Shown: piece by piece, positions 1 through 64,000 of the stretch | Layout: each line of letters begins with the position of its first letter | Numbering within the stretch: position 1 is the stretch's first letter | Assembly (NCBI GenBank): GCA_006384855.1 | Contig: VCJN01001300.1 | Span: 124,001 to 188,000, forward strand | Direction: 5' to 3' | Length of the DNA: 64,000 nucleotides | Source of the DNA: Tetraselmis striata | Lineage: Eukaryota; Chlorophyta; Chlorodendrophyceae; Chlorodendrales; Chlorodendraceae | Translations under genes and position numbers: made by a program | The notes under the pieces: model-generated | Seen by the model: the letters and a program-made list of their open reading frames with translations, nothing else | What the model was told of the DNA's origin: nothing | Databases searched by the model: none

Positions 1-168
1 CCCGCCGCGGCGTGGCGCCCCCGCTGATGGGCGGCGTGATGCCATACGCCACGTTTTCATGCACCAGCGGCGAAGTGCGCCCTGTTGCAGGGGGGGGGGG
101 GGGGGGTAGGTGGATGGGGGCGCTAGCATCTCATGGTACTGGCCAGGGATGAAACCCAACGCGTGTGG

Positions 169-215
169 ATTTAGGGATTTAGGGTTTGATGCTGCCAGGG
201 TTCTAGGGTTTGATG
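169..215 (+). repeat. degenerate TTTAGGG telomere-like repeats, copy 1
   Basis: Several TTTAGGG and close variants (TTCTAGGG, TTTAGGGA) occur within about 45 bases. TTTAGGG is the usual telomere unit of plants and many green algae. The units are spaced and mutated, so this is an interstitial or subtelomeric remnant and not a functional telomere. Apart from these repeats and a G run near 90-106, I see no gene in 1-830. Confidence 0.55.
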
Positions 216-659
216 ATGCCGCGAGGCCGCTTCCTGCCTCCCACCCAGCGGGAGGAGACTCTGGTGCATTCAGTGTCCGCGGGATGCTGGGGAACGGCAC
301 CGCCAATGCGGCTGCTGGTTTGGGCCACGTCATGCGAACCGGACCCGCCTAGCTACACTTGTCCATCAAACCCGAAAACCCTGACCCCACCGGCCGCTTC
401 TGTCTGACTCAGCATGGGGAGATGCCCGCATGCCCACAATGGCATTGCGAAACCCCAGGGCAGGCAGAGGCGCACGGCACGCAACACACCCCCACCGATG
501 CCGCTGGGCACCCTGACTGCGGGTGCCGGAGCAGTGATAGGGCCACTGCGAATACGGCCCGGCCTCACCTGCCAGCGGTCAAACGTAGACGCAATCACAG
601 CGGAACTGCAGCGATTGTTCTAAATGCTGGGCTGCATGCAAGCGCAACTTGAGGCTTAT

Positions 660-815
660 GAGAAGGGTTTGTATAGGGTTTGGACAGGGTTATTGATTTG
701 TGGTGTTAGGGTTTGCATAAGTTCATATAGGCTGTAGGGCTAATGGTTTTAGGATATCACTTTAGGGTTTCATGGTTCGTATAGGGTTCTTATAGGGTTC
801 GTATATGCAGGTAGG
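660..815 (+). repeat. degenerate telomere-like (TATAGGGTT/TTTAGGGTT) repeats, copy 2
   Basis: About ten AGGGTT cores occur at irregular spacing, with variants such as TATAGGGTT and TTTAGGGTT. They run up to the LINE 3' tail that starts near 832. They look like decayed telomeric repeat. The orientation matches the first cluster. Confidence 0.5.
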
Positions 816-831
816 GCTAGTAGGTTCAGAA

Positions 832-910
832 ACCGTACATAACAGCCGTCGTAGAGACGCTGCAAGGGTTTCACTGGTACCAGCCCTGTCCCGGGGGCGG
901 GAAAAAAAAC
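832..910 (+). mobile_element. LINE family A, 3' tail with A-run
   Basis: This short stretch carries the signature 3' end seen elsewhere in the window: GCCGTCGTAGAGACGCTGCA, then a 'tttcactggtaccag' box, then CTGTCCCGGGGGCGG and a run of A. The same block closes the larger family A copy at 52.6-53.2 kb and appears inverted near 3.9, 10.4, 10.7, 18.8 and 25.7 kb. Only the last ~75 bases are present, as expected of a 5'-truncated non-LTR insertion. Confidence 0.6.
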
Positions 911-921
911 AGCCGTCGCCT

Positions 922-2804
922 CTATGCATGCGCGCGTGCGACAACTCGCCCGGGCGTGGCATGCAGTGGAATCACGCGCAGCCGGGCCATGCACGGCGAA
1001 AAAGTCAGCGGCCGGCGCCCCGTACCGCTGGCCGCCGCCGACCGGAAGCCCTCCGTGCCGTCGTCGCTGGTGTCCCCCTCCCTGGCGGCCTCCGACACGC
1101 CGGTCTTGGACGCTTCGCGCGCCTTGGCGGCGTTGGCGGTGGCGGTGCGGATGGTGGTGACTGCGGCCGAGGCGCTCGAGACACGGCGGGTGATGGCGCC
1201 CGCGTGGAGCAGCGCGGCCGGGCGCGCCGCGGGCATCGCCGCCGCGAGCTGCTCCGCCAGCAGCGCCGACTGCTCCTTCATCTTGGCGTCCATCATGCGC
1301 GCCATGCTGTCCGCCAGCTCCGCCAGGTCCTGCTTGTACTGCTTCAGCCCCAGCGCGTCGCCGCCGCCGCCCTTGAGCTCGCTGTCGGGGACGAGGAGGT
1401 GCAGCCAGCGCGGCACAAAGTGCGGGCGCCGCATGACACGCTTGCCCAGCACCAGCTCCATCTCCAGCAGCAGCCCCGCGCGCTCGCGCAGCGCGATGAC
1501 CTTGATGTTCTCCTTCACCTTCTCCGTGGTGTCGCTCATGAGCGCGATGAGCGCGTTGAGCAGCAGCACGGCCTGGTAGAGCAGGAATACGAGCGTGATG
1601 GCCTGCGTGAGCCACGACGCGGTGTACGGCACCTCGTACGCCGCCAGCATGACGGAGAAGGTGTAGAAGATCATCTCCCACACGTTCTCCATGCTGCCGT
1701 TCAGGTCGGCGTCAAAGTGCACCTGCCGGTGGGGGATGGGGGCGGGGGGGGGGGGGGGGGGGGGGGCAGTCGGCGTGAGGAGCGGCGCCGAGCATTTGCT
1801 CCCCATCCATGTCTCCAAAATATGCCCAAGAAAGTGGCTTGTTTTGAATCAAAAATCTTCAGTTTCTCCAAAAAATGTCAATGCATCTGAAACTTTATAA
1901 AATCGTTGTTGACTTTCCAGAGCATTGTCCAAAACATTGTTATTTTTTCCACGCGACTTTCATCAAGGGCCAAAACGTTGACAACTGCAGGAAAGATTGC
2001 TTCGGGTTTTGTAATATATTGACTCTGCAGTATTTGAGGCCACATGTTATATTATATTGTTATACATTGAAAAAGAATAATGATATTACTAACCTTTATA
2101 TTGTTATATACATATGTTATTATAATAGAATAAAATGCACTTTGAATCGAAATCCAAGTGTTTTCCTCTGGTCGAAGTCACATGAACACATCAACATTGG
2201 TGTGCACGATGCTCAGAACCGTGAAAGGTACCATTATTTTGCTTTGGCTTTTCTTTGGCGCGAGGTCAAAACTGTGAAGGTCTGAACAGGTGGGGGCCGC
2301 GCCCCCCGGAAGGCGCATGCGGCAGGGGGGGGGGGGGGGGGGGGGGGGTATGTGGAGAGCACCGACCTGTGGCGGAAGCGTGTAAAACGCAAACGTGGCG
2401 GCCGCAAGGCCAATGCCCACCAGCATCATCATGTAGCGCATCTCAAAGCTGATCTCCGCGATGAGGCGCACGAGGCCGCCGGTGCTGGAGAAGGCGCGCG
2501 CAAAGTAGAGTGTCTTGAGCCATGCGGCAAACACCGCGACCGACGTCACTGACGGCGCGGCCACAGGCAGCTCCATCCACCCGGTTACGCCCGCGGCCAT
2601 CAGGAGCGGCAGCAAAACGATATCGTAGATGTGGAAGGAGCTCCTGCGGGGCGCATGGGGGGGGGGGGGGGGGGGGTTGATGAGCGGTTGACGTGCACGG
2701 GGACATCCATGTGGGTTATCGACCAGACACGCGTGCTGGTGCACATTTACAAACCCCAATTAAAAGCCTCAAAGTGGGCTTGCATGCAAACCTACGAGTA
2801 CATT

Positions 2805-2835
<31 letters not shown>

Positions 2836-5800
2836 ATACATATATATATAATTGTGTGTGTATGTATGTATGCATGTGTGTATATGTATATACATGTATA
2901 TATGGTTGTACATATATGCATACAGATGTGTATATACGTACATATGTACATATTTGTATGTCTACACGTATATATATGCGTATACGTTTCGTCTGCATAT
3001 GACCTCTGGCAGGCTGGACGGGGCCTTGTTCAAATCGCGATGTTGTTATTCACATCGCGATGTTAACAGTCCGTGCTGTACTTGTGTGTTCTCATAGCTT
3101 CACGCGGGAGATACAAGGGACATTCCTTGTCCGCTCGGTCGAGCTGTGGTCCCTTGTATAGGAGGTCCCAGGTTCAATTCCTGGTTCTCCCAGTTTAGGG
3201 TAATGTCGATCCGGCGTGGTTTACCCAGTTGAATGCATTTATTGCCCTTCGGGGTTCGCAGGAGGCAACTGTCTAAGGGCTATGCCAGACCTACGGCTGC
3301 TGCAGTTGGCGCACGAGGCCAAGTGCTGGCGCGGCTCAACTTTACCTTTACCAAGGCATTTCATCGGGTTCACCGCTCGCAACAATCGTGGCGTGTTTGC
3401 ACCATCGGGCAGGATATTCCGTGCCGAACTCGTGGTGTGTTCTCATAGCTTTCCGCATAGATGTTGTTCTTAGTCTCTACTTTGAGAGGGGGGTCAAGGA
3501 TAGGGTCCGCAAAGCGAGGTCCCGGTAACGCTCGAAGTGCACAGCAAAAAGGAGTGCCTTTTTGAATAGGGCCATACAAACGGTGCAACGAGCCCTGTGG
3601 CGCAGCGGGGTGCAGAGCAGCGGGCGGCCGTGCCTGTTGAACTTGTACACGTAGCGGCCGCCCAGGAGCAGGACCTGGTAGAGCTCGTACAGCAGCTGGA
3701 TCGTCGTCAGCAGGATGACCATCATGCCCAGCGTGGGCGCCCCCGCGGGCTTGGCGGGGCAAAAGTTGTTCGCCTCCCACCACGCCTCGGGGAGGTCGCA
3801 CGCGGCCGTGCGGTACAGCTGCCCCCACACAATCGCCTGCGCCAGGCAGAGCGTGCATGCGGGCACGTGAGCACTTATTTTTTGCCCCCGGGATAGGACT
3901 GGCACCAGTGAAACCCATGCAGCGTCTCTACGACGGCCGTTTAGGCAGCGATCCAGTTACGGAAAGCCCACTTGGGTAGGCAACGCTCTGTTATAGTCAT
4001 CAAGCAAATTGCCAAAGCATCTTGCAAGACTGAATGGAGGCCAGTGACGAAATTTCCAACACTGTTTCCAACACCGCCTAAAACACTGCGCCATCAACGT
4101 ACCCGGCACTGACCGCGAAAGGCCCGCCCTAACCCTTTGGGGTCGCATTGTTTGGCAAAATCAATTATGTACAGGGCTGAACCGCAACAATTACTTTAGT
4201 TAGCATGGAAAATTTATTAATTGATTCCCAGGAATGCGTCGGAAGATCCGTGTAATATTTGTGGTGTATTCTGATATATCTCATGATGGATTTCGTTGTT
4301 CTCTCTTTGGGGTGTGTCTGGGGGGAGGGGGGGGGGGGGCTTAAACATTGATAATATATCGCGAACCCAAAGCCTGGGTTACAGTAGTTATTGGGAACTT
4401 GGGGAGCTTAAACCCTAACCCAAAAAACCTAAATTCTGGTTCAACAATGTGGATACCGTGCTGTGTGCCATCGGGGGGTTTTCGACAGTTACTTAGGTGC
4501 GCAAGTTTTGTGGCTATTCCGTCAGCGCAAGCATGATACAACACGGAGCAGGAGTCAGCGCATCACGGGAAGACGGTGGTGGCGCGCGGCGCAGGGAGCT
4601 GAGATGGCAAAGGTCGGCCCACCTGCGCGGTGATGGTGACGAGCTGCAGCGCGAAAAAGATGATCTGGCACGAGTAAAACGTGCGGCCGTAGGCGTTCCA
4701 CTTCCACTGGATGATGGCGCGCCCGAGCGCGGTGTGAAAGAGCATCGGGTCGTTGGAGTTGTACGCCACGTGCAGGAAGCTGCTCTCCAGGCTCCGGAAG
4801 TTCAGGCCGTGCCCGTCGCTCCGGAACACGCCGACCGGCGTGTGCCACTCCTCCGGCGGCATGCCCACGATGGACGGCAGGCTGGTGTACGCCGCCAAGG
4901 TATGCACGCGGTTGTTCTGCCAGCCCAGGCCGGGCTGCCTGATGCGCCCGCCGTCGTCGTTGCCTTCGTGGTCCCAGATGCCTTCCGGCGCCCGCTTGCT
5001 GGTGACCTGCGCCGCGGACATCGCTGCTCAGATGCTGCTTGGGCGCCGCGCTGCATGGATTGCGGGATGCCCGGGATGTTGCTCAGACGCGATCGGGGTG
5101 AAGTCCCAGGTGCTCGCGCGAGACAGCAGGAGGCGCGCATGAGATCCGAAATAGCGCGGCGCCATCAGACCGTCTCAATGTAGTACGTAGGAAGCTACCC
5201 CACCTCCCAAGTAAACTATGTTGACCTAGTGTGTGTTTTAGTATGTTGGTCTAGCTTGGCTGCATTGAATGGGTGAGAGTTTTAATGTTGGTACATGAGT
5301 GATTCGACCGGCTGCGTGTTGACGCGCTCGGCAACAGTAATAGACACAAGCGACCCTGGGTGCTGGTCTACTAAAAATATGAAAAATATGAAGCTTGCGG
5401 TTCTCCGTTTGACGCGGTGTGTCCGATTCTTATTCACGCGATAATCCGTTTACTTCTACATCGGCTGTCGGTCATACCGTGTTTATCCACCCCCATTGTC
5501 TGGTGGGAAACACACTGTTAAAAATGGCGGTGGTGGGGATCCGCTTGCCCCCGGTGTCTGGTCAAGACAGCAAGCATGCGGCGGGGGTGTGGGGAGGGCA
5601 GTGCCCACCTCGGGGTCGGGGCTGGGGTGCACGGAGACGCCATCAACAAGCACGTTGTGCGGGTTCCAGTTCTTGCCGTACACCTTGTCGTCCGCCGCAA
5701 TGATGCCAAAGTGGTTGAGGAGCACCACCGCCTGGTCAGGGTAGTTGGCGATGAGCTGCAGGACGGAAAGCGTCCCGTAGCCTGTGATGTGCAGCGGCAG

Positions 5801-8800
5801 GGAGCAGCGCGCATGTCATGGCATGCACTGTCATGTACAAGGCCAAAGGGGTAGATGGCAGCATTGTGTGCTCCAACAGCATATCTTCAGGCGGGGGGGG
5901 GGGGGGGGGGGGGGGGGGTCGGACCGGTGGACAGCAGCGTTGCTGTTGTCTCGTCTCCCGCCTCGTGCATCTGCACGATGGTGTCAATGATGGCCGCCAC
6001 CAGCTGGTAATCCATCCGCGTGAGAATGGCGATGTTCTGCACGCACAGGCCAAATCATGGCGCCGCTGCAACCCCAACACGGCAGTCACAGCGCACAGTC
6101 CACAGCGCATGTAGAAAGTGCAGCATGCCCCAACACCACTTGGGGAATTCGCATTGATGTGCACACAATTGTGCAGCAGAAGGGAGGACCGTACGGTCTG
6201 CCAGGCTCAATTCGGCATGCTGTAGGACCTCACCTGCGGGCTGTACGGCAGCAGGGGCGACACGCGCCGATCGCGTGCGCTGTCCAGCAGGAATGGCAGC
6301 ATCTGCTGATCATGCGCGCGGTTGATGATGCCCCACAGAAGCAGGATGCCGCTGTCGTTGCGCCCCAGGCAGGTCATGGTCTCGGGGTACCGGCTGAAGA
6401 TGTCGGTGATGGCCGCCATCGCGCCGGTGCCGGCTGCAGGCACCAGCGCACCGGAGAAGCAATCTCAGGCATGCAGGCCGCCAGGTGCGCAGGGCAAGGT
6501 GGTGCTTTGGCCCTCTAGGTAGCACAGGTGCCGGCACCCGGATGCGGCGGGGACATGGGGATGGGGAGGCTTGCCGTTCTCAAGCACGTGCTGCGCGCGC
6601 GAGAAGGGCACGAATCTCTGGCACGCATCCGTGGCGTCCATCAGGTAGATGGATCCCTTGAAGGTGGCGATGGCGATCATGCTGCCACTGTCGTCCTGGT
6701 CTTCCGGATGCTGATAGTTCCAGCTGCGGAACATCAGCCAGGGGGGGGAGGGGGTTAGGCAACTCCAGGCCACACTAGAAAGCCAGGGCAAGGTTGAGCA
6801 GGTGCAGGCGCTTACGCAATGGCCATGGCTGGCATGGAGTAGCTGGCCCATATGCCGTAGGGCACAAACTTGCCGCCACTCGTTCCGGCCCACAGGCGCA
6901 CGGTCTTGTCAAAGCTCGTGGACGCAAGCATGTGGCCCTTTGGGTGCCATGCGATGTCCGTGACGGTGTTGGCGTGCCCCTCCAGCACCACAATCTGCGC
7001 CCAGTCCCCATCCCCGCCCTCCACGCCATCATACCCCCACAACCGGATCTTGGAGTCCTTCGCGCCAGTGGCGAGCAGCGTGGCGCCGCCGCCGGCAGAC
7101 GGGCGGAACTTGGCGGCCCACACGTCGTCCTGGCAGGGCAACACGGAGTAGCTCACGTTCACTTTTGAGCCGTCGCTGTGGCTCTGCACCGGGTCCATGC
7201 CCGCCACACGGTACACGTTGACGTGCCCGTCCCACGCCCCGGTGGCCAGCCAGGCGCCGTCGCTGCTGAAGTCCTGCACCCAGATGCGGTTCGTGTGGTC
7301 GCGGTAGTAGCAGGCCATCACCCAGTCCGGCGCAAGTCGGTCGGTCTTTGCGGCCTCATTGCGCACGTAGAGCATCAGCTTCCTGTGGCAACACCGGCAG
7401 TGGATGAGAATTACCGCAACGGGGGCGCAGCCACCACCATCACCGCATCACAATGTCCTGCGGGCGCAGCGCCCACCTGTTGAAGCCGGCAATGGACATC
7501 CACTTCCCGCTGGGGTGAAACGCGACGCAGCTGATCTCCTTGGGCTCGCCCGGCTCCGATTGGTTCTCAATGACCTGCACCAGCTTGCCGCTCCGCAGCT
7601 GCCAGATTTGCACCGTGCCGTCGTGGCACGCAGACGCGCAGATGTCCTCCGTCGGGTGCACGGAAACATCGAACACAAAGGAGGTGGGCCCCGGCTGGTG
7701 ATTCATCCTGTGCACGGTGTTGCCGTCCGCGGCGCTTGACACCCGCACGCTGCTGTCCCGGTGGCCGCTCACCAGGCGTGTTGCGTCGCGCGTGAAAGCA
7801 ACCGAGTACACGGTGCTCAGGCTGCCAGGATCGCCGACAGTCACAATGTCTTCCGGGCCACTCTTGGTCTATGGAGGGAAAAGAGAGGAGGGCCAGAAGG
7901 CGGGGGGGGGGGGGGGGGGGGGGGGGGTGAGCGCTTGCTATAGGTTGTTGCATGAATGGATCCGCCAAAGGGTGGATCCTGGTTGGGGCATGAAGCGGGG
8001 CCGGTGAATTGGTGGGGCATTACCTCCCACAAGCGGACTGTGCCATCGGCCGATGCAGAGATGAGGATGCCGTCAGAGTTGGGCAGGAAGTGGACGGAGG
8101 TGACGCTGCCGCCATGGCCCGTCATCGTGCGCATGCGCAGGCCGGTGTGCGTGTCAAAGAGAAGCAGCGAGCCGTTCTGGCAGCCGGCGACCATGATGTT
8201 ACCGTGCAGCGAGAAGCCGCAGCGCGTGAAGTGCGTGTTGCTGGACTGCAGCTGCCGGATGCAGACCTCGTTGTCGATGTCCCACAGGCGCAGGTTGTAG
8301 TCCATGCAGGCGGTGATGAGGAGGTCGGCATCGCCGACGCTGCTGGCGCCGCCGACCTGCCGAAACTTGCACGCCAGCACCTCGCGCGGGTGCGGCAGCT
8401 TGCGCGGCTCGGCAAAGTGCGGCAGCACGCTCTCCTCCGACTCTGGCAGAAACTGCCATATGTGCACCGCACGCCCGGTTGTGGAGGTTGCCAGTAGCAT
8501 ATCGCCCTCGCCGTGGAACGACCGGTCCAGGACGTCCATGTCTGTAATCTGGGAAGGAGCGGCGGAATATGGAGGGGGTGGGGGGTCGTACAATAGTACG
8601 CCGACTCTGAAAACAATCAGATCTGCGGAGACAGAGGTTAAGACCTGGCTGGATCCAAGGTATGGCGGTGCAAAGGGATGGAGAAGCAAGATTGCGGGCT
8701 GTGCGGATAGCGGGCTCCCACATATGCACAATGTATACCGAGGGTAATATGCCGCATGGGGTTCACAGGGCGCACATGGCTGCGCCCGGACAAGGCGGGG

Positions 8801-10156
8801 AACTCTTTGGGGCCCTGCCAATCATGGCCCTGCGTAAAGTCCGGCGCCCAGTCTAGCCGCTAAAAAGTGGACTGAAGGATCCCCCCCCCCCTCTCTCCTC
8901 CCTTCTTTCTGCACGCTAATTCCTCACCACAGCCCATCAAATAGGGGCAAGGCGCAGAAAACGGTTTTCTCGGGAGAGGCTGTGTGAGAAGGAGAGGGAG
9001 GCGAGGAGGATGGGGTTGGGGAGGCGGGGGGGAGCTACCTTGCCATGGTCCTGGATCCCGCCCTCCCCGGGCAGGTGAAAGGCGTTGAGATGCACCAGCG
9101 TCCGCCTCTGCATGGGCTGCTCCGCGCCCTGGCGCACCTCGAAGCGCCAGAGGTGCACGGCGCCATCTTGAGTGGCGACAGCCAAGAGGCTGCCGGCCTC
9201 AGGCTCGAAGCTCTCATTGACACGGTTTTCAAGCCATGTTATCTGCGGGAGGATAGGTGGGCGCTAGGTACCAGCACTACATGGCATGTGCAATGGCATG
9301 CAAAAGCATGTGACCGGGCAGCTGCGCGTGTGACCTTGGTGACGCCAGCCAAAAGCTCGCCCTCGTCATGCTCCGTGTTCAGCTCCTCCAGGGAGGCGCT
9401 CGCCACATTGAGGCGCCACAAGCTGAGGCAGCCCTGCTCCTTGCCATGCGTTGCGCCGCTACCACCAGCGCCCTTGCCGCTGCGGGCCAGCGCGCCCGGC
9501 GTGATCATCTGCGGCTCGTATGCGTGGCCCACCGCCAGGATGTCGCCCAGCAGCGCCACGCTGCTCACGGGCTCCGCGCTGTGCCCAGTGCCCGCGTCCC
9601 AGCGGCGCCAGCGGCCTTTGTCATCCAGCTGCCACACGTTGACCCAGCCCAGCGTGCGCCAGGCGAGCGCCGGAGCCTTGTTCTTCCCCGCATTGTGCGT
9701 CATCTTGCCGCCCGCAACGATGACATCGCCGTTGGCGCTGCGCACCATGCTGGTGAGCTCATACACCAGCTCCTCCGGCCGCCAGGGCGTGTTGTAGCCC
9801 AGCTGCGGGCGTAGCACTCGCTGGTAACAGTGGTCAAATGTCGGCATCTCAGGTGCCGACTGCGCTTCCTGCCCCTCCTCGTCGAGTGGGGTGATGGCAG
9901 GCAGGTTGTCGGAGCCGGCGCGGCACGTCGCGGCGCTGTCGGAGTGCTTGAAGCCCTTGAAGGAGCGACGGGCGCTTCCCTCGAACGAGTGCGACGAGCT
10001 AGCGCTGAGCGGGTTGCTGCTGAAGGAACCACCCAGCATGGTGCTGGGCAGCGGCCCGCTGAGCAGAGCATCCTTGCGGCCGGTGTTGCTTTCCGTCAGA
10101 GACTCGCCCCGGCTGCTGCGCCGCCGCTTGCTCAGGAAAGAGGGCGCGCTTTGCAT
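922..10156 (-). CDS. WD40-repeat protein fused to a TRP-like six-helix cation channel
   Basis: Exons that join in phase: 10156-9335, 9242-9039, 8548-8024, 7868-7477, 7382-6816, 6723-~6540, ~6455-6234, 6036-5925, 5781-5609, 5006-4623, 3836-3634, 2643-2367, 1722-922 (about 1,600 aa). The exon 6/7 junction is uncertain. A Ser-rich start is followed by many WD40 units (ISASADGTVRLWE, GAWDGHVNVY, STSFDKTVRLW). Then comes a linker region and six hydrophobic helices: S1 YSCQIIFFALQLVTITA, S2 MMVILLTTIQLLYELY, S3 near DIVLLPLLMAAG, S4 VAVFAAWLKTLYFARAF, S5 MMMLVGIGLAAATFAFY. A pore helix WEMIFYTFSVMLAAYE and S6 ending NALIALMSDTTEKV follow. That S6 motif is typical of TRP channels. A C-terminal coiled coil (LKQYKQDLAELADSMARMM) follows. 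By family it should be a membrane cation channel; the WD40 part is inferred to bind partners or regulate it. Introns hold G/C runs, a SINE and a LINE tail. Confidence 0.85.
2803..2998. repeat. CT microsatellite followed by AT/GT-rich low-complexity tract
   Basis: A pure CT dinucleotide run of about 28 bases is followed by about 170 bases of mixed TA/TG/CA alternation. It sits inside an intron of the WD40-TRP gene, between the exons ending at 2643 and 3634. Its reading frames (Arg-Glu or Tyr-Ile rich) are simple-sequence artefacts. Confidence 0.85.
3120..3330 (+). mobile_element. tRNA-derived SINE copy 1 (intronic)
   Basis: A tRNA-like head carries a D-arm-like part, an anticodon-loop-like CTTGTAT and a good B box (GGTTCAATTCC). 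It is followed by a body with GGTTTACCC, GATGCATT-like and CCCTTCGGGGTTCG segments and a tail GGGCTATGCCAGACCTACG...GTTGGCGCACGAGG. The same modules in the same order occur inverted at 25.5 kb, and in part at 50.8 and 60.6 kb. It lies in an intron of the WD40-TRP gene. Confidence 0.55.
3880..4165 (-). mobile_element. LINE family A, 3' fragment in an intron
   Basis: Read on the minus strand this fragment ends with the family A tail (GCCGTCGTAGAGACGCTGCA, then the CCCGGGGGC box and A-run). Upstream it contains the GGCGCAGTGTTTTAGGCGG-type segment shared with the copies at 10.7, 18.8 and 52.9 kb. It lies between channel exons 10 and 11, so it is tolerated within an intron. Confidence 0.6.
5893..5918. 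repeat. poly-G tract of 26 nt in an intron
   Basis: This is an uninterrupted G run on the plus strand (C on the transcript strand), between channel exons ending at 5925 and starting at 5781. Similar tracts in the same gene lie at 1744-1766, 2325-2348, 2657-2676 and 7902-7927, each in an intron and often close to a splice site. Confidence 0.95.
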
Positions 10157-10159
10157 GGC

Positions 10160-11195
10160 GACGCCGCGAGCGGAGGCGCGCCCGGGTGCCTCCCCTCACC
10201 TTCAGTCGACACAGTTGCGTCTTTCTGCCAAGCCCTGTGCGCGCCGTGACCGGTGCAAGGATAATGTCATTCACCCGGCATTGGACCACGCGGCGGGTGA
10301 GAGGTGGCTGGCTGGCTACCCTGTACACGGCAACTGCGGGTGTTGGGTGTGGACAAACCTACTAGGTCTTTTTCCCGTCCCCGGGACAGGATGGCACAAA
10401 TGAAACCCTTGCAGCGTCCTCGGTTTGTTGTCAGGTGTGTGACGAACCCGCGACTACGAAGTGATTTACACGAAATAGTCGCTGCGAAAGATCACCTCGA
10501 AATATGAGGATAAATAGATAGGGCGGCGGTAGTAGGTTGCTTTTAGTTTTTTTTGTCTTGCGCATATGTTACAGTACCTGTACCCGGAGGTAGAGCTATA
10601 CGTTTTCCAAAAAAGGTAAATTATGCCCTTAATTCTCCAGACAAGAATATTCGGCATACTTCCGCTCTATATTCGTTTCTGAGGGAGGTATCTCCCGCAG
10701 AGGACGACGTGTTTTTTCGCGCCCCCGGGACATGATTGGCACCAGTGAGACCCTCGCAGCGTTTAGAATCCGTTTTTTTCTACTTAGGCAGCGATCCAGT
10801 TACGGAATTAAAGCCATAGGCATGCGACGCTGCGTTATAGTCAACAAGCTAACCCCCGAAGCATTTTGCAATACTGATTGGAGGCCAATGACGGAATTTC
10901 CAACACATATTGTTGGATCACCGTCTAAAACATTGCTATCAAAATGCCCGGGACATGACATGTTCTTATATATTGCCCACTACGCACATGTACATAACAA
11001 CACGTCGTCCTTGTGTACATCTGTGACATATAAAAGGACGGCGTGTTATCATGTACTTGTGCGTAGTGCGCACCAAATGCATTTCACAGTGCCATCGCCG
11101 ACTCCTTTCGCAATCATATTGTGTCCACGATTTGGGGATCGTTGTTCGCCGGGACGAAGTGGGTGACTTGTTCCAATAGGCACTGTCTCTCGGCG
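10160..11195 (-). mobile_element. two LINE family A 3' fragments in otherwise gene-free DNA
   Basis: Fragment one is at about 10366-10430 and fragment two at about 10711-10960, both on the minus strand with the A-run at the left. The second contains the tail box plus upstream sequence shared with 3.9 and 18.8 kb (TTAGGCAGCGATCCAGTTACG in inverse sense). No protein-coding exon could be supported between the channel gene start at 10156 and 11.2 kb. Confidence 0.55.
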
Positions 11196-11199
11196 ACAT

Positions 11200-11590
11200 T
11201 GTACCCAGAGATGAACTCGTCAAGGATTCATCTGGTGCCGGACGCAGAGCTCTGACTCCCTCCCGGCCTTCAATGTCGTGACTAGGGGCCATAATAACCG
11301 GATGAGCTTGAAGCCCGCGCTACCCGAGTTTAAAACTATGCGGTATGGTGTCAAGTATACAATGCGGTGCCCCCGGCCACGGCTGTGGATCGGTTTTAGC
11401 ACTACCTGTTGGGCGGAAAAGGCAACGGGGGCTGGCCGCAGTGCGGGATGTGGCGTGGTATAACACGGAGCCGGGACACAAGGCCCCACTTCGAGACATC
11501 GTCCTCGACACGTCGGAGTAGTACACGGGCGTGATCTTCAGCAATGTGGGTGAGGTGAGCAAGGGATGCGCCGCACGGAGTGGAACGATA
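11200..11590 (+). pseudogene. decayed LINE family B coding fragment
   Basis: The DNA aligns by eye with 32360-32720, inside the long family B reading frame. Shared blocks include GCCGGACGCAGAGCTCT, ACTATGCGGTA.GG.GT.AAGTA and GGTGAGGTGAGCAAGGG. The copy carries internal stops (for example a TAG within the equivalent of DMSEYTGMVF) and small indels, so it is a dead copy. It joins a family D fragment at about 11590. Confidence 0.65.
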
Positions 11591-12035
11591 TGTCGTTGCA
11601 AATATCGCAGTCGTGGGCGTGCTGAGACACCGTCCGCCGACTCCAGTTCAAATTCGAAAAGCCCGACGCAAGAAAGAGCACCCGCTACCCACAAGGTGAA
11701 ATGCGGCACCGCCCGCTCCGGGAATAGAGGCTTTACCTCTTCATGTTCGACATAAGCTATCTTCCTGACATGTTTAATTATTGTCGAGGCTGCGGGGGGG
11801 GGGGGGGGGGGGGGGGGGGGGTACTTCGGCGGCAGGGTTGGCTGACCCGTCTTCCATAGCCTCACCAAGTGGCGTCGGCGGCGGAGGATCCTCTCCGGCG
11901 GTGGAGAATGGCGCGCCTTGATCCGGCGCGCCGGATCCGGCGCAAGGCAAGCCGGAATGAAGTGGAGGGGAGGGCCGACCCCTCTCCACTCCCAAGCGTC
12001 CTCACTTGGATATAACTCTGGTATGGCACTATTGA
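11580..12035 (-). mobile_element. repeat family D copy 1 with embedded 28-nt homopolymer
   Basis: Read on the minus strand this matches 50050-50430: GACGCTTGGGAG.GGAGAGG, then GCCGCCGAAGTAC followed at once by a C run (11794-11821 here, 50196-50216 there), then GCCTCGACA..AACATGTC.GGAAG. A peptide resembling KPLFPERAVPHFTLW is partly conserved between the copies but broken by stops or frameshifts. It probably derives from a transposon protein whose type I cannot name. Confidence 0.6.
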
Positions 12036-13955
12036 ACACCACATGTGAGTCAATATGGCATACAAAACCATGGGACCGATTGTGCGTAACACGCAGATGC
12101 GTATCAACTATTCATCGCATACACGACAAGGCGTGTTGGAGTCGTAGTGTCTTGTCGGCATGGATCAAACGCTGCCCTCCCACCGAATCGCACTCACTCA
12201 TAATATGGACAACGCTCGGCTGGCAGTAGCCTTGCGTTCCCATCGCCCGAGCCCTTCCGAGCCCAGCCATTTCCAACTGCCGGCAATGTTCCAGTGTATC
12301 CATTACCGGAAATCGAAGCCTTACTCTCACCGGAAATGTAAGTGTGGCATGTATTGCCTCGGTCGGAACCCCAACCACTGCGGGGCCCGCGGGCGTTTTC
12401 TCTCCTCATTCCCCTCGAAATCGGCAATTGTACTCAATTTATCCATAGACATCTGATCTAATCTAAGAAACGACAATGCATTGACGCGTTTTATCGTGTC
12501 GCCCCTCGCGAAAACCCCCGTGCCTTTCCAGGGAACGGGGGCTGACGGGTTTGCGTTGAGGGATGGCAAGTTGAATGATGCATATACAACCGTGAAGGTG
12601 GCGTTGGGCGACAATATTCGCGGGCGGGAGCGGAGCTGCCACACATGCAGAGTACCGCGAATTTCACCCCAAAGATTGCGACAAGCTCGCCGCGTGGATC
12701 GGCGTGCTGCGCTCGGACCCCGCGCAAACTTCCTTGGAACTTCGCACTTGACAGGAAGCTGTGGTGAGAACCGTTAGTGGCACGAAATGCACGCACAGCG
12801 CCGTGCGGGTGTAGCGATCTATCGGTAATTTTCAGTTACTCCCGAGCCGCGTGCCCCCCCCCCCCCCTCCCGCCGCACCGCCTATCCCACCCCCCTCTCC
12901 CAACCCCTAGCGGCAGTTTGTAATGGACGTGCCTACTGATGAAGGGCATGCGAGTATTTGCTCTTTAATCGTGTGTTGCATTACTGAAGATTTAATGACA
13001 CTACCCTATTTGTCATGACCCTTTTTGTCATTGACACGACTTACCGAGACATTACACGCATTTATATAATTATCCAATGTCCCCATATCCAATATTGATG
13101 CGCAATGTGGATAAACTTGCACATCGTGTACCTCTGGTGGCATGGCACTATAGGAAACATGCGGAAGGTTGTACTATGGGGTGTCCGTTGTCTTCTCGTT
13201 CACATGCCGCCGTACTTGCGCAAACTCGCGTCCAATTGTCGTCACAATTACTCGTGTTTATCCTTCGCAAACCCATAAAACGGGGCTCGATCTAGCGTAC
13301 TTTCACCCATGCGCACGTGGATGTTCCCGAATAGCGGATGGGGGTGGGATGGCGTGCCAACGGTCGAGTAGGGGACCGTGCCCATTTAAGTGTTGCTTTA
13401 GGGCAATGAGGTAGTAGGGCACTCCAAGGCGGTCGGCCGATGTAACAAAAGTAGCCCTTTCTCGCTACTCGCTACTCGCTATTGCCGGCCACGACTGCCA
13501 GCATGCACTTCATGTAGCTCACACGACATGTCGTCTCAATGACTTGTCGTTGCATCACATTTAATTCCGCACCGCAGCTCACGACGCGTCCAAAATATTG
13601 TGGGCGGGTATATGTATATGACGGTAGGCAAGATATTGCGGACGAGTGCATGTTGGCAAGTACCGCCGACGTTGTGACGACCGCGCGAGATGACTGCGGC
13701 GTTAGGCCCACGCCACGACGACGAGCGACCCGCGCCGTCGAGGAGTACGGGCGCTGCGATGTCCAGAGTCGGCGTTTGTCGACGTGGCCGGTTGCCGACG
13801 GGTGATGGGCGTGTTGTTTCTTACGCCAAAGAAATCTTGCAACGAACAACCGTGTCAACGACATGTCGTGACACGGGTCATGAAACGCGCCGCTGCGGGA
13901 TGCCGTAATGATGGGGGGGGGGGGGGGGGGGGGGGGGGAGGAGGCGCGAATGTGT
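12036..13955. other. intergenic stretch without supportable gene
   Basis: There are no credible exons. The stretch contains C runs near 12846-12858, triplicated 'ctcgctactcg' near 13458 and a 26-nt G run at 13913-13938 directly beside the foldback that follows. Short pieces near 13000-13070 and 13850-13875 (cgtgtcaacgacatgtcgtg) resemble the ~135-bp repeat found to the right. Confidence 0.5.
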
Positions 13956-13960
13956 AAGCT

Positions 13961-14288
13961 GTACGCGTACCGATACTCGGCTGCATGTTATCGATACTCG
14001 TACAACGCGGTATACCGGTACTCGGCTGCTCGTGTACCGGCTATATGGATGTATGTGCGGTTGTTCGCAGGTATATGACATGCTCGGATCTTATGTGTTG
14101 CTTTCACTGGTTTCGGAGCCAATAAAAAGTGCCCAGAAACCAGTGAATAAAGCAATACAACATATCCGAGCATGTCATATATCTGCAAACAACCGCATAT
14201 ATAGCCATATATCTAGTGCACGGGCAGCGGAGTACCGGTATGCCGCATTGTATGAGTATCGATCATGGGCAGCCGAGGATCGGTACGA
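13961..14288. repeat. foldback element: ~155-bp inverted repeat, short loop
   Basis: The left arm (13961-14112) reads GTACGCGTACCGATACTCGG, then GGTATACCGGTACTCGGCTG, then GCGGTTGTTCGCAGGTATAT and ACATGCTCGGAT. The right arm (14133-14288) carries the same blocks as reverse complement in mirror order, ending GCAGCCGAGGATCGGTACG. About 20 bases separate the arms. Transcription would give a long imperfect hairpin. The structure is MITE-like, but no coding capacity or clear target duplication is seen. Confidence 0.8.
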
Positions 14289-14479
14289 CATAGCTAACAA
14301 AAGAATGCATAAAGGGGGGTGGGAATGTGTGTGTGTGTTGGGGGGGGGGGGGAAGGGCAGCGTGCAGCACGGGATAGGGGCGCAGTGTTATTTGAGCGGT
14401 GTTGGGAGATGGGCGGCGGTGGTGGAAAATACGTGGTATTACACACCTTGAGGTTATCGGCACATGTGGCCACGATCTA

Positions 14480-15010
14480 TCTGTCGATACACATTATCTC
14501 CCAAAATGGCGTCGCGGTTGCAAGGTGTGGCCATTACACATACAGTGTTGCGGTTCCCACGCGATTATGGGAGATAAGACATGATGCCGGTTTCACGTGG
14601 CCACATGTCGTAATCATCATACGGTGTGTAATACCATATAGTATTGTCAGCCGTACCCGCGGCGTCACACATTATCTCCCAAAATTGCGTCGGGGTTGCA
14701 AGATGTCGCCATTATACACATGCACTGTTGTTGTTCCCACGCCATTTTGGGAAATAATGCATGACACCGATTTCACGTGGCCACATGCATGTGGTGATAT
14801 TGACACGGTGTGTAATGCCACATATTGGCAGCCGTATTTCGGTGTCACACATTACGTCCCAAAATAGCGTGGGAATTGCAACGTGGCATCATTGCACATA
14901 TAGTGTTGCGACTCGCACGCCACTTTGGGAGCCATGTATGACACATTTTTGGTCACATTTTGGTAAATAACCGCATTTGGCAACCACCGCGTTGGCGCAT
15001 TGTGTATTCT
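14480..15010. repeat. three tandem ~180-bp units, each an internal palindrome
   Basis: The landmark ACATTATCTCCCAAAAT starts near 14491, 14669 and 14849 (spacing 178 and 180). Inside each unit the block TATCTCCCAAAATGGCGT is followed about 60 bases later by its near-perfect reverse complement (for example ACGCCATTTTGGGAAATAAT), so every unit can fold. Units differ at roughly one base in ten, so the array is old. Confidence 0.75.
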
Positions 15011-15159
15011 ACCGCACATTTTCCGAGAAACGCCGCCCATCCTCAGTATAATTCCAACGGACTGCCCGTACTCCCCCTAAAAGCCGCTTCACCACACATG
15101 CACCCCTACCCTTCCATTTGGTCCGCCAGCCTCCCCTTTTGAGCCGCATGTACGCGCGA

Positions 15160-16620
15160 CATCACCTCGTTGAGTCGCGTCGCAATAACTACATGACCAC
15201 TTCCGAGCGAGAGCCCATCATATGATATGTGTGTACGACGTATCGTTGACACGATTATTCGTTGTAGTATGCTCCGGCGTAATAAACACCACATATCATA
15301 GGTGCAAAGATATGTTCGTCGCAACACATTGTTAGTAACGATATATCGTGTCAACCTTAAATCGTTACATATGGGGTATTTTTGTCACCCATAATTGTTC
15401 ACGACTTGCGTGTTTTCATCAACCCCGGACAATAGTATGCCCGGAGCGCACATGAGTGTTAGTCACGCTATATGGTGTCAACGTGAAAACGTTATACCTA
15501 CATGTGCGGTAGTTTATATCACCCATGATCGTTCATACAAGTATACGTGTACGTTATCATCAATCCCAGACAGCAAAATGTGGCGATCGCGCATTGTTAG
15601 TTTAACGATACATTGTGTCGACGCTAAATCGTTACCGGTGAGGTTGTTGTTTTCTGCCACCCATTATCGTTCATGACTTGCATGCTTTCATCAACCCCGC
15701 ACCGACATACCGTATGACCCGAGCGCACAATGTTCGTAACGAGATATCGTGTTGACTTTGAATCGTTGCATCTGAGGTAGTTGGTTTCGTCACCTAGCGT
15801 TATCGTTAACGGCTTAAATGTTTTCAGCAACCCCGGATAAATAGTATGCCCCGAGTGCACATCAGTGTTAGTTACGCTATATATCGTGTCAACGTTAAAT
15901 CGTTACATGTGCGATAATCTTTAATCGCCCATGGTCGTTCACACGAGTATAACGCCGCCGTGTTCCGTGAACGTCGCAACATTATTAGTCACGCTACATC
16001 GTGTCAACGTGAACTCGTTAAATATGCGGTAAATTTGTATCATCCACGATCGCTCATACGCGTATGCATGTCGCCGTGCCATCATCAACCCCGGACAGTA
16101 TATCATGAGCGCATGCACAATGTCAATAACGATACATCGTGTCAACGTTAAATCGTTACGTGTGATATAGTTTTTGTCACCCATTGTCGTTCATGACTTG
16201 CGTGTTTTCATCAACCCACCGACAGATAGCGTATGTCCCGAGCGGACAACAATGCCAGTCACGCTATATATATCGTGTCAACGTGAAATCGTTAAAAGTC
16301 GCGAATGCCTGACAATAATATGTCCCAACCGCACAAAAATTATGTTAGTCACAATATATCGTGTCACCGTTTATTGAATCGTTACAAGCGAGGTAGTTTT
16401 TTTTGGTCACCCATCATCGTGAATGATGTCGAAACGGGGTCCACTCGTCGCTCGTCGCTCGTGCGACTTGCGTGTTTTCATCAACCCCGGACAAATAGTA
16501 TGCCCCGCCCAACGCACAGCGGTGTTAGTCAAGCTATATCGTGTCAACGTGAAATCGTTACATGTGCGGTAGTTTTTATCACTGGTCGTCCGGGTACATT
16601 GGTATGGTCCGTATACATCC
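15160..16620. repeat. degenerate ~135-bp tandem repeat array, block 1
   Basis: About ten units share the modules ATCGTGTCAACGT.AAATCGTTAC, a 'ATCACCCAT.ATCGTTCAT' box, CATCAACCCCGGACA.ATAGTATG and GAGCGCACA..GTTAGTCACG. The ATCGTG landmark recurs at intervals of 127, 139, 134, 137, 115, 138, 136, 86 and 180 bases. The same family forms a second array at 47.9-48.6 kb. Its reading frames are short and not conserved. Confidence 0.8.
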
Positions 16621-16984
16621 TTGGGGAGACGACGCTAATAAAGTTCACCCCCCCCCCCCTCCCCCCCGTGTATTTCTCAACGATATATACGTTGGATGTA
16701 TCGTCGCCAATATGACACGAAAATATATGAATTTCTTCGTGGAACCAACATTCATATGAGGACGCTCATCGCCCGCCCCTTTGGCACTGACCTTTGTCAT
16801 GCGCCTATACCGCCTATACCGTCGGTAGCATGGTGCGGGCCATTATTGCCGAGTGGTGGCAGCACTACAAGTCGGCGGCCGAGGTCAGAGGGGTGGCTGT
16901 TTTGAATAATTGAAAATCAGCGCGAGCGCGATCCTTATATGTTACTCTCTGAATTTGAACTCCTGCGTGCCTCGCGCCCAGCGA

Positions 16985-17135
16985 GTGACTGCGCCAAGTG
17001 TCACTGATGTTGGGTATATTTGAATATTTGAAACGATATATCGTTGCACCGCGTGGCTGGGCGTGTAAACTATAGCTGTGCGGGTGGGAGCTATATGTTA
17101 ATATACGCGCCCCGCGAGGAAAGCGATGACCGGGA
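16985..17135 (+). mobile_element. repeat family D copy 2 (3' part)
   Basis: This copy shares with 50395-50500 the blocks ATATCGTTGCACCGCG, GGCTGGGCGTGTAA, TAGCTGTGCG.GTGGGA and ATATACGCGCCCCGCGA. Only the terminal part is recognisable. A C run sits 330 bases upstream at about 16650, but it is not at the equivalent position. Confidence 0.55.
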
Positions 17136-17279
17136 TACATTAGCGCGCACCGCGCGGTTTAGTGTCCAGTTCGGGAATAAATGCTTTTCAGGTCATGAGA
17201 AGACACGTAAAAGGAAAAGTTCGTCCGGGGACATCGGCCGAAGCCGCCCCAACACTTTTTCTTCCGCCACCGGGACATG

Positions 17280-17560
17280 ACTTGTTGATAAGTGTTGGTA
17301 CACTATTGCATATGTACAATGTAGCTAGGGTATTCCTTAATACTTTAGCACATGTCATCATTGATGGTCCGCACTAGTAGCACAGCGCGCGCGCACCACG
17401 CACCGCATCGTCTGCCTACTACATGCGTGCAGCGCCCCAGCGGGCATGGTCACTTCGTTGTAACCAACCACTCTCCACGCTTCATGCTCCCTCCCGGCCT
17501 CCCACAGTTCCCGGCTCGCGCCGGGACCCGCACGGGCCGGGTTGGTAGGGACGCTGCGCA
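17280..17560 (+). repeat. ~280-bp dispersed duplicate, copy 1
   Basis: The stretch from TTGGTACACTAT through CACTAGTAGCACAGCGCGCG, GCGGGCATGGTCACTTC and CGCGCCGGGACCC to GTAGGGACGCTGCGCACA recurs at 18535-18805 with a few small differences. No protein frame is conserved between them. A second duplicated block (AGGGCCAGCCCCGA.CCACG) lies at 18183-18250 and 18408-18475. Confidence 0.8.
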
Positions 17561-18534
17561 CAACAGCTTGTGGGCTCTCTACTAGGGAGAGTGGTTTGGC
17601 GCTAGACCTCGCAGGAAGCCCGTCTAGGCGGGAAGCCCGGACGTAAAGCTGAGATTACTGCAGCAAGAAGGGGTATCGACACTCAAGCAACGACGGCACG
17701 TCGCACTCGCGGCGCAGCGTCGCCTCAAGGTTCGCGCACCTTCAGCAAAATAAGCGCACACCCGGAAGCTGGCTACCATGACGCCAACGACCGCCATGTA
17801 CGGGCTCGCCAGCTACCAAGACGCCAGCGACCGCCGCGTATTGCAGTTTCCGCCCGAACTCACAGTTTCTCGGCTCGGCCGATCGGAAACTTCGGGCAAC
17901 GCTCATCGACCGTCAAGAAATTCGTATATGTACTCTCGGACCATGAGAGCCGCAGCAGCACCACGGACGGACGGCAACGTGGGCAGCAACATGGGCGTCA
18001 GCTACCATGCCACGCCAGCTACCGCGCTACTGCGCACTGCCATGTACGCTTATGTCACTATGTGCATGCTCGGCTCGACCAACGAGAAATTAGTATGCAA
18101 AGCTCGGCACACCAGCGCCGAGGAGAAGCGGTCAGCCATCCACGACTTTAGTCCGCTCGACAGCCCGCGCATTCAGAATCCCTAGAGGGCCAGCCCCGAC
18201 CCACGCTAAGGTCAGGGCATGGCGGGCTGCCTCTCTAAGCTAATATCGACTGCCGCCAGCAACTTACTCTTCTACTGGTTAAGCTCGGCATAGCACCGCC
18301 CAGAGGCATATGCGGGACCTCATCATTTCCGGATAAGCGTCACTTGCTTGATGCAAGCCTGCTTTGCTCGACACCGTCCGAGCTGAAGCCCATGCGGTTA
18401 GACTTCCTTGAGGGCCAGCCCCGATCCACGCCGAGGGGCATGACGGGCTGCCTCTCTAGGCTAGCGACTTGCGTCGGCAACATGACCCCGTGCTTGGAGC
18501 ATCCCCTAGCTACATTGAGGTGTCGTGTTGACAT

Positions 18535-18805
18535 CTGTGTTGGTACACTATACTGCATATGTACAATGAAGCTAGGGTATTCCTTAGTACTTAAGCACAT
18601 GCCATCATTGATGGTCCGCACTAGTAGCACAGCGCGCGCGCACCTGCCAGGCACCGCATCGGCTGCCTACATGCGTGCGGCGTCCACCCAGCGGGCATGG
18701 TCACTTCTTTGTAACCAACCACTCTCCGCGCTTCATGCTGCCTTCCACAGTCCCTGGCTCGCGCCGGGACCCACACAGGGCGAGTTGGTAGGGACGCTGC
18801 GCACA
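18535..18805 (+). repeat. ~280-bp dispersed duplicate, copy 2
   Basis: This is the partner of 17280-17560. It ends at GACGCTGCGCACA, exactly where a family A LINE fragment begins on the other strand, so a LINE insertion may have broken or captured this copy. Confidence 0.8.
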
Positions 18806-19545
18806 GTAGGACTGACAATAGTGAAACCCTTGCACCGTCTCTACGACGGCCGTTTATGCAGCGCTCCAGTTACGGAAAGCCATGGGTAGGCGGCGCTCCG
18901 CTATAGTCAACAAGCAAATTGCCGAAGCATTCTGCAAGACAACTTGGAGCCCAGTGATGGAATGTCTATCTATCACTGTTGGATCACCGTCTAAAACACT
19001 GCCATCAAAATACCCGGCACTGACCACGAAATGTCCGCCCTGCCCGTTTGCTTGGGCATCGGCCCATTCGAGTAATGCGAGTTGGGGCAAGCCCCAACCC
19101 GCGATGAAGCAAAGCATTTCAGGAGCAGTGCGATACATGTGCAACAAAAAAGGTAATGCGAAAGGGAGGGCCCGACGCCATAGATGGAAAAATTTCGCAT
19201 TCCCAGCAAAATGCATGGCCCAGTGAAGGGAGTAGGGGGGGGAGGGGGCGCCCAAAATGAAGGCAGTTAAGTCCTCAAGTGTTGATGACGTAACTATCTC
19301 ACTACCAATAAAATCCCTAATAAACTCCGGAGCTAACAACCCCAAATTATGACGTTGATCCCCCACCGCAGGCACTCCACCAACATGTGTTCGATAGTCT
19401 CAAATTCACTTCCGCCACATGCAGGGCAGTGTTCAAGAAATAACCGCTCATGCATGGCATGAATCCGGGCCAATCGGCGGGCAGTGGGAAATAATCGGGT
19501 GCGTAATTGCATCGTAATGTGAAGCCCGGCCACAACCCCCGCACT
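18806..19545 (-). pseudogene. LINE family A 3' coding remnant with zinc-knuckle-like motif
   Basis: Minus-strand frames contain HERLFLEHCPACGGSEF followed by IEHMLVEC. This CxxC...H...C pattern follows the reverse transcriptase in many non-LTR retrotransposons. It is followed by a ~130-aa region (LEDLTAFILGAP, then MYRTAPEMLCF and LALLEWADAQANG) shared with the copy at 52.6-53.0 kb. The frames are shifted against each other near 19350. No reverse transcriptase is present. The left end is the family A tail. Confidence 0.7.
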
Positions 19546-20160
19546 TATTTACCTCTTGCGCCAACTGCAGTCGTACTAGGTCCGGCAGAGCCTACAGTAC
19601 ACGTTAATTCAGCATAGTTCTTTGCTTCCCGTCTGGCGGCACCTGTACCCCTACCTGTACCTGTACTGAAGGTAGCTTCCCGCAACAGTAATCCATATCT
19701 CCATATAGCGACTATTATATGTACTATACACAATGATATTTACTCCTTATCTCCTTATATAAAACCCGCTACCCTGTACTATTCGGCTATCCACCGGAAC
19801 GTGCTAAATCACCGGGCGAAACGCACCGCGAGCGCGCAGTCCCTACTGCTCGGTGCCGTACCGGTACCGTACCTGAAAGATTAGTCCCTTATTTCATCGC
19901 CTGTCCCATGTAGCCGAGCTTCTCAATCGCGCTCCGCGGAGGACGAACCGAGGAGCACCATTGGGATCAAGCCCTGCGTAGTCTGTCAACAGTCTGATAG
20001 TGCTGTCGTATCACCTCTCCCGCAACACCCGCCCGGTTCGGCGCACTGTGAACAGCCCCAAACCCCGAGTTACCCCCCCCCCCTTCCCCCCGGTATCCCC
20101 ACTGTGCCCTGCGGCACGGTCCCTGGCGGTGTTCTCAGCCCAGTGCACCTGGATCCGCAG
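19546..20160 (+). promoter_or_regulatory. upstream region of ATG16, GTAC-rich
   Basis: No exon is evident. The region has AT-rich tracts near 19680-19760 and several GTACCGGTACCGTAC-type palindromes near 19855. It contains a SINE-tail scrap at 19552-19575 (TTGCGCCAACTGCAGTCGTA, inverse). The ATG16 promoter is inferred to lie here because the next gene starts at 20161; no specific element is identified. Confidence 0.3.
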
Positions 20161-23100
20161 ATGGAGGTACCTGTGGCCCCCGCCGTGGTGGGCGCAGTTC
20201 TCAGGGAGCTGCAGGCTCGCAACGCAGCGGAGCGAGGCGCCTTCGAGGGGGTGGTCGGGGAGTACATGGCGGTGCTGGAGCGCTGCCACGTGCTGGAGGT
20301 CCGCGTGGGTGGGTGTCCGCCACCCTCGCGAGCGTCACACTGTGTACTCCCCCCCGCGGGGGGGGAGGGGGGGACTCGGGGCGCGAGTGTGGTGACGGCG
20401 GAGGGAGCCCCCCCCCCCCAACCTGCCGCACACTCACTCTGCCGCTGAAGCAGTGCGCCCACTCAGAGGTGTACGGTGCGTGTAGGCCAGCTGGAGAAGG
20501 AGGCGGGGGAGCTGCAGGCAGAGAACAAGACGCTGGCGACCTCAGTGGCGGTGGCACGCGAGTCGGTGGCACAGGGGGAGGAGGTGCCGGCCCGCTCTCG
20601 GTGCATTATGCTCGCCCTTGGCGGCTATGGCGTCGGCAATCTCCCCCTGCATGCGAGAGGGCCGGCGCACGCCCGCCTGCGGAAATAATCCTCCCCCCCT
20701 CCCCTTGCCCTTGCCCTCGCCCACGCCTGCAGGTGAAGGCCTTGGAGGCGAAGGTCCTGGAGCTCAACACGGAGCTTGCGGGCGCATATCGGGTCCGTGG
20801 GATCGCTACTTGCCCACGATAGCCGGGCGCGGGGCCGCAGGCGGCAGCGCTGACGCACTTGTGTCCGGTGAAACAGGACAAGTCCAAACTGGCGGAGGAT
20901 ATGCTAGGCGTGACAAGGCAGCTGGCGATTGTGCGCGAGAATAACGAGATGCAGGCCAAGGAACTAAACCAGGTGGGTGGGTGGCTGCCGGCCGCTGCCT
21001 TACACTGCCCCCCGCTGCCCTCATCCCGCTAAAGGTGTGGACGCTGATGCGCCCACATGAGCATCTGCCCCGCGCAGGACAAGGACAAGCTGCTCAAGCT
21101 GACCATGGAGGTGAAGGAGCTGCGCAAGGTTTTGGATGCCGAGAAGGCTGCCCGCAGCTTGGCGTCAGAGGAGCTGCAGGTGCGGAGGGGGGGGGGGGCA
21201 CAAGGGCGCGTATGTCATGAAGGAGCAAGGTGGTGATAATGGTGGTGATGCGGGTATAGCCCGGGGGGGGGGGGGGGGGGGGGGGGAGTAGCACTGGTGA
21301 TGTCCACCTTCAATCTTGGCCCACCCATCTTGCTCAGGCCTGCCGCACACGCCGGGAGGAAGTGGAGCGGGAGCTGGAGGCGCAGCAGGCTAGTAATCAG
21401 CAGCTTGTGGACCGCATTGTGGCGATGAAGGTGGAGCAGGTGCGGGGGGGGGGATGGAGGGGAGGAGCGCCGCCTGCAGGGTTGCATATGGTAGTTGCTG
21501 CGGCAGGGCAAAGTGGACTCCGCTTGCTGTGATCCAGAGGGGTGTGACTCCGCGGGCCTGGCTGCACACAGGCGGAGCTGCTCAACCAGGCGGTGCAGGA
21601 GCACGACTCCGCGGTGCGCACGGCGGAGCAGCTGCGGCGCGGCGCGGCGGCGGAGATGGCCGGGCGGCGCGGCTCCGGGGAGCAGGCGCGGGAGGGCGAG
21701 GCGCCGGGCGAAGGGTTCATCCGCAGGGGGTTCCACCTCATGCGGATGGGCTCCGCCAGCGGCGCGCACCCGCAGCCCACGGCAGCGTCAGAGGAACCGG
21801 TGGAGGTGGACTACGCGGACGCGTACCCCTTTTGCTCCGAAACCAACCTGCCGGTGCCGCCCCTTTCCCCCTTTGTGCCTCTTCCTTCATAATTACCTAT
21901 ATAAACAGAGCTTTCAGTGCCTTGCATGAATAGAAATAAACAGATAAATGAATGTACATTTGCTTTCTTGTTGAGCATACAAGTGGTGACAGGCCAATCA
22001 CCTTAGGCCGGCGCTCACCATCCGGCTGGATTGCAGTCCTGCTCTGACCACCTCCCCTTCCCCGCTCATTTCCCCTCCAGACCCAGGTGCTGAACAGCAT
22101 CATGCCTGCACATGCCGGCGGCTGCTACAGCTTGGAGTTCAGCCGCTCTGGCATGCGGCTCGCGTCTGCGGGGGCGGACAAGTGCGCTCGGATCTGGGAC
22201 CCCGACAGCGGCACCGGCCTGACCCGCCTTGAGGTGCAAAAGCCGCCGCCGTACCCCCATTCCTTGGCTGCAGCTGCAGGGGCTAGGGCATGGCCACATC
22301 AGCGCCGGCTGGATATAATAATTTGGGTAGTCTCTGAGCCCCACGCGGATGCACCCACTGCAGGGGACACAGGGCACGGTGCTGGACACCAGCTGGACAT
22401 GCGATGACAGGTACCTTCTGGGCGCGGGCTCGGACCACTCGCTGCGCTTGTGGGATGCTGCATCGGGTGCGCTGCCCTGGTCAGCAGGATGGCGAAGTCG
22501 TGCACCTGGGACGCTGTGCGCTGTGGGCATGGCGGGGACGGCGACTGTCCTCGGTGCCAGGGATGGTGTTTTATATGCTGGGATAAGGTTGTGCATGATA
22601 TGAGCCGCTACCTCAAACGTGCACATGTGCCCCAACGGATGCGCAGGCCGCGTGAGGCACGTACTTACTGGACACACGGACAAGGTGGGGCCAGATGTGC
22701 CGGTGCCTGCCTTCCCACCTATCTGCGTTCACATGGCCGGGGTGCCCTCTTGACGTGCCTGAGCGGTGTTTACGCTGCGACCGGCTCGCGTGACTCGCAG
22801 GTGAGCACCGTCAAGTGTAGCCCAGCGGACCCTCTACGTGCTGTCAGCGGAAGCAACGACCGCAGCGTCAAGGTGAGGCAATGACCGCCTGTCCCACTCG
22901 CACCAGCAGCATGCATGCAGTGGTAACGCGGCGCCTGATCATTGCCTGGGCGCTGTTCCCGCGCGCAGATATGGGACTTGCACCGCGGCCATATCGCGCG
23001 GACCATTGTGTGCCACAGCACCGTCAACGCAGTGTGCATGTCCATGGATGGGCAAGTAGTCATGTCAGGTACCCATTGGGCGATGCTCCCTGGCGTTTCG

Positions 23101-23343
23101 TAACTAACTGTACAAAACTTTGATACTGGCATTATGATACCGTATTGTTACTGGCATACGAGTAGGGTACATAGTGACTGCCGTGATAACGACGCTCAAT
23201 GCATAGCGACATTACAATAACCAATAGGATAACCATTGTTTATAACATTACAAACAGTGTTTATATATTTAGAACCATAATATGAAATGGTTGTAGACAA
23301 TGGTGATAATCATGGTTTATAATGAATTGCTGGAAGAGATGTT

Positions 23344-23394
<51 letters not shown>

Positions 23395-23993
23395 ATGGTG
23401 CGCCCTCCCTCCGGCCCCTCCTTCCTCAGGCCACTTTGACGGCGCGCTGCGCTTCTGGGACCTCCGCAGCGGCAGCCCCATAAACGAAGTCACGGGCCTG
23501 CACACGCAGCAGATCATGAGCGTGGCGATCTGCAACCGGTCCAACGCTGTGCTCACCAGCAGCCGGGACAACTCCCTGAAGCTCGTGAACCTCGGGACGC
23601 AGGAGGTGGTGAAAGTGGTTCCTTGCGCCGCAGGTTAGCCTAGCCTCCAACAGCAGCTGTGGCCCCAGACAGGCATCGACGCCCCTTTGTACAGGGCCCA
23701 TGCGTGTACGCACTCACGAGCACGCCTGGGAGCTGACTAGCGCCTTCTCATGTGTGGCAGGCTACCTGGCGTGCCGGGCATGCATCAGCCCCGATGACAA
23801 GTACATTGCATGTGGGCTGAGCGATGGAGGCATTGCGGTGTGGGACAGGGAAGGCGGAACCGCCCCCGCCACGATCCTGCGGCACTCGACTGGCCACAAG
23901 CCAGGCGCACAGCTGCTTGACACCGCCTGGAGCTCCAACGGGCAGCAGCTGGCCAGCAGCGACCGGTCCGGTGCAATAGTGGTTTGGCGCTGA
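20161..23993 (+). CDS. ATG16: autophagy-related protein 16 (ATG16), coiled coil plus WD40
   Basis: Fourteen exons join in phase to 596 aa: 20161-20308, 20486-20583, 20733-20792, 20877-20972, 21078-21179, 21338-21439, 21572-21853, 22081-22233, 22364-22466, 22647-22684, 22801-22872, 22969-23068, 23430-23633, 23761-23993. Human ATG16L1 is of similar size. The N-terminus (ELQARNAAERGAFEGVVGEY) resembles the ATG5-binding helix. A long heptad coiled coil follows (VGQLEKEAGELQAENKTLAT, ELRKVLDAEKAARSLASEEL). The C-terminal seven-blade WD40 begins IMPAHAGGCYSLEFS and includes GHFDGALRFWDLRSG, typical of ATG16. By family it links ATG12-ATG5 to the phagophore and directs ATG8 lipidation. The start at 20161 was chosen because it directly precedes the conserved helix; an in-frame ATG at 20104 would add 19 residues. 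Exon 10 is only 38 nt. Several introns contain G runs, and intron 12 a CA microsatellite. Confidence 0.93.
21263..21286. repeat. poly-G tract of 24 nt in ATG16 intron 5
   Basis: An uninterrupted G run lies on the coding strand about 50 bases before the acceptor of the exon at 21338. A shorter G run (about 21187-21197) sits just after the preceding donor. Confidence 0.95.
23347..23392. repeat. CA microsatellite in ATG16 intron 12
   Basis: About 23 uninterrupted CA units lie roughly 35 bases upstream of the acceptor for the GHFDGALRFWD exon. This intron (23069-23429) is the longest of the gene and is otherwise AT-rich. Confidence 0.95.
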
Positions 23994-24088
23994 GCGTAGA
24001 ATGTGGCTTCTGGTAGCTTGCTCCGTGCTGAGCCTCTGCAGCCACGCTGCAGCGCCATGCGCGGCATGCGCGGCTGCCGTTACAATAT

Positions 24089-24093
24089 GTGTA
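24089..24093 (+). terminator. TGTAA polyadenylation signal of ATG16
   Basis: TGTAA, the usual chlorophyte polyadenylation signal, occurs 96 bases after the ATG16 stop within AATATGTGTAAAAAATGTG. It is the first such signal on this strand after the gene, so the 3' UTR is inferred to end shortly after it. Confidence 0.55.
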
Positions 24094-24798
24094 AAAAATG
24101 TGTATCTCTACATGAGGGCGGCGTGCTGTCACCCATAGTGTGCAGCTGCGAACACGGCAATCATGAGCATGGATGGCAGGATACACGACGACATGATAAA
24201 AAGGCACATTTTGGCCACAAGGACATAATTATGAACAGCGTTTCGCATGGGGCTATTTCTGAAGAGATCGTGAGGCAAATGAATGTGTTGGTAACCTCAC
24301 AGGGGGACTGAAAATATATGCTGAAAGTAGATGCTGAAAATACTGGCTGTTGTGAGGAAGAGCCCCGGGTGCCCCCCTAGTTTCTATCAAACGCACCGCG
24401 TTTCTAGACCGCCCCAGGAGCAGCCCCAGGTCTGCTGGCAGTTGGGTCCCCTCACGGATCCAACTACCGATTACTAATCATTGGAACTAATCATTGTAAC
24501 TTTTTTTTAAATTCTTGGTCTTGAGCTTTTTTTGCCCTATCCTTCATCTGCAGAATACCGGTGTGACCCTGGCCCACATGCCACCACCAAACATGCCCTA
24601 CCGGGAGGGATCAAACACGTTGAGTATATGAATGAAATTTGCTGTACATGAAACACGGCATCTAGCACAAGCACATGCGCAGCAATAAATATGCATTTAG
24701 ATTTATTAGTTTTCAATTGGAGCAAAAGACATATGCGCTGATACGAAAATCTGCAGATTCACAGCAATAGGGCATGCCAGTAGAGCGAGGGCAGTGTA

Positions 24799-24800
<2 letters not shown>

Positions 24801-24834
<34 letters not shown>
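24801..24834. repeat. AT microsatellite
   Basis: Seventeen AT units form a pure run in the gene-free DNA between ATG16 and the LINE tail at 25.0 kb. Nothing else of note is seen in 24320-25000, except a short SINE-like scrap near 24880. Confidence 0.95.
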
Positions 24835-24836
<2 letters not shown>

Positions 24837-25034
24837 CATTATTATACATCATGGACTCTCCTCCGCAATGACTTGGCGTGGCGAGTCGCCGACCTTCGGC
24901 TGCTTCATTACATGCATAATACACGCGCGGATATATCGAATAGCAAATGTATCAAATAGCACATTGATACGCCGTAGGTGTTCGGACTCTGATCCATCGG
25001 CAGAGAGAGGGACCAGGTGACCGACTGCCTTTAG

Positions 25035-25150
25035 ACCTGTACCAGTACCTCATCCATCCCGCCTCATGCGGGATGCGGGCCGCTTTTAGGCGGCTTGCTG
25101 TGTTGATTTTCTAATTCTGGGGAACTGTCCTTTTTGTAATTCACACCAGT
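25035..25150 (+). mobile_element. LINE family B 3' tail
   Basis: The stretch CATCCATCCCGCCTCATGCG, GGATGCGGGCCGCTTTTAGG, CGGCTTGCTGTGTTGATTTT and CTTTTTGTAATTCACACC matches 32980-33080, directly downstream of the family B coding frame. The GCGGGATGCGGGCCGC part can form a stem. It is inserted alone, as a severely 5'-truncated copy. Confidence 0.65.
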
Positions 25151-25464
25151 ACCTACTGTACCCGTCATCATTGCACGCATAGTAAACACCGCGCGAGAGA
25201 GCCCCATTCTGCAACATTGAGTCGGTCATCGGTCGGGCTCGTGTATTATATCATATTGTCGACTGCGCCTGCGATACCGACCTGCCCATAGGAGCTCGTT
25301 CGCGCGGGGTAGTGAAGATCGGGCTCTAGTGCGCTCAGCAAATTAAGCATTCCAGATAGGAATACTCGTACGAGAATAATATACCAGTATTAGTATTATC
25401 AGGGGTAGTTCTGATGAAAAGATATACCCTGTACCCGCCCATCATTATCTGGTAAAAGTGATGT

Positions 25465-25690
25465 TCGCCCCGGGACGTCGGCCGAAGCCGCCCCAGCACT
25501 TGCCCTCTTGCGCCAACTGCAGTCGCAGCTCTGGCATAGCCCTTGGTGAGACCATTGCCCCATTCGAACCCCGAAGGGCTAATGCATCAAGCGGGTAAAC
25601 CCGGGACACGCCGGGCCGACTTTGCCGAAATACATCGGCCAGGAATCGAACCCGGGATGTCTCGCTTACGAGACCCCCCCCCCCCCCCCC
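25465..25690 (-). mobile_element. tRNA-derived SINE copy 2
   Basis: On the minus strand the order is TCTCGTAAGCGAGA, CCCGGGTTCGATTCCTGG (B box), CCGATGTATTTCGGC, GGGTTTACCCGCTTGATGCA, TTAGCCCTTCGGGGTTCG, then GGGCTATGCCAGAGCTGCGA and GTTGGCGCAAGAGG..AAGTGCTGGGGCGGCTTCGG. The anticodon-like loop reads CTCGTAA, so the source may be a tRNA-Thr. A C run (25675-25690) separates it from the adjacent LINE A tail. Confidence 0.6.
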
Positions 25691-25691
25691 G

Positions 25692-25760
25692 GGCGGACAG
25701 GACTGGCACCAGTGAAACCCTTGCAGCGTCTCTACGACGGCCGTTTAGGCAGACCATCAT
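25692..25760 (-). mobile_element. LINE family A 3' tail
   Basis: The inverse of GCCGTCGTAGAGACGCTGCA...TTTCACTGGTGCCAGTCCTG is present, close to identical with the tails at 0.85 and 3.9 kb. It is followed rightwards (25764-25835) by a segment with ACCTTTCATAGT.GCTGTTA that recurs at 60.4 kb. Confidence 0.6.
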
Positions 25761-26105
25761 CTGGTGCATGTCTCTTTTGCTGGCAACCTTTCATAGTCGC
25801 TGTTACATGTAGCTCTGTTTGTAGTGCGCACACGTTACAGCTCTATGTAAAAAGGATATCATCTGGTACAGTACTCATACTCTTGCAATAACATATCGCG
25901 CGCGCCGCGCGCCTACAGTAGACGCGTGACGTGCTCGTCGCGGAGCACTTGCATGTTCGGAGTAGGCAGGCGCAATTGTCTCGTGCGCGCTGCACTTCCA
26001 TATGTTGTGACACCCAACAAACAATTCAAACACTACAGAGGGCCGCTCATCGCAGTAGTCTGAATCCGCCCTGCTCATACGCAGTGGGCTGCCTTCCGCT
26101 CAAAA

Positions 26106-26679
26106 ATGGTAGAACGCCCAGCGATGGCTGCTGCGGCGGAGGCGAGCAATCTTGTCTCCCAGCAGCACTCTGCCCCGACCTGCGACCAGGCAGCCCCCAC
26201 CTCTTCCGGCAGCTCAGACCCCGCTCCAAGTGTCAAGGCAGCGGTCCCTGACTGCGTGCTCCGGGCCATATACCCAGAGCGCTATGCAGCTGAGCCAAAC
26301 TCGCAGAGTAGGTTTCCGGCCTCAATGTGTGAGTGGAATATTCATAGGAACGCACTTGCCCTGCCTGCAGCCCTAATACAGCCGCGTGGGTCCACGCAGA
26401 TTGACATGCTGTGATGCCCCTGTTTAGGACGTAGCCCATAGGGTGAACGTGGTGTCTGTGGGAAGCCAACATGTGCTCTGGGCCTCTACCCAAACAGGTA
26501 TACTAATCCCCCCTACCCCTCTCATGGTGTACTTAGGCCAGGCAGAGGCGTACGCACAGTCACTGCAAAATGCTCACGACATCAAGAAAGCCACATATCA
26601 GGACATAATTTGGCCCATGCTGCAGGAGCAGCGAGAAAACGGAATTACAGCCTCTCCTGGGGAGATGGGCTCCACGTGA
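26106..26679 (+). CDS. small protein of unknown function, three exons
   Basis: I do not recognise this protein. Exons 26106-26311, 26442-26497 and 26537-26679 join in phase (AG|G, then G|GC) to 134 aa. The first half is Ala/Ser/Pro-rich and low complexity. The second half is compositionally normal: VPDCVLRAIYPERYAAEP, VNVVSVGSQHVLWASTQT and an amphipathic helix-like AYAQSLQNAHDIKKATYQDI. There is no signal peptide or membrane segment. It converges on the minus-strand LURP-one-like gene at 27010. The consistent splice phases are the main support that it is real. Confidence 0.5.
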
Positions 26680-27009
26680 CTAGCGGCATTTCTGCCGTGT
26701 AAGCACCCAATCACCAGTTTTTATGATCCGCACACCAAGCATTGCCTGGATGATGCTCGCTGGCGGGGATCTTTACGTCATCCTAACGGACAGCGCCGGA
26801 GACCCATGGCTACATGTTTTCCGCGATTGCACATCCTCTTGTGTGACCATGTCCCGCGAGGGCCCGAGTGTGTGGCCACAAAGGATCTGCATGCTCCCAG
26901 CTTCGCCGCCACCGATCACGCAGGGCCAGCCCCCTGAATCGGGTGGTGACCTGGGCGCACAATAATCTAGTGTGGCTCCTATTTATATCGCCGACTGTGT
27001 GGCCCCTGC

Positions 27010-28116
27010 CTACAGCCCGCGCACTGCCCGCCTCGCTTCGTCTAGGGAGATGCACATTGCCATGAGTATGGAGGCATCCATGCCAGGCGAAAACGTCAGG
27101 AAGTAGTCCCCCTTCAGCTTTTCAATGCCCGGCATCCTGTACGCCACCAATGCGATTGGGACCTTGTGATCCTTCTGCCTCTCAGGCTCGCTGATGTAGA
27201 TCACCCCAGACTTCCTGCTATAGCTGAACTCGTAGGTCAGGACAAAGGGCTCCCCGCCACGGGCAAGGTTGTTCACCCGGGCACGGACCACAGCCTGAGT
27301 GGCACCCGCAGATACAAATATCCGGCTTAGCTGCTCTCCTGCAAAAGAAACATTCCCGGGCAGCATAGCGCTTTAAACAAGAAGTTGTTTCGTGAGAAAG
27401 CACCAAGCTCTACGATACGGTTTTGGGAGGATTCAAGATTGATGCATAGAATTCCTAATTTGAGTATAGCTAGGGAAAGAAAGTCCCACAGTCCCAGGGA
27501 TTCTGCGCGCATTGCACAGCCTACTATCTAGGAAAAATGATATAACAATCTAAATAGTACTGACACGATGCCTAACCGACTGAATGCTTTCACCGGAAAG
27601 CAACCCAAGGTGCAAGCTGTGAAAGAACGCGACGTGCACATGCCGGCGGTTCACACCGTTTGGGTGGTAGAAGGTCTCCGATCCCTGTGTCGCACTTGTC
27701 TCCACCTTCTTCATCCCGAACGCTGGCGTCGCGTTCCTAGTGTACACCTGGCGCAGCGTCCCTGCCGCTCCCCGGCGGCCCTCCGTCTGGAAACATACCT
27801 CCTCTGTATTGACCTCCCTATAACAGCAGCCAGCATACATCATGCGCATGCCAAGCTAGCCAAGCTAGCGCTCCGGAGAGGCGTCGGCCCCCCTTCCGAG
27901 CCTGGGAATGAAAGAGACAAGGCGAGCGGCGGCGTGGAGGGCACACCGGACAGCGTGCGTGTGTCCGTTCCACCAGTCCTCCTTCAGCCGCAGGGTGACG
28001 GGTTTGGAGCCGCCGAAGACGAAATCCGTTCCCAGCACGACTAGCCCCCCGGGCGGCCAGCTCTGCAGCTCAGGGGGCGGCTGGTTGCTGGCGGGCTTGC
28101 TGTTGTCGGAACCCAT
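27010..28116 (-). CDS. LURP-one-related (tubby-C-like) protein
   Basis: The likely start is at 28116 (MGSDNSKPASNQPPPE). Exon 1 carries LVVLGTDFVFGGSKPVTLRL, resembling the first strands of LURP-one-related proteins, where a short segment before '.PV.LT...K' is conserved. A middle exon near 27835-27750 (EEVCFQTEGRRGAAGTLRQ) is less certain. The last exon, 27338-27010, has SGVIYISEPERQKDHKVPIA and ends YFLTFSPGMDASILMAMCIS followed by LDEARR. The pattern 'V.PGVD....A....LDE' closes this fold in the family. Function is not established; plant members are linked to defence and membrane or phospholipid association, and I infer nothing more here. The N-terminus looks like a cytosolic or N-myristoylation candidate (MGSDNSK). 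Confidence 0.55.
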
Positions 28117-28829
28117 GGCGCGGATACCGACTATATAAAATACGCCGCGGGTCGAGCCGCCGGACACCAACTCGGGGAAAGCACGTTTGCGGTATGATGG
28201 TTGATGGGGCGCGCGCAGGCTACCGTAAGCGTGTGGCGCCTTTTGACGAGTGTATAGCCGCTTGGAAATGGCTGGGTTCTGCGGCCGCTGCTGTGTTTGT
28301 AGTTGCCCAGCGGTTGCCGATAAGGATGAGTCTGGATGGCATGCTGCACAAGCAGTGAGCAGAAGTACCGACGGGTTACGACGCTTGCTGTGCATGCGTG
28401 TCGACGCGTCAGCGTGAGGGGTTTTACACTCCGGGGTAGAGTCGGGCGAAGGCCGAGTACTACAGGTACTACGGGCGGCAGGCAGGGGGCGCGGGGGGCA
28501 AGGCACTACAGACGCTAAGTACCAGGGCGTCAGCATCGTAGACTCGTAGGTCGGCAGGGCGGCGCGTTATAACTGGCAGACCGGAGCGCCGCTCCCTGGA
28601 CGAGCGGAGGAATAGGTCGCTCTAGCGCAGCGGAAGCAAAAGGAGGGCAACAAGTACCTGTAGTACCAGTCGATAATCGTACCGCCGCTGGCATCCATGA
28701 TCAGAGATACCCCGCGTGTAGTCAGTCAATATCAGCATTACACACAAGAAACGACTAAACACGGATTCTCGGAGAAATGGGGTTGAATTCCTGCTGTATT
28801 ATATGATGGGGCTACAGTAAATAGAAACT

Positions 28830-29370
28830 ATGGGATCTCATTTGGGTTTACGTCTGCTCTTCTTTGGGTTTCCTTTGAAGATGTTGTGCTTAAGCGCTTG
28901 ATGCCCGGCTACGCAGTCAGTCTCTATCGTCTGCCATGTGGTGTTGATGTCAACATCTTGAGAGCTTTTTGCATTGCATGGCCATAGGTCATGTTCGTGC
29001 TGCCCCGGGGGCGCTTGTGAGGCATTCATGATGACAACATGCGGCGGGGCAAGCGCTTAGAACCCATCCGGCTGACACGTCCAAGCCAACCGAGCTGTCG
29101 TCTGGCTATGTAGTAGTCAATGGAGTAGATGCCCATCTCCTGGCCCAGGTTCTCAGTGGAGATGTGACATCTTTAGGTGTCCTTGCGGGTGACATACATG
29201 ACCCGCACGCACTGAACATGGAAGAGCCGCAGGCGGGAGTACAGAGCTTCAGTCAAAGACCAGCACTCGCAGCCATACAGTAGGACAAAGAGGATCAAGG
29301 TGGTGGACAGCTCGCTTAATTGGCTCGCGGGGAGATGCAGCTGGACGCGAACAAGCACCGGCGCAGGCTG
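28830..29370 (-). pseudogene. LINE C-terminal remnant
   Basis: The minus strand reads LLYGCECWSLTEALYSRLRL followed by FHVQCVRVMYVTRKDT, then after a shift EMGIYSIDYYIARRQLGWLG and RVSRMGSKRLPRRMLSS. These are the typical post-reverse-transcriptase segments of a common eukaryotic LINE type ('YG.E.W.L....RL..F...C.R...' and 'RRQL.WLGHV.RM...R.P...L'). Stops and a frameshift interrupt it. It is unrelated in sequence to families A-C in this window. Confidence 0.75.
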
Positions 29371-29379
29371 CCAAATACC

Positions 29380-30190
29380 CCATAGAGTCGTTAGTACTTA
29401 TTGGGGAATCTAACAATGAAATCCCTATTTGTGTCGCTAGGAAGCGCCCTGTACGGTGTACCGCAGTGAGCACAATAATTATTTAAATGAAACCGTGTGC
29501 TGTACGAGGGCACCATACCCAGCCATGTTCCGGGGCCGAAAAACAATGCAATCCTCATGCCCTTCTGTCCGCCCTGAGGTCACCACCGAAGAAGCCACTT
29601 CTCCATGTTTGAAGCACCGGCGCGCTTCATGAGAACCCGACATTGTCCATGCGCACGGTCAGAACGACTCTGCATGTCAGAGCTCTACTGCATCTGTTGA
29701 CTACATAAAATCCAACCCTTCCTATCTCAGAGGGTGTGATTGTGTATTGATGATGCAACACGCAGGTTGGTCACCACAAGTTGTATCGTTATAGCAGCCA
29801 AGGGTATAGCTGTACAAAGGGGGGTGTGGGATGGGTCAAGGGGAGGAGGCATCAGCCAGGCAGAGAGCAAAATTCCCAAGTATCCGTACGCTCTTGCCAT
29901 CGCACATAGAGCCACTGCGTACTTTTTACGCCTGAGCATTCTGAATTATTCTGAATAAAATTCTGAATTATTATACCCCATCGAGGCAGCATATCGTTGC
30001 CATAGCAGTAATCACTCAATTTTCCAAACACACATGTGTAGTGCTCCTTGACTGGCTGCCCCAGGCTTCAGACAGCATGAGTGTCTTGCTGGATAAATCT
30101 GGCAGCAGCCCATGTATGGGTAAATACATACGATGGGAGTTGCGAGGCTAGTGGTGGTACACCCCGGGTCCCCAATGTCAACCCTAACTC
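29380..30190. other. intergenic region, no gene seen
   Basis: No exon with recognisable protein or consistent splicing is found. A minus-strand frame at 29939-29727 is 70 aa and has no other support. The sequence is AT-richer than the flanking genes. Confidence 0.4.
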
Positions 30191-30195
30191 CCCAT

Positions 30196-31418
30196 CTATT
30201 CCTCCCAAGATGAAGCAGTTCGCTCTGCAAGCGTCTTGCGCATCAGGGCCACGTTGGCCTCCTTCGTCCCTTCCAAAGCAAGCCGTCGTAGCTGCTCCCA
30301 CTCGAAATCAGACTCTGCATACGCTGCTCGGACCTGAGCGGCAACGGCAGTGAGTAACACCATCGTGCAAGCACCAGTATCCACTGCAATCGCAAGGCAT
30401 TGAACAAGCAACCTTAATGCGAGAAACTGAATATAAACTGAGAAGGGTAGTCCTCCCGGAAGATGTGCCATATTGCCCCCCCCCAACCCCCCCCCCCCCT
30501 CCCCGTCAATCAACCTCCCTAGCTCCCTGAGACTCCTCACTTGCAGCGATCTGCCCCGTGTATGGTCCTTCGCATGTGTCTCACCTCTGATATGCGCACG
30601 CCTGCATACATCAAAGGAAAGCGCATGTTGATCCACCGAGAAAGCCAGAGGCAACAAAGCGGGGGAAAGGGGTTTAGGCTTGCCATCAGTCATAGCTTAG
30701 CATACGCAGATAGCTGTTTCGGGATACGCAGGGTCGTTGGAATTTCACCTAGCAGCTGGTTTTTAAGCATCAGACTCTCCAACCACTCGTCCCCATTCTT
30801 CATCGGCACTTCCTGGAGGTGGTCCGCAAGCATCTGGTAGTACTCCGCGTTGTATGACCCCAAAGCCCCACGGCCACTTCCTTCAAGCTGCGCCATCACG
30901 ACCCTGCATGACCGGCAAGGCAGCGGCTCATTGTGTCGTGGCCTTGTTCTCCGAGTAGGCCGCGCGATGCGGCTTGGATTTATTCCCACGCTGGCGATGG
31001 TGATATGCGCAATTCCTCAGTGACCAGGAGGTTCTCGGGCGCACCTCACGGCAACAAAGGTATGAAACGTTCGGAGCATTTCCGCAGCCTTTCTCTCGGG
31101 GGAAACGCCTCCAAACCCGTCCGATGGCACAAACATCTTGCCTGCCCCCCCGTCGCCCGAGGACCTGCGGCACTTCACGGCAGCTGCACGTGGGGCCCGG
31201 CGTATGGTCGCGGACCCTGTTCTGGGTCGGGAAACCAACCCAACTTGAGGTCTCATCACGTTCGGCCAGGGCGCACAATCTGTGTCCGTGCCCTTGCGTG
31301 AGACTGGTTGCCCGAAGCAGCGCGAAACGACACTCGTTGCAGTACTGCCAGTCACGTGGCAGTCGCTCGTTGTCGCCTGGCGGTTGTGGGTGGGTGCCAC
31401 TGACTGGGTGACCGCCAC
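30196..31418 (-). CDS. RbcX: RbcX, Rubisco assembly chaperone (type II-like), plastid-targeted
   Basis: Four exons join in phase to 232 aa: 31418-31045, 30903-30749, 30437-30406 (32 nt) and 30333-30196. The first ~95 residues are Arg/Ser/Thr-rich with few acidic residues, as in a chloroplast transit peptide. The mature part reads MFVPSDGFGGVSPERKAAEM, then TFHTFVAVRVVMAQLE, YNAEYYQMLADHLQE, NGDEWLESLMLKNQL, FLALRLLVRAAYAESDFEWE and ALEGTKEANVALMRKTLAE. This follows plant RbcX proteins along their length, including the FTYVAVR..AQLE helix and the LALRILEVR.AY..DFEWD region. By family it is a stromal dimer that binds the C-terminal tail of the Rubisco large subunit during L8 assembly. The micro-exon encodes FLALRLL; one residue seems missing before VRAAY relative to plant proteins, so its 3' edge may shift. 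Confidence 0.9.
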
Positions 31419-31865
31419 CGCACAACTGCAGCTGGACTGCTACTCTACTACCGTACCCGTAGTCGTCAGCGGCAAACGTCGTGTATCCTACGACGAGTAC
31501 TGCGATGGTAGTACATTAGGTCGAAAGCATCATCAGAAGTCGCGCTGCAACAAGCATGCAACTCAGTCGGTCTCAGTCGCGCTACTACTGTATATCATTG
31601 CCCGACTGTACTGCCACATACCGTGATACCCGTAACTTTCCTGCGCTCTATTAATCGCGCTCTATCTTTTACCGGTAAGTAGCTCTTATTAATGCCCCTA
31701 GTACTTTTTTGCCTTCCCAGCGTTTGTAATCCTCGGTAGGCGGGGAACCAAACCCCCCATCGCTGCTACGGGTACGGTAGATATGTCATATCGTACTCGT
31801 GCCGACCTCGTACCTACCGGTTAGCGGCTACTGCTGGCCATCTCGGCGACGCAGATGCACGCCAG

Positions 31866-33090
31866 ATGGAGCGGGAAGTGGAGGCTGCGTCGGGTTCGCA
31901 AAAGGAGCTGACGGCATTTCTAGACCAGGCCAACAACTCTCGGCTTCGAAATGAGGTGTGCGCTCTCCCTGCCACATGTAGGGAACGAATCTTGTTCAAC
32001 CAGCTCGACGCGGCGTCAGGCATGTGGACAGTGGCCATCCCCACCGCGCGGACAGCCATGACTCCGCATGAGCTGCGGGAGGTCGCTGCCGGGTACTTCT
32101 TTCTGCCTAGCCCGTGCTTGGCCCCGGTGGTTGGGTGCGAGATTATTCTGCCCTCGACGGAGCACAACCCCGTCATTGTTGATCTATACGGCGATGCGCT
32201 CATGAACCTCCCGGCGCATGGAGACGCTCACTGGCGTGTACAGCACGACGCTATCGCAGATGCCTTCCGCGATCACTGTGTTCACGACCTAGGTATCGCG
32301 GTACGGCGGGATGTGGATGACTTGTTCCAGCAGGCAGTGCCTCTCGGCAACACCGTACCCCGGGATGAACTCAAGGACCTAGCGCCGGACGCAGAGCTCT
32401 CCCTTCCGGCGTTCAACGTCATGACCGGGAGCTATGATCCCCGGAGCTTGAAGTCCACGCTGCTAGAGTTCATCAAGACTATGCGGTACGGGGTAAAGTA
32501 CACTTCAGTGCCCCGGGCCACAGCTGTGGATCGGTTTGAGCGCTCCCTGTTGGGCGACATACAACGGGGGTTGGCTGCGCGGGACGCGGCGTGGCACAAC
32601 ACAGAGCCCGGACAGAAGGGTCCTCTTCGAGACATCCTAGATATGTCGGAGTACACAGGCATGGTCTTCGGCACAGTGGGTGAGGTGAGCAAGGGGGTGC
32701 ACCGCACAGTGCGTGGTATCGCATGCTTGGCTGCGGACCGGGGTGCCCTCTCATCGCGGGGCACTCGGTGCATCACCCGGGCTCACCAGGAGGCCTTGCT
32801 CGCAAGAGATTTCCTCGGGGTCCTGAGCTTGGTAGCCGCTCGAGAGCGTGCTCGCTGCCTCATCAGACGGCGCAGATTCGTCTCCCATCCCGTTGCTGAA
32901 GCTGCACAGCACGTCCGAGGATCACCTACACACACACGTGCTCGCGTGGCCCGGACTCTGAACCGTGTGCGCATCACTCATCCATCCCGCCTTGCGGGAT
33001 GCGGGATGCGGGCCGCTTTTAGGCGGCTTGCTGTGTTGATTTTCTAATTCTGGGGAACTGCCCTTTTTGTAATTCACACCGGTTACCGGT
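31866..33090 (+). pseudogene. non-LTR retrotransposon family B: C-terminal coding part and 3' tail
   Basis: A 393-codon open frame (31866-33047) starts within the element and shows no reverse transcriptase. It contains VIVDLYGDALMNLPAHGDAH, WRVQHDAIADAF and then YTGMVFGTVGEVSKGVH. The 'GD......HGD..WR..HD.I.D' pattern followed by 'VF.T.GE' is what I know from LINE-like elements carrying a restriction-like endonuclease at the C-terminus; that assignment is inference. It runs into GGGATGCGGGCCGCTTTTAG and CTTTTTGTAATTCACACC, the 3' tail found alone at 25.05 kb. A decayed copy lies at 11.2-11.6 kb. The element is 5'-truncated at about 31.8 kb. Confidence 0.6.
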
Positions 33091-33159
33091 ACAAAGTACG
33101 AGCAGGACCGAGTGGTCTAATCCTCATGCAGTGCTCATCCTGGATTCCTGGTACGTAAG

Positions 33160-33950
33160 TTCCCCTACCTCTTGGGTTCAGCCGAGGAAAAGGAGAGCCG
33201 CGTCCGAAATCGCCTGGAATACGAGAGAATCAATACCGGTTGCAATACGGTTCTATCACGGATTTTTAGGCGTCCGTCCTCCGTCCTCCGTCCTCCGTCC
33301 TCCGTCCGTCCTCCAGTGCTGCGTCTTCGCGTATGAACCGTCATACGTTCGATCTGTGCTCGTTTGATTTCTAGGCACACCTCCGACGACGGAAAGATTC
33401 TGAATGGATGCGCGTGTATTCTAGCCCAGGCACGTCATGTATTCGTCTGAAACGCCAAAATAACGCGGTACCGCAGCGCGTTTTTTATTGCTGAATCAGC
33501 AAGCGAGACTCGCCCTCTATATTTATACAGCGACTATATACACGGTGGTCCGAGGATATGCTGTAGTTCCCCTACCTCTTGGGTTGAGCGGAGGAAAAGG
33601 AGAGCCGCGTCCGAAATCGCCTGGAATACGTGAGAATCGATACCGTTCGCAATACGGTTCTATCACGGATTTTTAGGCGTCCGTCCTCCGTCCGTCCTCC
33701 AGTGCTGCGTCTTCGCGTATGAACCGTCATACGTTCGATCTGTGCTCGTTTGATTTCTAGGCACACCTCCGACGACGGTAAGATTCTGAATGGATGCGCG
33801 TGTATTCTAGCCCAGGCACGTCATGTATTCGTCTAAAACGCCAAAATAACGCGGTACCGCAGCGCGTTTTTATTGCTGAATCAGCAAGCGAGACTCGCCC
33901 TCTATATTTATACAGCGACTATATACACGGTGGTCCGAGGATATGCTGTA
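33160..33950 (+). repeat. tandem duplication, ~400-bp units, with variable GTCCTCC minisatellite
   Basis: The unit from TTCCCCTACCTCTTGGGTT to GTGGTCCGAGGATATGCTGTA occurs at 33160-33565 and 33567-33950 with about 97% identity by eye. The main difference is the number of GTCCTCC repeats (five to six near 33270-33312, two to three near 33681-33702). The left edge, CTACCTCTTGGGTTGAGCG, is the reverse complement of a segment at 34465 and 35030, tying it to the neighbouring duplication. Confidence 0.9.
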
Positions 33951-35085
33951 ACATGATGGTGTAAAAAGGGGTCGCCGCGGTGCGGGGGCAGTCCGCCGAC
34001 CCGGGGCCCGGCGTCCGTCGACGGACGGGCGACGGTCGAACGACGGCGTCCGGCGTCCGGTGCCGGTACAGGCGGCGGGCGTGGCGATTCGCGGCGTGCC
34101 CGCCCCGTAGACCTGACGACCGGCCCGACCTGCGCGGCCTCGTGCGGGATGCGGGCCGCCTGTGGGCGGCTTGTACTGTATTGCTCATCTTGTAGTGCTG
34201 TTTTTTTTTTTTGGTGGGTAGTACAACTTTTAGCGGTGGGTTGGGTACCGGCCTTTTTGTAATGCACACCAGTAGTCAGCGGCCCGCTTTTACGCGGCTT
34301 GCAGATTTAATCTGTTTTACAGAATAATACGTCTCTTTTGAAAAATAAATTACTGACAAATCTAACGCTAAAAGCATTATTACCCGGAAACAACAGTATT
34401 ACAAGATCAACACGACAAGCCGGCTAATAAAAGCGGCCCGCATCCCGCACGGCCGCACCACGCTCAACCCAAGAGGTAGGGGCACCTCCACAGATCCCCG
34501 GCGCGAAGCGCCGCTTAGTAACATGATGCTGTAAAAAGGGGTCGCCGCGGTGCGGGGGCAGTCCGCCGACCCGGGGCCCGGCGTCCGTCGACGGACGGGC
34601 GACGGTCGAACGACGGCGTCCGGCGTCCGGTGCCGGTACAGGCGGCGGGCGTGGCGATTCGCGGCGTGCCCGCCCCGTAGACCTGACGACCGGCCCGACC
34701 TGCGCGGCCTCGTGCGGGATGCGGGCCGCCTGTGGGCGGCTTGTACTGTATTGCTCATCTTGGAGTGCTGTTTTTTTTTTGTGTGGGTAGTACAACTTTT
34801 AGCGGTGGGTTGGGTACCGGCCTTTTTGTAATGCACACCAGTAGTCAGCGGCCCGCTTTTACGCGGCTTGCAGATTTAATCTGTTTTACAAAATAATACG
34901 TCTCTTTTGAAAAATAAATTACTGACAAATCTAACGCTAAAAGCATTATTACCCGGAAACAACAGTATTACAAGATCAACACGACAAGCCGGCTAAAAGC
35001 GGCCCGCATCCCGCACGGCCGCACCACGCTCAACCCAAGAGGTAGGGGCACCTCCACAGATCCCCGGCGCGAAGCGCCGCTTAGT
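33951..35085. repeat. tandem duplication of ~570 bp built from LINE 3' ends
   Basis: Two units, 33951-34520 and 34521-~35085, are about 98% identical. Each has GC-rich DNA, then a plus-strand family B-like tail (GTGCGGGATGCGGGCCGC, GGCCTTTTTGTAATGCACACC), then the same tail motif inverted (AAGCGGCCCGCATCCCGCAC) and CGGCGCGAAGCGCCG. The opposing tails make each unit a potential large hairpin. Long open frames on the minus strand (116-145 aa) repeat with the unit but look like by-products of GC-rich DNA. Confidence 0.9.
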
Positions 35086-35139
35086 AGTACATCAGTACAA
35101 GAAATAGCACGCAGCGCGGGTGGCTTGACTGCTTGCTAG

Positions 35140-35170
35140 CTACGGCGGGTACTGGTGTGAATTACAAAAA
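35140..35170 (-). mobile_element. LINE family B tail end, inverted, left of the family C element
   Basis: TACGGCGGGTACTGGTGTGAATTACAAAAAGGG-like sequence (the inverse of CTTTTTGTAATTCACACC) occurs here and again at 38108-38142, on the far side of the family C element. Together they bracket that element. Confidence 0.6.
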
Positions 35171-35239
35171 GGGCAGTAACAAATCCACCTACTGCTAAAA
35201 GCAGTAGTACTAGAAAATCAACACATCGAGCCGCCCAAT

Positions 35240-35310
35240 GTAAGGATATGTACCACACAAATCCCCATGTGGGTACCCAGTGCCTGGTGCGTTTTGCGCA
35301 GTATCCTTAC
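35240..35310. repeat. 71-bp inverted-ended repeat, left copy
   Basis: It begins GTAAGGATATG and ends GCAGTATCCTTAC, so the outer nine bases are inverted repeats. Internally GTACCACAC...GTGGGTAC can also pair. A 74-bp copy lies at 38017-38090, with an inserted CGC as the main difference. The left copy runs into the reverse transcriptase frame of family C. Confidence 0.85.
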
Positions 35311-37802
35311 AGTTGGTGCTTCTACGATCGCCCTAGCGACCTGTACTACTACGCGACGGATGATCCCGGTACTTTGCGCGCCACCCTACAGTCTCGTCCG
35401 GGTGTACGCCAGGGTGATGTCCTGGCCCCGCTGTACTTCTGCCTCGCTATCGCGGGCCCAGTGCAAGCGGTTGTGGCTCGTACCGCCGCTGATACTTTTT
35501 GCCAGAGTTTTGCGGATGATTGCGGCGCGGCCACTGCCGCGGCCCACGTTCCGCGCGTTTTCGACGAGTACTGCACGCGCGGAGCTTTCCAAAGTCGGAC
35601 TGGTGGTACAGGACAGTAAAACGCGGTACGTTCGTCACCCCGGCGACAGCGAGTCCGAGTTGCGGACAGTACGGGAGAAGTTGGCCCCGGGAGGATTTCG
35701 GACCCCGGCCGATGATCCTGTCCAGGATGGCGCCGTGTACCTGGGTGCTCCTATTAGCCATTACCCCGAGTGGATGACCGGCGCGTTGGGGCGGCGCCGG
35801 GAGGCCCACGCCACACTGTTGGAGCGCATCGCCTCCTTTGGCACGTCGGGATACGGCTGCCACCATGGGGCCATGCGGTTGCTGGTCGTATGCGCGGTGC
35901 GGCAGACTGGCTTCCTCAGCCGCATGATGCCGCCGTCGGAGCTGGACCCTTTCTTGGAGGCCGTGGACGCCGCGAACATTTCGGCTGCGTTTTCGCTGCT
36001 TGGCCTAGACGCTTGCGACCACTCTACACCGTGCATGGAGGCTGCAATCGTTCAGATGAGTATGCCCGCGGATTTTGGCGGTCTGAATCTGGCCTTGCTG
36101 CAGTCCGAGGCCCCTGCGGCGTTTTATTCCGCGCAATCGGTTGTCCTGCCAAAGCTGGTACGGGAGTACGGGCCCGCCCTTGGCCCCTTATACGAGGCGG
36201 TCCGCGCCGAGGTGTCGTCTGTGGCTACGAGTGCTTTGCCATGGGCGCGTGAGACGCGCCGCGTGTACGAGACTGTACGGGCCCTAACCACGTTACCGCA
36301 AGAAGATGTGCGGCGCGCACGCGCGGCGTATGGGCACGCCCACGAGATCTTCGAGTTACTTACGGTCAGTAATGCTACGACCACCGCTGCATCGGATCCA
36401 GCAGCTGGTACTACGACCCGTACGGGTACGAGCACTAGCGGAGGATTGCGCGTCACCACATCTCCTTTTACGGCCACTCCTCTTGGAGTTGGTACTGGTG
36501 AGGCCGCCTCTGCTGCCCAGCAATTGCTTCCTATCGGTGGTACGAGTACTGCCAATACCGTTACTACATGCGCTTTTGTAGCTCTGAAGATACCGTCGCC
36601 GGGCGAATTTGTGGCACACCCTCCGTCAGCAGCCACGGTTTCCCTCCCAGAATCGCTGCCAGGTTCTACTGCTCCGCCCTCGGGTACGGGTTCGGGTGCG
36701 ACCTCCGATGATCAACCCACGACCATGGTTGTCCAACGCCACCTCAGCCGTGCGATTCGCTTGCGTGACTTCGTGGCCCTCGATCTCGGCTTCCAACGTA
36801 CTGGTGCAGCGGCCTCGCGACTTGATACCCTGCGCCTGTACAGCGCGTGCGGGCCGGGCTCCCTATCGCTTTTCCAGTCGGATCACGAGTCCGCCCGCAA
36901 GATTCCCCATGCTGCTTATGCGGCCGCCGCTGCGCGGGTACTGGGCCTTTGCCCGCGCGGAGGTTCCGCGCTTGTCACTTGCCCTGGCCCAACGTGTGGT
37001 ATTGATCCCTTATGGCTGCGCTCTACGGATGGCTCGAACCGGATGGAGGGCTACGGATTTCATCGTGGATCATCTACCCATATGCCCCGTAGCGAACTAC
37101 AAGCACCGCATGCATACCGCTTTGAAGAATCTGTGGGCATCTGTGGCAATTGATGCGGGGGCGGTGCTTGACCGGGACCGCTCGGGAGCCGGCGACTTGA
37201 CCCTTGAGACGAGTGGGCTGCGCCCAGCGGACCGCTCGCGGCCGTCGGACCTGACGCTGGCGGGGTGGGGAGGGGCAGCGTGCGATTACATGATCGACTT
37301 CGCGTGCGTGTCCTCCACGACCCCAACTTGGAGCAACGACCCCCGCTGGTGCATCCCGGGAATCGCGGCGACCGAGGCGGAACATGCTAAGTTGGCAGCG
37401 GACCGGGCGTCTTCCGCCCCAGTGCAGGGTGTTCACCGGTACTACCCTTTTGTGGTTGAGGACCGCGGCCGACTCGGGAAGTCCGCTTTGACTGTGGTCT
37501 ACATCTTCGCGGTGCTGTTGGCTGTGCGCAACTTCCCTGGCGGTCCTTCCGCCCCGACCTCTTGCTTTCTTCGTGGTCAATCCGTTCAGGCACTTCGAAA
37601 CTTTGTCGCCGGCCAACCTGCTGAGTTCCGCCGTCACCTGTCGCGCACACGGCGGGGGCTGTTGCAGCGGGTCTCGGCTTGCGTGCATGGTACCTTGGGC
37701 GGCATTCTCTCTGCCGGTGTGCAGATGGCCAAGTCTGATGCGTGTGCTCGTGCCCACTCTGCGTCTTCTCATGTTACTGCTTCCACCCCGCAGTCGATGT
37801 AG
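35248..37802 (+). pseudogene. non-LTR retrotransposon family C: reverse transcriptase to C-terminal endonuclease-like region, frameshifted
   Basis: Three frames make one ancestral protein. Frame one has GVRQGDVLAPLYFCLAIAGP and FCQSFADDCG, the reverse transcriptase QG..L.P and .ADD boxes. A shift near 35580 leads to ELSKVGLVVQDSKTRY and on through 37070 (about 490 codons: thumb and linker). A second shift near 37060-37090 leads to a frame ending at 37802 with RPSDLTLAGWGGAACDYMID, AEHAKLAADR and PFVVEDRGRLG. The RP.D, D and K spacing resembles the restriction-like endonuclease of R2/CRE-type elements; that is inference. Fingers and palm motifs before QGD are missing, so it is 5'-truncated. 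After the stop, 37873-37897 has a B-box-like GGGTTCGATCCCGCG and then ATATGATATGATATC. Confidence 0.75.
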
Positions 37803-38016
37803 AGGACCTTTCTGATTGCCTTTTATTTTGGTGATTTCCGATATCGCCTTCTGCCGGTGCTTCTACGCACGCGGATCCGGGTTCGATCCCGCGGAGAAAC
37901 ATATAATATGATATGATATCCCGCAATGTTGGACGACCCGGCCAACGCGGATCGCCACCGAATCTAAGCCGAAACGTTGCTGGAGGAGGTCTTCCATCCT
38001 ATGGGGGGGGTGGAGT

Positions 38017-38090
38017 GTAAGGATATGTACCACACAAATCCCCATGTGGGTACCGCCCAGTGCCTGGTGCGTTTTGCGCAGTATCCTTAC
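38017..38090. repeat. 74-bp inverted-ended repeat, right copy
   Basis: This is the partner of 35240-35310 in the same orientation. It is followed after about 20 bases by the inverted family B tail end and a stretch dense in GTAC (38140-38190: GGTACTGGTACGAGTACC and similar). Confidence 0.85.
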
Positions 38091-38867
38091 ACCTAAAGAC
38101 ACCTACCGTACGGCGGGTACTGGTGTGAATTACAAAAAGGGAAGTACTGGTACGAGTACCGCGGGTACTGGTACTGTACTGGTGTCGTACCGACGAAGCG
38201 AATTCCTCACACCTGTGGCGACTATAGGTCGCTAGTACATCGTCATAATCAGCAGGGTTTCCCGGAGGATGCTGACAGAATCCCAACATCCAGTCGCTAC
38301 TTCTGCTGCCTACGGGCGCATCTGACGTTAGCTGGTCGCGAGGGTCACAACGCCACGAGCCTTGCCACAAGTGCTTGCCCGCACGGCCGCAGCACCCGTG
38401 TCAAACCTTGCAGTGCCCACAGGGCAGGGCGCGCTGTAATTGCAGACACTCGGCGCTGTTCATCGCTGTGCGAGTCCACTGTTCGCAGCCGCCGTCCGTC
38501 ATCGCCGCGCCATTGGCCATCGCCGCGCGGCGAGCCCTGCCGCATGCCGCGACATCAGAGGTGAGGTCGCGCCGGTAGCCTGTGGCTGAAACGCATGACA
38601 CACATAGGGGCGCCCATCGGTCTATTCACCCCCGCACTTGCAGCAGAAGCCCTGGGAGACGCGGCCAGCACACTAGCATCATCCGGCGACGTAGCTCTTG
38701 CTCTTGCGGTTTGCCTCGCAGGGACTGTTTAGTACGACAGCCGACACAGGGTACTGCCCCGTCGCGCAGGCCTCGTAGCTGAGTCGCGCTGCTTGTGATT
38801 ATTTGCCACAGAGGCAGCTCCAACTGATCCCAGGCACCCGTGCCTTTGCGCTGCAGGGGCTGGTGGC

Positions 38868-40292
38868 ATGCCTGATCGGCACCACGGCAGGGCTGGCCCG
38901 TCGCACTCGCCCAGTACGGCCGGGCTCAGCCTAATGCCAGTGAGGAGTCCGACATCTTGCGGCAGCAGCCCACACTGCAGGTCACCCAGCGGCCAGGCGA
39001 CCCAAAGCGCCAAAGGCCCCAGCCCCAGGCGGCGACGGCGGCGGCACGAGGACCAGCTCCCGGCACTGGAAGAACCCCTCGCAGCGCTGCGCTCTCCCGA
39101 CCTTGACGGCCTCCGCCTTCAGCCCACGACAGACCCGCACGGGAGAGCACCCCATCGGCCAGCCATCCGTGGGGAGAGGCCCCACCTTCGAGGCAATAAA
39201 GCAGGCGCGCCGGCTTTCAGGCCCACGGGCAATCCGGCAGCGGCACCGCAGGCGAAGCGGGATGTCTTTGCGAGGTCACAGAGTATGCGGAGCAGTAGCG
39301 GCGGCAAGGCCCGCAGCAATAAGTATGCTGGGCTGTTACTGATGGTTGACCCCTCGCTGACTGCCTCAGAGCAGTACCTTTGGGCGCCCCCGGCAGGCTT
39401 CAGGCAGGGCCGCCGTATAACGGTCGCACCCGCGAAGGGTACGCCACACGACGCTGAGCTGCGGCATGCATCCAACAACGGGGCAGAGACCACGCCTTCG
39501 GAGGTGCTGCCGCCGCAACCATCGCCGCCGCGGACCCCGCCAGCTGCAATGCCAGTGGAGCTGCTGTCTTTGCTGGCGGAGAAGACAGAGGCGATTTTAT
39601 CCGAGCCGAGCCTGGTGGAACTGACCCCTCTGGCGGGGAACTCCAAAGTTGCCACTGGCTTCAGGGGCACGTACTCACACCGCAAGTCCACGACTAAAGT
39701 GCGTGCAGGGCCAACCGCGGGGGGGCACTGGGACGAGGCCGTCTTTGATGCAAACGCAGGAATCTGGGTTGCTGCTCCCATTCCGTCGGACCCAGCTGCA
39801 GCCTCACCACGGTACCAACTGCACGGCATGTACGCGTATGACCAGAGCTTTGACAACTGGCGTTCTCCCCCCCAGAGCACAGCACTTGCTAAAGACACCC
39901 CTGCCAGCGGGGTCCCGGCGCCTGGCGCGCAACTGGCGGCAGAGGCTTCTGAGACGGGTGTTCTCGCTAGCGTTGCAGAGGACGGCTCAGAGCCTCTGCT
40001 CCCAGACATCCAGGCGTTAGTGTCGGGCAGCACAACCCAAGGCGGCACCAGGCCGCAGCAAAGCAAAGTCTGTACGGAGAACAATAAAAGCAGCAGCAAG
40101 GCGGGCGCGCGGCCGCCGTCCACACGCTCGCAGTGGACCAGCAACGTTATGCAGCTCATGGAAGAGTCGTCGGTGCACGGCTGGAGTGACGGCGAGGATG
40201 GCCCTAACGAGGGCAGCACCCAGGATCTTGGCTTGGAGCTCCTCAAGCTGGCCTCTGACGCTGGGGCGGCTGCTGGCAGACAACCGGTGTAA
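38868..40292 (+). CDS. hypothetical protein, long single open frame
   Basis: I do not recognise this protein. The frame is open for 474 codons to a TAA at 40292. The true start may be spliced: an acceptor-like GCGCTGCAG lies just before 38868, and the first ~130 residues are Arg/Pro/Ser-rich. A better-ordered part has SNKYAGLLLMVDPSLTASEQ, KVATGFRGTYSHRKSTTKVR, GGHWDEAVFDANAGIWV and YQLHGMYAYDQSFDNWRSPP. The GFRGTYSHRK...AYDQSFDNW arrangement faintly recalls an AP2/ERF-type DNA-binding domain, but spacing and key residues do not fit well. The C-terminus is acidic (ESSVHGWSDGEDGPNEGSTQ). It converges on the minus-strand gene at 41058. Codon use is GC-rich like the confirmed genes here. Confidence 0.45.
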   Translation: MPDRHHGRAGPSHSPSTAGLSLMPVRSPTSCGSSPHCRSPSGQATQSAKGPSPRRRRRRHEDQLPALEEPLAALRSPDLDGLRLQPTTDPHGRAPHRPAIRGERPHLRGNKAGAPAFRPTGNPAAAPQAKRDVFARSQSMRSSSGGKARSNKYAGLLLMVDPSLTASEQYLWAPPAGFRQGRRITVAPAKGTPHDAELRHASNNGAETTPSEVLPPQPSPPRTPPAAMPVELLSLLAEKTEAILSEPSLVELTPLAGNSKVATGFRGTYSHRKSTTKVRAGPTAGGHWDEAVFDANAGIWVAAPIPSDPAAASPRYQLHGMYAYDQSFDNWRSPPQSTALAKDTPASGVPAPGAQLAAEASETGVLASVAEDGSEPLLPDIQALVSGSTTQGGTRPQQSKVCTENNKSSSKAGARPPSTRSQWTSNVMQLMEESSVHGWSDGEDGPNEGSTQDLGLELLKLASDAGAAAGRQPV

Positions 40293-41057
40293 TCTTACTG
40301 CCGTAACGCAGCTGGTACGCAGGTGCCTACCCAGGCATGGGCATTCCCTGAGTGAGGCACTCGCACCTGCCAGAAAAGCACTTCACATGAGGGTTTCGAA
40401 AAATATTAGGTTTTGAGGGTTTCACCTGGCATGCTAGTCTGATTCTCATCTCAGCAACACGAGACGTCTATCCGCGCGATTAAAACGGGCTGCAAAGTAC
40501 GTCTTTGCAAACACGTCTTTGTGACAGCAATCACACAGTCTGCGTCACTTGCTTGCACTTGCTTGCAGCGCGTTTCTTACGGATGAACATGTGGCACCCT
40601 GCGCGGTTTGAGGTGTGTTTTAAAGATATGTACCCGCGCTGGCGATACCACGTGCTGGCACTTACTCATTATGCCACTGCGTTGGTATTTTCGAGACCAC
40701 CTGCTGAGGGCGCCGGCGCACTTACATCCAAGATGAATAACAATTTCTACATAGAGAACATGAAATGCGCATTGCACTGTTGGGCTCAATTGGAGACACA
40801 TGAAGCATAGACTTGATATGAACTTGATGTTCTTCTAGCACTCCAATTCCGGGAAATTAAAAAATGATGCGGATTCTTACTGTACAAAGTAGTGCGCCGG
40901 CGCCCCAGCACACGCGTTCTGGTACCAAATGGTGTGAGGAGATATTCTCACAATATATATACGATACACGCTCGCAGTGTGTCATCCACAGATCCTCAGC
41001 GCTTTTGACAGAGCGGGGATATCAAAAGGTATCTCCTCGCAAATGGGCTACCGCGGA

Positions 41058-42478
41058 CTATCGCAGCCATTCGGGATTGCGATACCCATACTGGTACTGT
41101 CCCGGCGCGCTGCCGCAGGTCTCGGAGTCGTCCGAGTCGCTGTCGCTACTGCTACTGTCGCTGCCGCTCTTGCTCTCGCTCCCGCTCTCGCTGCTGCCAT
41201 GGCCCCACAGGCCGCCCTGTGGCGTCTGGCCATTCCTGCTACGGAGCGGGTGACCGTGCTGGTCCCGTGGGGGCTTCCAGTTCCCATGTGCCTCCGTGTC
41301 GCCTCCCGGGGGCCGCGGAGTGCGCGGAGCGGGGTCAAAATTCCATATCTCAGTCTCTAGCCGGCATCGTTTGCCTGCTTGCGGAACCTCGTCGCCACCA
41401 AGCTGCACCAACGGACGAAGTGTGTTGTGGCCTCGTGGTGTAGCCGCCTCCCAGCCGCCCAATGCAAGCAACCCATCCGGACCAACGTCAGGCAAATCGC
41501 CTTGCAGTGCTCCACTGTCTGCGGATGCCGTCTGGTAGTTGTTGTTGCATTGCCGCCGGCGCAGCGCTACGCTTGTCCGTTCCCTGGCTGATGCACGGGG
41601 CTCCCGGCTCACTTTGGCAGCCATCCCCTCCAGTGACTTTACTGGCTTCTTCCGAAGATACGCCGACGCCACTTTCACAGGGGCTTGAGCGGCAAAAACT
41701 TTACCACCGCACGCCTGCAGGAGCTGCTGTCTCTGCTGTGAAAGTATCTCTGGCCGTGGAGGCGGAAGTGACCTCTGCTTTTGGCAGTAGCCAGCGCTGA
41801 TGGGCGAGCGCATTTTCGCTGGCACCGTCAGGATGTCCTGAGCGAGTCTGTCCATGCGCTCGACCTCTTTGTCTAATGTGCCTGCGCATATTCCCACTAC
41901 TGCACAGTCTGGGCCTGCGGCAGCTGGCGACCCTGATCGTGGCGGGTTCGGCCAGGTATCCATGGTAGCCATGGCCCCTCGGGCATCTCCATGCCAAGAG
42001 GCGAGTGTCACTGACGGATCACTGCGTGACAGTAGTGGATCAAGTTGTCGACGCCCATGCGCTCCAGCTGCCAACGCATCACCGCTCCTCCGAAGCCTAT
42101 GGTGCAAAGGACATCCACACGCATGTGCAACATAAGCCAACCATGGATACTGGGGGGGGGGGGGGGGGGGGGAGTATTAGTGGCCAGCACGCACACTTCA
42201 TAGCTGTCCTTCGCCTCAATGAGTTTCTTTAGCTTTGCGAGAAAATAGCCATTACTGTCTCCTGTCTTGCTGCTGAGGTTGTCAAGCTGAGGAAGCCCTT
42301 GTGGTTCAGTGGGCCGCCGGCATGGCGGGGACTGGATTTCGCACCCAGAGTTTGGAATGGACCCTCGCGGACTGACCAAAGACGGCTCTAGGCCAGGAAG
42401 AGGCGCCCAGTACCGGTTGACATTGACTGGCAAGTCAGGTAGCAGCGCTTGGGCAGACATGCTACACCCAGGCAACAA
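41058..42478 (-). CDS. hypothetical protein with acidic Ser/Asp-rich C-terminus, two exons
   Basis: I do not recognise this protein. The likely exons are 42478-42197 (ending in SKTGDSNGYFLAKLKKLIEA followed by KDSYE) and 42149-41058. The acceptor follows a 21-nt C run on the transcript strand, and the joined phase is 0. The product would be about 457 aa with no signal peptide or membrane helix. A central helix-rich part reads DKEVERMDRLAQDILTVPAK. The tail is SSESGSESKSGSDSSSSDSD followed by SDDSETCG, an acidic serine-rich stretch. Exon 1 contains the most protein-like sequence. The second frame could hide more introns. Confidence 0.45.
42152..42172. repeat. homopolymer tract acting as polypyrimidine tract
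   Basis: A 21-nt G run on the plus strand becomes C on the transcript strand and directly abuts the inferred acceptor AG at 42150-42151 of the minus-strand gene. Confidence 0.9.
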
Positions 42479-42559
42479 CAGGACATTTTAGTATCACCAG
42501 ATGCCAGGAGCATGTTACTTGCGCGACCTTGTTAGGAAGAGACTTGCGCATTTGCCGGA

Positions 42560-43700
42560 CCCTTGTTAAAATATACCTGGTGCTCGCCGTAACAGCCAGA
42601 GTACCGCAGTGCTCATCCTAGACACGAGAGTGCCTGTACAGTGGCGCGACTTCGGCAGTGGGCGGGCCGTGTCGCACGTGGTTGCCGGCACGCACTGCTG
42701 CATATTCGCACCGTGGCAGGCGCGACTCGCACTGTCGGGGAGGTACGAGTACGGGGGACTAGGTGCACTTGCGCCAGTAGTCGGCGCCTGAACATAGCAA
42801 TATCGGTAGACCGCGCTGGAGAGTCCAAGAAGGTCTACGCGAGAGTGCCACTTGCACTTGCGCGGCTGGCAACACAGAGCACGGACATACCTGCCTTCTC
42901 TTGCGGTGGACGATGACCCCGAAGTAGCAAACCCTGCGAGCGCAGGCATGTAAGGCGTACAGTACGCGTACGTGTGTTGTACGGGAGCGCTTCTGCTACT
43001 CAAGAGACCGGTGTCGGACCCCGGGCCACGCGGGAATAGGATTTGTGGCCGCCTCGCTGCGAGTCGTAGGACGCAGTGATACTTGCCATGGCCCGCGTAA
43101 GCTGGCGAAGGGAACCAGCAGTAGTGCCGCCGTAAGGTCTCCCGTTGTCGCCGCCACCATCACACCTGCCGTGTTTTACATTATCCCCAAAATATCAGTA
43201 CTACGCGCCGGCGTACGCGGGCGAATAGAGTGCAACGAGGTAGCTTTTGCTGATGTCAACATTAAATATTTCCTTTTGATGGTTCTTTGTAGTGCGCATA
43301 CGTTAAACAACTGCTGTTTAACCATTGCGGGGCCGCGTTTGCCAAAGATGAAAATATCTTACATTTTTGGGTGTGAGTAGGCCCACGGGCGTGCTGTCCG
43401 CAATGAAAAGGGTACAGGTAGCATAGCGGCGTGGGTGGGTTGCGCTAGCTGGTCAGCTGGCGCAAAGGCAGAAGGTGGACTCCCCTCGTGGTGCGGGTGC
43501 GTCATGTATCAGGGCTGTCGCATGCTGTCGCTAGCGCCGCAGGACATCGGGAAGTCCAAGCGGTACGCGTACTGCGAGTACAGGTACTGGTCGCTAGCAT
43601 TCAAACTACTGTAGAATCTTAACATTACCAGTACCGGTGACAGAATAGCCCGGTGTAATCAAACCTCTATATTACCAATATGACCATAAAAAGAAATACT
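42560..43700. other. intergenic region, no gene supported
   Basis: Only isolated frames occur, for example a 145-aa minus-strand frame ending at 42566 without family resemblance. A segment near 43245-43330 (TTCTTTGTAGTGCGCATACG) resembles pieces beside the LINE and SINE scraps at 25.8 and 60.4 kb, hinting at another dispersed repeat. Confidence 0.4.
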
Positions 43701-43704
43701 AGGT

Positions 43705-43742
43705 AGCTTTTGATAGCCGCGCTTGTCTATCAAAAGCGCGGA
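43705..43742. repeat. short perfect inverted repeat at satellite edge
   Basis: CTTTTGATAG and CTATCAAAAG are separated by ten bases, and flanking CCGCGC/GCGCGG can extend the pairing alternatively. It lies about 140 bases left of the satellite array. Confidence 0.8.
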
Positions 43743-43884
43743 GGATTCGTGGATGACACGCTACGAGAGTACCCTCGCAGTTTATCGTATAATATATAGT
43801 GAGAATATCTCCTCACATTCAATCCCCCTGAAAGGCGGGTGATGTAGCGGTTGGCCCGATTTTTGCTCATCTGCTCAGAAACGA

Positions 43885-46800
43885 AACCGACTACATATAT
43901 ATAGTAAGCACAACGCGCGAGATGCCGGAGCCGTACTAATGCGCGCGCTGAGGGGCGCATATCGGGTAGCATATATGGAACGAGCTGCAACATGCGGCAC
44001 CTCGTCCGGATGAAACCTTGTACGCGTTCCGCGGGGCGGCGCACTATGGTCATTACGCGAATAGCTCCGAAACCAGTCTGATAAACCGCAGCACGCGGCT
44101 TACTGCGGGCCTCACATAGCGCGCAATGGGGGTGAACATGCGGCCTAGCATGAATATCTCAGGTGAGGCAAAGTAACACGTTGCGTCACGCCGCCGCACT
44201 CCGGATGGCCGCTCGGAGCCGTTCCGCGGCCGGTGGCCGACAAACCGTATCACGCCCGTGCCTTTATGTGCCCATGCACGGCACGGGCTACACCGCATCG
44301 TATGTATGAAATGCGGGCCGAGGAGACGCGAGTTGAGGAAAGCACGTGTTGGGGGAGACACATGCAAGGCAACACGCCGCGACTATTCATGCTAACCGCC
44401 CGGCGCCGTTTAGAGTAGCAAACCGCGACGAGGCGCGTGAATGATCATGTATATATGTGCCCCAATAAGCATGGCGCGCGCACGATTCGTGGGCCGTATA
44501 CCAATGCGCGCCGCTGGACGCGCGTAGCGGGTAGCATCTTTCGAACGAGCCAAACACGCGGCCATATGCCGCACCTCGTCCGGATTAGTGCTCGTAGCAC
44601 TACGGTTGCACGGCGCGACGCCGTAAACCGTATAGCGGCCATACCAATGTGGGCTGGCCCACGCACGGCACGCGCTACACCTTTACCGGAGCGTTCACAA
44701 CGCGCGCCGAGGAGACGCGGGCATAGGCAAGCATGTGTCGGACGAGAGAAATACTAAGCGACGTACCGCGGCCAATTCTCGATGACCGCTTGGGCGGTTG
44801 CAATGTGCGGATCTGTGAGCGGTAACGCGCCCCACGACTATATATATGCCACAAGCACCACGCGCGAGATGCCGGAGACGTATCAATGCACGCCGCTGAG
44901 GGGCGCATATCGGGTACATATCGGGAGCATATATGGAACGAGCCAAAAACACGCTGCAATATGCGGCACCTCGTCCGGATGAAACCTTGTACGCGTTCCG
45001 CGGGGCGGCGCACTACTAGGGTCATTGTGCGAATAGCTCCGAAACCAGTCTGATAAACCGCGGCACGCGGCTTACTGCGGGCCTCACATAGCGCGCAATG
45101 GGGGTGCACATGCGGCCTAGCATATCTCAGGTGAGTCAAACACGTTGCGTCACGCCGCCGCACTCCGGATGGCCGCTCGGAGCCGTTCCGCGGGGTGGCC
45201 AATAAACCGTATTGCGCCCGTGCCTTTATGTGCCCATGCACGGCAAACATACTTATATGGCTACACCGCATCGTGTGTATGAAATGCGCGCCGAGAAGAC
45301 GCGAGTTGAGGAAAGCACGTGTTGGGGGAGACACATGCAAGGCAACACGCCGCGACTATTCATGCTAACCGCCCGGCGCCGTTTAGAGTAGCAAACCGCG
45401 ACGCGGCGCGTGAATGATGACGTATATATGTGCCCCAATAAGCACGGCGCGCGCACGATTCGTGCGCCGTATACCAATGCGCGCCGCTGGACGCGCGTAG
45501 CGGGTAGCATCTTTCGAACGAGCCAAACACGCGGCCATATGCCGCACCTCGTCCGGATTAGTGCTCGTAGCGCTGCGGTTTCACGGCGCGACGCCGTAAA
45601 CCGTATAGCGGCCATACCAATGTGGGCTGGCCCACGCACGGCACGCGCTACACCTTTACCGGCGGGAGCGTTCACAACGCGCGCCGAGGAGACGCGGGCA
45701 TAGGCAAGCATGTGTCGGACGAGAGAAATGCTAAGCGACGTACCGCGGCCAATTCTCGATGACCGCTTGGGCGGTTGCAATGTGCGGATCTGTGAACGGT
45801 AACGCGCCCCACGACTATATATATGCCACAAGCACCACGCGCGAGATGCCGGAGCCGTACCAATGCACGCCGCTGAGGGGGGCATATCGGGTAGCATATA
45901 TGGAACGAGCCAAAAACACGCTGCAACATGCGGCACCTCGTCCGGATGAAACCTTGTACGCGTTCCGCGGGGCGGCGCACTACTAGGGTCATTGTGCGAA
46001 TAGCTCCGAAACCAGTCTGATAAACCGCGGCACGCGGCTTACTGCGGGCCTCACATAGCGCGCAATGGGGGTGCACATGCGGCCTAGCAAATCTCAGGTG
46101 TGTCAAACACGTTGCGTCACGCCGCCGCACTCCGGATGGCCGCTCGGAGCCGTTCCGCGGGGTGGCCAATAAACCGTATTGCGCCCGTGCCTTTATGTGC
46201 CCATGCACGGCAAATATACTTATATGGCTACACCGCATCGTATGTATGAAATGCGCGCCGAGGAGACGCGAGTTGAGGAAAGCACGTGTTGGGGGAGACA
46301 CATGCAAGGCAACACGCCGCGACTATTCATGCTAACCGCCCGGCGCCGTTTAGAGTAGCAAACCGCGACGCGGCGCGTGAATGATGACGTATATATGTGC
46401 CCAAATAAGCACGGCGCGCGCACGATTTGTGAGCCGTATACCAATGCGCGCCGCTGGACGCGCGTAGCGGGTAGCATCTTTCGAACGAGCCAAACACGCG
46501 GCCATATGCCGCACCTCGTCCGGATTAGTGCTCGTAGCGCTGCGGTTTCACGGCGCGACGCCGTAAACCGTATAGCGGCCATACCAATGTGGGCTGGCCC
46601 ACGCACGGCACGCGCTACACCTTTACCGGCGGGAGCGTTCACAACGCGCGCCGAGGAGACGCGGGCATAGGCAAGCATGTGTCGGACGAGAGGAAATGCT
46701 AAGCGACGCACCGCGGCCAATTCTCGATGACCGCTTGGGCGGTTGCAATGTGCGGATCTGTGAACGGTAACGCGCCCCACGACTATATATATGCCACAAG

Positions 46801-47650
46801 CACCACGCGCGAGATGCCGGAGCCGTACCAATGCACGCCGCTGAGGGGCGCATATCGGGTAGCATATATGGAACGAGCCAAAAACACGCTGCAACATGCG
46901 GCACCTCGTCCGGATGAAACCTTGTACGCGTTCCGCGGGGCGGCGCACTACTAGGGTCATTGTGCGAATAGCTCCGAAACCAGTCTGATAAACCGCGGCA
47001 CGCGGCTTACTGCGGGCCTCACATAGCGCGCAATGGGGGTGCACATGCGGCCTAGCATATCTCAGGTGAGTCAAACACGTTGCGTCACGCCGCCGCACTC
47101 CGGATGGCCGCTCGGAGCCGTTCCGCGGGGTGGCCAATAAACCGTATTGCGCCCGTGCCTTTATGTGCCCATGCACGGCAAATATACTTATATGGCTACA
47201 CCGCATTGTATATGTATGAAATGCGCGCCGAGGAGACGCGAGTTGAGGAAAGCACGTGTTGGGGGAGACACATGCAAGGCAACACGCCGCGACTATTCAT
47301 GCTAACCGCCCGGCGCCGTTTAGAATAGCAAACCGCGACGCGGCGCGTGACATATCATGTATATATGTGCCCAAATAAGCACGGCGCGCGCACGATTCTT
47401 GAGCCGTATACCAATGCGCGCCGCTGGACGCGCGTAGCGGGTAGCATCTCTCGAACGAGCCAAACACGCGGCCATATGCCGCACCTCGTCCGGATTAGTG
47501 CTTGTAGCGCTGCGGTTTCACGTGCGGCTTGTTAGCCGCATAGCGGCCATACTAATGTGGGCTAGCCCACGCACGGCACGCCCTACACTACCGGAGCGTT
47601 CACAACGCGCGCCGAGGAGACGCGGGCATAGGCAAGCATGTGTCGGACGA
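43885..47650. repeat. higher-order satellite: ~970-bp dimeric unit, about 3.9 copies
   Basis: The landmark GCGCGAGATGCCGGAG starts at about 43915, 44862, 45839 and 46807. AGCACGTGTTGGGGGAGACA starts at 44341, 45314, 46281 and 47251. Spacing is 967-977 apart from the shortened first unit. Units look ~97% identical. Within a unit two related monomers alternate, one near 570 bp and one near 395 bp. Both carry an ACCAATGC.CGCCGCTG block, a GCATAT/CTT.CGAACGAGCCAAA block, a GGCACCTCGTCCGGAT block and CGCGCCGAGGAGACGCG. The longer monomer has about 180 bases of extra sequence. Frames up to 328 aa run across units but are not under visible coding constraint. The layout is that of centromeric-type higher-order repeats; the function is inferred. 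Confidence 0.9.
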
Positions 47651-47664
47651 GCTCGACGGGAATT

Positions 47665-47690
47665 AGCTCCCCCCCCCCCCCCCCCCTCCC
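47665..47690. repeat. C tract closing the satellite array
   Basis: A run of about 17 C follows GACGAGCTCGACGGGAATTAG where satellite similarity stops. A second C run of about 20 is at 47857-47876. The ~135-bp repeat begins soon after. Confidence 0.85.
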
Positions 47691-47879
47691 ACGAGGGCTG
47701 ACAAGTAGGTCTTCCTCCCATGTGAAATAAAATGATGCCACATTCGGCCTTGTATTCAACTGTGGATGGCACCTTCCGCATGTCTCGTCGGCAACACATC
47801 ACGATAGGTACCGTGTCAACGTGTAGTCGTGATAAGTAGAGTATATTTGTCACCGCCCCCCCCCCCCCCCCCCCCCACT

Positions 47880-48640
47880 TGGTTACTAACATATAGTGTC
47901 ACGCGAAGTATCGTGTCAACGTGCAGTAGTTACATATTTATGTAGGTTTGATTTGACCCGCAATCGGTCATTGTCAGATAAACCCGCTGACAACGGCACC
48001 GACCCGCTTAGTGGCACGATTTAATCGTGTCAAGGTCACGTCGTGTGAAGTAGGGAACACCATTGTAAGCAACGATATATCATGTCAACGTTAACTTGCT
48101 ACATGTGCGGCAGTATTTTATCACCCACGATCATTCGAGTATGCGGCCGCCGTGTTATCATCAACCCGGACGGACAGTATATCCCCCAAGCGCACAGTAG
48201 TGCTAGTAACGATACATCGTGTCAACGATAAATCGTTACAATTGAGGTAGTTTTTTATCACTCGCGATCGTTCATACGAGTATGTCACCAACCCGGACAA
48301 AAGTCACGCTATATGGGGGTCTACGTGAAATCAATACACGTCGCGAAGGCCGGACATTACGTTCGCCGGACATTATATCGTTATAGGAGTGTATGGCCGC
48401 TGTGTTATCGTCAACCCGGACGTCCGGTATTCCCCGATCGCACAGTGTTAGAAACGATATATCTTGTCAGCGATAAATCGTTACAAATGACGTTGTTCTT
48501 TGTCACCCATTATCGTTTATGACTTGCTTTGTAACCCCAATAAACAGACGATATGCCTATCAGCCGCATGACGGTAAGTCGTGTCACCTCCACATCGTGA
48601 CAAATAGGGTAGTGTCATTCGTAGTGTCGTCAATAATCCA
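47880..48640. repeat. ~135-bp tandem repeat array, block 2
   Basis: Same family as 15160-16620: AACGATATATC.TGTCA.CG, AAATCGTTACA, ATCACCCACGATCATTC, CATCAACCCGGAC and AGCGCACAGT. About five or six diverged units are present. The two arrays lie about 32 kb apart in this window, each in a repeat-rich block. Confidence 0.75.
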
Positions 48641-49950
48641 ACACGCGATTATACTATAATAACGAGCAACTGCTCGCATGCCCTTCATCAGTCGAGGGTG
48701 TGGGGTACACATGGCGGGGATCATACATACATACACTTTCCGACGAGCATGAGGCGAAGCAAACGGTGGCCGTCAGCCCACGACCGCGAAACCAACGGGG
48801 CCAACTCGTGGGCGGCTGCTTCGGGAGGGCGGGGGGCCGAATGCGGCATGAGGCCGGCGGCCACACGTGCGGCGGAACTGTTTCCGCCACACATGAGACC
48901 TCCCGTAGCTTGCGTTTCCGCCACCCTTGTCATAGCCATGGAACATATATCAGTTGACACGCATTATCGTTGACACGGAAATACTCACCCCTATATTGGT
49001 TAAGCCTTCCATGATACGAAGGACCATGCTCTTGAAGAAGGTCGGCCCCTTGTCGGCATTCGCCTTACACCGTCGCAACACCCCACTCAGGGGCAGCTCT
49101 AGCAAAAGGGCATGGGAGTCCACCGCCATCATGTGCGGCAGACTCCATTCATACACCGCCTTGAAGGCCTCATTCGATGTTTCCTCTTGCAGAAACTCCA
49201 ACGGGACGTGGGGCGGCCACGAAGCGAACGACACCCCGGTCACAACGCCACTTTCGAAGTACATGCAACCGGATGAGTGTTGGCTGGACAGTCAGTAAGT
49301 GCTGCTTAATACATGTATTTCCGGTATTAATATGCACAATGGCGTATCAATGCATCATTAAAATCGTGACAAATATGAAATGTTCGTCAATATACCTAGC
49401 ATGGACATTCCGGCCCCGGCCAATACCGACACGATTGAGCTCGTCAACGAGAACCCGCTACACATTCGCCGGTTTTGCATGGATGGTACTTGCCCATCGA
49501 ACGTAATAACTACGGCGCTACCCGTATCATCGTTAACACTCGTAATCATCGTGAATTTATGTCATAGGTCATGGGCGGCTCGCACCTCGTGGAATGGAAC
49601 TCGTTCACCGTTTCCCAGCTCCAAAAAGATTCTTCGCGATTGGAATGTGTTATAGCCATCCCCGGCAAAACATGCGCCGTGATTACTGCTTTTTGGACAA
49701 CAACCCTCCCACCGGGCAAGTCCTCGATAAGGAGCGGTTCGTAGCCGATGTCCGCTCACTTGAAGGCCATTGCTTGCACTTCCGCCACATGCTTGTTTTA
49801 GTGCCACAAGGTTGGGGTCCATGTGACTGCCGGGTCTACCTCCCCCCAATACCCCGTGCACGCCAGCTGCCAGGAAAGATTCCACGGTCCCGAGAACGGG
49901 ATCGTAAGTTATTGCCACGGACGGCAGACCTGCACTACGGCGCCAACCTT
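48640..49950. other. region with overlapping medium frames, probably decayed mobile DNA
   Basis: Plus frames of 109-148 aa and minus frames of 104-118 aa (for example FLQEETSNEAFKAVYEWSLP near 49150 on the minus strand) overlap, with no family I recognise and no consistent splicing. The position directly upstream of a family D copy suggests this may be the 5' part of that element. Confidence 0.35.
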
Positions 49951-49959
49951 CGCGGAGGT

Positions 49960-50520
49960 GGGCTCCAATTTCTGCGTTTCGCCGGCGGGCATAGCGAGAG
50001 CGCTTGGTGTGCCCAGCCTGAGACTATGGGCCAATGCTAGTCCGCGGGCATCCATGACCACGCTTGGGAGCGGAGAGGGTGCCCTCCCCCTAAATACGCG
50101 GCGCACTATCCTCCACCGTAGAGGATCCCCCGCCGCTGACGCCACCCGGTGCCGCTACTACGGAAGAAAGGTCGGCCACCCTTGCCGCCGAAGTACCCCC
50201 CCCCCCCCCCCCCCCCACCCGTTGTCGCCGCCTCGACAAACATGTCGGGAAGACAGCTTATGTCGAGCAAAAGGAGGTATGGCCGCCAGTTCCCTGAGCG
50301 GATGGTGCCGCAGTAAACCTTTGTGGGCAGTGGGTGCTCTTTCTTGCGTCAGGGTTTCGAATTTGAAATTGAACACCCATACTGCGATATTGTACCTCGA
50401 TATTTGCACCGCCATATCGTTGCACCGCGCGGCTGGCTGGGCGTGTAAGCCCTAGCTGTGCGAGTGGGACGCTAGGATATACGCGCCCCGCGAAGGGAGC
50501 ATTGGGAGCGAGGGCTGAGG
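49960..50520 (+). mobile_element. repeat family D copy 3
   Basis: The match to 11580-12035 (inverse) covers the GCCGCCGAAGTAC + C-run junction and the region around TTCCCTGAGCGGATGGT.CC. The 3' portion continues into the segment also found at 17.0-17.1 kb (ATATCGTTGCACCGCGCGGC to ATACGCGCCCCGCGAAGG). A TAA interrupts the PERMVPQ peptide, so any protein is dead. Confidence 0.65.
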
Positions 50521-50774
50521 TGCATTAGGCCTCTTCTTAGCAGTAAAAAGTTATCCGGGAAACGGTATGGGATATTCGCCGAAATACCCGCACGACAAAT
50601 TCGCGGCGGGCGCAAGCAGTATTTCAAAAGGCATTTCTTACAAGTAGTGAGGTAGTTAAAAAATACTCGCGCGCTCGGGTAGGTATTAGTCGTCGCTATC
50701 TGATGACAGCAGGAGTATGTGATGACGCCCTGTCCGTATGATACAGGTATGACTTTCTATTTATTGAGATAATG

Positions 50775-50960
50775 TAGTACATTCCTTGCCCGCTCGGTTG
50801 CTGAGCGGTCGTCTCGTATGCGAGAGGTCCCGGTATCGATTCCTGGTCACTGTTTTCGGCAATATCGGCCAGGCGAGTTCTGTGTTTACCCGGTTGACGC
50901 ATTAGCCCGCCGTATTATTGTACTAAGGCAGCAATGGTGTAATAGAGGCTAGCCGCGCAG
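50775..50960 (+). mobile_element. tRNA-derived SINE copy 3
   Basis: It contains CCGCTCGGTTGCTGAGCGG, GTCTCGTATGCGAGAGGTCC, GGTATCGATTCCTGG (B box with one extra base), TTTCGGCAATATCGGCC, GTTTACCCGGTTGACGCATT and AGCCC. The order equals copies at 3.1 and 25.5 kb. The anticodon stem-loop cannot form a normal 7-nt loop, so this is not a working tRNA. Confidence 0.6.
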
Positions 50961-51059
50961 CTTCGCGGGTTTTACCGGTCGTCGCGGTTGCGTGTGTCGG
51001 CGAGGATCCCAAGACCGGTCGCGTGGTTACGGGACTAACCGATTAATTAATTGCCTGCG

Positions 51060-51120
51060 TCGAGCCCCCCCCCTCCCCCCCGCCCCCCCCGCCCCCGCCC
51101 CGCCCCGCCCCGCCGGCAGG
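51060..51120. repeat. C-rich simple sequence with CCCCG units
   Basis: C runs of 7-9 are broken by single T or G, then by four to five CCCCG repeats. A CGCCCGCCCGCC run follows at 51235-51252. The reverse strand could form G-quadruplexes. Confidence 0.9.
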
Positions 51121-51875
51121 TCAGGTCGACCATGACAGGCCGGGACAGAAAAGGCCAGGATAGGACGCCACAAGGTCGGGACAGCTTTATTTTCTTGTTG
51201 CAACCGGCTCCGCTCCGCAGGCAAGATTGCCCCCGCGCCCGCCCGCCCGCCCGCGGTCAAACCGGCATGCCTGAGCGCCCCATCGCGTAAAAGCTAGTCC
51301 TTAACCGAGCGGTATCCGCCCCTGTGCTGTCGGCCCTGTCCGGCCGGCAACTCGGGGATCCCCTTATACCTCGCGCCTTACCCCTTATACCTCGCGCTAG
51401 AGAATGTTTGCCATGACTATACCTACCGCATTACCGAGTTTTCCCGCCTGGTACAACATAACCGTAGCTCTGGTACCGATATGGGCAATCGCGCGCCACC
51501 GGGTGCAGCCGTCATAGTGACGGGGTTCGCCCTTGGACGGCTGGGCGCCTGGCCGGGGGCGCTGGGGCGTCCGTGCGTCGTGTGTGTTGTTGGGGGGATG
51601 CCATCGCCACCACATGCCTTTTGGAGCCGCGTCGATCGGGCGTTTAATGGCCGGCCCTCGGCCATTCCGAAGATCGATCGTGTGTTGCAGCGGGATGGGC
51701 TAGTGCGCTTTGATGTGTAATATACCCAAGGGCAGGGTGCGCATGTGCGCTAGCGTTTACAACGTTTTGCAGGCCCGTGGGGGTGGTACTTACGGGAACA
51801 CCGCTCGTACTGGGATCGCCACGCCTCCCGCCCTCCCTCTCCTCCCCACCCCTTGCCCTGTCCCTTCCCTCCCAT

Positions 51876-53195
51876 GCCCGCCCACCTGTGCGTCGTGACG
51901 CTTAATGTGAATGGGTTGTCTTCTAAGGTTGAGGATGTTGGCGCGCTGCTGATCGAGCGATCCGTATATGTCCTGCTCAAGGAGACCACGGTTAGGGCGA
52001 CCGATATGCGAGTGCGTTTTGATGGGTACTCTGACTACTATTCGTCGGTGACCGCGTTGCATCGGAACGTGGGTGTTGTGTGCTGTTAGTCCGGTCGCCG
52101 TACCGGGCGCGGGCAGTCGGCGCGCCCCACCCATGTTGGACATGTGTCCGGGCGGGGGGAGGTTGCAGTGACTCCGCGGCCACTATATTTATCTCGGCCT
52201 ATTTGCCCAACGGCTCACAGGGGGAACCGTATCGGGACCGCCTGCGCGAAGAGTTGGCGCGGCTTCGGACGAGTTATCCGAGGGATATGATCGTGGTGGG
52301 GGGGGGATTGGAAAATGGATGAAACGGAGTTGCCGGTTCTACTCGGGCGTTGGCGGTGCCTTCCCGGTGGTAAGCCCATGTGGCCGCGGGATGCATCGGC
52401 GCGCGAACGCGGTACTTGTCGGAGGGGCAGCTGCCGCGGTCTCGACCACTTCATCGCATGGCCTCCCACCATAGCCCCCCCCCTCCCCCCCCCCCCCCCC
52501 CTCTCTCGCCCTCGGCATGGGCATGACCTACTCTTGGGACACCTCCGATCACTTCCCCTGTCTTGTCTTCTTTCCCTGTATATGTCGGTGAAGTGCCCGC
52601 AGTGGGGGTATCACCGTCATAATTTTGGGTTGTTAATAGATCCGGAGTTCAAGGATTTTTTTAGGAGTCAGGTTATTGCGTCAACATCTGAGGACTTAAC
52701 TGCCTTAATTTTGGGTGGGGTCCCCCCCCCCCCCCCCCCCCCCTCACGGCGCCCTGGATTTTACTGGGAATGGTAAATTTTTCCAGTTATGGCGTCGGGC
52801 CCTCCCTCACATTGCTTTTTTTGTGGCACATGTATCGCACTCCCGAAATGCTTTGCTCCGCGGGTTGGGGCTTGCCCCAATTCGCATTACTCGAATGGGC
52901 CGACGCCCAAACGGGTAGGGCGGACCTTTCGTGGTCGTCAGTGCCGGCGGGTATTTTCATGGCAGTGTTTTAGACGGTGATCCAACAGTGTTGGAAATTA
53001 CATCACTGGTATCTAATTAGTCCTGCAGAATGCTCCGGCAATTTGCTTGATGACTAAGGATTACAACAGAGCGTCGCCTAGGGGTACCCAGGGCTTTCCG
53101 TTATTTATGCTGGACGATTCCTGCCTAAACCGCCGTCGTAGAGACGCTACGCTGCAAGGGCCAGTCCTGTCCCGGGGGCGGAAAAAAAAGGCTAG
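51876..53195 (+). pseudogene. LINE family A copy: AP-endonuclease start joined to 3' part, reverse transcriptase absent
   Basis: The frame MPAHLCVVTLNVNGLSSKVE followed by DVGALLIERSVYVLLKE is the N-terminus of an exonuclease-endonuclease-phosphatase (APE-type) domain. After a frame change it continues as FISAYLPNGSQGEPYRDRLR and DMIVVGG and, shifted again, as CRGLDHFIAW near the usual end of that domain. The GD.N active-site segment is altered (GGGLENG). C runs at 52480-52502 and 52724-52743 follow. Then comes the 3' module shared with 18.8-19.5 kb (DLTALILGG, HMYRTPEMLC, LLEWADAQTGRA). The tail closes with GCCGTCGTAGAGACGCTA, CCCGGGGGCGG and an A-run at 53183-53190. About 2-3 kb expected for the reverse transcriptase is missing. 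Confidence 0.7.
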
Positions 53196-53836
53196 GGGGA
53201 TGCTTCCGTAAATGCTGCTGTTGGTGCTGCCGCTGCGCCGCGCCCGATAATATGACGAATGCTGCGTTGCGCCCTCAGCATCAGCTCCGGCCGAGGCACC
53301 GCGGTATCTGCTATTGTCGCACGCTTCTGCTCTTGGGACCAGCCGCTGGAGCCCCACGACAGACACTACTTCCACCGGAGACTACCGCAGTTGTGTAGAT
53401 AGAATGGTAACGTGACACGTTGGTCAGGTGTCCTCCAGCCCCCGCGCACGGGGACTGTAGTTGCCGGTAACCAGCATCATCTGATATGATGCGTCGGCTG
53501 GCGGTTGCTCATATTATCCCCATATTGGGTGACGGTTGGAGAGGGGGGGGGGGGGGGGGGGGGCGTCTGCATCGGAAGGGCAAGGGCCTGGCCAAGAGCT
53601 GCGCCAGGGAAGCGTGCGTCCCAAGCCCCTAAAACACCGCCGCTAGCACCTTGCTAACAACCCCAGTCTGTTGCCTGACCTCGACCGGCAGGTCGGAGCA
53701 TAGTCCACCGTGATACATACAGCCGCTGGCCGCCCCATCGGCACTACGTGACGGTAACAACCCGCCGGCCCGCGAAAGTTCGCGCTCCGCGGCGGCTGCA
53801 TCGCTCGACTACAAGGCACGTCGGAGCGGCGGCACG
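53196..53836 (+). other. upstream region of the CCDC81-like gene
   Basis: No exon is seen. There is a 21-nt G run at 53543-53563. The promoter of the next gene is inferred to lie here; I see no specific element. Confidence 0.3.
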
Positions 53837-56800
53837 ATGGACGCTAGCGCAAATCCCGACAAGCCGCAGAACCGGTTCAACCCGCGTCTGCCCAAGAGCT
53901 GCGATTTGTCCACTATAGTGGAGGAGGTGTCAAGCGGGTCCTTCGCGAAGCGGCAGAAACTCAGCGCGTGCGCCGTGAAGGGCGTCTGGGAGGCGCTGTG
54001 CACTTTCATATGCGAGTCCGTAAAGCTTGGCAAGGTGCGGCGGCGCCCAGACCGACGGATGACACCGCCCCCGCAGGTTTAAGTCTCTGGCAGCCTGGAG
54101 TACCGGGCGCGCCCGCCTTGTGCCTGCTCCACTTTCTGCAAGAACCGCCTGTCACGGCAAGGCTCACGTCGGCGCTTCCAAGAGCTTCATATACTTCTCT
54201 TACAAGTCTTGCGAAATGTTATTTGCGCGGCATTAGACACTGCCATAGGAATAGACACTGTTGTTTTGGGGAGATAAGGAGACAAACCTAAGAAGGCTAT
54301 TTCCCAGCAGGGAACGTTGAGTAGCTATTGATGTCTGAAACACCGGTTTGCCGGCTTTGCTTGCAGGGCGTGGTGGTGCCCACGCTGGGTTACTTCTACG
54401 TTGGGCGTGTCTACGACAATGGCGTTCTTCAGGATGACCGCGTCATACGCCCCACTTTCCGCCTTCTGGAGAACCGCTTTGCAGGCGTCAAGGAGGACCT
54501 GTCACGCTTCACCCCAGCGCGTGAGCCCTCCCCGCCCCAACCTACATGCTTACATTCTCTGGTGTGTGCTGGTTGGAGGTGCTGGCAATTTGACACCGGG
54601 TGACGCACTGGGCCAACTTCCAGAGCGCGGGCGGCTCATCCAGCCCAACTTCCATACCATTGCGCGCCGCTGCCGCCTGCACCGCTCCGTCTGCCAGCGC
54701 GTGGTGCGCGACCTGCTGGTCAACCTGGGCGTGCACATGGTGGCGGGCCACCAGCTGAAAGTGGAGTTCCCGCTGGTGGGGCAGCTGCTCACCAGCCACA
54801 AGGGCAACGTCACCTTTGAGTTCTCCTCCTTCCTCCTGCAAGGCTTCGGCCAGTTTGAGCTAAAGGCCCCACGTGGAGTGGACGCCGCTCAGGCCCGCGC
54901 CAAGAGCAAGATGGTGGGCGAGTTCGCCAACGAAGCCATGTATGCGCACCCCCTCCGCACTCGCCCCTGTACGCTTTGCGTGATCGCACACGGGGGGGGG
55001 GGGGGGGGGGGTGTTGGTCTCACTGATTGCTGAATATTGTCCCCCCCCCCCCCCCCCCTTCCCCTCCCGACTAACCTTGCTGTTGCCACCATCAAACCTC
55101 AAATGCAGACTATTTCCTGGGCCCAAGTCCTCGCTAACCACTCTGAGGAAGCTCTGCCGGGCGGAGGACAGGTAGGGCATTGACTCAGCGCAGACGTCGC
55201 GAGGATGAGCCAAACTGGGGTTCTTTTTGGTGGTGGTGGTGGGGTGGGCGGGGGGGGGGGGGGGGGGTGGAGGCAGTAGCTAATGGCGTGTGTGCGGTGC
55301 CTCTGCAGAATCAACTCTGGGTGCATCCCACGCCTGCAAGTGGAGCGTTGGCTGCAGCGCGAGCTGCGATCCCTAGTCGCTGACTTGGATGCGGAGACCA
55401 TCCTGGACATGCTGACAGTGCACACTTATGGTGCGCACCGCCTCTCAGCCGTTGTTACCCCGATGCGCTGGTGGGCCCCGCAGGGTGGTAGGCATGGCTA
55501 ATTCCTCGGCGCCCCGCAGGTAAAAGCGGCCGCTTCATCCTGTACCCTGCCTTCATTGATGCGTTGGCAGCGGCCCTGGGCGCATCAGAGTCCGGGCACA
55601 CCAAGATTGCGTCAAAGAAGGCAGCAGCTGCAAAGGTATACATTCTGGCAGCTGCGCTGCGACATTGCCGAGTGCATGTGCATATGCATGCTGCCGGTTT
55701 GTTGCCTACCAACGCGCCTCCTCCTCACATATTGTTTGCCCTCCATGCAACGCTGCAGGCAACCTCTGGCGCAAACGAGGGCCGTGCCAAGCAGGCAAGG
55801 ACCCCCCCCTCCCCCCTTCCTCCTGCTGTAGTTGCGCAGTGCGATGTGCCAGTATCCCCTTCAGCTCCTGCATGTCTCAGAATGCGGAGGCTCTCACACA
55901 TTACCCCGGCAACCATATATAGGCAGCCTGTGCAGCTCAGGATCTGGAGGACAGTGCCGCGGGGATGTCCCTGCAGCACCACTTTGACGCTGCAGCTGGC
56001 ATGGGGGGCGGTGCCGCCGCGGAGGAAGGCGCCGGCTTCAGCCCCGAGCGGCCGGGCACCGCCGCCTCGCGCCCTGGAACAGCATGCTCCTACTACACCC
56101 AGTGGTGCACCAAGGTCGGCGACCGCGCGGACGTGGACGCCTTCAACCGTGTTCACTTTGCCCGACTGCAGGGCGCGCGCGGCGGGGGCATCACCCCCAA
56201 GGTCAGTCAGCATGCAAAGCTGGGCACGCGTGACAGCGTGGTCCAGAGCCCATAGTGTAGCACTGTGCGTGACTGTGTGCTTCCTGCACGGCATGCCATC
56301 TGTACCTCAGCTCAACTGTGTGAGGGTTTCGCCGGGGGGGGGGGGGGGGGGGGGTGGCGGCTTGCACAGGCTGAGGTGTGGGCTGGCGCAGGTGGGGATG
56401 GACCCCCTGAACGTGGAGGAGGTACGCGCGTTTCACGAGCAGTTGTCGGAGGAGCATGATCCCATGCAGCGTGCGCCGTCGCCGGACATGCAGCGACGCA
56501 TTGCACTGCAGGTGAGGCGGAATGCGATTTTAAACGGACTGTGCGTTTGCTGATGTCGGACCGCTGGGCTATGGATGGTATTTCGTGCGGATTTATTGAA
56601 GCTGGGGGTGCAAGGGATTGTCACAAACAAAGGGGGCCTGACGGCTGTGCTGTACTGCGCAGAGTGTAACAGTGGACGAGGAGGACGGCGTGCTGCTGCC
56701 CATCCCGCGCCCAATGCCGGACCCCAGCGAGCAGGAGTCCCTGCGTGCGCAGATCCAGAACGAGAAGGAGGTTGCGCTGGCAAAGCGCTTCCGAATCCGG

Positions 56801-57045
56801 GATGCACTGCAGAGCTCCTGGCAGGCACAGGTGTGCCCGAAACCTCCCCGCCTGCCGCCCTCGTGCCATGCCCGCTGGCTAATGCACGAATCGCGCCACC
56901 AAGGCTAACAGCAACTTGTGCTCTGCAGAGCGCGGAGAAGGCGAAGCTGTCGGAGCTGTTCCGCAACTCGGAGGCTGCGTGGCCCTACGGCCCGGTCCAC
57001 CGTCCCGAGGTCAGGCTGCCGCTGGCGTTCCCCAGGCAGCATTAG
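53837..57045 (+). CDS. CCDC81-like protein with two HU-like domains
   Basis: Exons joining in phase: 53837-54034, 54367-54520, 54624-54939, 55109-55171, 55309-55430, 55520-55635, possibly 55760-55795 (GC donor), 55941-56201, 56392-56511, 56663-56830, 56929-57045; about 556 aa. Exons 1-2 (LSACAVKGVWEALCTFICES, VVVPTLGYFYVGRVYDNGVL, VIRPTFRLLENRFA) form the first eukaryotic HU-like domain of CCDC81. Exon 3 (NFHTIARRCRLHRSVCQRVV, DLLVNLGVHMVAG, KGNVTFEFSSFLL) forms the second. Later exons give VERWLQRELRSLVADLDAET, GRFILYPAFIDALAAALG and a helical AQIQNEKEVALAKRFR-like part, ending WPYGPVHRPE. Animal CCDC81 associates with centrosomes and cilia and has coiled coils; a basal-body role here is inference. 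Several introns carry G or C runs (54992-55011, 55042-55058, 55249-55267, 56334-56354). Confidence 0.82.
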
Positions 57046-57059
57046 GCAGCACTAAGCGC

Positions 57060-57655
57060 ACAGTCTTGCGTCTGCCATCAAGAGCCCTCCGCCCCACCGC
57101 TTCGCGGAGAGGCAGCTGGGCCTCAACCCCCCCCCCCCTTCCCCGGGACATCGTGGCACACTTCAATACGCACACACGTGCCTTCCTCTGGTCCGCTTTT
57201 CCTCCCCGACAACTTATCACCAAGATCTGCTCTCAAACATGGGGCACTTGATCGATTGGCCAGCATTAAGCATCAGATGTGCTCGAAATAGCGATTCATT
57301 GGCTTTCTTTGTCTTTGCCTCAGTAGGCGCCCCTTGCTCATATGGAAATCATTTTTAATTCATCATTCTTTTTTGCCTGCTCAGCGATGAACCAACGCAC
57401 ACGCGCATCTGCTTGTGTCTGCATATGCGCTGGTGCAACTACCCTGAATAACCACTGCAAGCACAGGTACTAACATATGTTTTTCCTTCATCCATCCTTT
57501 ATCGGCCCAGAAATGGTAGCAATAAAATTTTGCAGAACCTCTCCGGCTGACTTTTTGGGCACCGTTTTTTTCTCCCTCGGGATCAGTACATCAGAAATCA
57601 CAGCAGAATGTCTGTCGGCAGCCTAGGCGAACCAGTCTGCCGAACTGCGAACCAT
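57060..57655. other. convergent 3' intergenic region
   Basis: This region lies between the stops of the CCDC81-like gene (+) and CREG (-). No frame or RNA gene is supported. A C run is at 57127-57136. It presumably holds both 3' UTRs; I found no TGTAA in the expected place for either. Confidence 0.35.
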
Positions 57656-57658
57656 GAT

Positions 57659-58273
57659 CTATGCACCTGATATTAGCACTGCTGGATCCGCCTCGTAATA
57701 CTCGTCGACGGTGATAGGGACTGCGCCGCCGTAGTGGTCCAGCAGAAAAATCGATTCGATAGCCAGGAAGTGGAACTCAAAGTGGTGTGTAGTTGGCCAG
57801 CGCGCCATCTCTGGGTGGCGACTGAACAGCGCGTTTCGGGCTCGTTCCAGGCTGTCCACTGGCACCTTGTGCATCGTGCCGCTCAGGGTGAGTTTGGGGC
57901 ACGTTGGATCCTCCGGGTCACGGGCGCACCCCTTCGCCATTCCCAGTTGGCTGATCGTCAGCGAGCACCGGTTATCGGCGGCCAGGTCCTGCAACGTCGC
58001 ATCCAGGTTCGACAGGAAAAAGTAGGGGGTGCCTAAGTTAGCGCCAGCAGGGCCATCGCTATAGGACAGGAGGTTCCCCCAGGCGGTGCCGTTGAGATGC
58101 ACACTGGTCGTGCTGACGACCCCCCACGTGTTCCCCGCCACTAGCCCGCGCGCGACGAGGGCATGGGAGGTGGGGGTGACAGCGCCACCCGCTGGTTCCA
58201 GCATCGCCTCGCCCGACGGTAGCGGACGCCACAACGCCAGGTTCAGGGCGCACAGTAGCGTAAGTGCCTTCAT
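57659..58273 (-). CDS. CREG: CREG-like secreted glycoprotein family protein
   Basis: This is a single exon of 204 aa, close to the usual CREG length. The start at 58273 is chosen because it gives a signal peptide (MKALTLLCALNLALW...GEA). An in-frame ATG at 58432 would add 53 basic residues and could instead be a targeting extension. The body follows CREG closely: ARGLVAGNTWGVVSTTSVHL, LLSYSDGPAGANLGTPYFFL, RCSLTISQLG, CPKLTLSGTMHKVP, LFSRHPEMARWP, ESIFLLDHYGGAVPITVDEY. CREG proteins have the pyridoxamine-phosphate-oxidase-like split-barrel fold but lack FMN-dependent activity in animals, and they travel to the endolysosomal system or outside the cell. Two Cys-containing motifs (CARDPEDPTC) match the loop of the animal proteins. 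It is intronless, unlike its neighbours. Confidence 0.9.
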   Translation of the reverse strand: MKALTLLCALNLALWRPLPSGEAMLEPAGGAVTPTSHALVARGLVAGNTWGVVSTTSVHLNGTAWGNLLSYSDGPAGANLGTPYFFLSNLDATLQDLAADNRCSLTISQLGMAKGCARDPEDPTCPKLTLSGTMHKVPVDSLERARNALFSRHPEMARWPTTHHFEFHFLAIESIFLLDHYGGAVPITVDEYYEADPAVLISGA

Positions 58274-58787
58274 TGAGCGTCGCCACCCGTTGCAGCCAGT
58301 CGAAATGATCTTGGAGAGAATGCTCTTCGCTTGCCTTGGGCGTGTTGTGCTCGCAGAGTGCGTCGCCAGCATTGCCTTAACCTGCTGCTTGCGCGCCGCG
58401 CCGCGCCGCGCAATATAGATAATATTTTTCAAATATTTATTTAAGCGCTACTTTATCAGCCAGCAGGCGCGGATGATGAAGGCCCTTGACCAGAAGTTAA
58501 GTTCAGCCCCAGGTTGATTGCGCCCCGCGATGAAAACTCGATGATTGTACCTGCATCACACCCGCGGCGAAAAGAACAACGATTAAAATGATTATATTTG
58601 CTTAGTAGTTTATTTGTGATTCCGTACCTGTAGGCCTTTCCTCGGAAACACCCTCACGATCCAAACATTTTCGAATATGGTACGGGTTACGTGCCACGTA
58701 TGGGTGTCAAATCCTCGTATGCAATTTTATAGGAACATCCTCATGTTATCTATTAAATAAAAAATATAACGTACTAGTAACGTACCG

Positions 58788-58888
58788 AAGCGTGGGGGAC
58801 GAGCCTGAGCGGGGACAACGGACACGCTCCCTGGGAGCAGGGGGGCGTGATTGGAGCGTGTCCAGACTCGTTCCCCACGCTCCCCCCA
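58788..58888. repeat. imperfect inverted repeat (~36-42-bp arms)
   Basis: The left arm (GAAGCGTGGGGGACGAGCCT...GGACACGCTCC, 58788-58830) pairs with the right arm (GGAGCGTGTCCAGACTCGTT...CCACGCTCC, 58853-58888). The left arm has about 10 extra bases. The flanks are strongly AT-rich, so the GC-rich hairpin stands out about 515 bases upstream of CREG. Confidence 0.75.
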
Positions 58889-58899
58889 CACGCTCCAGA

Positions 58900-60625
58900 A
58901 ATGTGAAAAACCATGGGCTACGGGCCTATGACTACGCTTTGGTCCCCGATCCCATCACGAACAATCCCACTATGTATGTAATCCGTGTATGTAGGTTATG
59001 TGGGTGGATGTTTACCGCCCCATGCTCGCGCGTTGCAGCGAGTTCCCACACATATCTATTAATAAGGCAGGTCCGATTTAATTTATGTTTTAGAACCCCT
59101 CCCCCCCTCTGTTTCCACCCCCCCTCTACTTTGTTTATGTTGATCTCACAGTACTTGGTAGAACATGCCCAAAGTTGCATAATAACTACCACTGGCATGA
59201 AAAAAAAATTACGGTTTCAATGCATGGCTGTGTGCAGAAGGGTGTTCCCTGCCATATGCAAACATACTTTGTGATCGCTTTAAATGGAGAGGGGGTGGGG
59301 CACTTTTTGAACCCATCACCATATTACAGTCACCATCATGACAAACCAACCATACAATGGCCTATCCACCCCTCCATGTAGTGCTATGATGCTGATAAGC
59401 TATTGTATGCTTGGCATGGATATTAAAGACTTTCCGTGCGTTCTCTAGACGCTATCCACGTAACCAACACAGTATATTCACGGCGGCGGTGCGGGGCTGA
59501 GCCCCCAGCCGCTCATGCACCGCTCCCAGCCGCCAAGTAATGCTTAAAAGTACGTGAACCACTTACAAAGTGAACCCCACCCCCCTGTTTCTCCGGAAAG
59601 TAGAGTACTAAAACATAACATTAAATCGGACCTGCCTAACGGATTATAGATATTTCCAACATCGAAATCGGTTCAATATTTGGTGGCACAGGTATGGCGG
59701 ATTGGCGGCACTGATGTGTTGGCTAATATTTAAAAGCAAGGGGGACAGTTGTATGTGTGACAGTGATACGGAATAGATATATACTACGGTTTAGTACTAG
59801 TACGACATGTCCGATGACCAGTACAATAATGGCAACTATGGTACAACTTTGGTACTAACAATGACAACTTCCATTATTTTGTTTGTAAGTTATTCTCAAC
59901 ACTGCTGAAGCCGGTTGTCTTTACACCACCATTGCACGGCCCTACCACCTTTGTTTTTGTGTCTCCACCACGGACTGTCTCAACGACAAGCCACCACCAC
60001 ATTATCGCCCAAATTCTAAAATCATTTGCACAGAAATGTAGGCATGTAGTACCACCATGTATTGGTGCCGTACTGCGCGCAACGACTCGATTTGGGTGTG
60101 CTACCCGTACCGCCGGATTCGAGGAATCTCGTGAGTATGCCGCCACTTAAGCCAAATGATTGATTGTGCATGGTGCCCCTACCTGCGCCTGCGTCTCGTC
60201 GCTCGTCGGCGTGTGTTGCTATGACCCGGGTCATCGGCTGCAAGCGTCCTCGCCGCGATTGATAGCCTACCCCGGGGCGAGGGTTCCTTAAGTTCCTGGC
60301 AGCTAAGTGACTTCGTGGTTCCCTTGGCTCCTTCTTGGTTCTTGGCTCCCTGTCCTCCTGCTCGACCTTGGTTTCAGGCTTATGTCTCTCTTTTGCTGAC
60401 AACCTTTCATAGTTGCTGTTAGTTCTCTTGTAGTGCGCTTTTGTGAAAGCCCTGATGTAATATATATATTGATTGCGCATGCATGGATGAACGCGCATGA
60501 GTGGCTATGACCGCAGAAACGCTCATATCTTTTACTGAAAGTCTGAAAATATGATTGGATAACGGTGGACATAAATATTATTTCGGAACACTCCACCACA
60601 GGTGGGACTACTGCCACCCGTATGG
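58900..60625. other. intergenic region without supportable gene
   Basis: There are only short frames (largest 160 aa near 58792-59274, low support). A piece at 60385-60440 (ACCTTTCATAGTTGCTGTTA ... TAGTGCGC) also occurs at 25785-25835. Otherwise I see nothing. Confidence 0.4.
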
Positions 60626-60635
60626 TCTATGGTCT

Positions 60636-60725
60636 ATGGGCTATGCCAGACCTACGACTGCAGTTGGCGCACGAGGTCAAGTGCTGGGGCGGCTTCGGCC
60701 GATGTCCCGGGGCGAACTTTACTTT
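60636..60725 (+). mobile_element. SINE 3' module, isolated
   Basis: GGGCTATGCCAGACCTACGA, CTGCAGTTGGCGCACGAGG and AAGTGCTGGGGCGGCTTCGG followed by CCGATGTCCCGGGGCGAAC match the 3' part of SINE copies at 3.3 and 25.5 kb. A shorter piece is at 17215-17260 (inverse). The tRNA-like head is absent. Confidence 0.6.
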
Positions 60726-60849
60726 AACTTTTACTGCTACCCGTACTCCGGACGCGTTGAAAACGTGCGAAATAATATATTCACTTCGTCATGCCGCATA
60801 CGCCACCGGATATTCACCGAAATAACCTTCACTAGTTCGCGTTGATTCT

Positions 60850-61620
60850 AGGGGTATTCTTATATGTTTCGGAAGTTTATGACGTTTTTACAGCGGCGGT
60901 TTGAAGGGACAGCGAGCCCGCGGGGGCTCAACACGCCCACCTTCACGGCTTCACCAATAAAACAAGCAATACGGAGGTGAGGTGAGGGTTTGGGTAGTGT
61001 CGTGGCGTCGAAGGCGGTTCAGCGAGTGCGAAGCATGCGGAACAGACGGAACATTCAGGCGAGACGGATATTGCGAGGAGACGCCGGGTCTTTGCAGTTG
61101 TGTCCATCATAATTAAACGACTTCGTATAACAGCAAATAATGATGCTCATGTCCGTCGTGTAATCGTGTAATCTTCGGGATATGTCAAACAGCAGCAAAT
61201 AAGCAGAGCGCCTACATTACATTTAAAAACCAGCTAAAAACCAGGTACGATAACGGCCTGCCGCAGTATGTTCGTCTGCTTCGTTGTATTGATGATATGG
61301 TCCATGCCCTTCCACAGCCGTTATGGCACATACCGTTGCAATCTTGATAAGGGATGCCCAGCACATACATTACCACCACATTGTGCGAAGTGTATAGATA
61401 GGAGTGGAGCATCTGATGCTTGCTGAGTCGAGACTGCAATTGAGATGTTGCTTTGTCAAGTACTTCAGGTTATTTTTGGCTACTGCTTTGCACTGCTAGT
61501 TCTACCTCCCGTGCAAGGCGCTCAGGCATCGCCCAGGGCACGGGTGCATAAAATGTTGCTGCGGCTGGCGGGGGTGTTGTTTGTATTTGTGCGAATATGA
61601 ATAATATTAAATCGCCTCAC
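60850..61620. other. intergenic region, nothing identified
   Basis: There are no exons, RNA genes or clear repeats. It contains the inferred 3' flank of the patatin-like gene that ends at 61670. Confidence 0.35.
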
Positions 61621-61669
61621 AGAGCGGCTAACCTACTCTGCTAGCTGTTGGGATCCGGGGCACGGGCGA

Positions 61670-62701
61670 TCAGAGTAGCCCCTGGAAAGTGCGGTAGACA
61701 GTAGCAGAGCCCTCACGGACTCCAGCCCGGATCGTGTCGGTGTTGGTGCAGAGAGGCGCAAGCGCAGCAGCAGGACCGGGCAGTAGAGAGTACATGTGGC
61801 TGTCGCTGTAGATTGGTAGCGTGGGCCCGCCCTCGTCCATGCTGGCGAACAGGATGTCATCCACGCTCATCCCGAGGGTGATCTCCTGCTCAAAGCGCGT
61901 CTCCCAAGCGGGCTTCATGTAGGCAGGGCTCAGCACTGCCTTGCGGACGACCTCTGCGAGCGTACTGTTGAGGCGGCTACGGATGGGGCCCACCGACAGT
62001 TGAGTGGGGTCGGGGCGTGAGCAGAGGACCAGCACGTGGGTGCAGCCGTCTGCAATGGCGGCCGGGAACGGAATGGGTTCAAAAATGGCTGCGTCCACAA
62101 GCGAGTGGCCGCGGTGCTCAATCGGACTGCCTGCAATGCCCGGGACGTTGGCGCTCGCTCGCAGGCAGGTCAGAAGGTCGTGCTCGTCCGCGAACTGGTC
62201 GAGAACCACAGGACGAAGCTTGCGCACACAAGACGCCACCGCCTTGAGCGGGATCTCGCTGCGCAGGACGCTGTCCCACCGCAGCGGTACCATATCCCGC
62301 ATCACTGTGTCCAGCAGAAAGCTGAGGTCCAGCACCGGGCCAGCGCGCCGCTTGAACAGACGCGACAGGTCAATAAAGTCGCCATTGGACAACATGTCTG
62401 CATATATGTCCACGCCTTCGCGCTGCCCTGACAGGAAGTAGGTCAGGTTGATGGCACCCGCGCTTGAGCCGTACACCGAGTCAAATACGCCTCGCAACCC
62501 CAGATCGTAAAGCGCAATCAGCATGCCTGCGGTAACCCGGCACATGGCACGTCAGCATGCGGTGCGGACAGGGACCAGGGTCATGGAGGCAAAATCAGAC
62601 AGCGCCAGGAGCGAAGGAATATGGTGGGATTTGGGGGGAGGGGGGGGGGGGGGGGGGGGGATGGCATCACCAGCACTCACACATCCGCGCATGCCACCGC
62701 C
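61670..62701 (-). CDS. patatin-like phospholipase, 5' end unresolved
   Basis: The main exon, 62526-61670, encodes GMLIALYDLGLRGVFDSVYG followed by SSAGA (nucleophile serine in GxSxG). Then come FLLDTVMRDMVPLRWDSVL, LLTCLRASANVPGIAGSPIE and HSLVDAAIFEPIPFPAAI. A 31-nt micro-exon at 62701-62671 supplies GGGMRGCVSA, the oxyanion-hole loop, and joins in phase so that GGGMRGCVSAGMLIAL matches the family spacing. Patatin-like lipases use a Ser-Asp dyad; the Asp box is normally DGG/DGA and here reads DAA. The expected activity is acyl-ester hydrolysis of phospho- or galactolipids; the substrate is unknown. Upstream exon(s), including the initiator, lie beyond 62702 but I could not place them. A 20-nt G run (62641-62660) is in the intron. 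Confidence 0.8.
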
Positions 62702-63605
62702 CTGGAAAACCGAAGGCATGCAGTGTTAACACAAGCAGTCTCCAGCCCCCACTGGCAAGAACAGTTTCTGTAGCAATAACATGCGCCCGAGCTTGCAGAT
62801 AGAGCTTGCTGCTGCAAAGCACGGATCATCTCGTCATGATATCTTAATAAAATTGATAGTACGTGAAGGATAAATTGTCGCTGCTACTTTCTATTGGTGC
62901 GAGAATATGAACGCAGCAGGTTATGTATGAGCAGGATGCTGCATACCACGGAGTACCAGCAGGTAACGGCTGCTTTCAAATTGGGTTCACTGGTCACAAA
63001 ATAACGAGCTGTTTTGCACCTCTGAGTCTGCGGTATTTGTGGGATTGACCTGGCTAGCAGAATATATCGCGAGCTCTGCATTTCGGCTTCAGCTAATTGA
63101 AGTGGACCTGCCATCTGTCACGCAATATAATAAGTTCCTATGATCGTAATATCCACGTCACCTCGCGTGTAGATGTCCAACCACATTATCCGTGTACTCG
63201 TTCAGTATTCTAAAATCAATCTGTGGAAGGCTCAGGATGATATGGTATATGGTTGCTATTGATTCTGAATCAGAAACGTTGTGATCAATTGATTACCGTA
63301 ATTACTAGTACTTCAACTTGCTACGAGTGTTATGCGGCTACAATAAAGTGTAGCAGCCGAGAAAAACATGGCAGACATGCTGCATGCCGCCAGTCCTCAT
63401 ATGAGGTCAGATTATGTATACGCATTGAATTATTTCTAGCGTCAAATGAAATGCAAACCCCTACAGGTAGTATGGCCTTAATTATGATACCTTCGTTCGT
63501 GCAAGGGGGTAAAAAAACATATACAAGGAGAATATAGCGACCATTTAGGACTGCCAGGACAGGCGTAGCGCTGGGCCCTAGAGCGTAGAAGTACCACGCT
63601 GATCG
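62702..63605. other. probable 5' region of the patatin-like gene, exons not resolved
   Basis: An upstream exon must exist to supply a start for the lipase. A minus-strand frame at 63114-62884 (76 aa) has no family similarity. The DNA is AT-rich, and I see no other gene. Confidence 0.3.
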
Positions 63606-63614
63606 GATTCAATG

Positions 63615-63660
63615 GTGGGGGCCAGTCCTACTGTCTCGGAGACGGAAAAAAATATGCTGA
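63615..63660 (+). mobile_element. possible LINE family A tail scrap
   Basis: GGCCAGTCCTACTGTCTCGG followed by AGACGGAAAAAAA resembles the family A terminus (CCAGTCCTGTCCCGGGGGCGGAAAAAAA). It is short and diverged. To its right only a G run (about 63835-63850) is noted, up to the window end. Confidence 0.4.
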
Positions 63661-64000
63661 TCGGACCACGATATCAATGTAAAATGTAGCAAGAAATAGC
63701 CGCTACCGAGCCCCATGCGTTGGCGATCCTTACAGGATTGCCACAGGCGGCGGTATGTGCGACGACTGCAGCCAGGTACCTGATCCCGCGACAACGCTCG
63801 CTCGCTCGAGTTTTGAGAGGCGGCGCGGGACCAAGGGGGGGGGGGGGGGGGCAGGAAACTGGAAAAGTAGCGAGCACCCTGTGCGCAACTTTTATGTCGG
63901 TGCGAGACCGAGGTCCCTGCGGAGAGGCGTACCTCGACGACTAGCCCGAGCTTAAAGGGGTCCGTTCGGCACCCCGGCTTGCTGCCGTTGCGGGCTCGCT

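What the first reader, a model, noticed from the sequence alone, without database searches (positions are those of the whole stretch)
43885..47650. Dimeric higher-order satellite with ~970-bp period
About 3.9 units of ~970 bp are ~97% alike, while the two monomers inside each unit (~570 and ~395 bp) are clearly related but strongly diverged, and one has ~180 bp of extra sequence. This nested homogenisation is the hallmark of centromeric-type higher-order repeats and is rarely described in green algae, where known centromeres are often built of retrotransposons.
Basis: partly seen in the sequence, partly recalled or inferred. Interest (0 to 1): 0.8.

Follow-up and report, generated by a model that had tools for sequence, protein, structure and literature searches.

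The report
Dispersed two-part satellite repeat array
A short stretch of repeated DNA in a green-alga-like genome is a worn copy of a two-part repeat family scattered over many places in that genome, most likely spread with old mobile or duplicated DNA rather than marking a centromere.

Summary
The array is real (window 43888-47651): four A monomers (554-584 bp) alternate with four B monomers (389-394 bp, the last cut off). A-A identity is 95-98%, B-B 93-99%, A-B about 60% over the whole monomer.

The centromeric reading is not supported by what could be tested. The family lies on at least 41 contigs of this 224-Mb assembly, as short arrays (longest continuous run seen about 7 kb). A and B form separate clades across loci, so the AB pair is an old family-wide composite unit; most loci are homogenised separately.

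Where a 5.1-kb dispersed block R reaches the array side, it follows an A monomer cut at position 476-491 (11 of 11 contigs read). But only 6 of 22 right edges of arrays fetched for the array itself carry R; transposons cut some of the others. I read the array as a satellite spread at least partly inside a long, decayed repeat.

The window copy lies about 640 bp from single-copy DNA and is cut on its right by another dispersed repeat. A pericentromeric role is not excluded: six of 31 arrays lie at contig ends, and CENH3 could not be tested.

The parts
43888..47651 (+). Satellite array, 3.9 AB units with offsets of 947-977 bp
43896..44449 (+). A1 monomer
44450..44838 (+). B1 monomer
44839..45422 (+). 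A2 monomer
45423..45815 (+). B2 monomer
45816..46389 (+). A3 monomer
46390..46783 (+). B3 monomer
46784..47359 (+). A4 monomer
47360..47651 (+). B4 monomer, cut at about position 301 of the B model
47656..49547 (+). Other dispersed repeat that cuts off the array on the right (starts near ACGGGAATTAGC plus a C-run); relatives on C529, C2627 and C225. The C529 copy has no satellite at this edge. End coordinate is approximate
48068..48377 (+). One unit of a separate ~308-bp dispersed tandem family, inside that right-hand repeat
43316..43687 (+). Abundant ~370-bp dispersed repeat, 200 bp left of the array
   Evidence: the 39 other matches scored (40 of 924 candidates scored) all fall here, 90-95% identity
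41300..43250 (+). Left flank, single copy in the assembly apart from one 33-bp match
   Evidence: 2 candidates, both scored

Best explanation
The array is one small, transposon-cut member of a dispersed satellite family with an old composite AB unit. Shown: A and B diverged from a common monomer before the family spread; most arrays are then homogenised on their own; array length and make-up vary between loci. Shown for a part of the loci: the array adjoins a 5.1-kb dispersed block R at a fixed point, and at a few loci a left block L lies on the other side. Inferred: local homogenisation and length change come from unequal exchange or slippage, and the array was spread, at least partly, as the tandem internal part of a long, now decayed mobile or segmentally duplicated repeat (L-array-R). 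The copies now drift and collect transposon insertions. No cellular function is needed to explain it.
For: Array matches on 27 contigs, 11 more and 3 found by reading R edges, 41 in all; the searches scored 34 of 139 and 36 of 150 candidates, so this is a lower bound. Tree of 111 near-full monomers (66 A, 45 B): all 45 B form one clade, support 1.0. Between-locus identity 0.825 (23 A loci) and 0.834 (16 B loci), A-B 0.66; within-locus A 0.87-0.999, B 0.81-0.998. R adjoins an A cut at 476-491 on 11 of 11 contigs where R's array side was read (C2360, C1584, C2465, C1298, C352, C868, C1497, C48, C161, C1859, C1527; about 9 loci after pairing likely alleles) and an A remnant in C1511. R's far end: 15 of 22 other R matches run to within about 8 bases of the same end point; 13 of 13 end sequences aligned, chosen because they reach it, agree up to it and differ beyond. 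L lies left of the array in C2360/C1584, C1145 and C1967, and 5 kb off in C1027. Transposons cut arrays: C868 by an ~8-kb insert with inverted ends starting CACTGTG and a TAT duplication, the window by the repeat at 47656.
Against: Of 22 right edges with flank at loci fetched for the array itself (window), only 6 carry R; 16 do not, some of them transposon cuts. So the L-array-R unit is not general. 7 of 22 other R matches stop short of the common end. No transposition domain was found in six frames of L019:3600-8485 or of the L-bearing L051:1-4800 (two weak matches below cut-off, probably low complexity). No terminal inverted repeat of R was found among fetched loci and no target duplication of an L-array-R unit was shown. 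L-array junctions differ by about 180-230 bp among loci. C2106 has L without array or R in the 4.8 kb that follow. Local homogenisation is not universal: B copies within C1519, C2674, C1756 and C901 are only 0.81-0.84 alike, no more than between loci.
Confidence: 0.6

Rival explanations
1. Centromeric or pericentromeric higher-order satellite: the short arrays are fragments of much larger CENH3-bound blocks that the assembly could not span.
For: Higher-order criteria are met. Six of 31 arrays lie within 500 bp of a contig end, 0.49 expected; 0 of 200000 simulations reached six. C179 has two array blocks, the larger (83643-90307) ending about 1 kb from the contig end. About 41 contigs, some of them allelic, could be compatible with one cluster per chromosome. 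Arrays hold transposon insertions.
Against: The window array is interior to a 262-kb contig, about 640 bp from single-copy DNA, with WD40, CREG and patatin-like exons in the same 64 kb. Two of the six contig-end cases (C103, C1549) have non-satellite sequence between array and contig end. A fixed flank R at some loci fits dispersal. No match to the CENP-B-box core pattern in the window. The green-algal centromeres described in the passages that I read are retrotransposon clusters (PMC8226300, PMC10030371, PMC11005252).
Confidence: 0.12
2. The array is a working part (for example promoter-like 5' repeats) of a specific autonomous mobile element, as tandem 5' monomers are in some LINEs (recalled).
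For: Array at one end of R, common opposite end, variable array side.
Against: No coding domain found in R; substitutions between two R copies show no codon periodicity in nearly all 150-base windows, one window (2251-2400) excepted; no tail or inverted end found; 16 of 22 right edges lack R.
Confidence: 0.12
3. Subtelomeric tandem repeats comparable to the Sultan arrays of Chlamydomonas.
For: Unit length of a similar order (Sultan length recalled), homogenised per locus, several arrays at contig ends.
Against: Telomere-like triple repeats are listed for 2 of the 23 array contigs numbered up to C1471 (C48 and C490), both interior and 10 kb or more from the array; none on C1043 (whose listing stops at C1471).
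Confidence: 0.05
4. The monomers are tandem copies of a non-coding RNA gene or a regulatory unit.
For: TATA-like start shared by A and B (sequence).
Against: No Rfam family at gathering score in the window; only sub-threshold riboswitch-like matches in the array; no tRNA; conservation between loci is fairly even over the first 450 positions of A and most of B, without a sharply constrained block.
Confidence: 0.03

Closest known systems
Dimeric (AB) higher-order satellites, e.g. Sorghum dimers and the 343-bp New World monkey composite monomer (PMC4053949, passages read)
   Same: Two diverged monomers repeated as one unit; A and B cluster apart; the composite unit has become the family's repeat
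   Different: Units of about 970 bp with monomers of about 395 and 570 bp; short dispersed arrays, some with a shared non-satellite flank; no centromere evidence
Satellites arising from tandem repeats inside transposable elements (for example Drosophila Helitron-derived repeats; recalled, only the search listing with titles and abstract starts was seen)
   Same: Tandem array beside fixed sequence of a dispersed repeat; arrays of variable length
   Different: Element class unknown; no transposition protein found in R; many arrays lack R
Zepp/ZeppL LINE and Copia centromeres of green algae (PMC8226300, PMC10030371, PMC11005252, passages read)
   Same: Possibly the same broad host group
   Different: Those are retrotransposon clusters; this is a tandem satellite, and no reverse transcriptase was found in its flank R
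Sultan subtelomeric repeats of Chlamydomonas (named in a passage of PMC10030371; the original paper, Chaux-Jukic et al. 2021, was not read)
   Same: Tandem units of several hundred bp homogenised per locus (recalled)
   Different: No telomeric repeats near the arrays on the contigs that could be checked

Membership tests
Higher-order (AB) satellite | Multimer identity well above monomer-monomer identity | tested here: met
   A-A 95-98%, B-B 93-99%, A-B 58-62%
Higher-order (AB) satellite | A and B monomers form separate clusters | tested here: met
   45 of 45 B monomers in one clade, support 1.0, against 66 A
Higher-order (AB) satellite | Higher-order unit specific to one array or chromosome | tested here: not met
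   The AB order recurs at many loci and predates their separation; homogenisation itself is mostly local
Centromeric satellite | CENH3 enrichment | not testable with these tools
   no chromatin data
Centromeric satellite | Very long arrays (hundreds of kb or more) | tested here: inconclusive
   Longest continuous runs of matches about 7 kb (C1348, C1232, C179); six of 31 arrays lie at contig ends
Centromeric satellite | One cluster per chromosome in a gene-poor domain | tested here: inconclusive
   At least 41 contigs, chromosome positions unknown; the window copy is near single-copy DNA with exons in the same 64 kb
Tandem array inside a dispersed (mobile) repeat | Same flank joined to the array at the same point at many loci | tested here: met
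   11 of 11 contigs where R's array side was read; but R is on only 6 of 22 right edges of arrays fetched for the array
Tandem array inside a dispersed (mobile) repeat | Fixed outer end of the flank | tested here: met
   15 of 22 other R matches end within about 8 bases of one point, 7 stop short; 13 of 13 chosen ends agree
Tandem array inside a dispersed (mobile) repeat | Target-site duplication or terminal repeats | tested here: inconclusive
   No convincing inverted match to the R end among fetched loci; left ends eroded or heterogeneous; a genome-wide pattern search did not complete
Tandem array inside a dispersed (mobile) repeat | Transposition protein in the element or a relative | tested here: not met
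   No Pfam match at E 0.05 in six frames of one R copy, 4886 of 5125 bases
Subtelomeric (Sultan-like) repeat | Adjacent to telomeric repeats | tested here: not met
   for the 23 array contigs numbered up to C1471 only

The most novel reading that the evidence does not exclude
The AB family is the centromeric or pericentromeric satellite of this green alga: assembled arrays are fragments of larger blocks, with a higher-order dimer that arose from an old repeat element. That would be a satellite-based centromere in a group whose described centromeres, in the papers seen, are retrotransposon clusters.
Probability: 0.1. Interest if true: 0.65.

Novelty: new member of a known kind. Interest (0 to 1): 0.3.

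Why it matters
It shows, in one genome, stages by which a two-part satellite unit can form and spread: monomer duplication and divergence, fixation of the AB pair, dispersal partly with a larger repeat, then separate homogenisation at most loci. It also warns that dimeric structure at one locus is not evidence of a centromere. If long-read or CENH3 data later tied the family to centromeres, it would matter much more.

Tried and rejected
Inverted partners of the R end among fetched loci: none beyond a 39-bp weak match inside R itself. Six-frame Pfam scans of part of one R copy and of the L locus: no transposition domain. Rfam for rRNA-spacer-, tRNA- or snRNA-like units: nothing at gathering score in the window; in 14 flanking loci two ordinary tRNAs, in L010 and L017; only sub-threshold matches in the array. 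CENP-B-like core: none in the window. Allelic empty site of the window locus: no second copy of the left flank in the assembly (one search was swamped by a repeat). C1511 first looked like an array-free R copy; its left side is an abundant ~1.05-kb repeat that truncates it, so it shows no ancestral state. Literature search for the assembly size: nothing. Literature searches for green-algal satellites, higher-order repeats or Sultan repeats listed no description of this family among the rows shown; the library is partial.

Dropped rows: partial monomers (A under 480, B under 340 model positions) were left out of the tree, and only part of the tree was printed. Eight contig labels taken as second alleles or duplicates were left out of the conservation counts. 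One search used 31 of the 41 contigs; ten were left out because contig length or array extent was not known. In the count of right edges, L009 and L016 were left out because the contig ends there.

Confidence in the best explanation went from 0.65 to 0.6 for that reason.

Full report
OBSERVATION. The array is at 43888-47651. Self-comparison shows four tandem units offset by 947-977 bp. Anchored monomers are 554/389/584/393/574/394/576/292 bp long, alternating A and B, with the last B cut. A-A identity is 95.2-98.4%, B-B 93.1-99.0%, A-B 58.3-62.1% over the global alignment; alignable A/B stretches are 68-78% alike. The A3-B3 local score of 116 is far above 200 dinucleotide shuffles (mean 22.4, sd 2.7, largest 35). 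A is about 180 bp longer than B, as reported.

HOST. The window is G000:C1043:124001-188000 in a 224-Mb, 2903-contig assembly. An rbcL gene on contig C1177 scores best against 1gk8 (1011 bits), with near variants and two other sequences (9hvm, 8q04) at 1004-1010 and, for example, 1wdd and 1aa1 at about 950. That 1gk8 is Chlamydomonas is recalled; the listing gives no organisms. A green alga is therefore likely; the species is not known. Pairs of contigs 98-99% alike around the same array (C2360/C1584, C2674/C1756, C989/C973) suggest that both haplotypes are in the assembly.

DISTRIBUTION. One unit finds 121 matches on 27 contigs (34 of 139 candidates scored). A diverged unit adds 11 contigs (36 of 150 scored, listing cut short). 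Reading the array side of block R adds three. That makes at least 41 contigs. The longest continuous runs of matches are about 7 kb (C1348, C1232, and C179 83643-90307). Periods differ: AB units in most arrays fetched; wholly or nearly A-type units of 553-558 (C1348), 560-562 (C1232), 567-577 (C725) and 575-579 bp (C179/C490) in the 1.7-2.2 kb read of each, where edge fragments in C1348 and C179 score as B. C529 is irregular (637-778). The spans on 31 contigs sum to 111 kb, interruptions included. Six of these 31 arrays come within 500 bp of a contig end, against 0.49 expected, and none of 200000 simulations reached six. Some arrays are therefore probably longer than assembled; but in two of the six (C103, C1549) other sequence lies between array and contig end.

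HISTORY OF THE UNIT. Of 111 near-full monomers from the fetched loci, all 45 B fall in one clade (support 1.0) apart from the 66 A (midpoint root). In the part of the tree that was printed, copies mostly cluster by locus within A and within B. Exceptions include C1145_A1, one A and one B of C1549 that join C1545, the C352/C868/C103 group, and the B copies of C1519 and of C1756/C2674. Mean identity between loci is 0.825 for A (23 loci) and 0.834 for B (16 loci); A to B is 0.66. Within loci A is 0.87-0.999 and B 0.81-0.998; in C1519, C2674, C1756 and C901 the B copies are no more alike than between loci. The AB pair is thus older than the dispersal, and homogenisation is mostly local. This meets the published criteria for an AB higher-order unit (passages of PMC4053949), but as a family-wide composite unit like the New World monkey example given there.

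FLANKS. Some non-allelic arrays share flanks. Block R (L019:3361-8485, 5.1 kb) follows an A monomer cut at 476-491 on 11 of 11 contigs where its array side was read, and an A remnant in C1511. Of 22 other R matches, 15 run to within about 8 bases of one end point (...ACTCGCAAACGGTACTTGTCCC) and 7 stop short. In 13 of 13 end sequences, chosen because they reach it, the sequence agrees up to that point and differs beyond, with small differences in the last bases, largest in L044, L048 and L049. The converse does not hold: of 22 right edges with flank at loci fetched for the array (window), 6 carry R and 16 do not. Block L lies left of the array in C2360/C1584, C1145 and C1967, and 5 kb away in C1027; the L-array junction differs by about 180-230 bp between loci. 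In C2106 no array or R was seen in the 4.8 kb after L. The C1511 copy is truncated by an abundant ~1.05-kb repeat. R and the L locus gave no Pfam domain of a transposon. Substitutions between two R copies show no codon periodicity except in one 150-base window (the first ~600 bases did not align). No convincing inverted match to the R end was found. I therefore infer a long, decayed L-array-R repeat, mobile or segmentally duplicated, of unknown class, as one vehicle of dispersal.

EROSION. Arrays are broken by insertions. In C868 an A monomer is split at positions 381/377 by about 8 kb with inverted ends CACTGTG[G/A]GATTCAGATGTG and a TAT duplication. This looks like an EnSpm/CACTA-type element (class recalled), and a similar end lies at the right edge of the C1145 array. 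The window array is cut at 47651 by another dispersed repeat that starts near 47656 and occurs on C529 without satellite at that edge. On the left, a ~370-bp abundant repeat lies at 43316-43687, and 41300-43250 is single copy apart from a 33-bp match.

CENTROMERE QUESTION. The array is interior to a 262-kb contig, close to single-copy DNA, with WD40, CREG and patatin-like exons elsewhere in the window. Green-algal centromeres described in the passages that I read are retrotransposon clusters: Zepp/ZeppL LINEs and Copia (PMC8226300, PMC10030371, PMC11005252). Nothing here shows CENH3 association, and nothing excludes that some larger, unassembled arrays are pericentromeric. The literature searches listed no description of this family in the rows shown; the library is partial.

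VERDICT. The higher-order structure is real in the sense of a composite AB unit. The centromeric reading is not supported on present evidence. The best reading is a dispersed satellite, spread at least partly with a decayed repeat and mostly homogenised locally.

Noticed in passing
window 48068-48377; also window 15325-16582: Units related to a ~308-bp dispersed tandem family. (40 of 135 candidates scored) shows it on many contigs, on eight of them as inverted pairs about 3-9 kb apart (C1693, C1318, C871, C777, C626, C187, C1025, C1487; some may be alleles), as if a transposon had tandem-repeat-bearing inverted ends (foldback-like). A 1-kb stretch of C871 also matches window 15325-16582.
   Followed up: partly
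L026 (C973:185500-195400) against L025 (C989): Likely allelic contigs differ by an insertion of about 2 kb bounded by 496-bp direct repeats 99.6% alike, which looks like a recent LTR element; an A monomer of L026 is also interrupted where that of L025 is not.
   Followed up: no
L021:1188-2822: 544-aa reading frame with tyrosine-recombinase domains, about 1.5 kb from an AB array; a Crypton- or DIRS-like element is possible.
   Followed up: no
L011:2-2056: Ty3/gypsy-type reading frame with RNase H, integrase and a weak chromodomain match (below cut-off) beside block L.
   Followed up: no
window 1738-1766, 5893-5918, 7902-7927, 11794-11821, 13913-13938, 51065-51111: Runs of about 26-47 G or C bases, several inside or next to reading frames, perhaps near intron ends.
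   Followed up: no
window 14489-14930: Separate ~180-bp tandem repeat, 2.5 copies, 77% matches; similar sequence on C2627.
   Followed up: no
window 35161-35619: Reading frame with a weak reverse-transcriptase match below the family cut-off, probably a degenerate retrotransposon.
   Followed up: no
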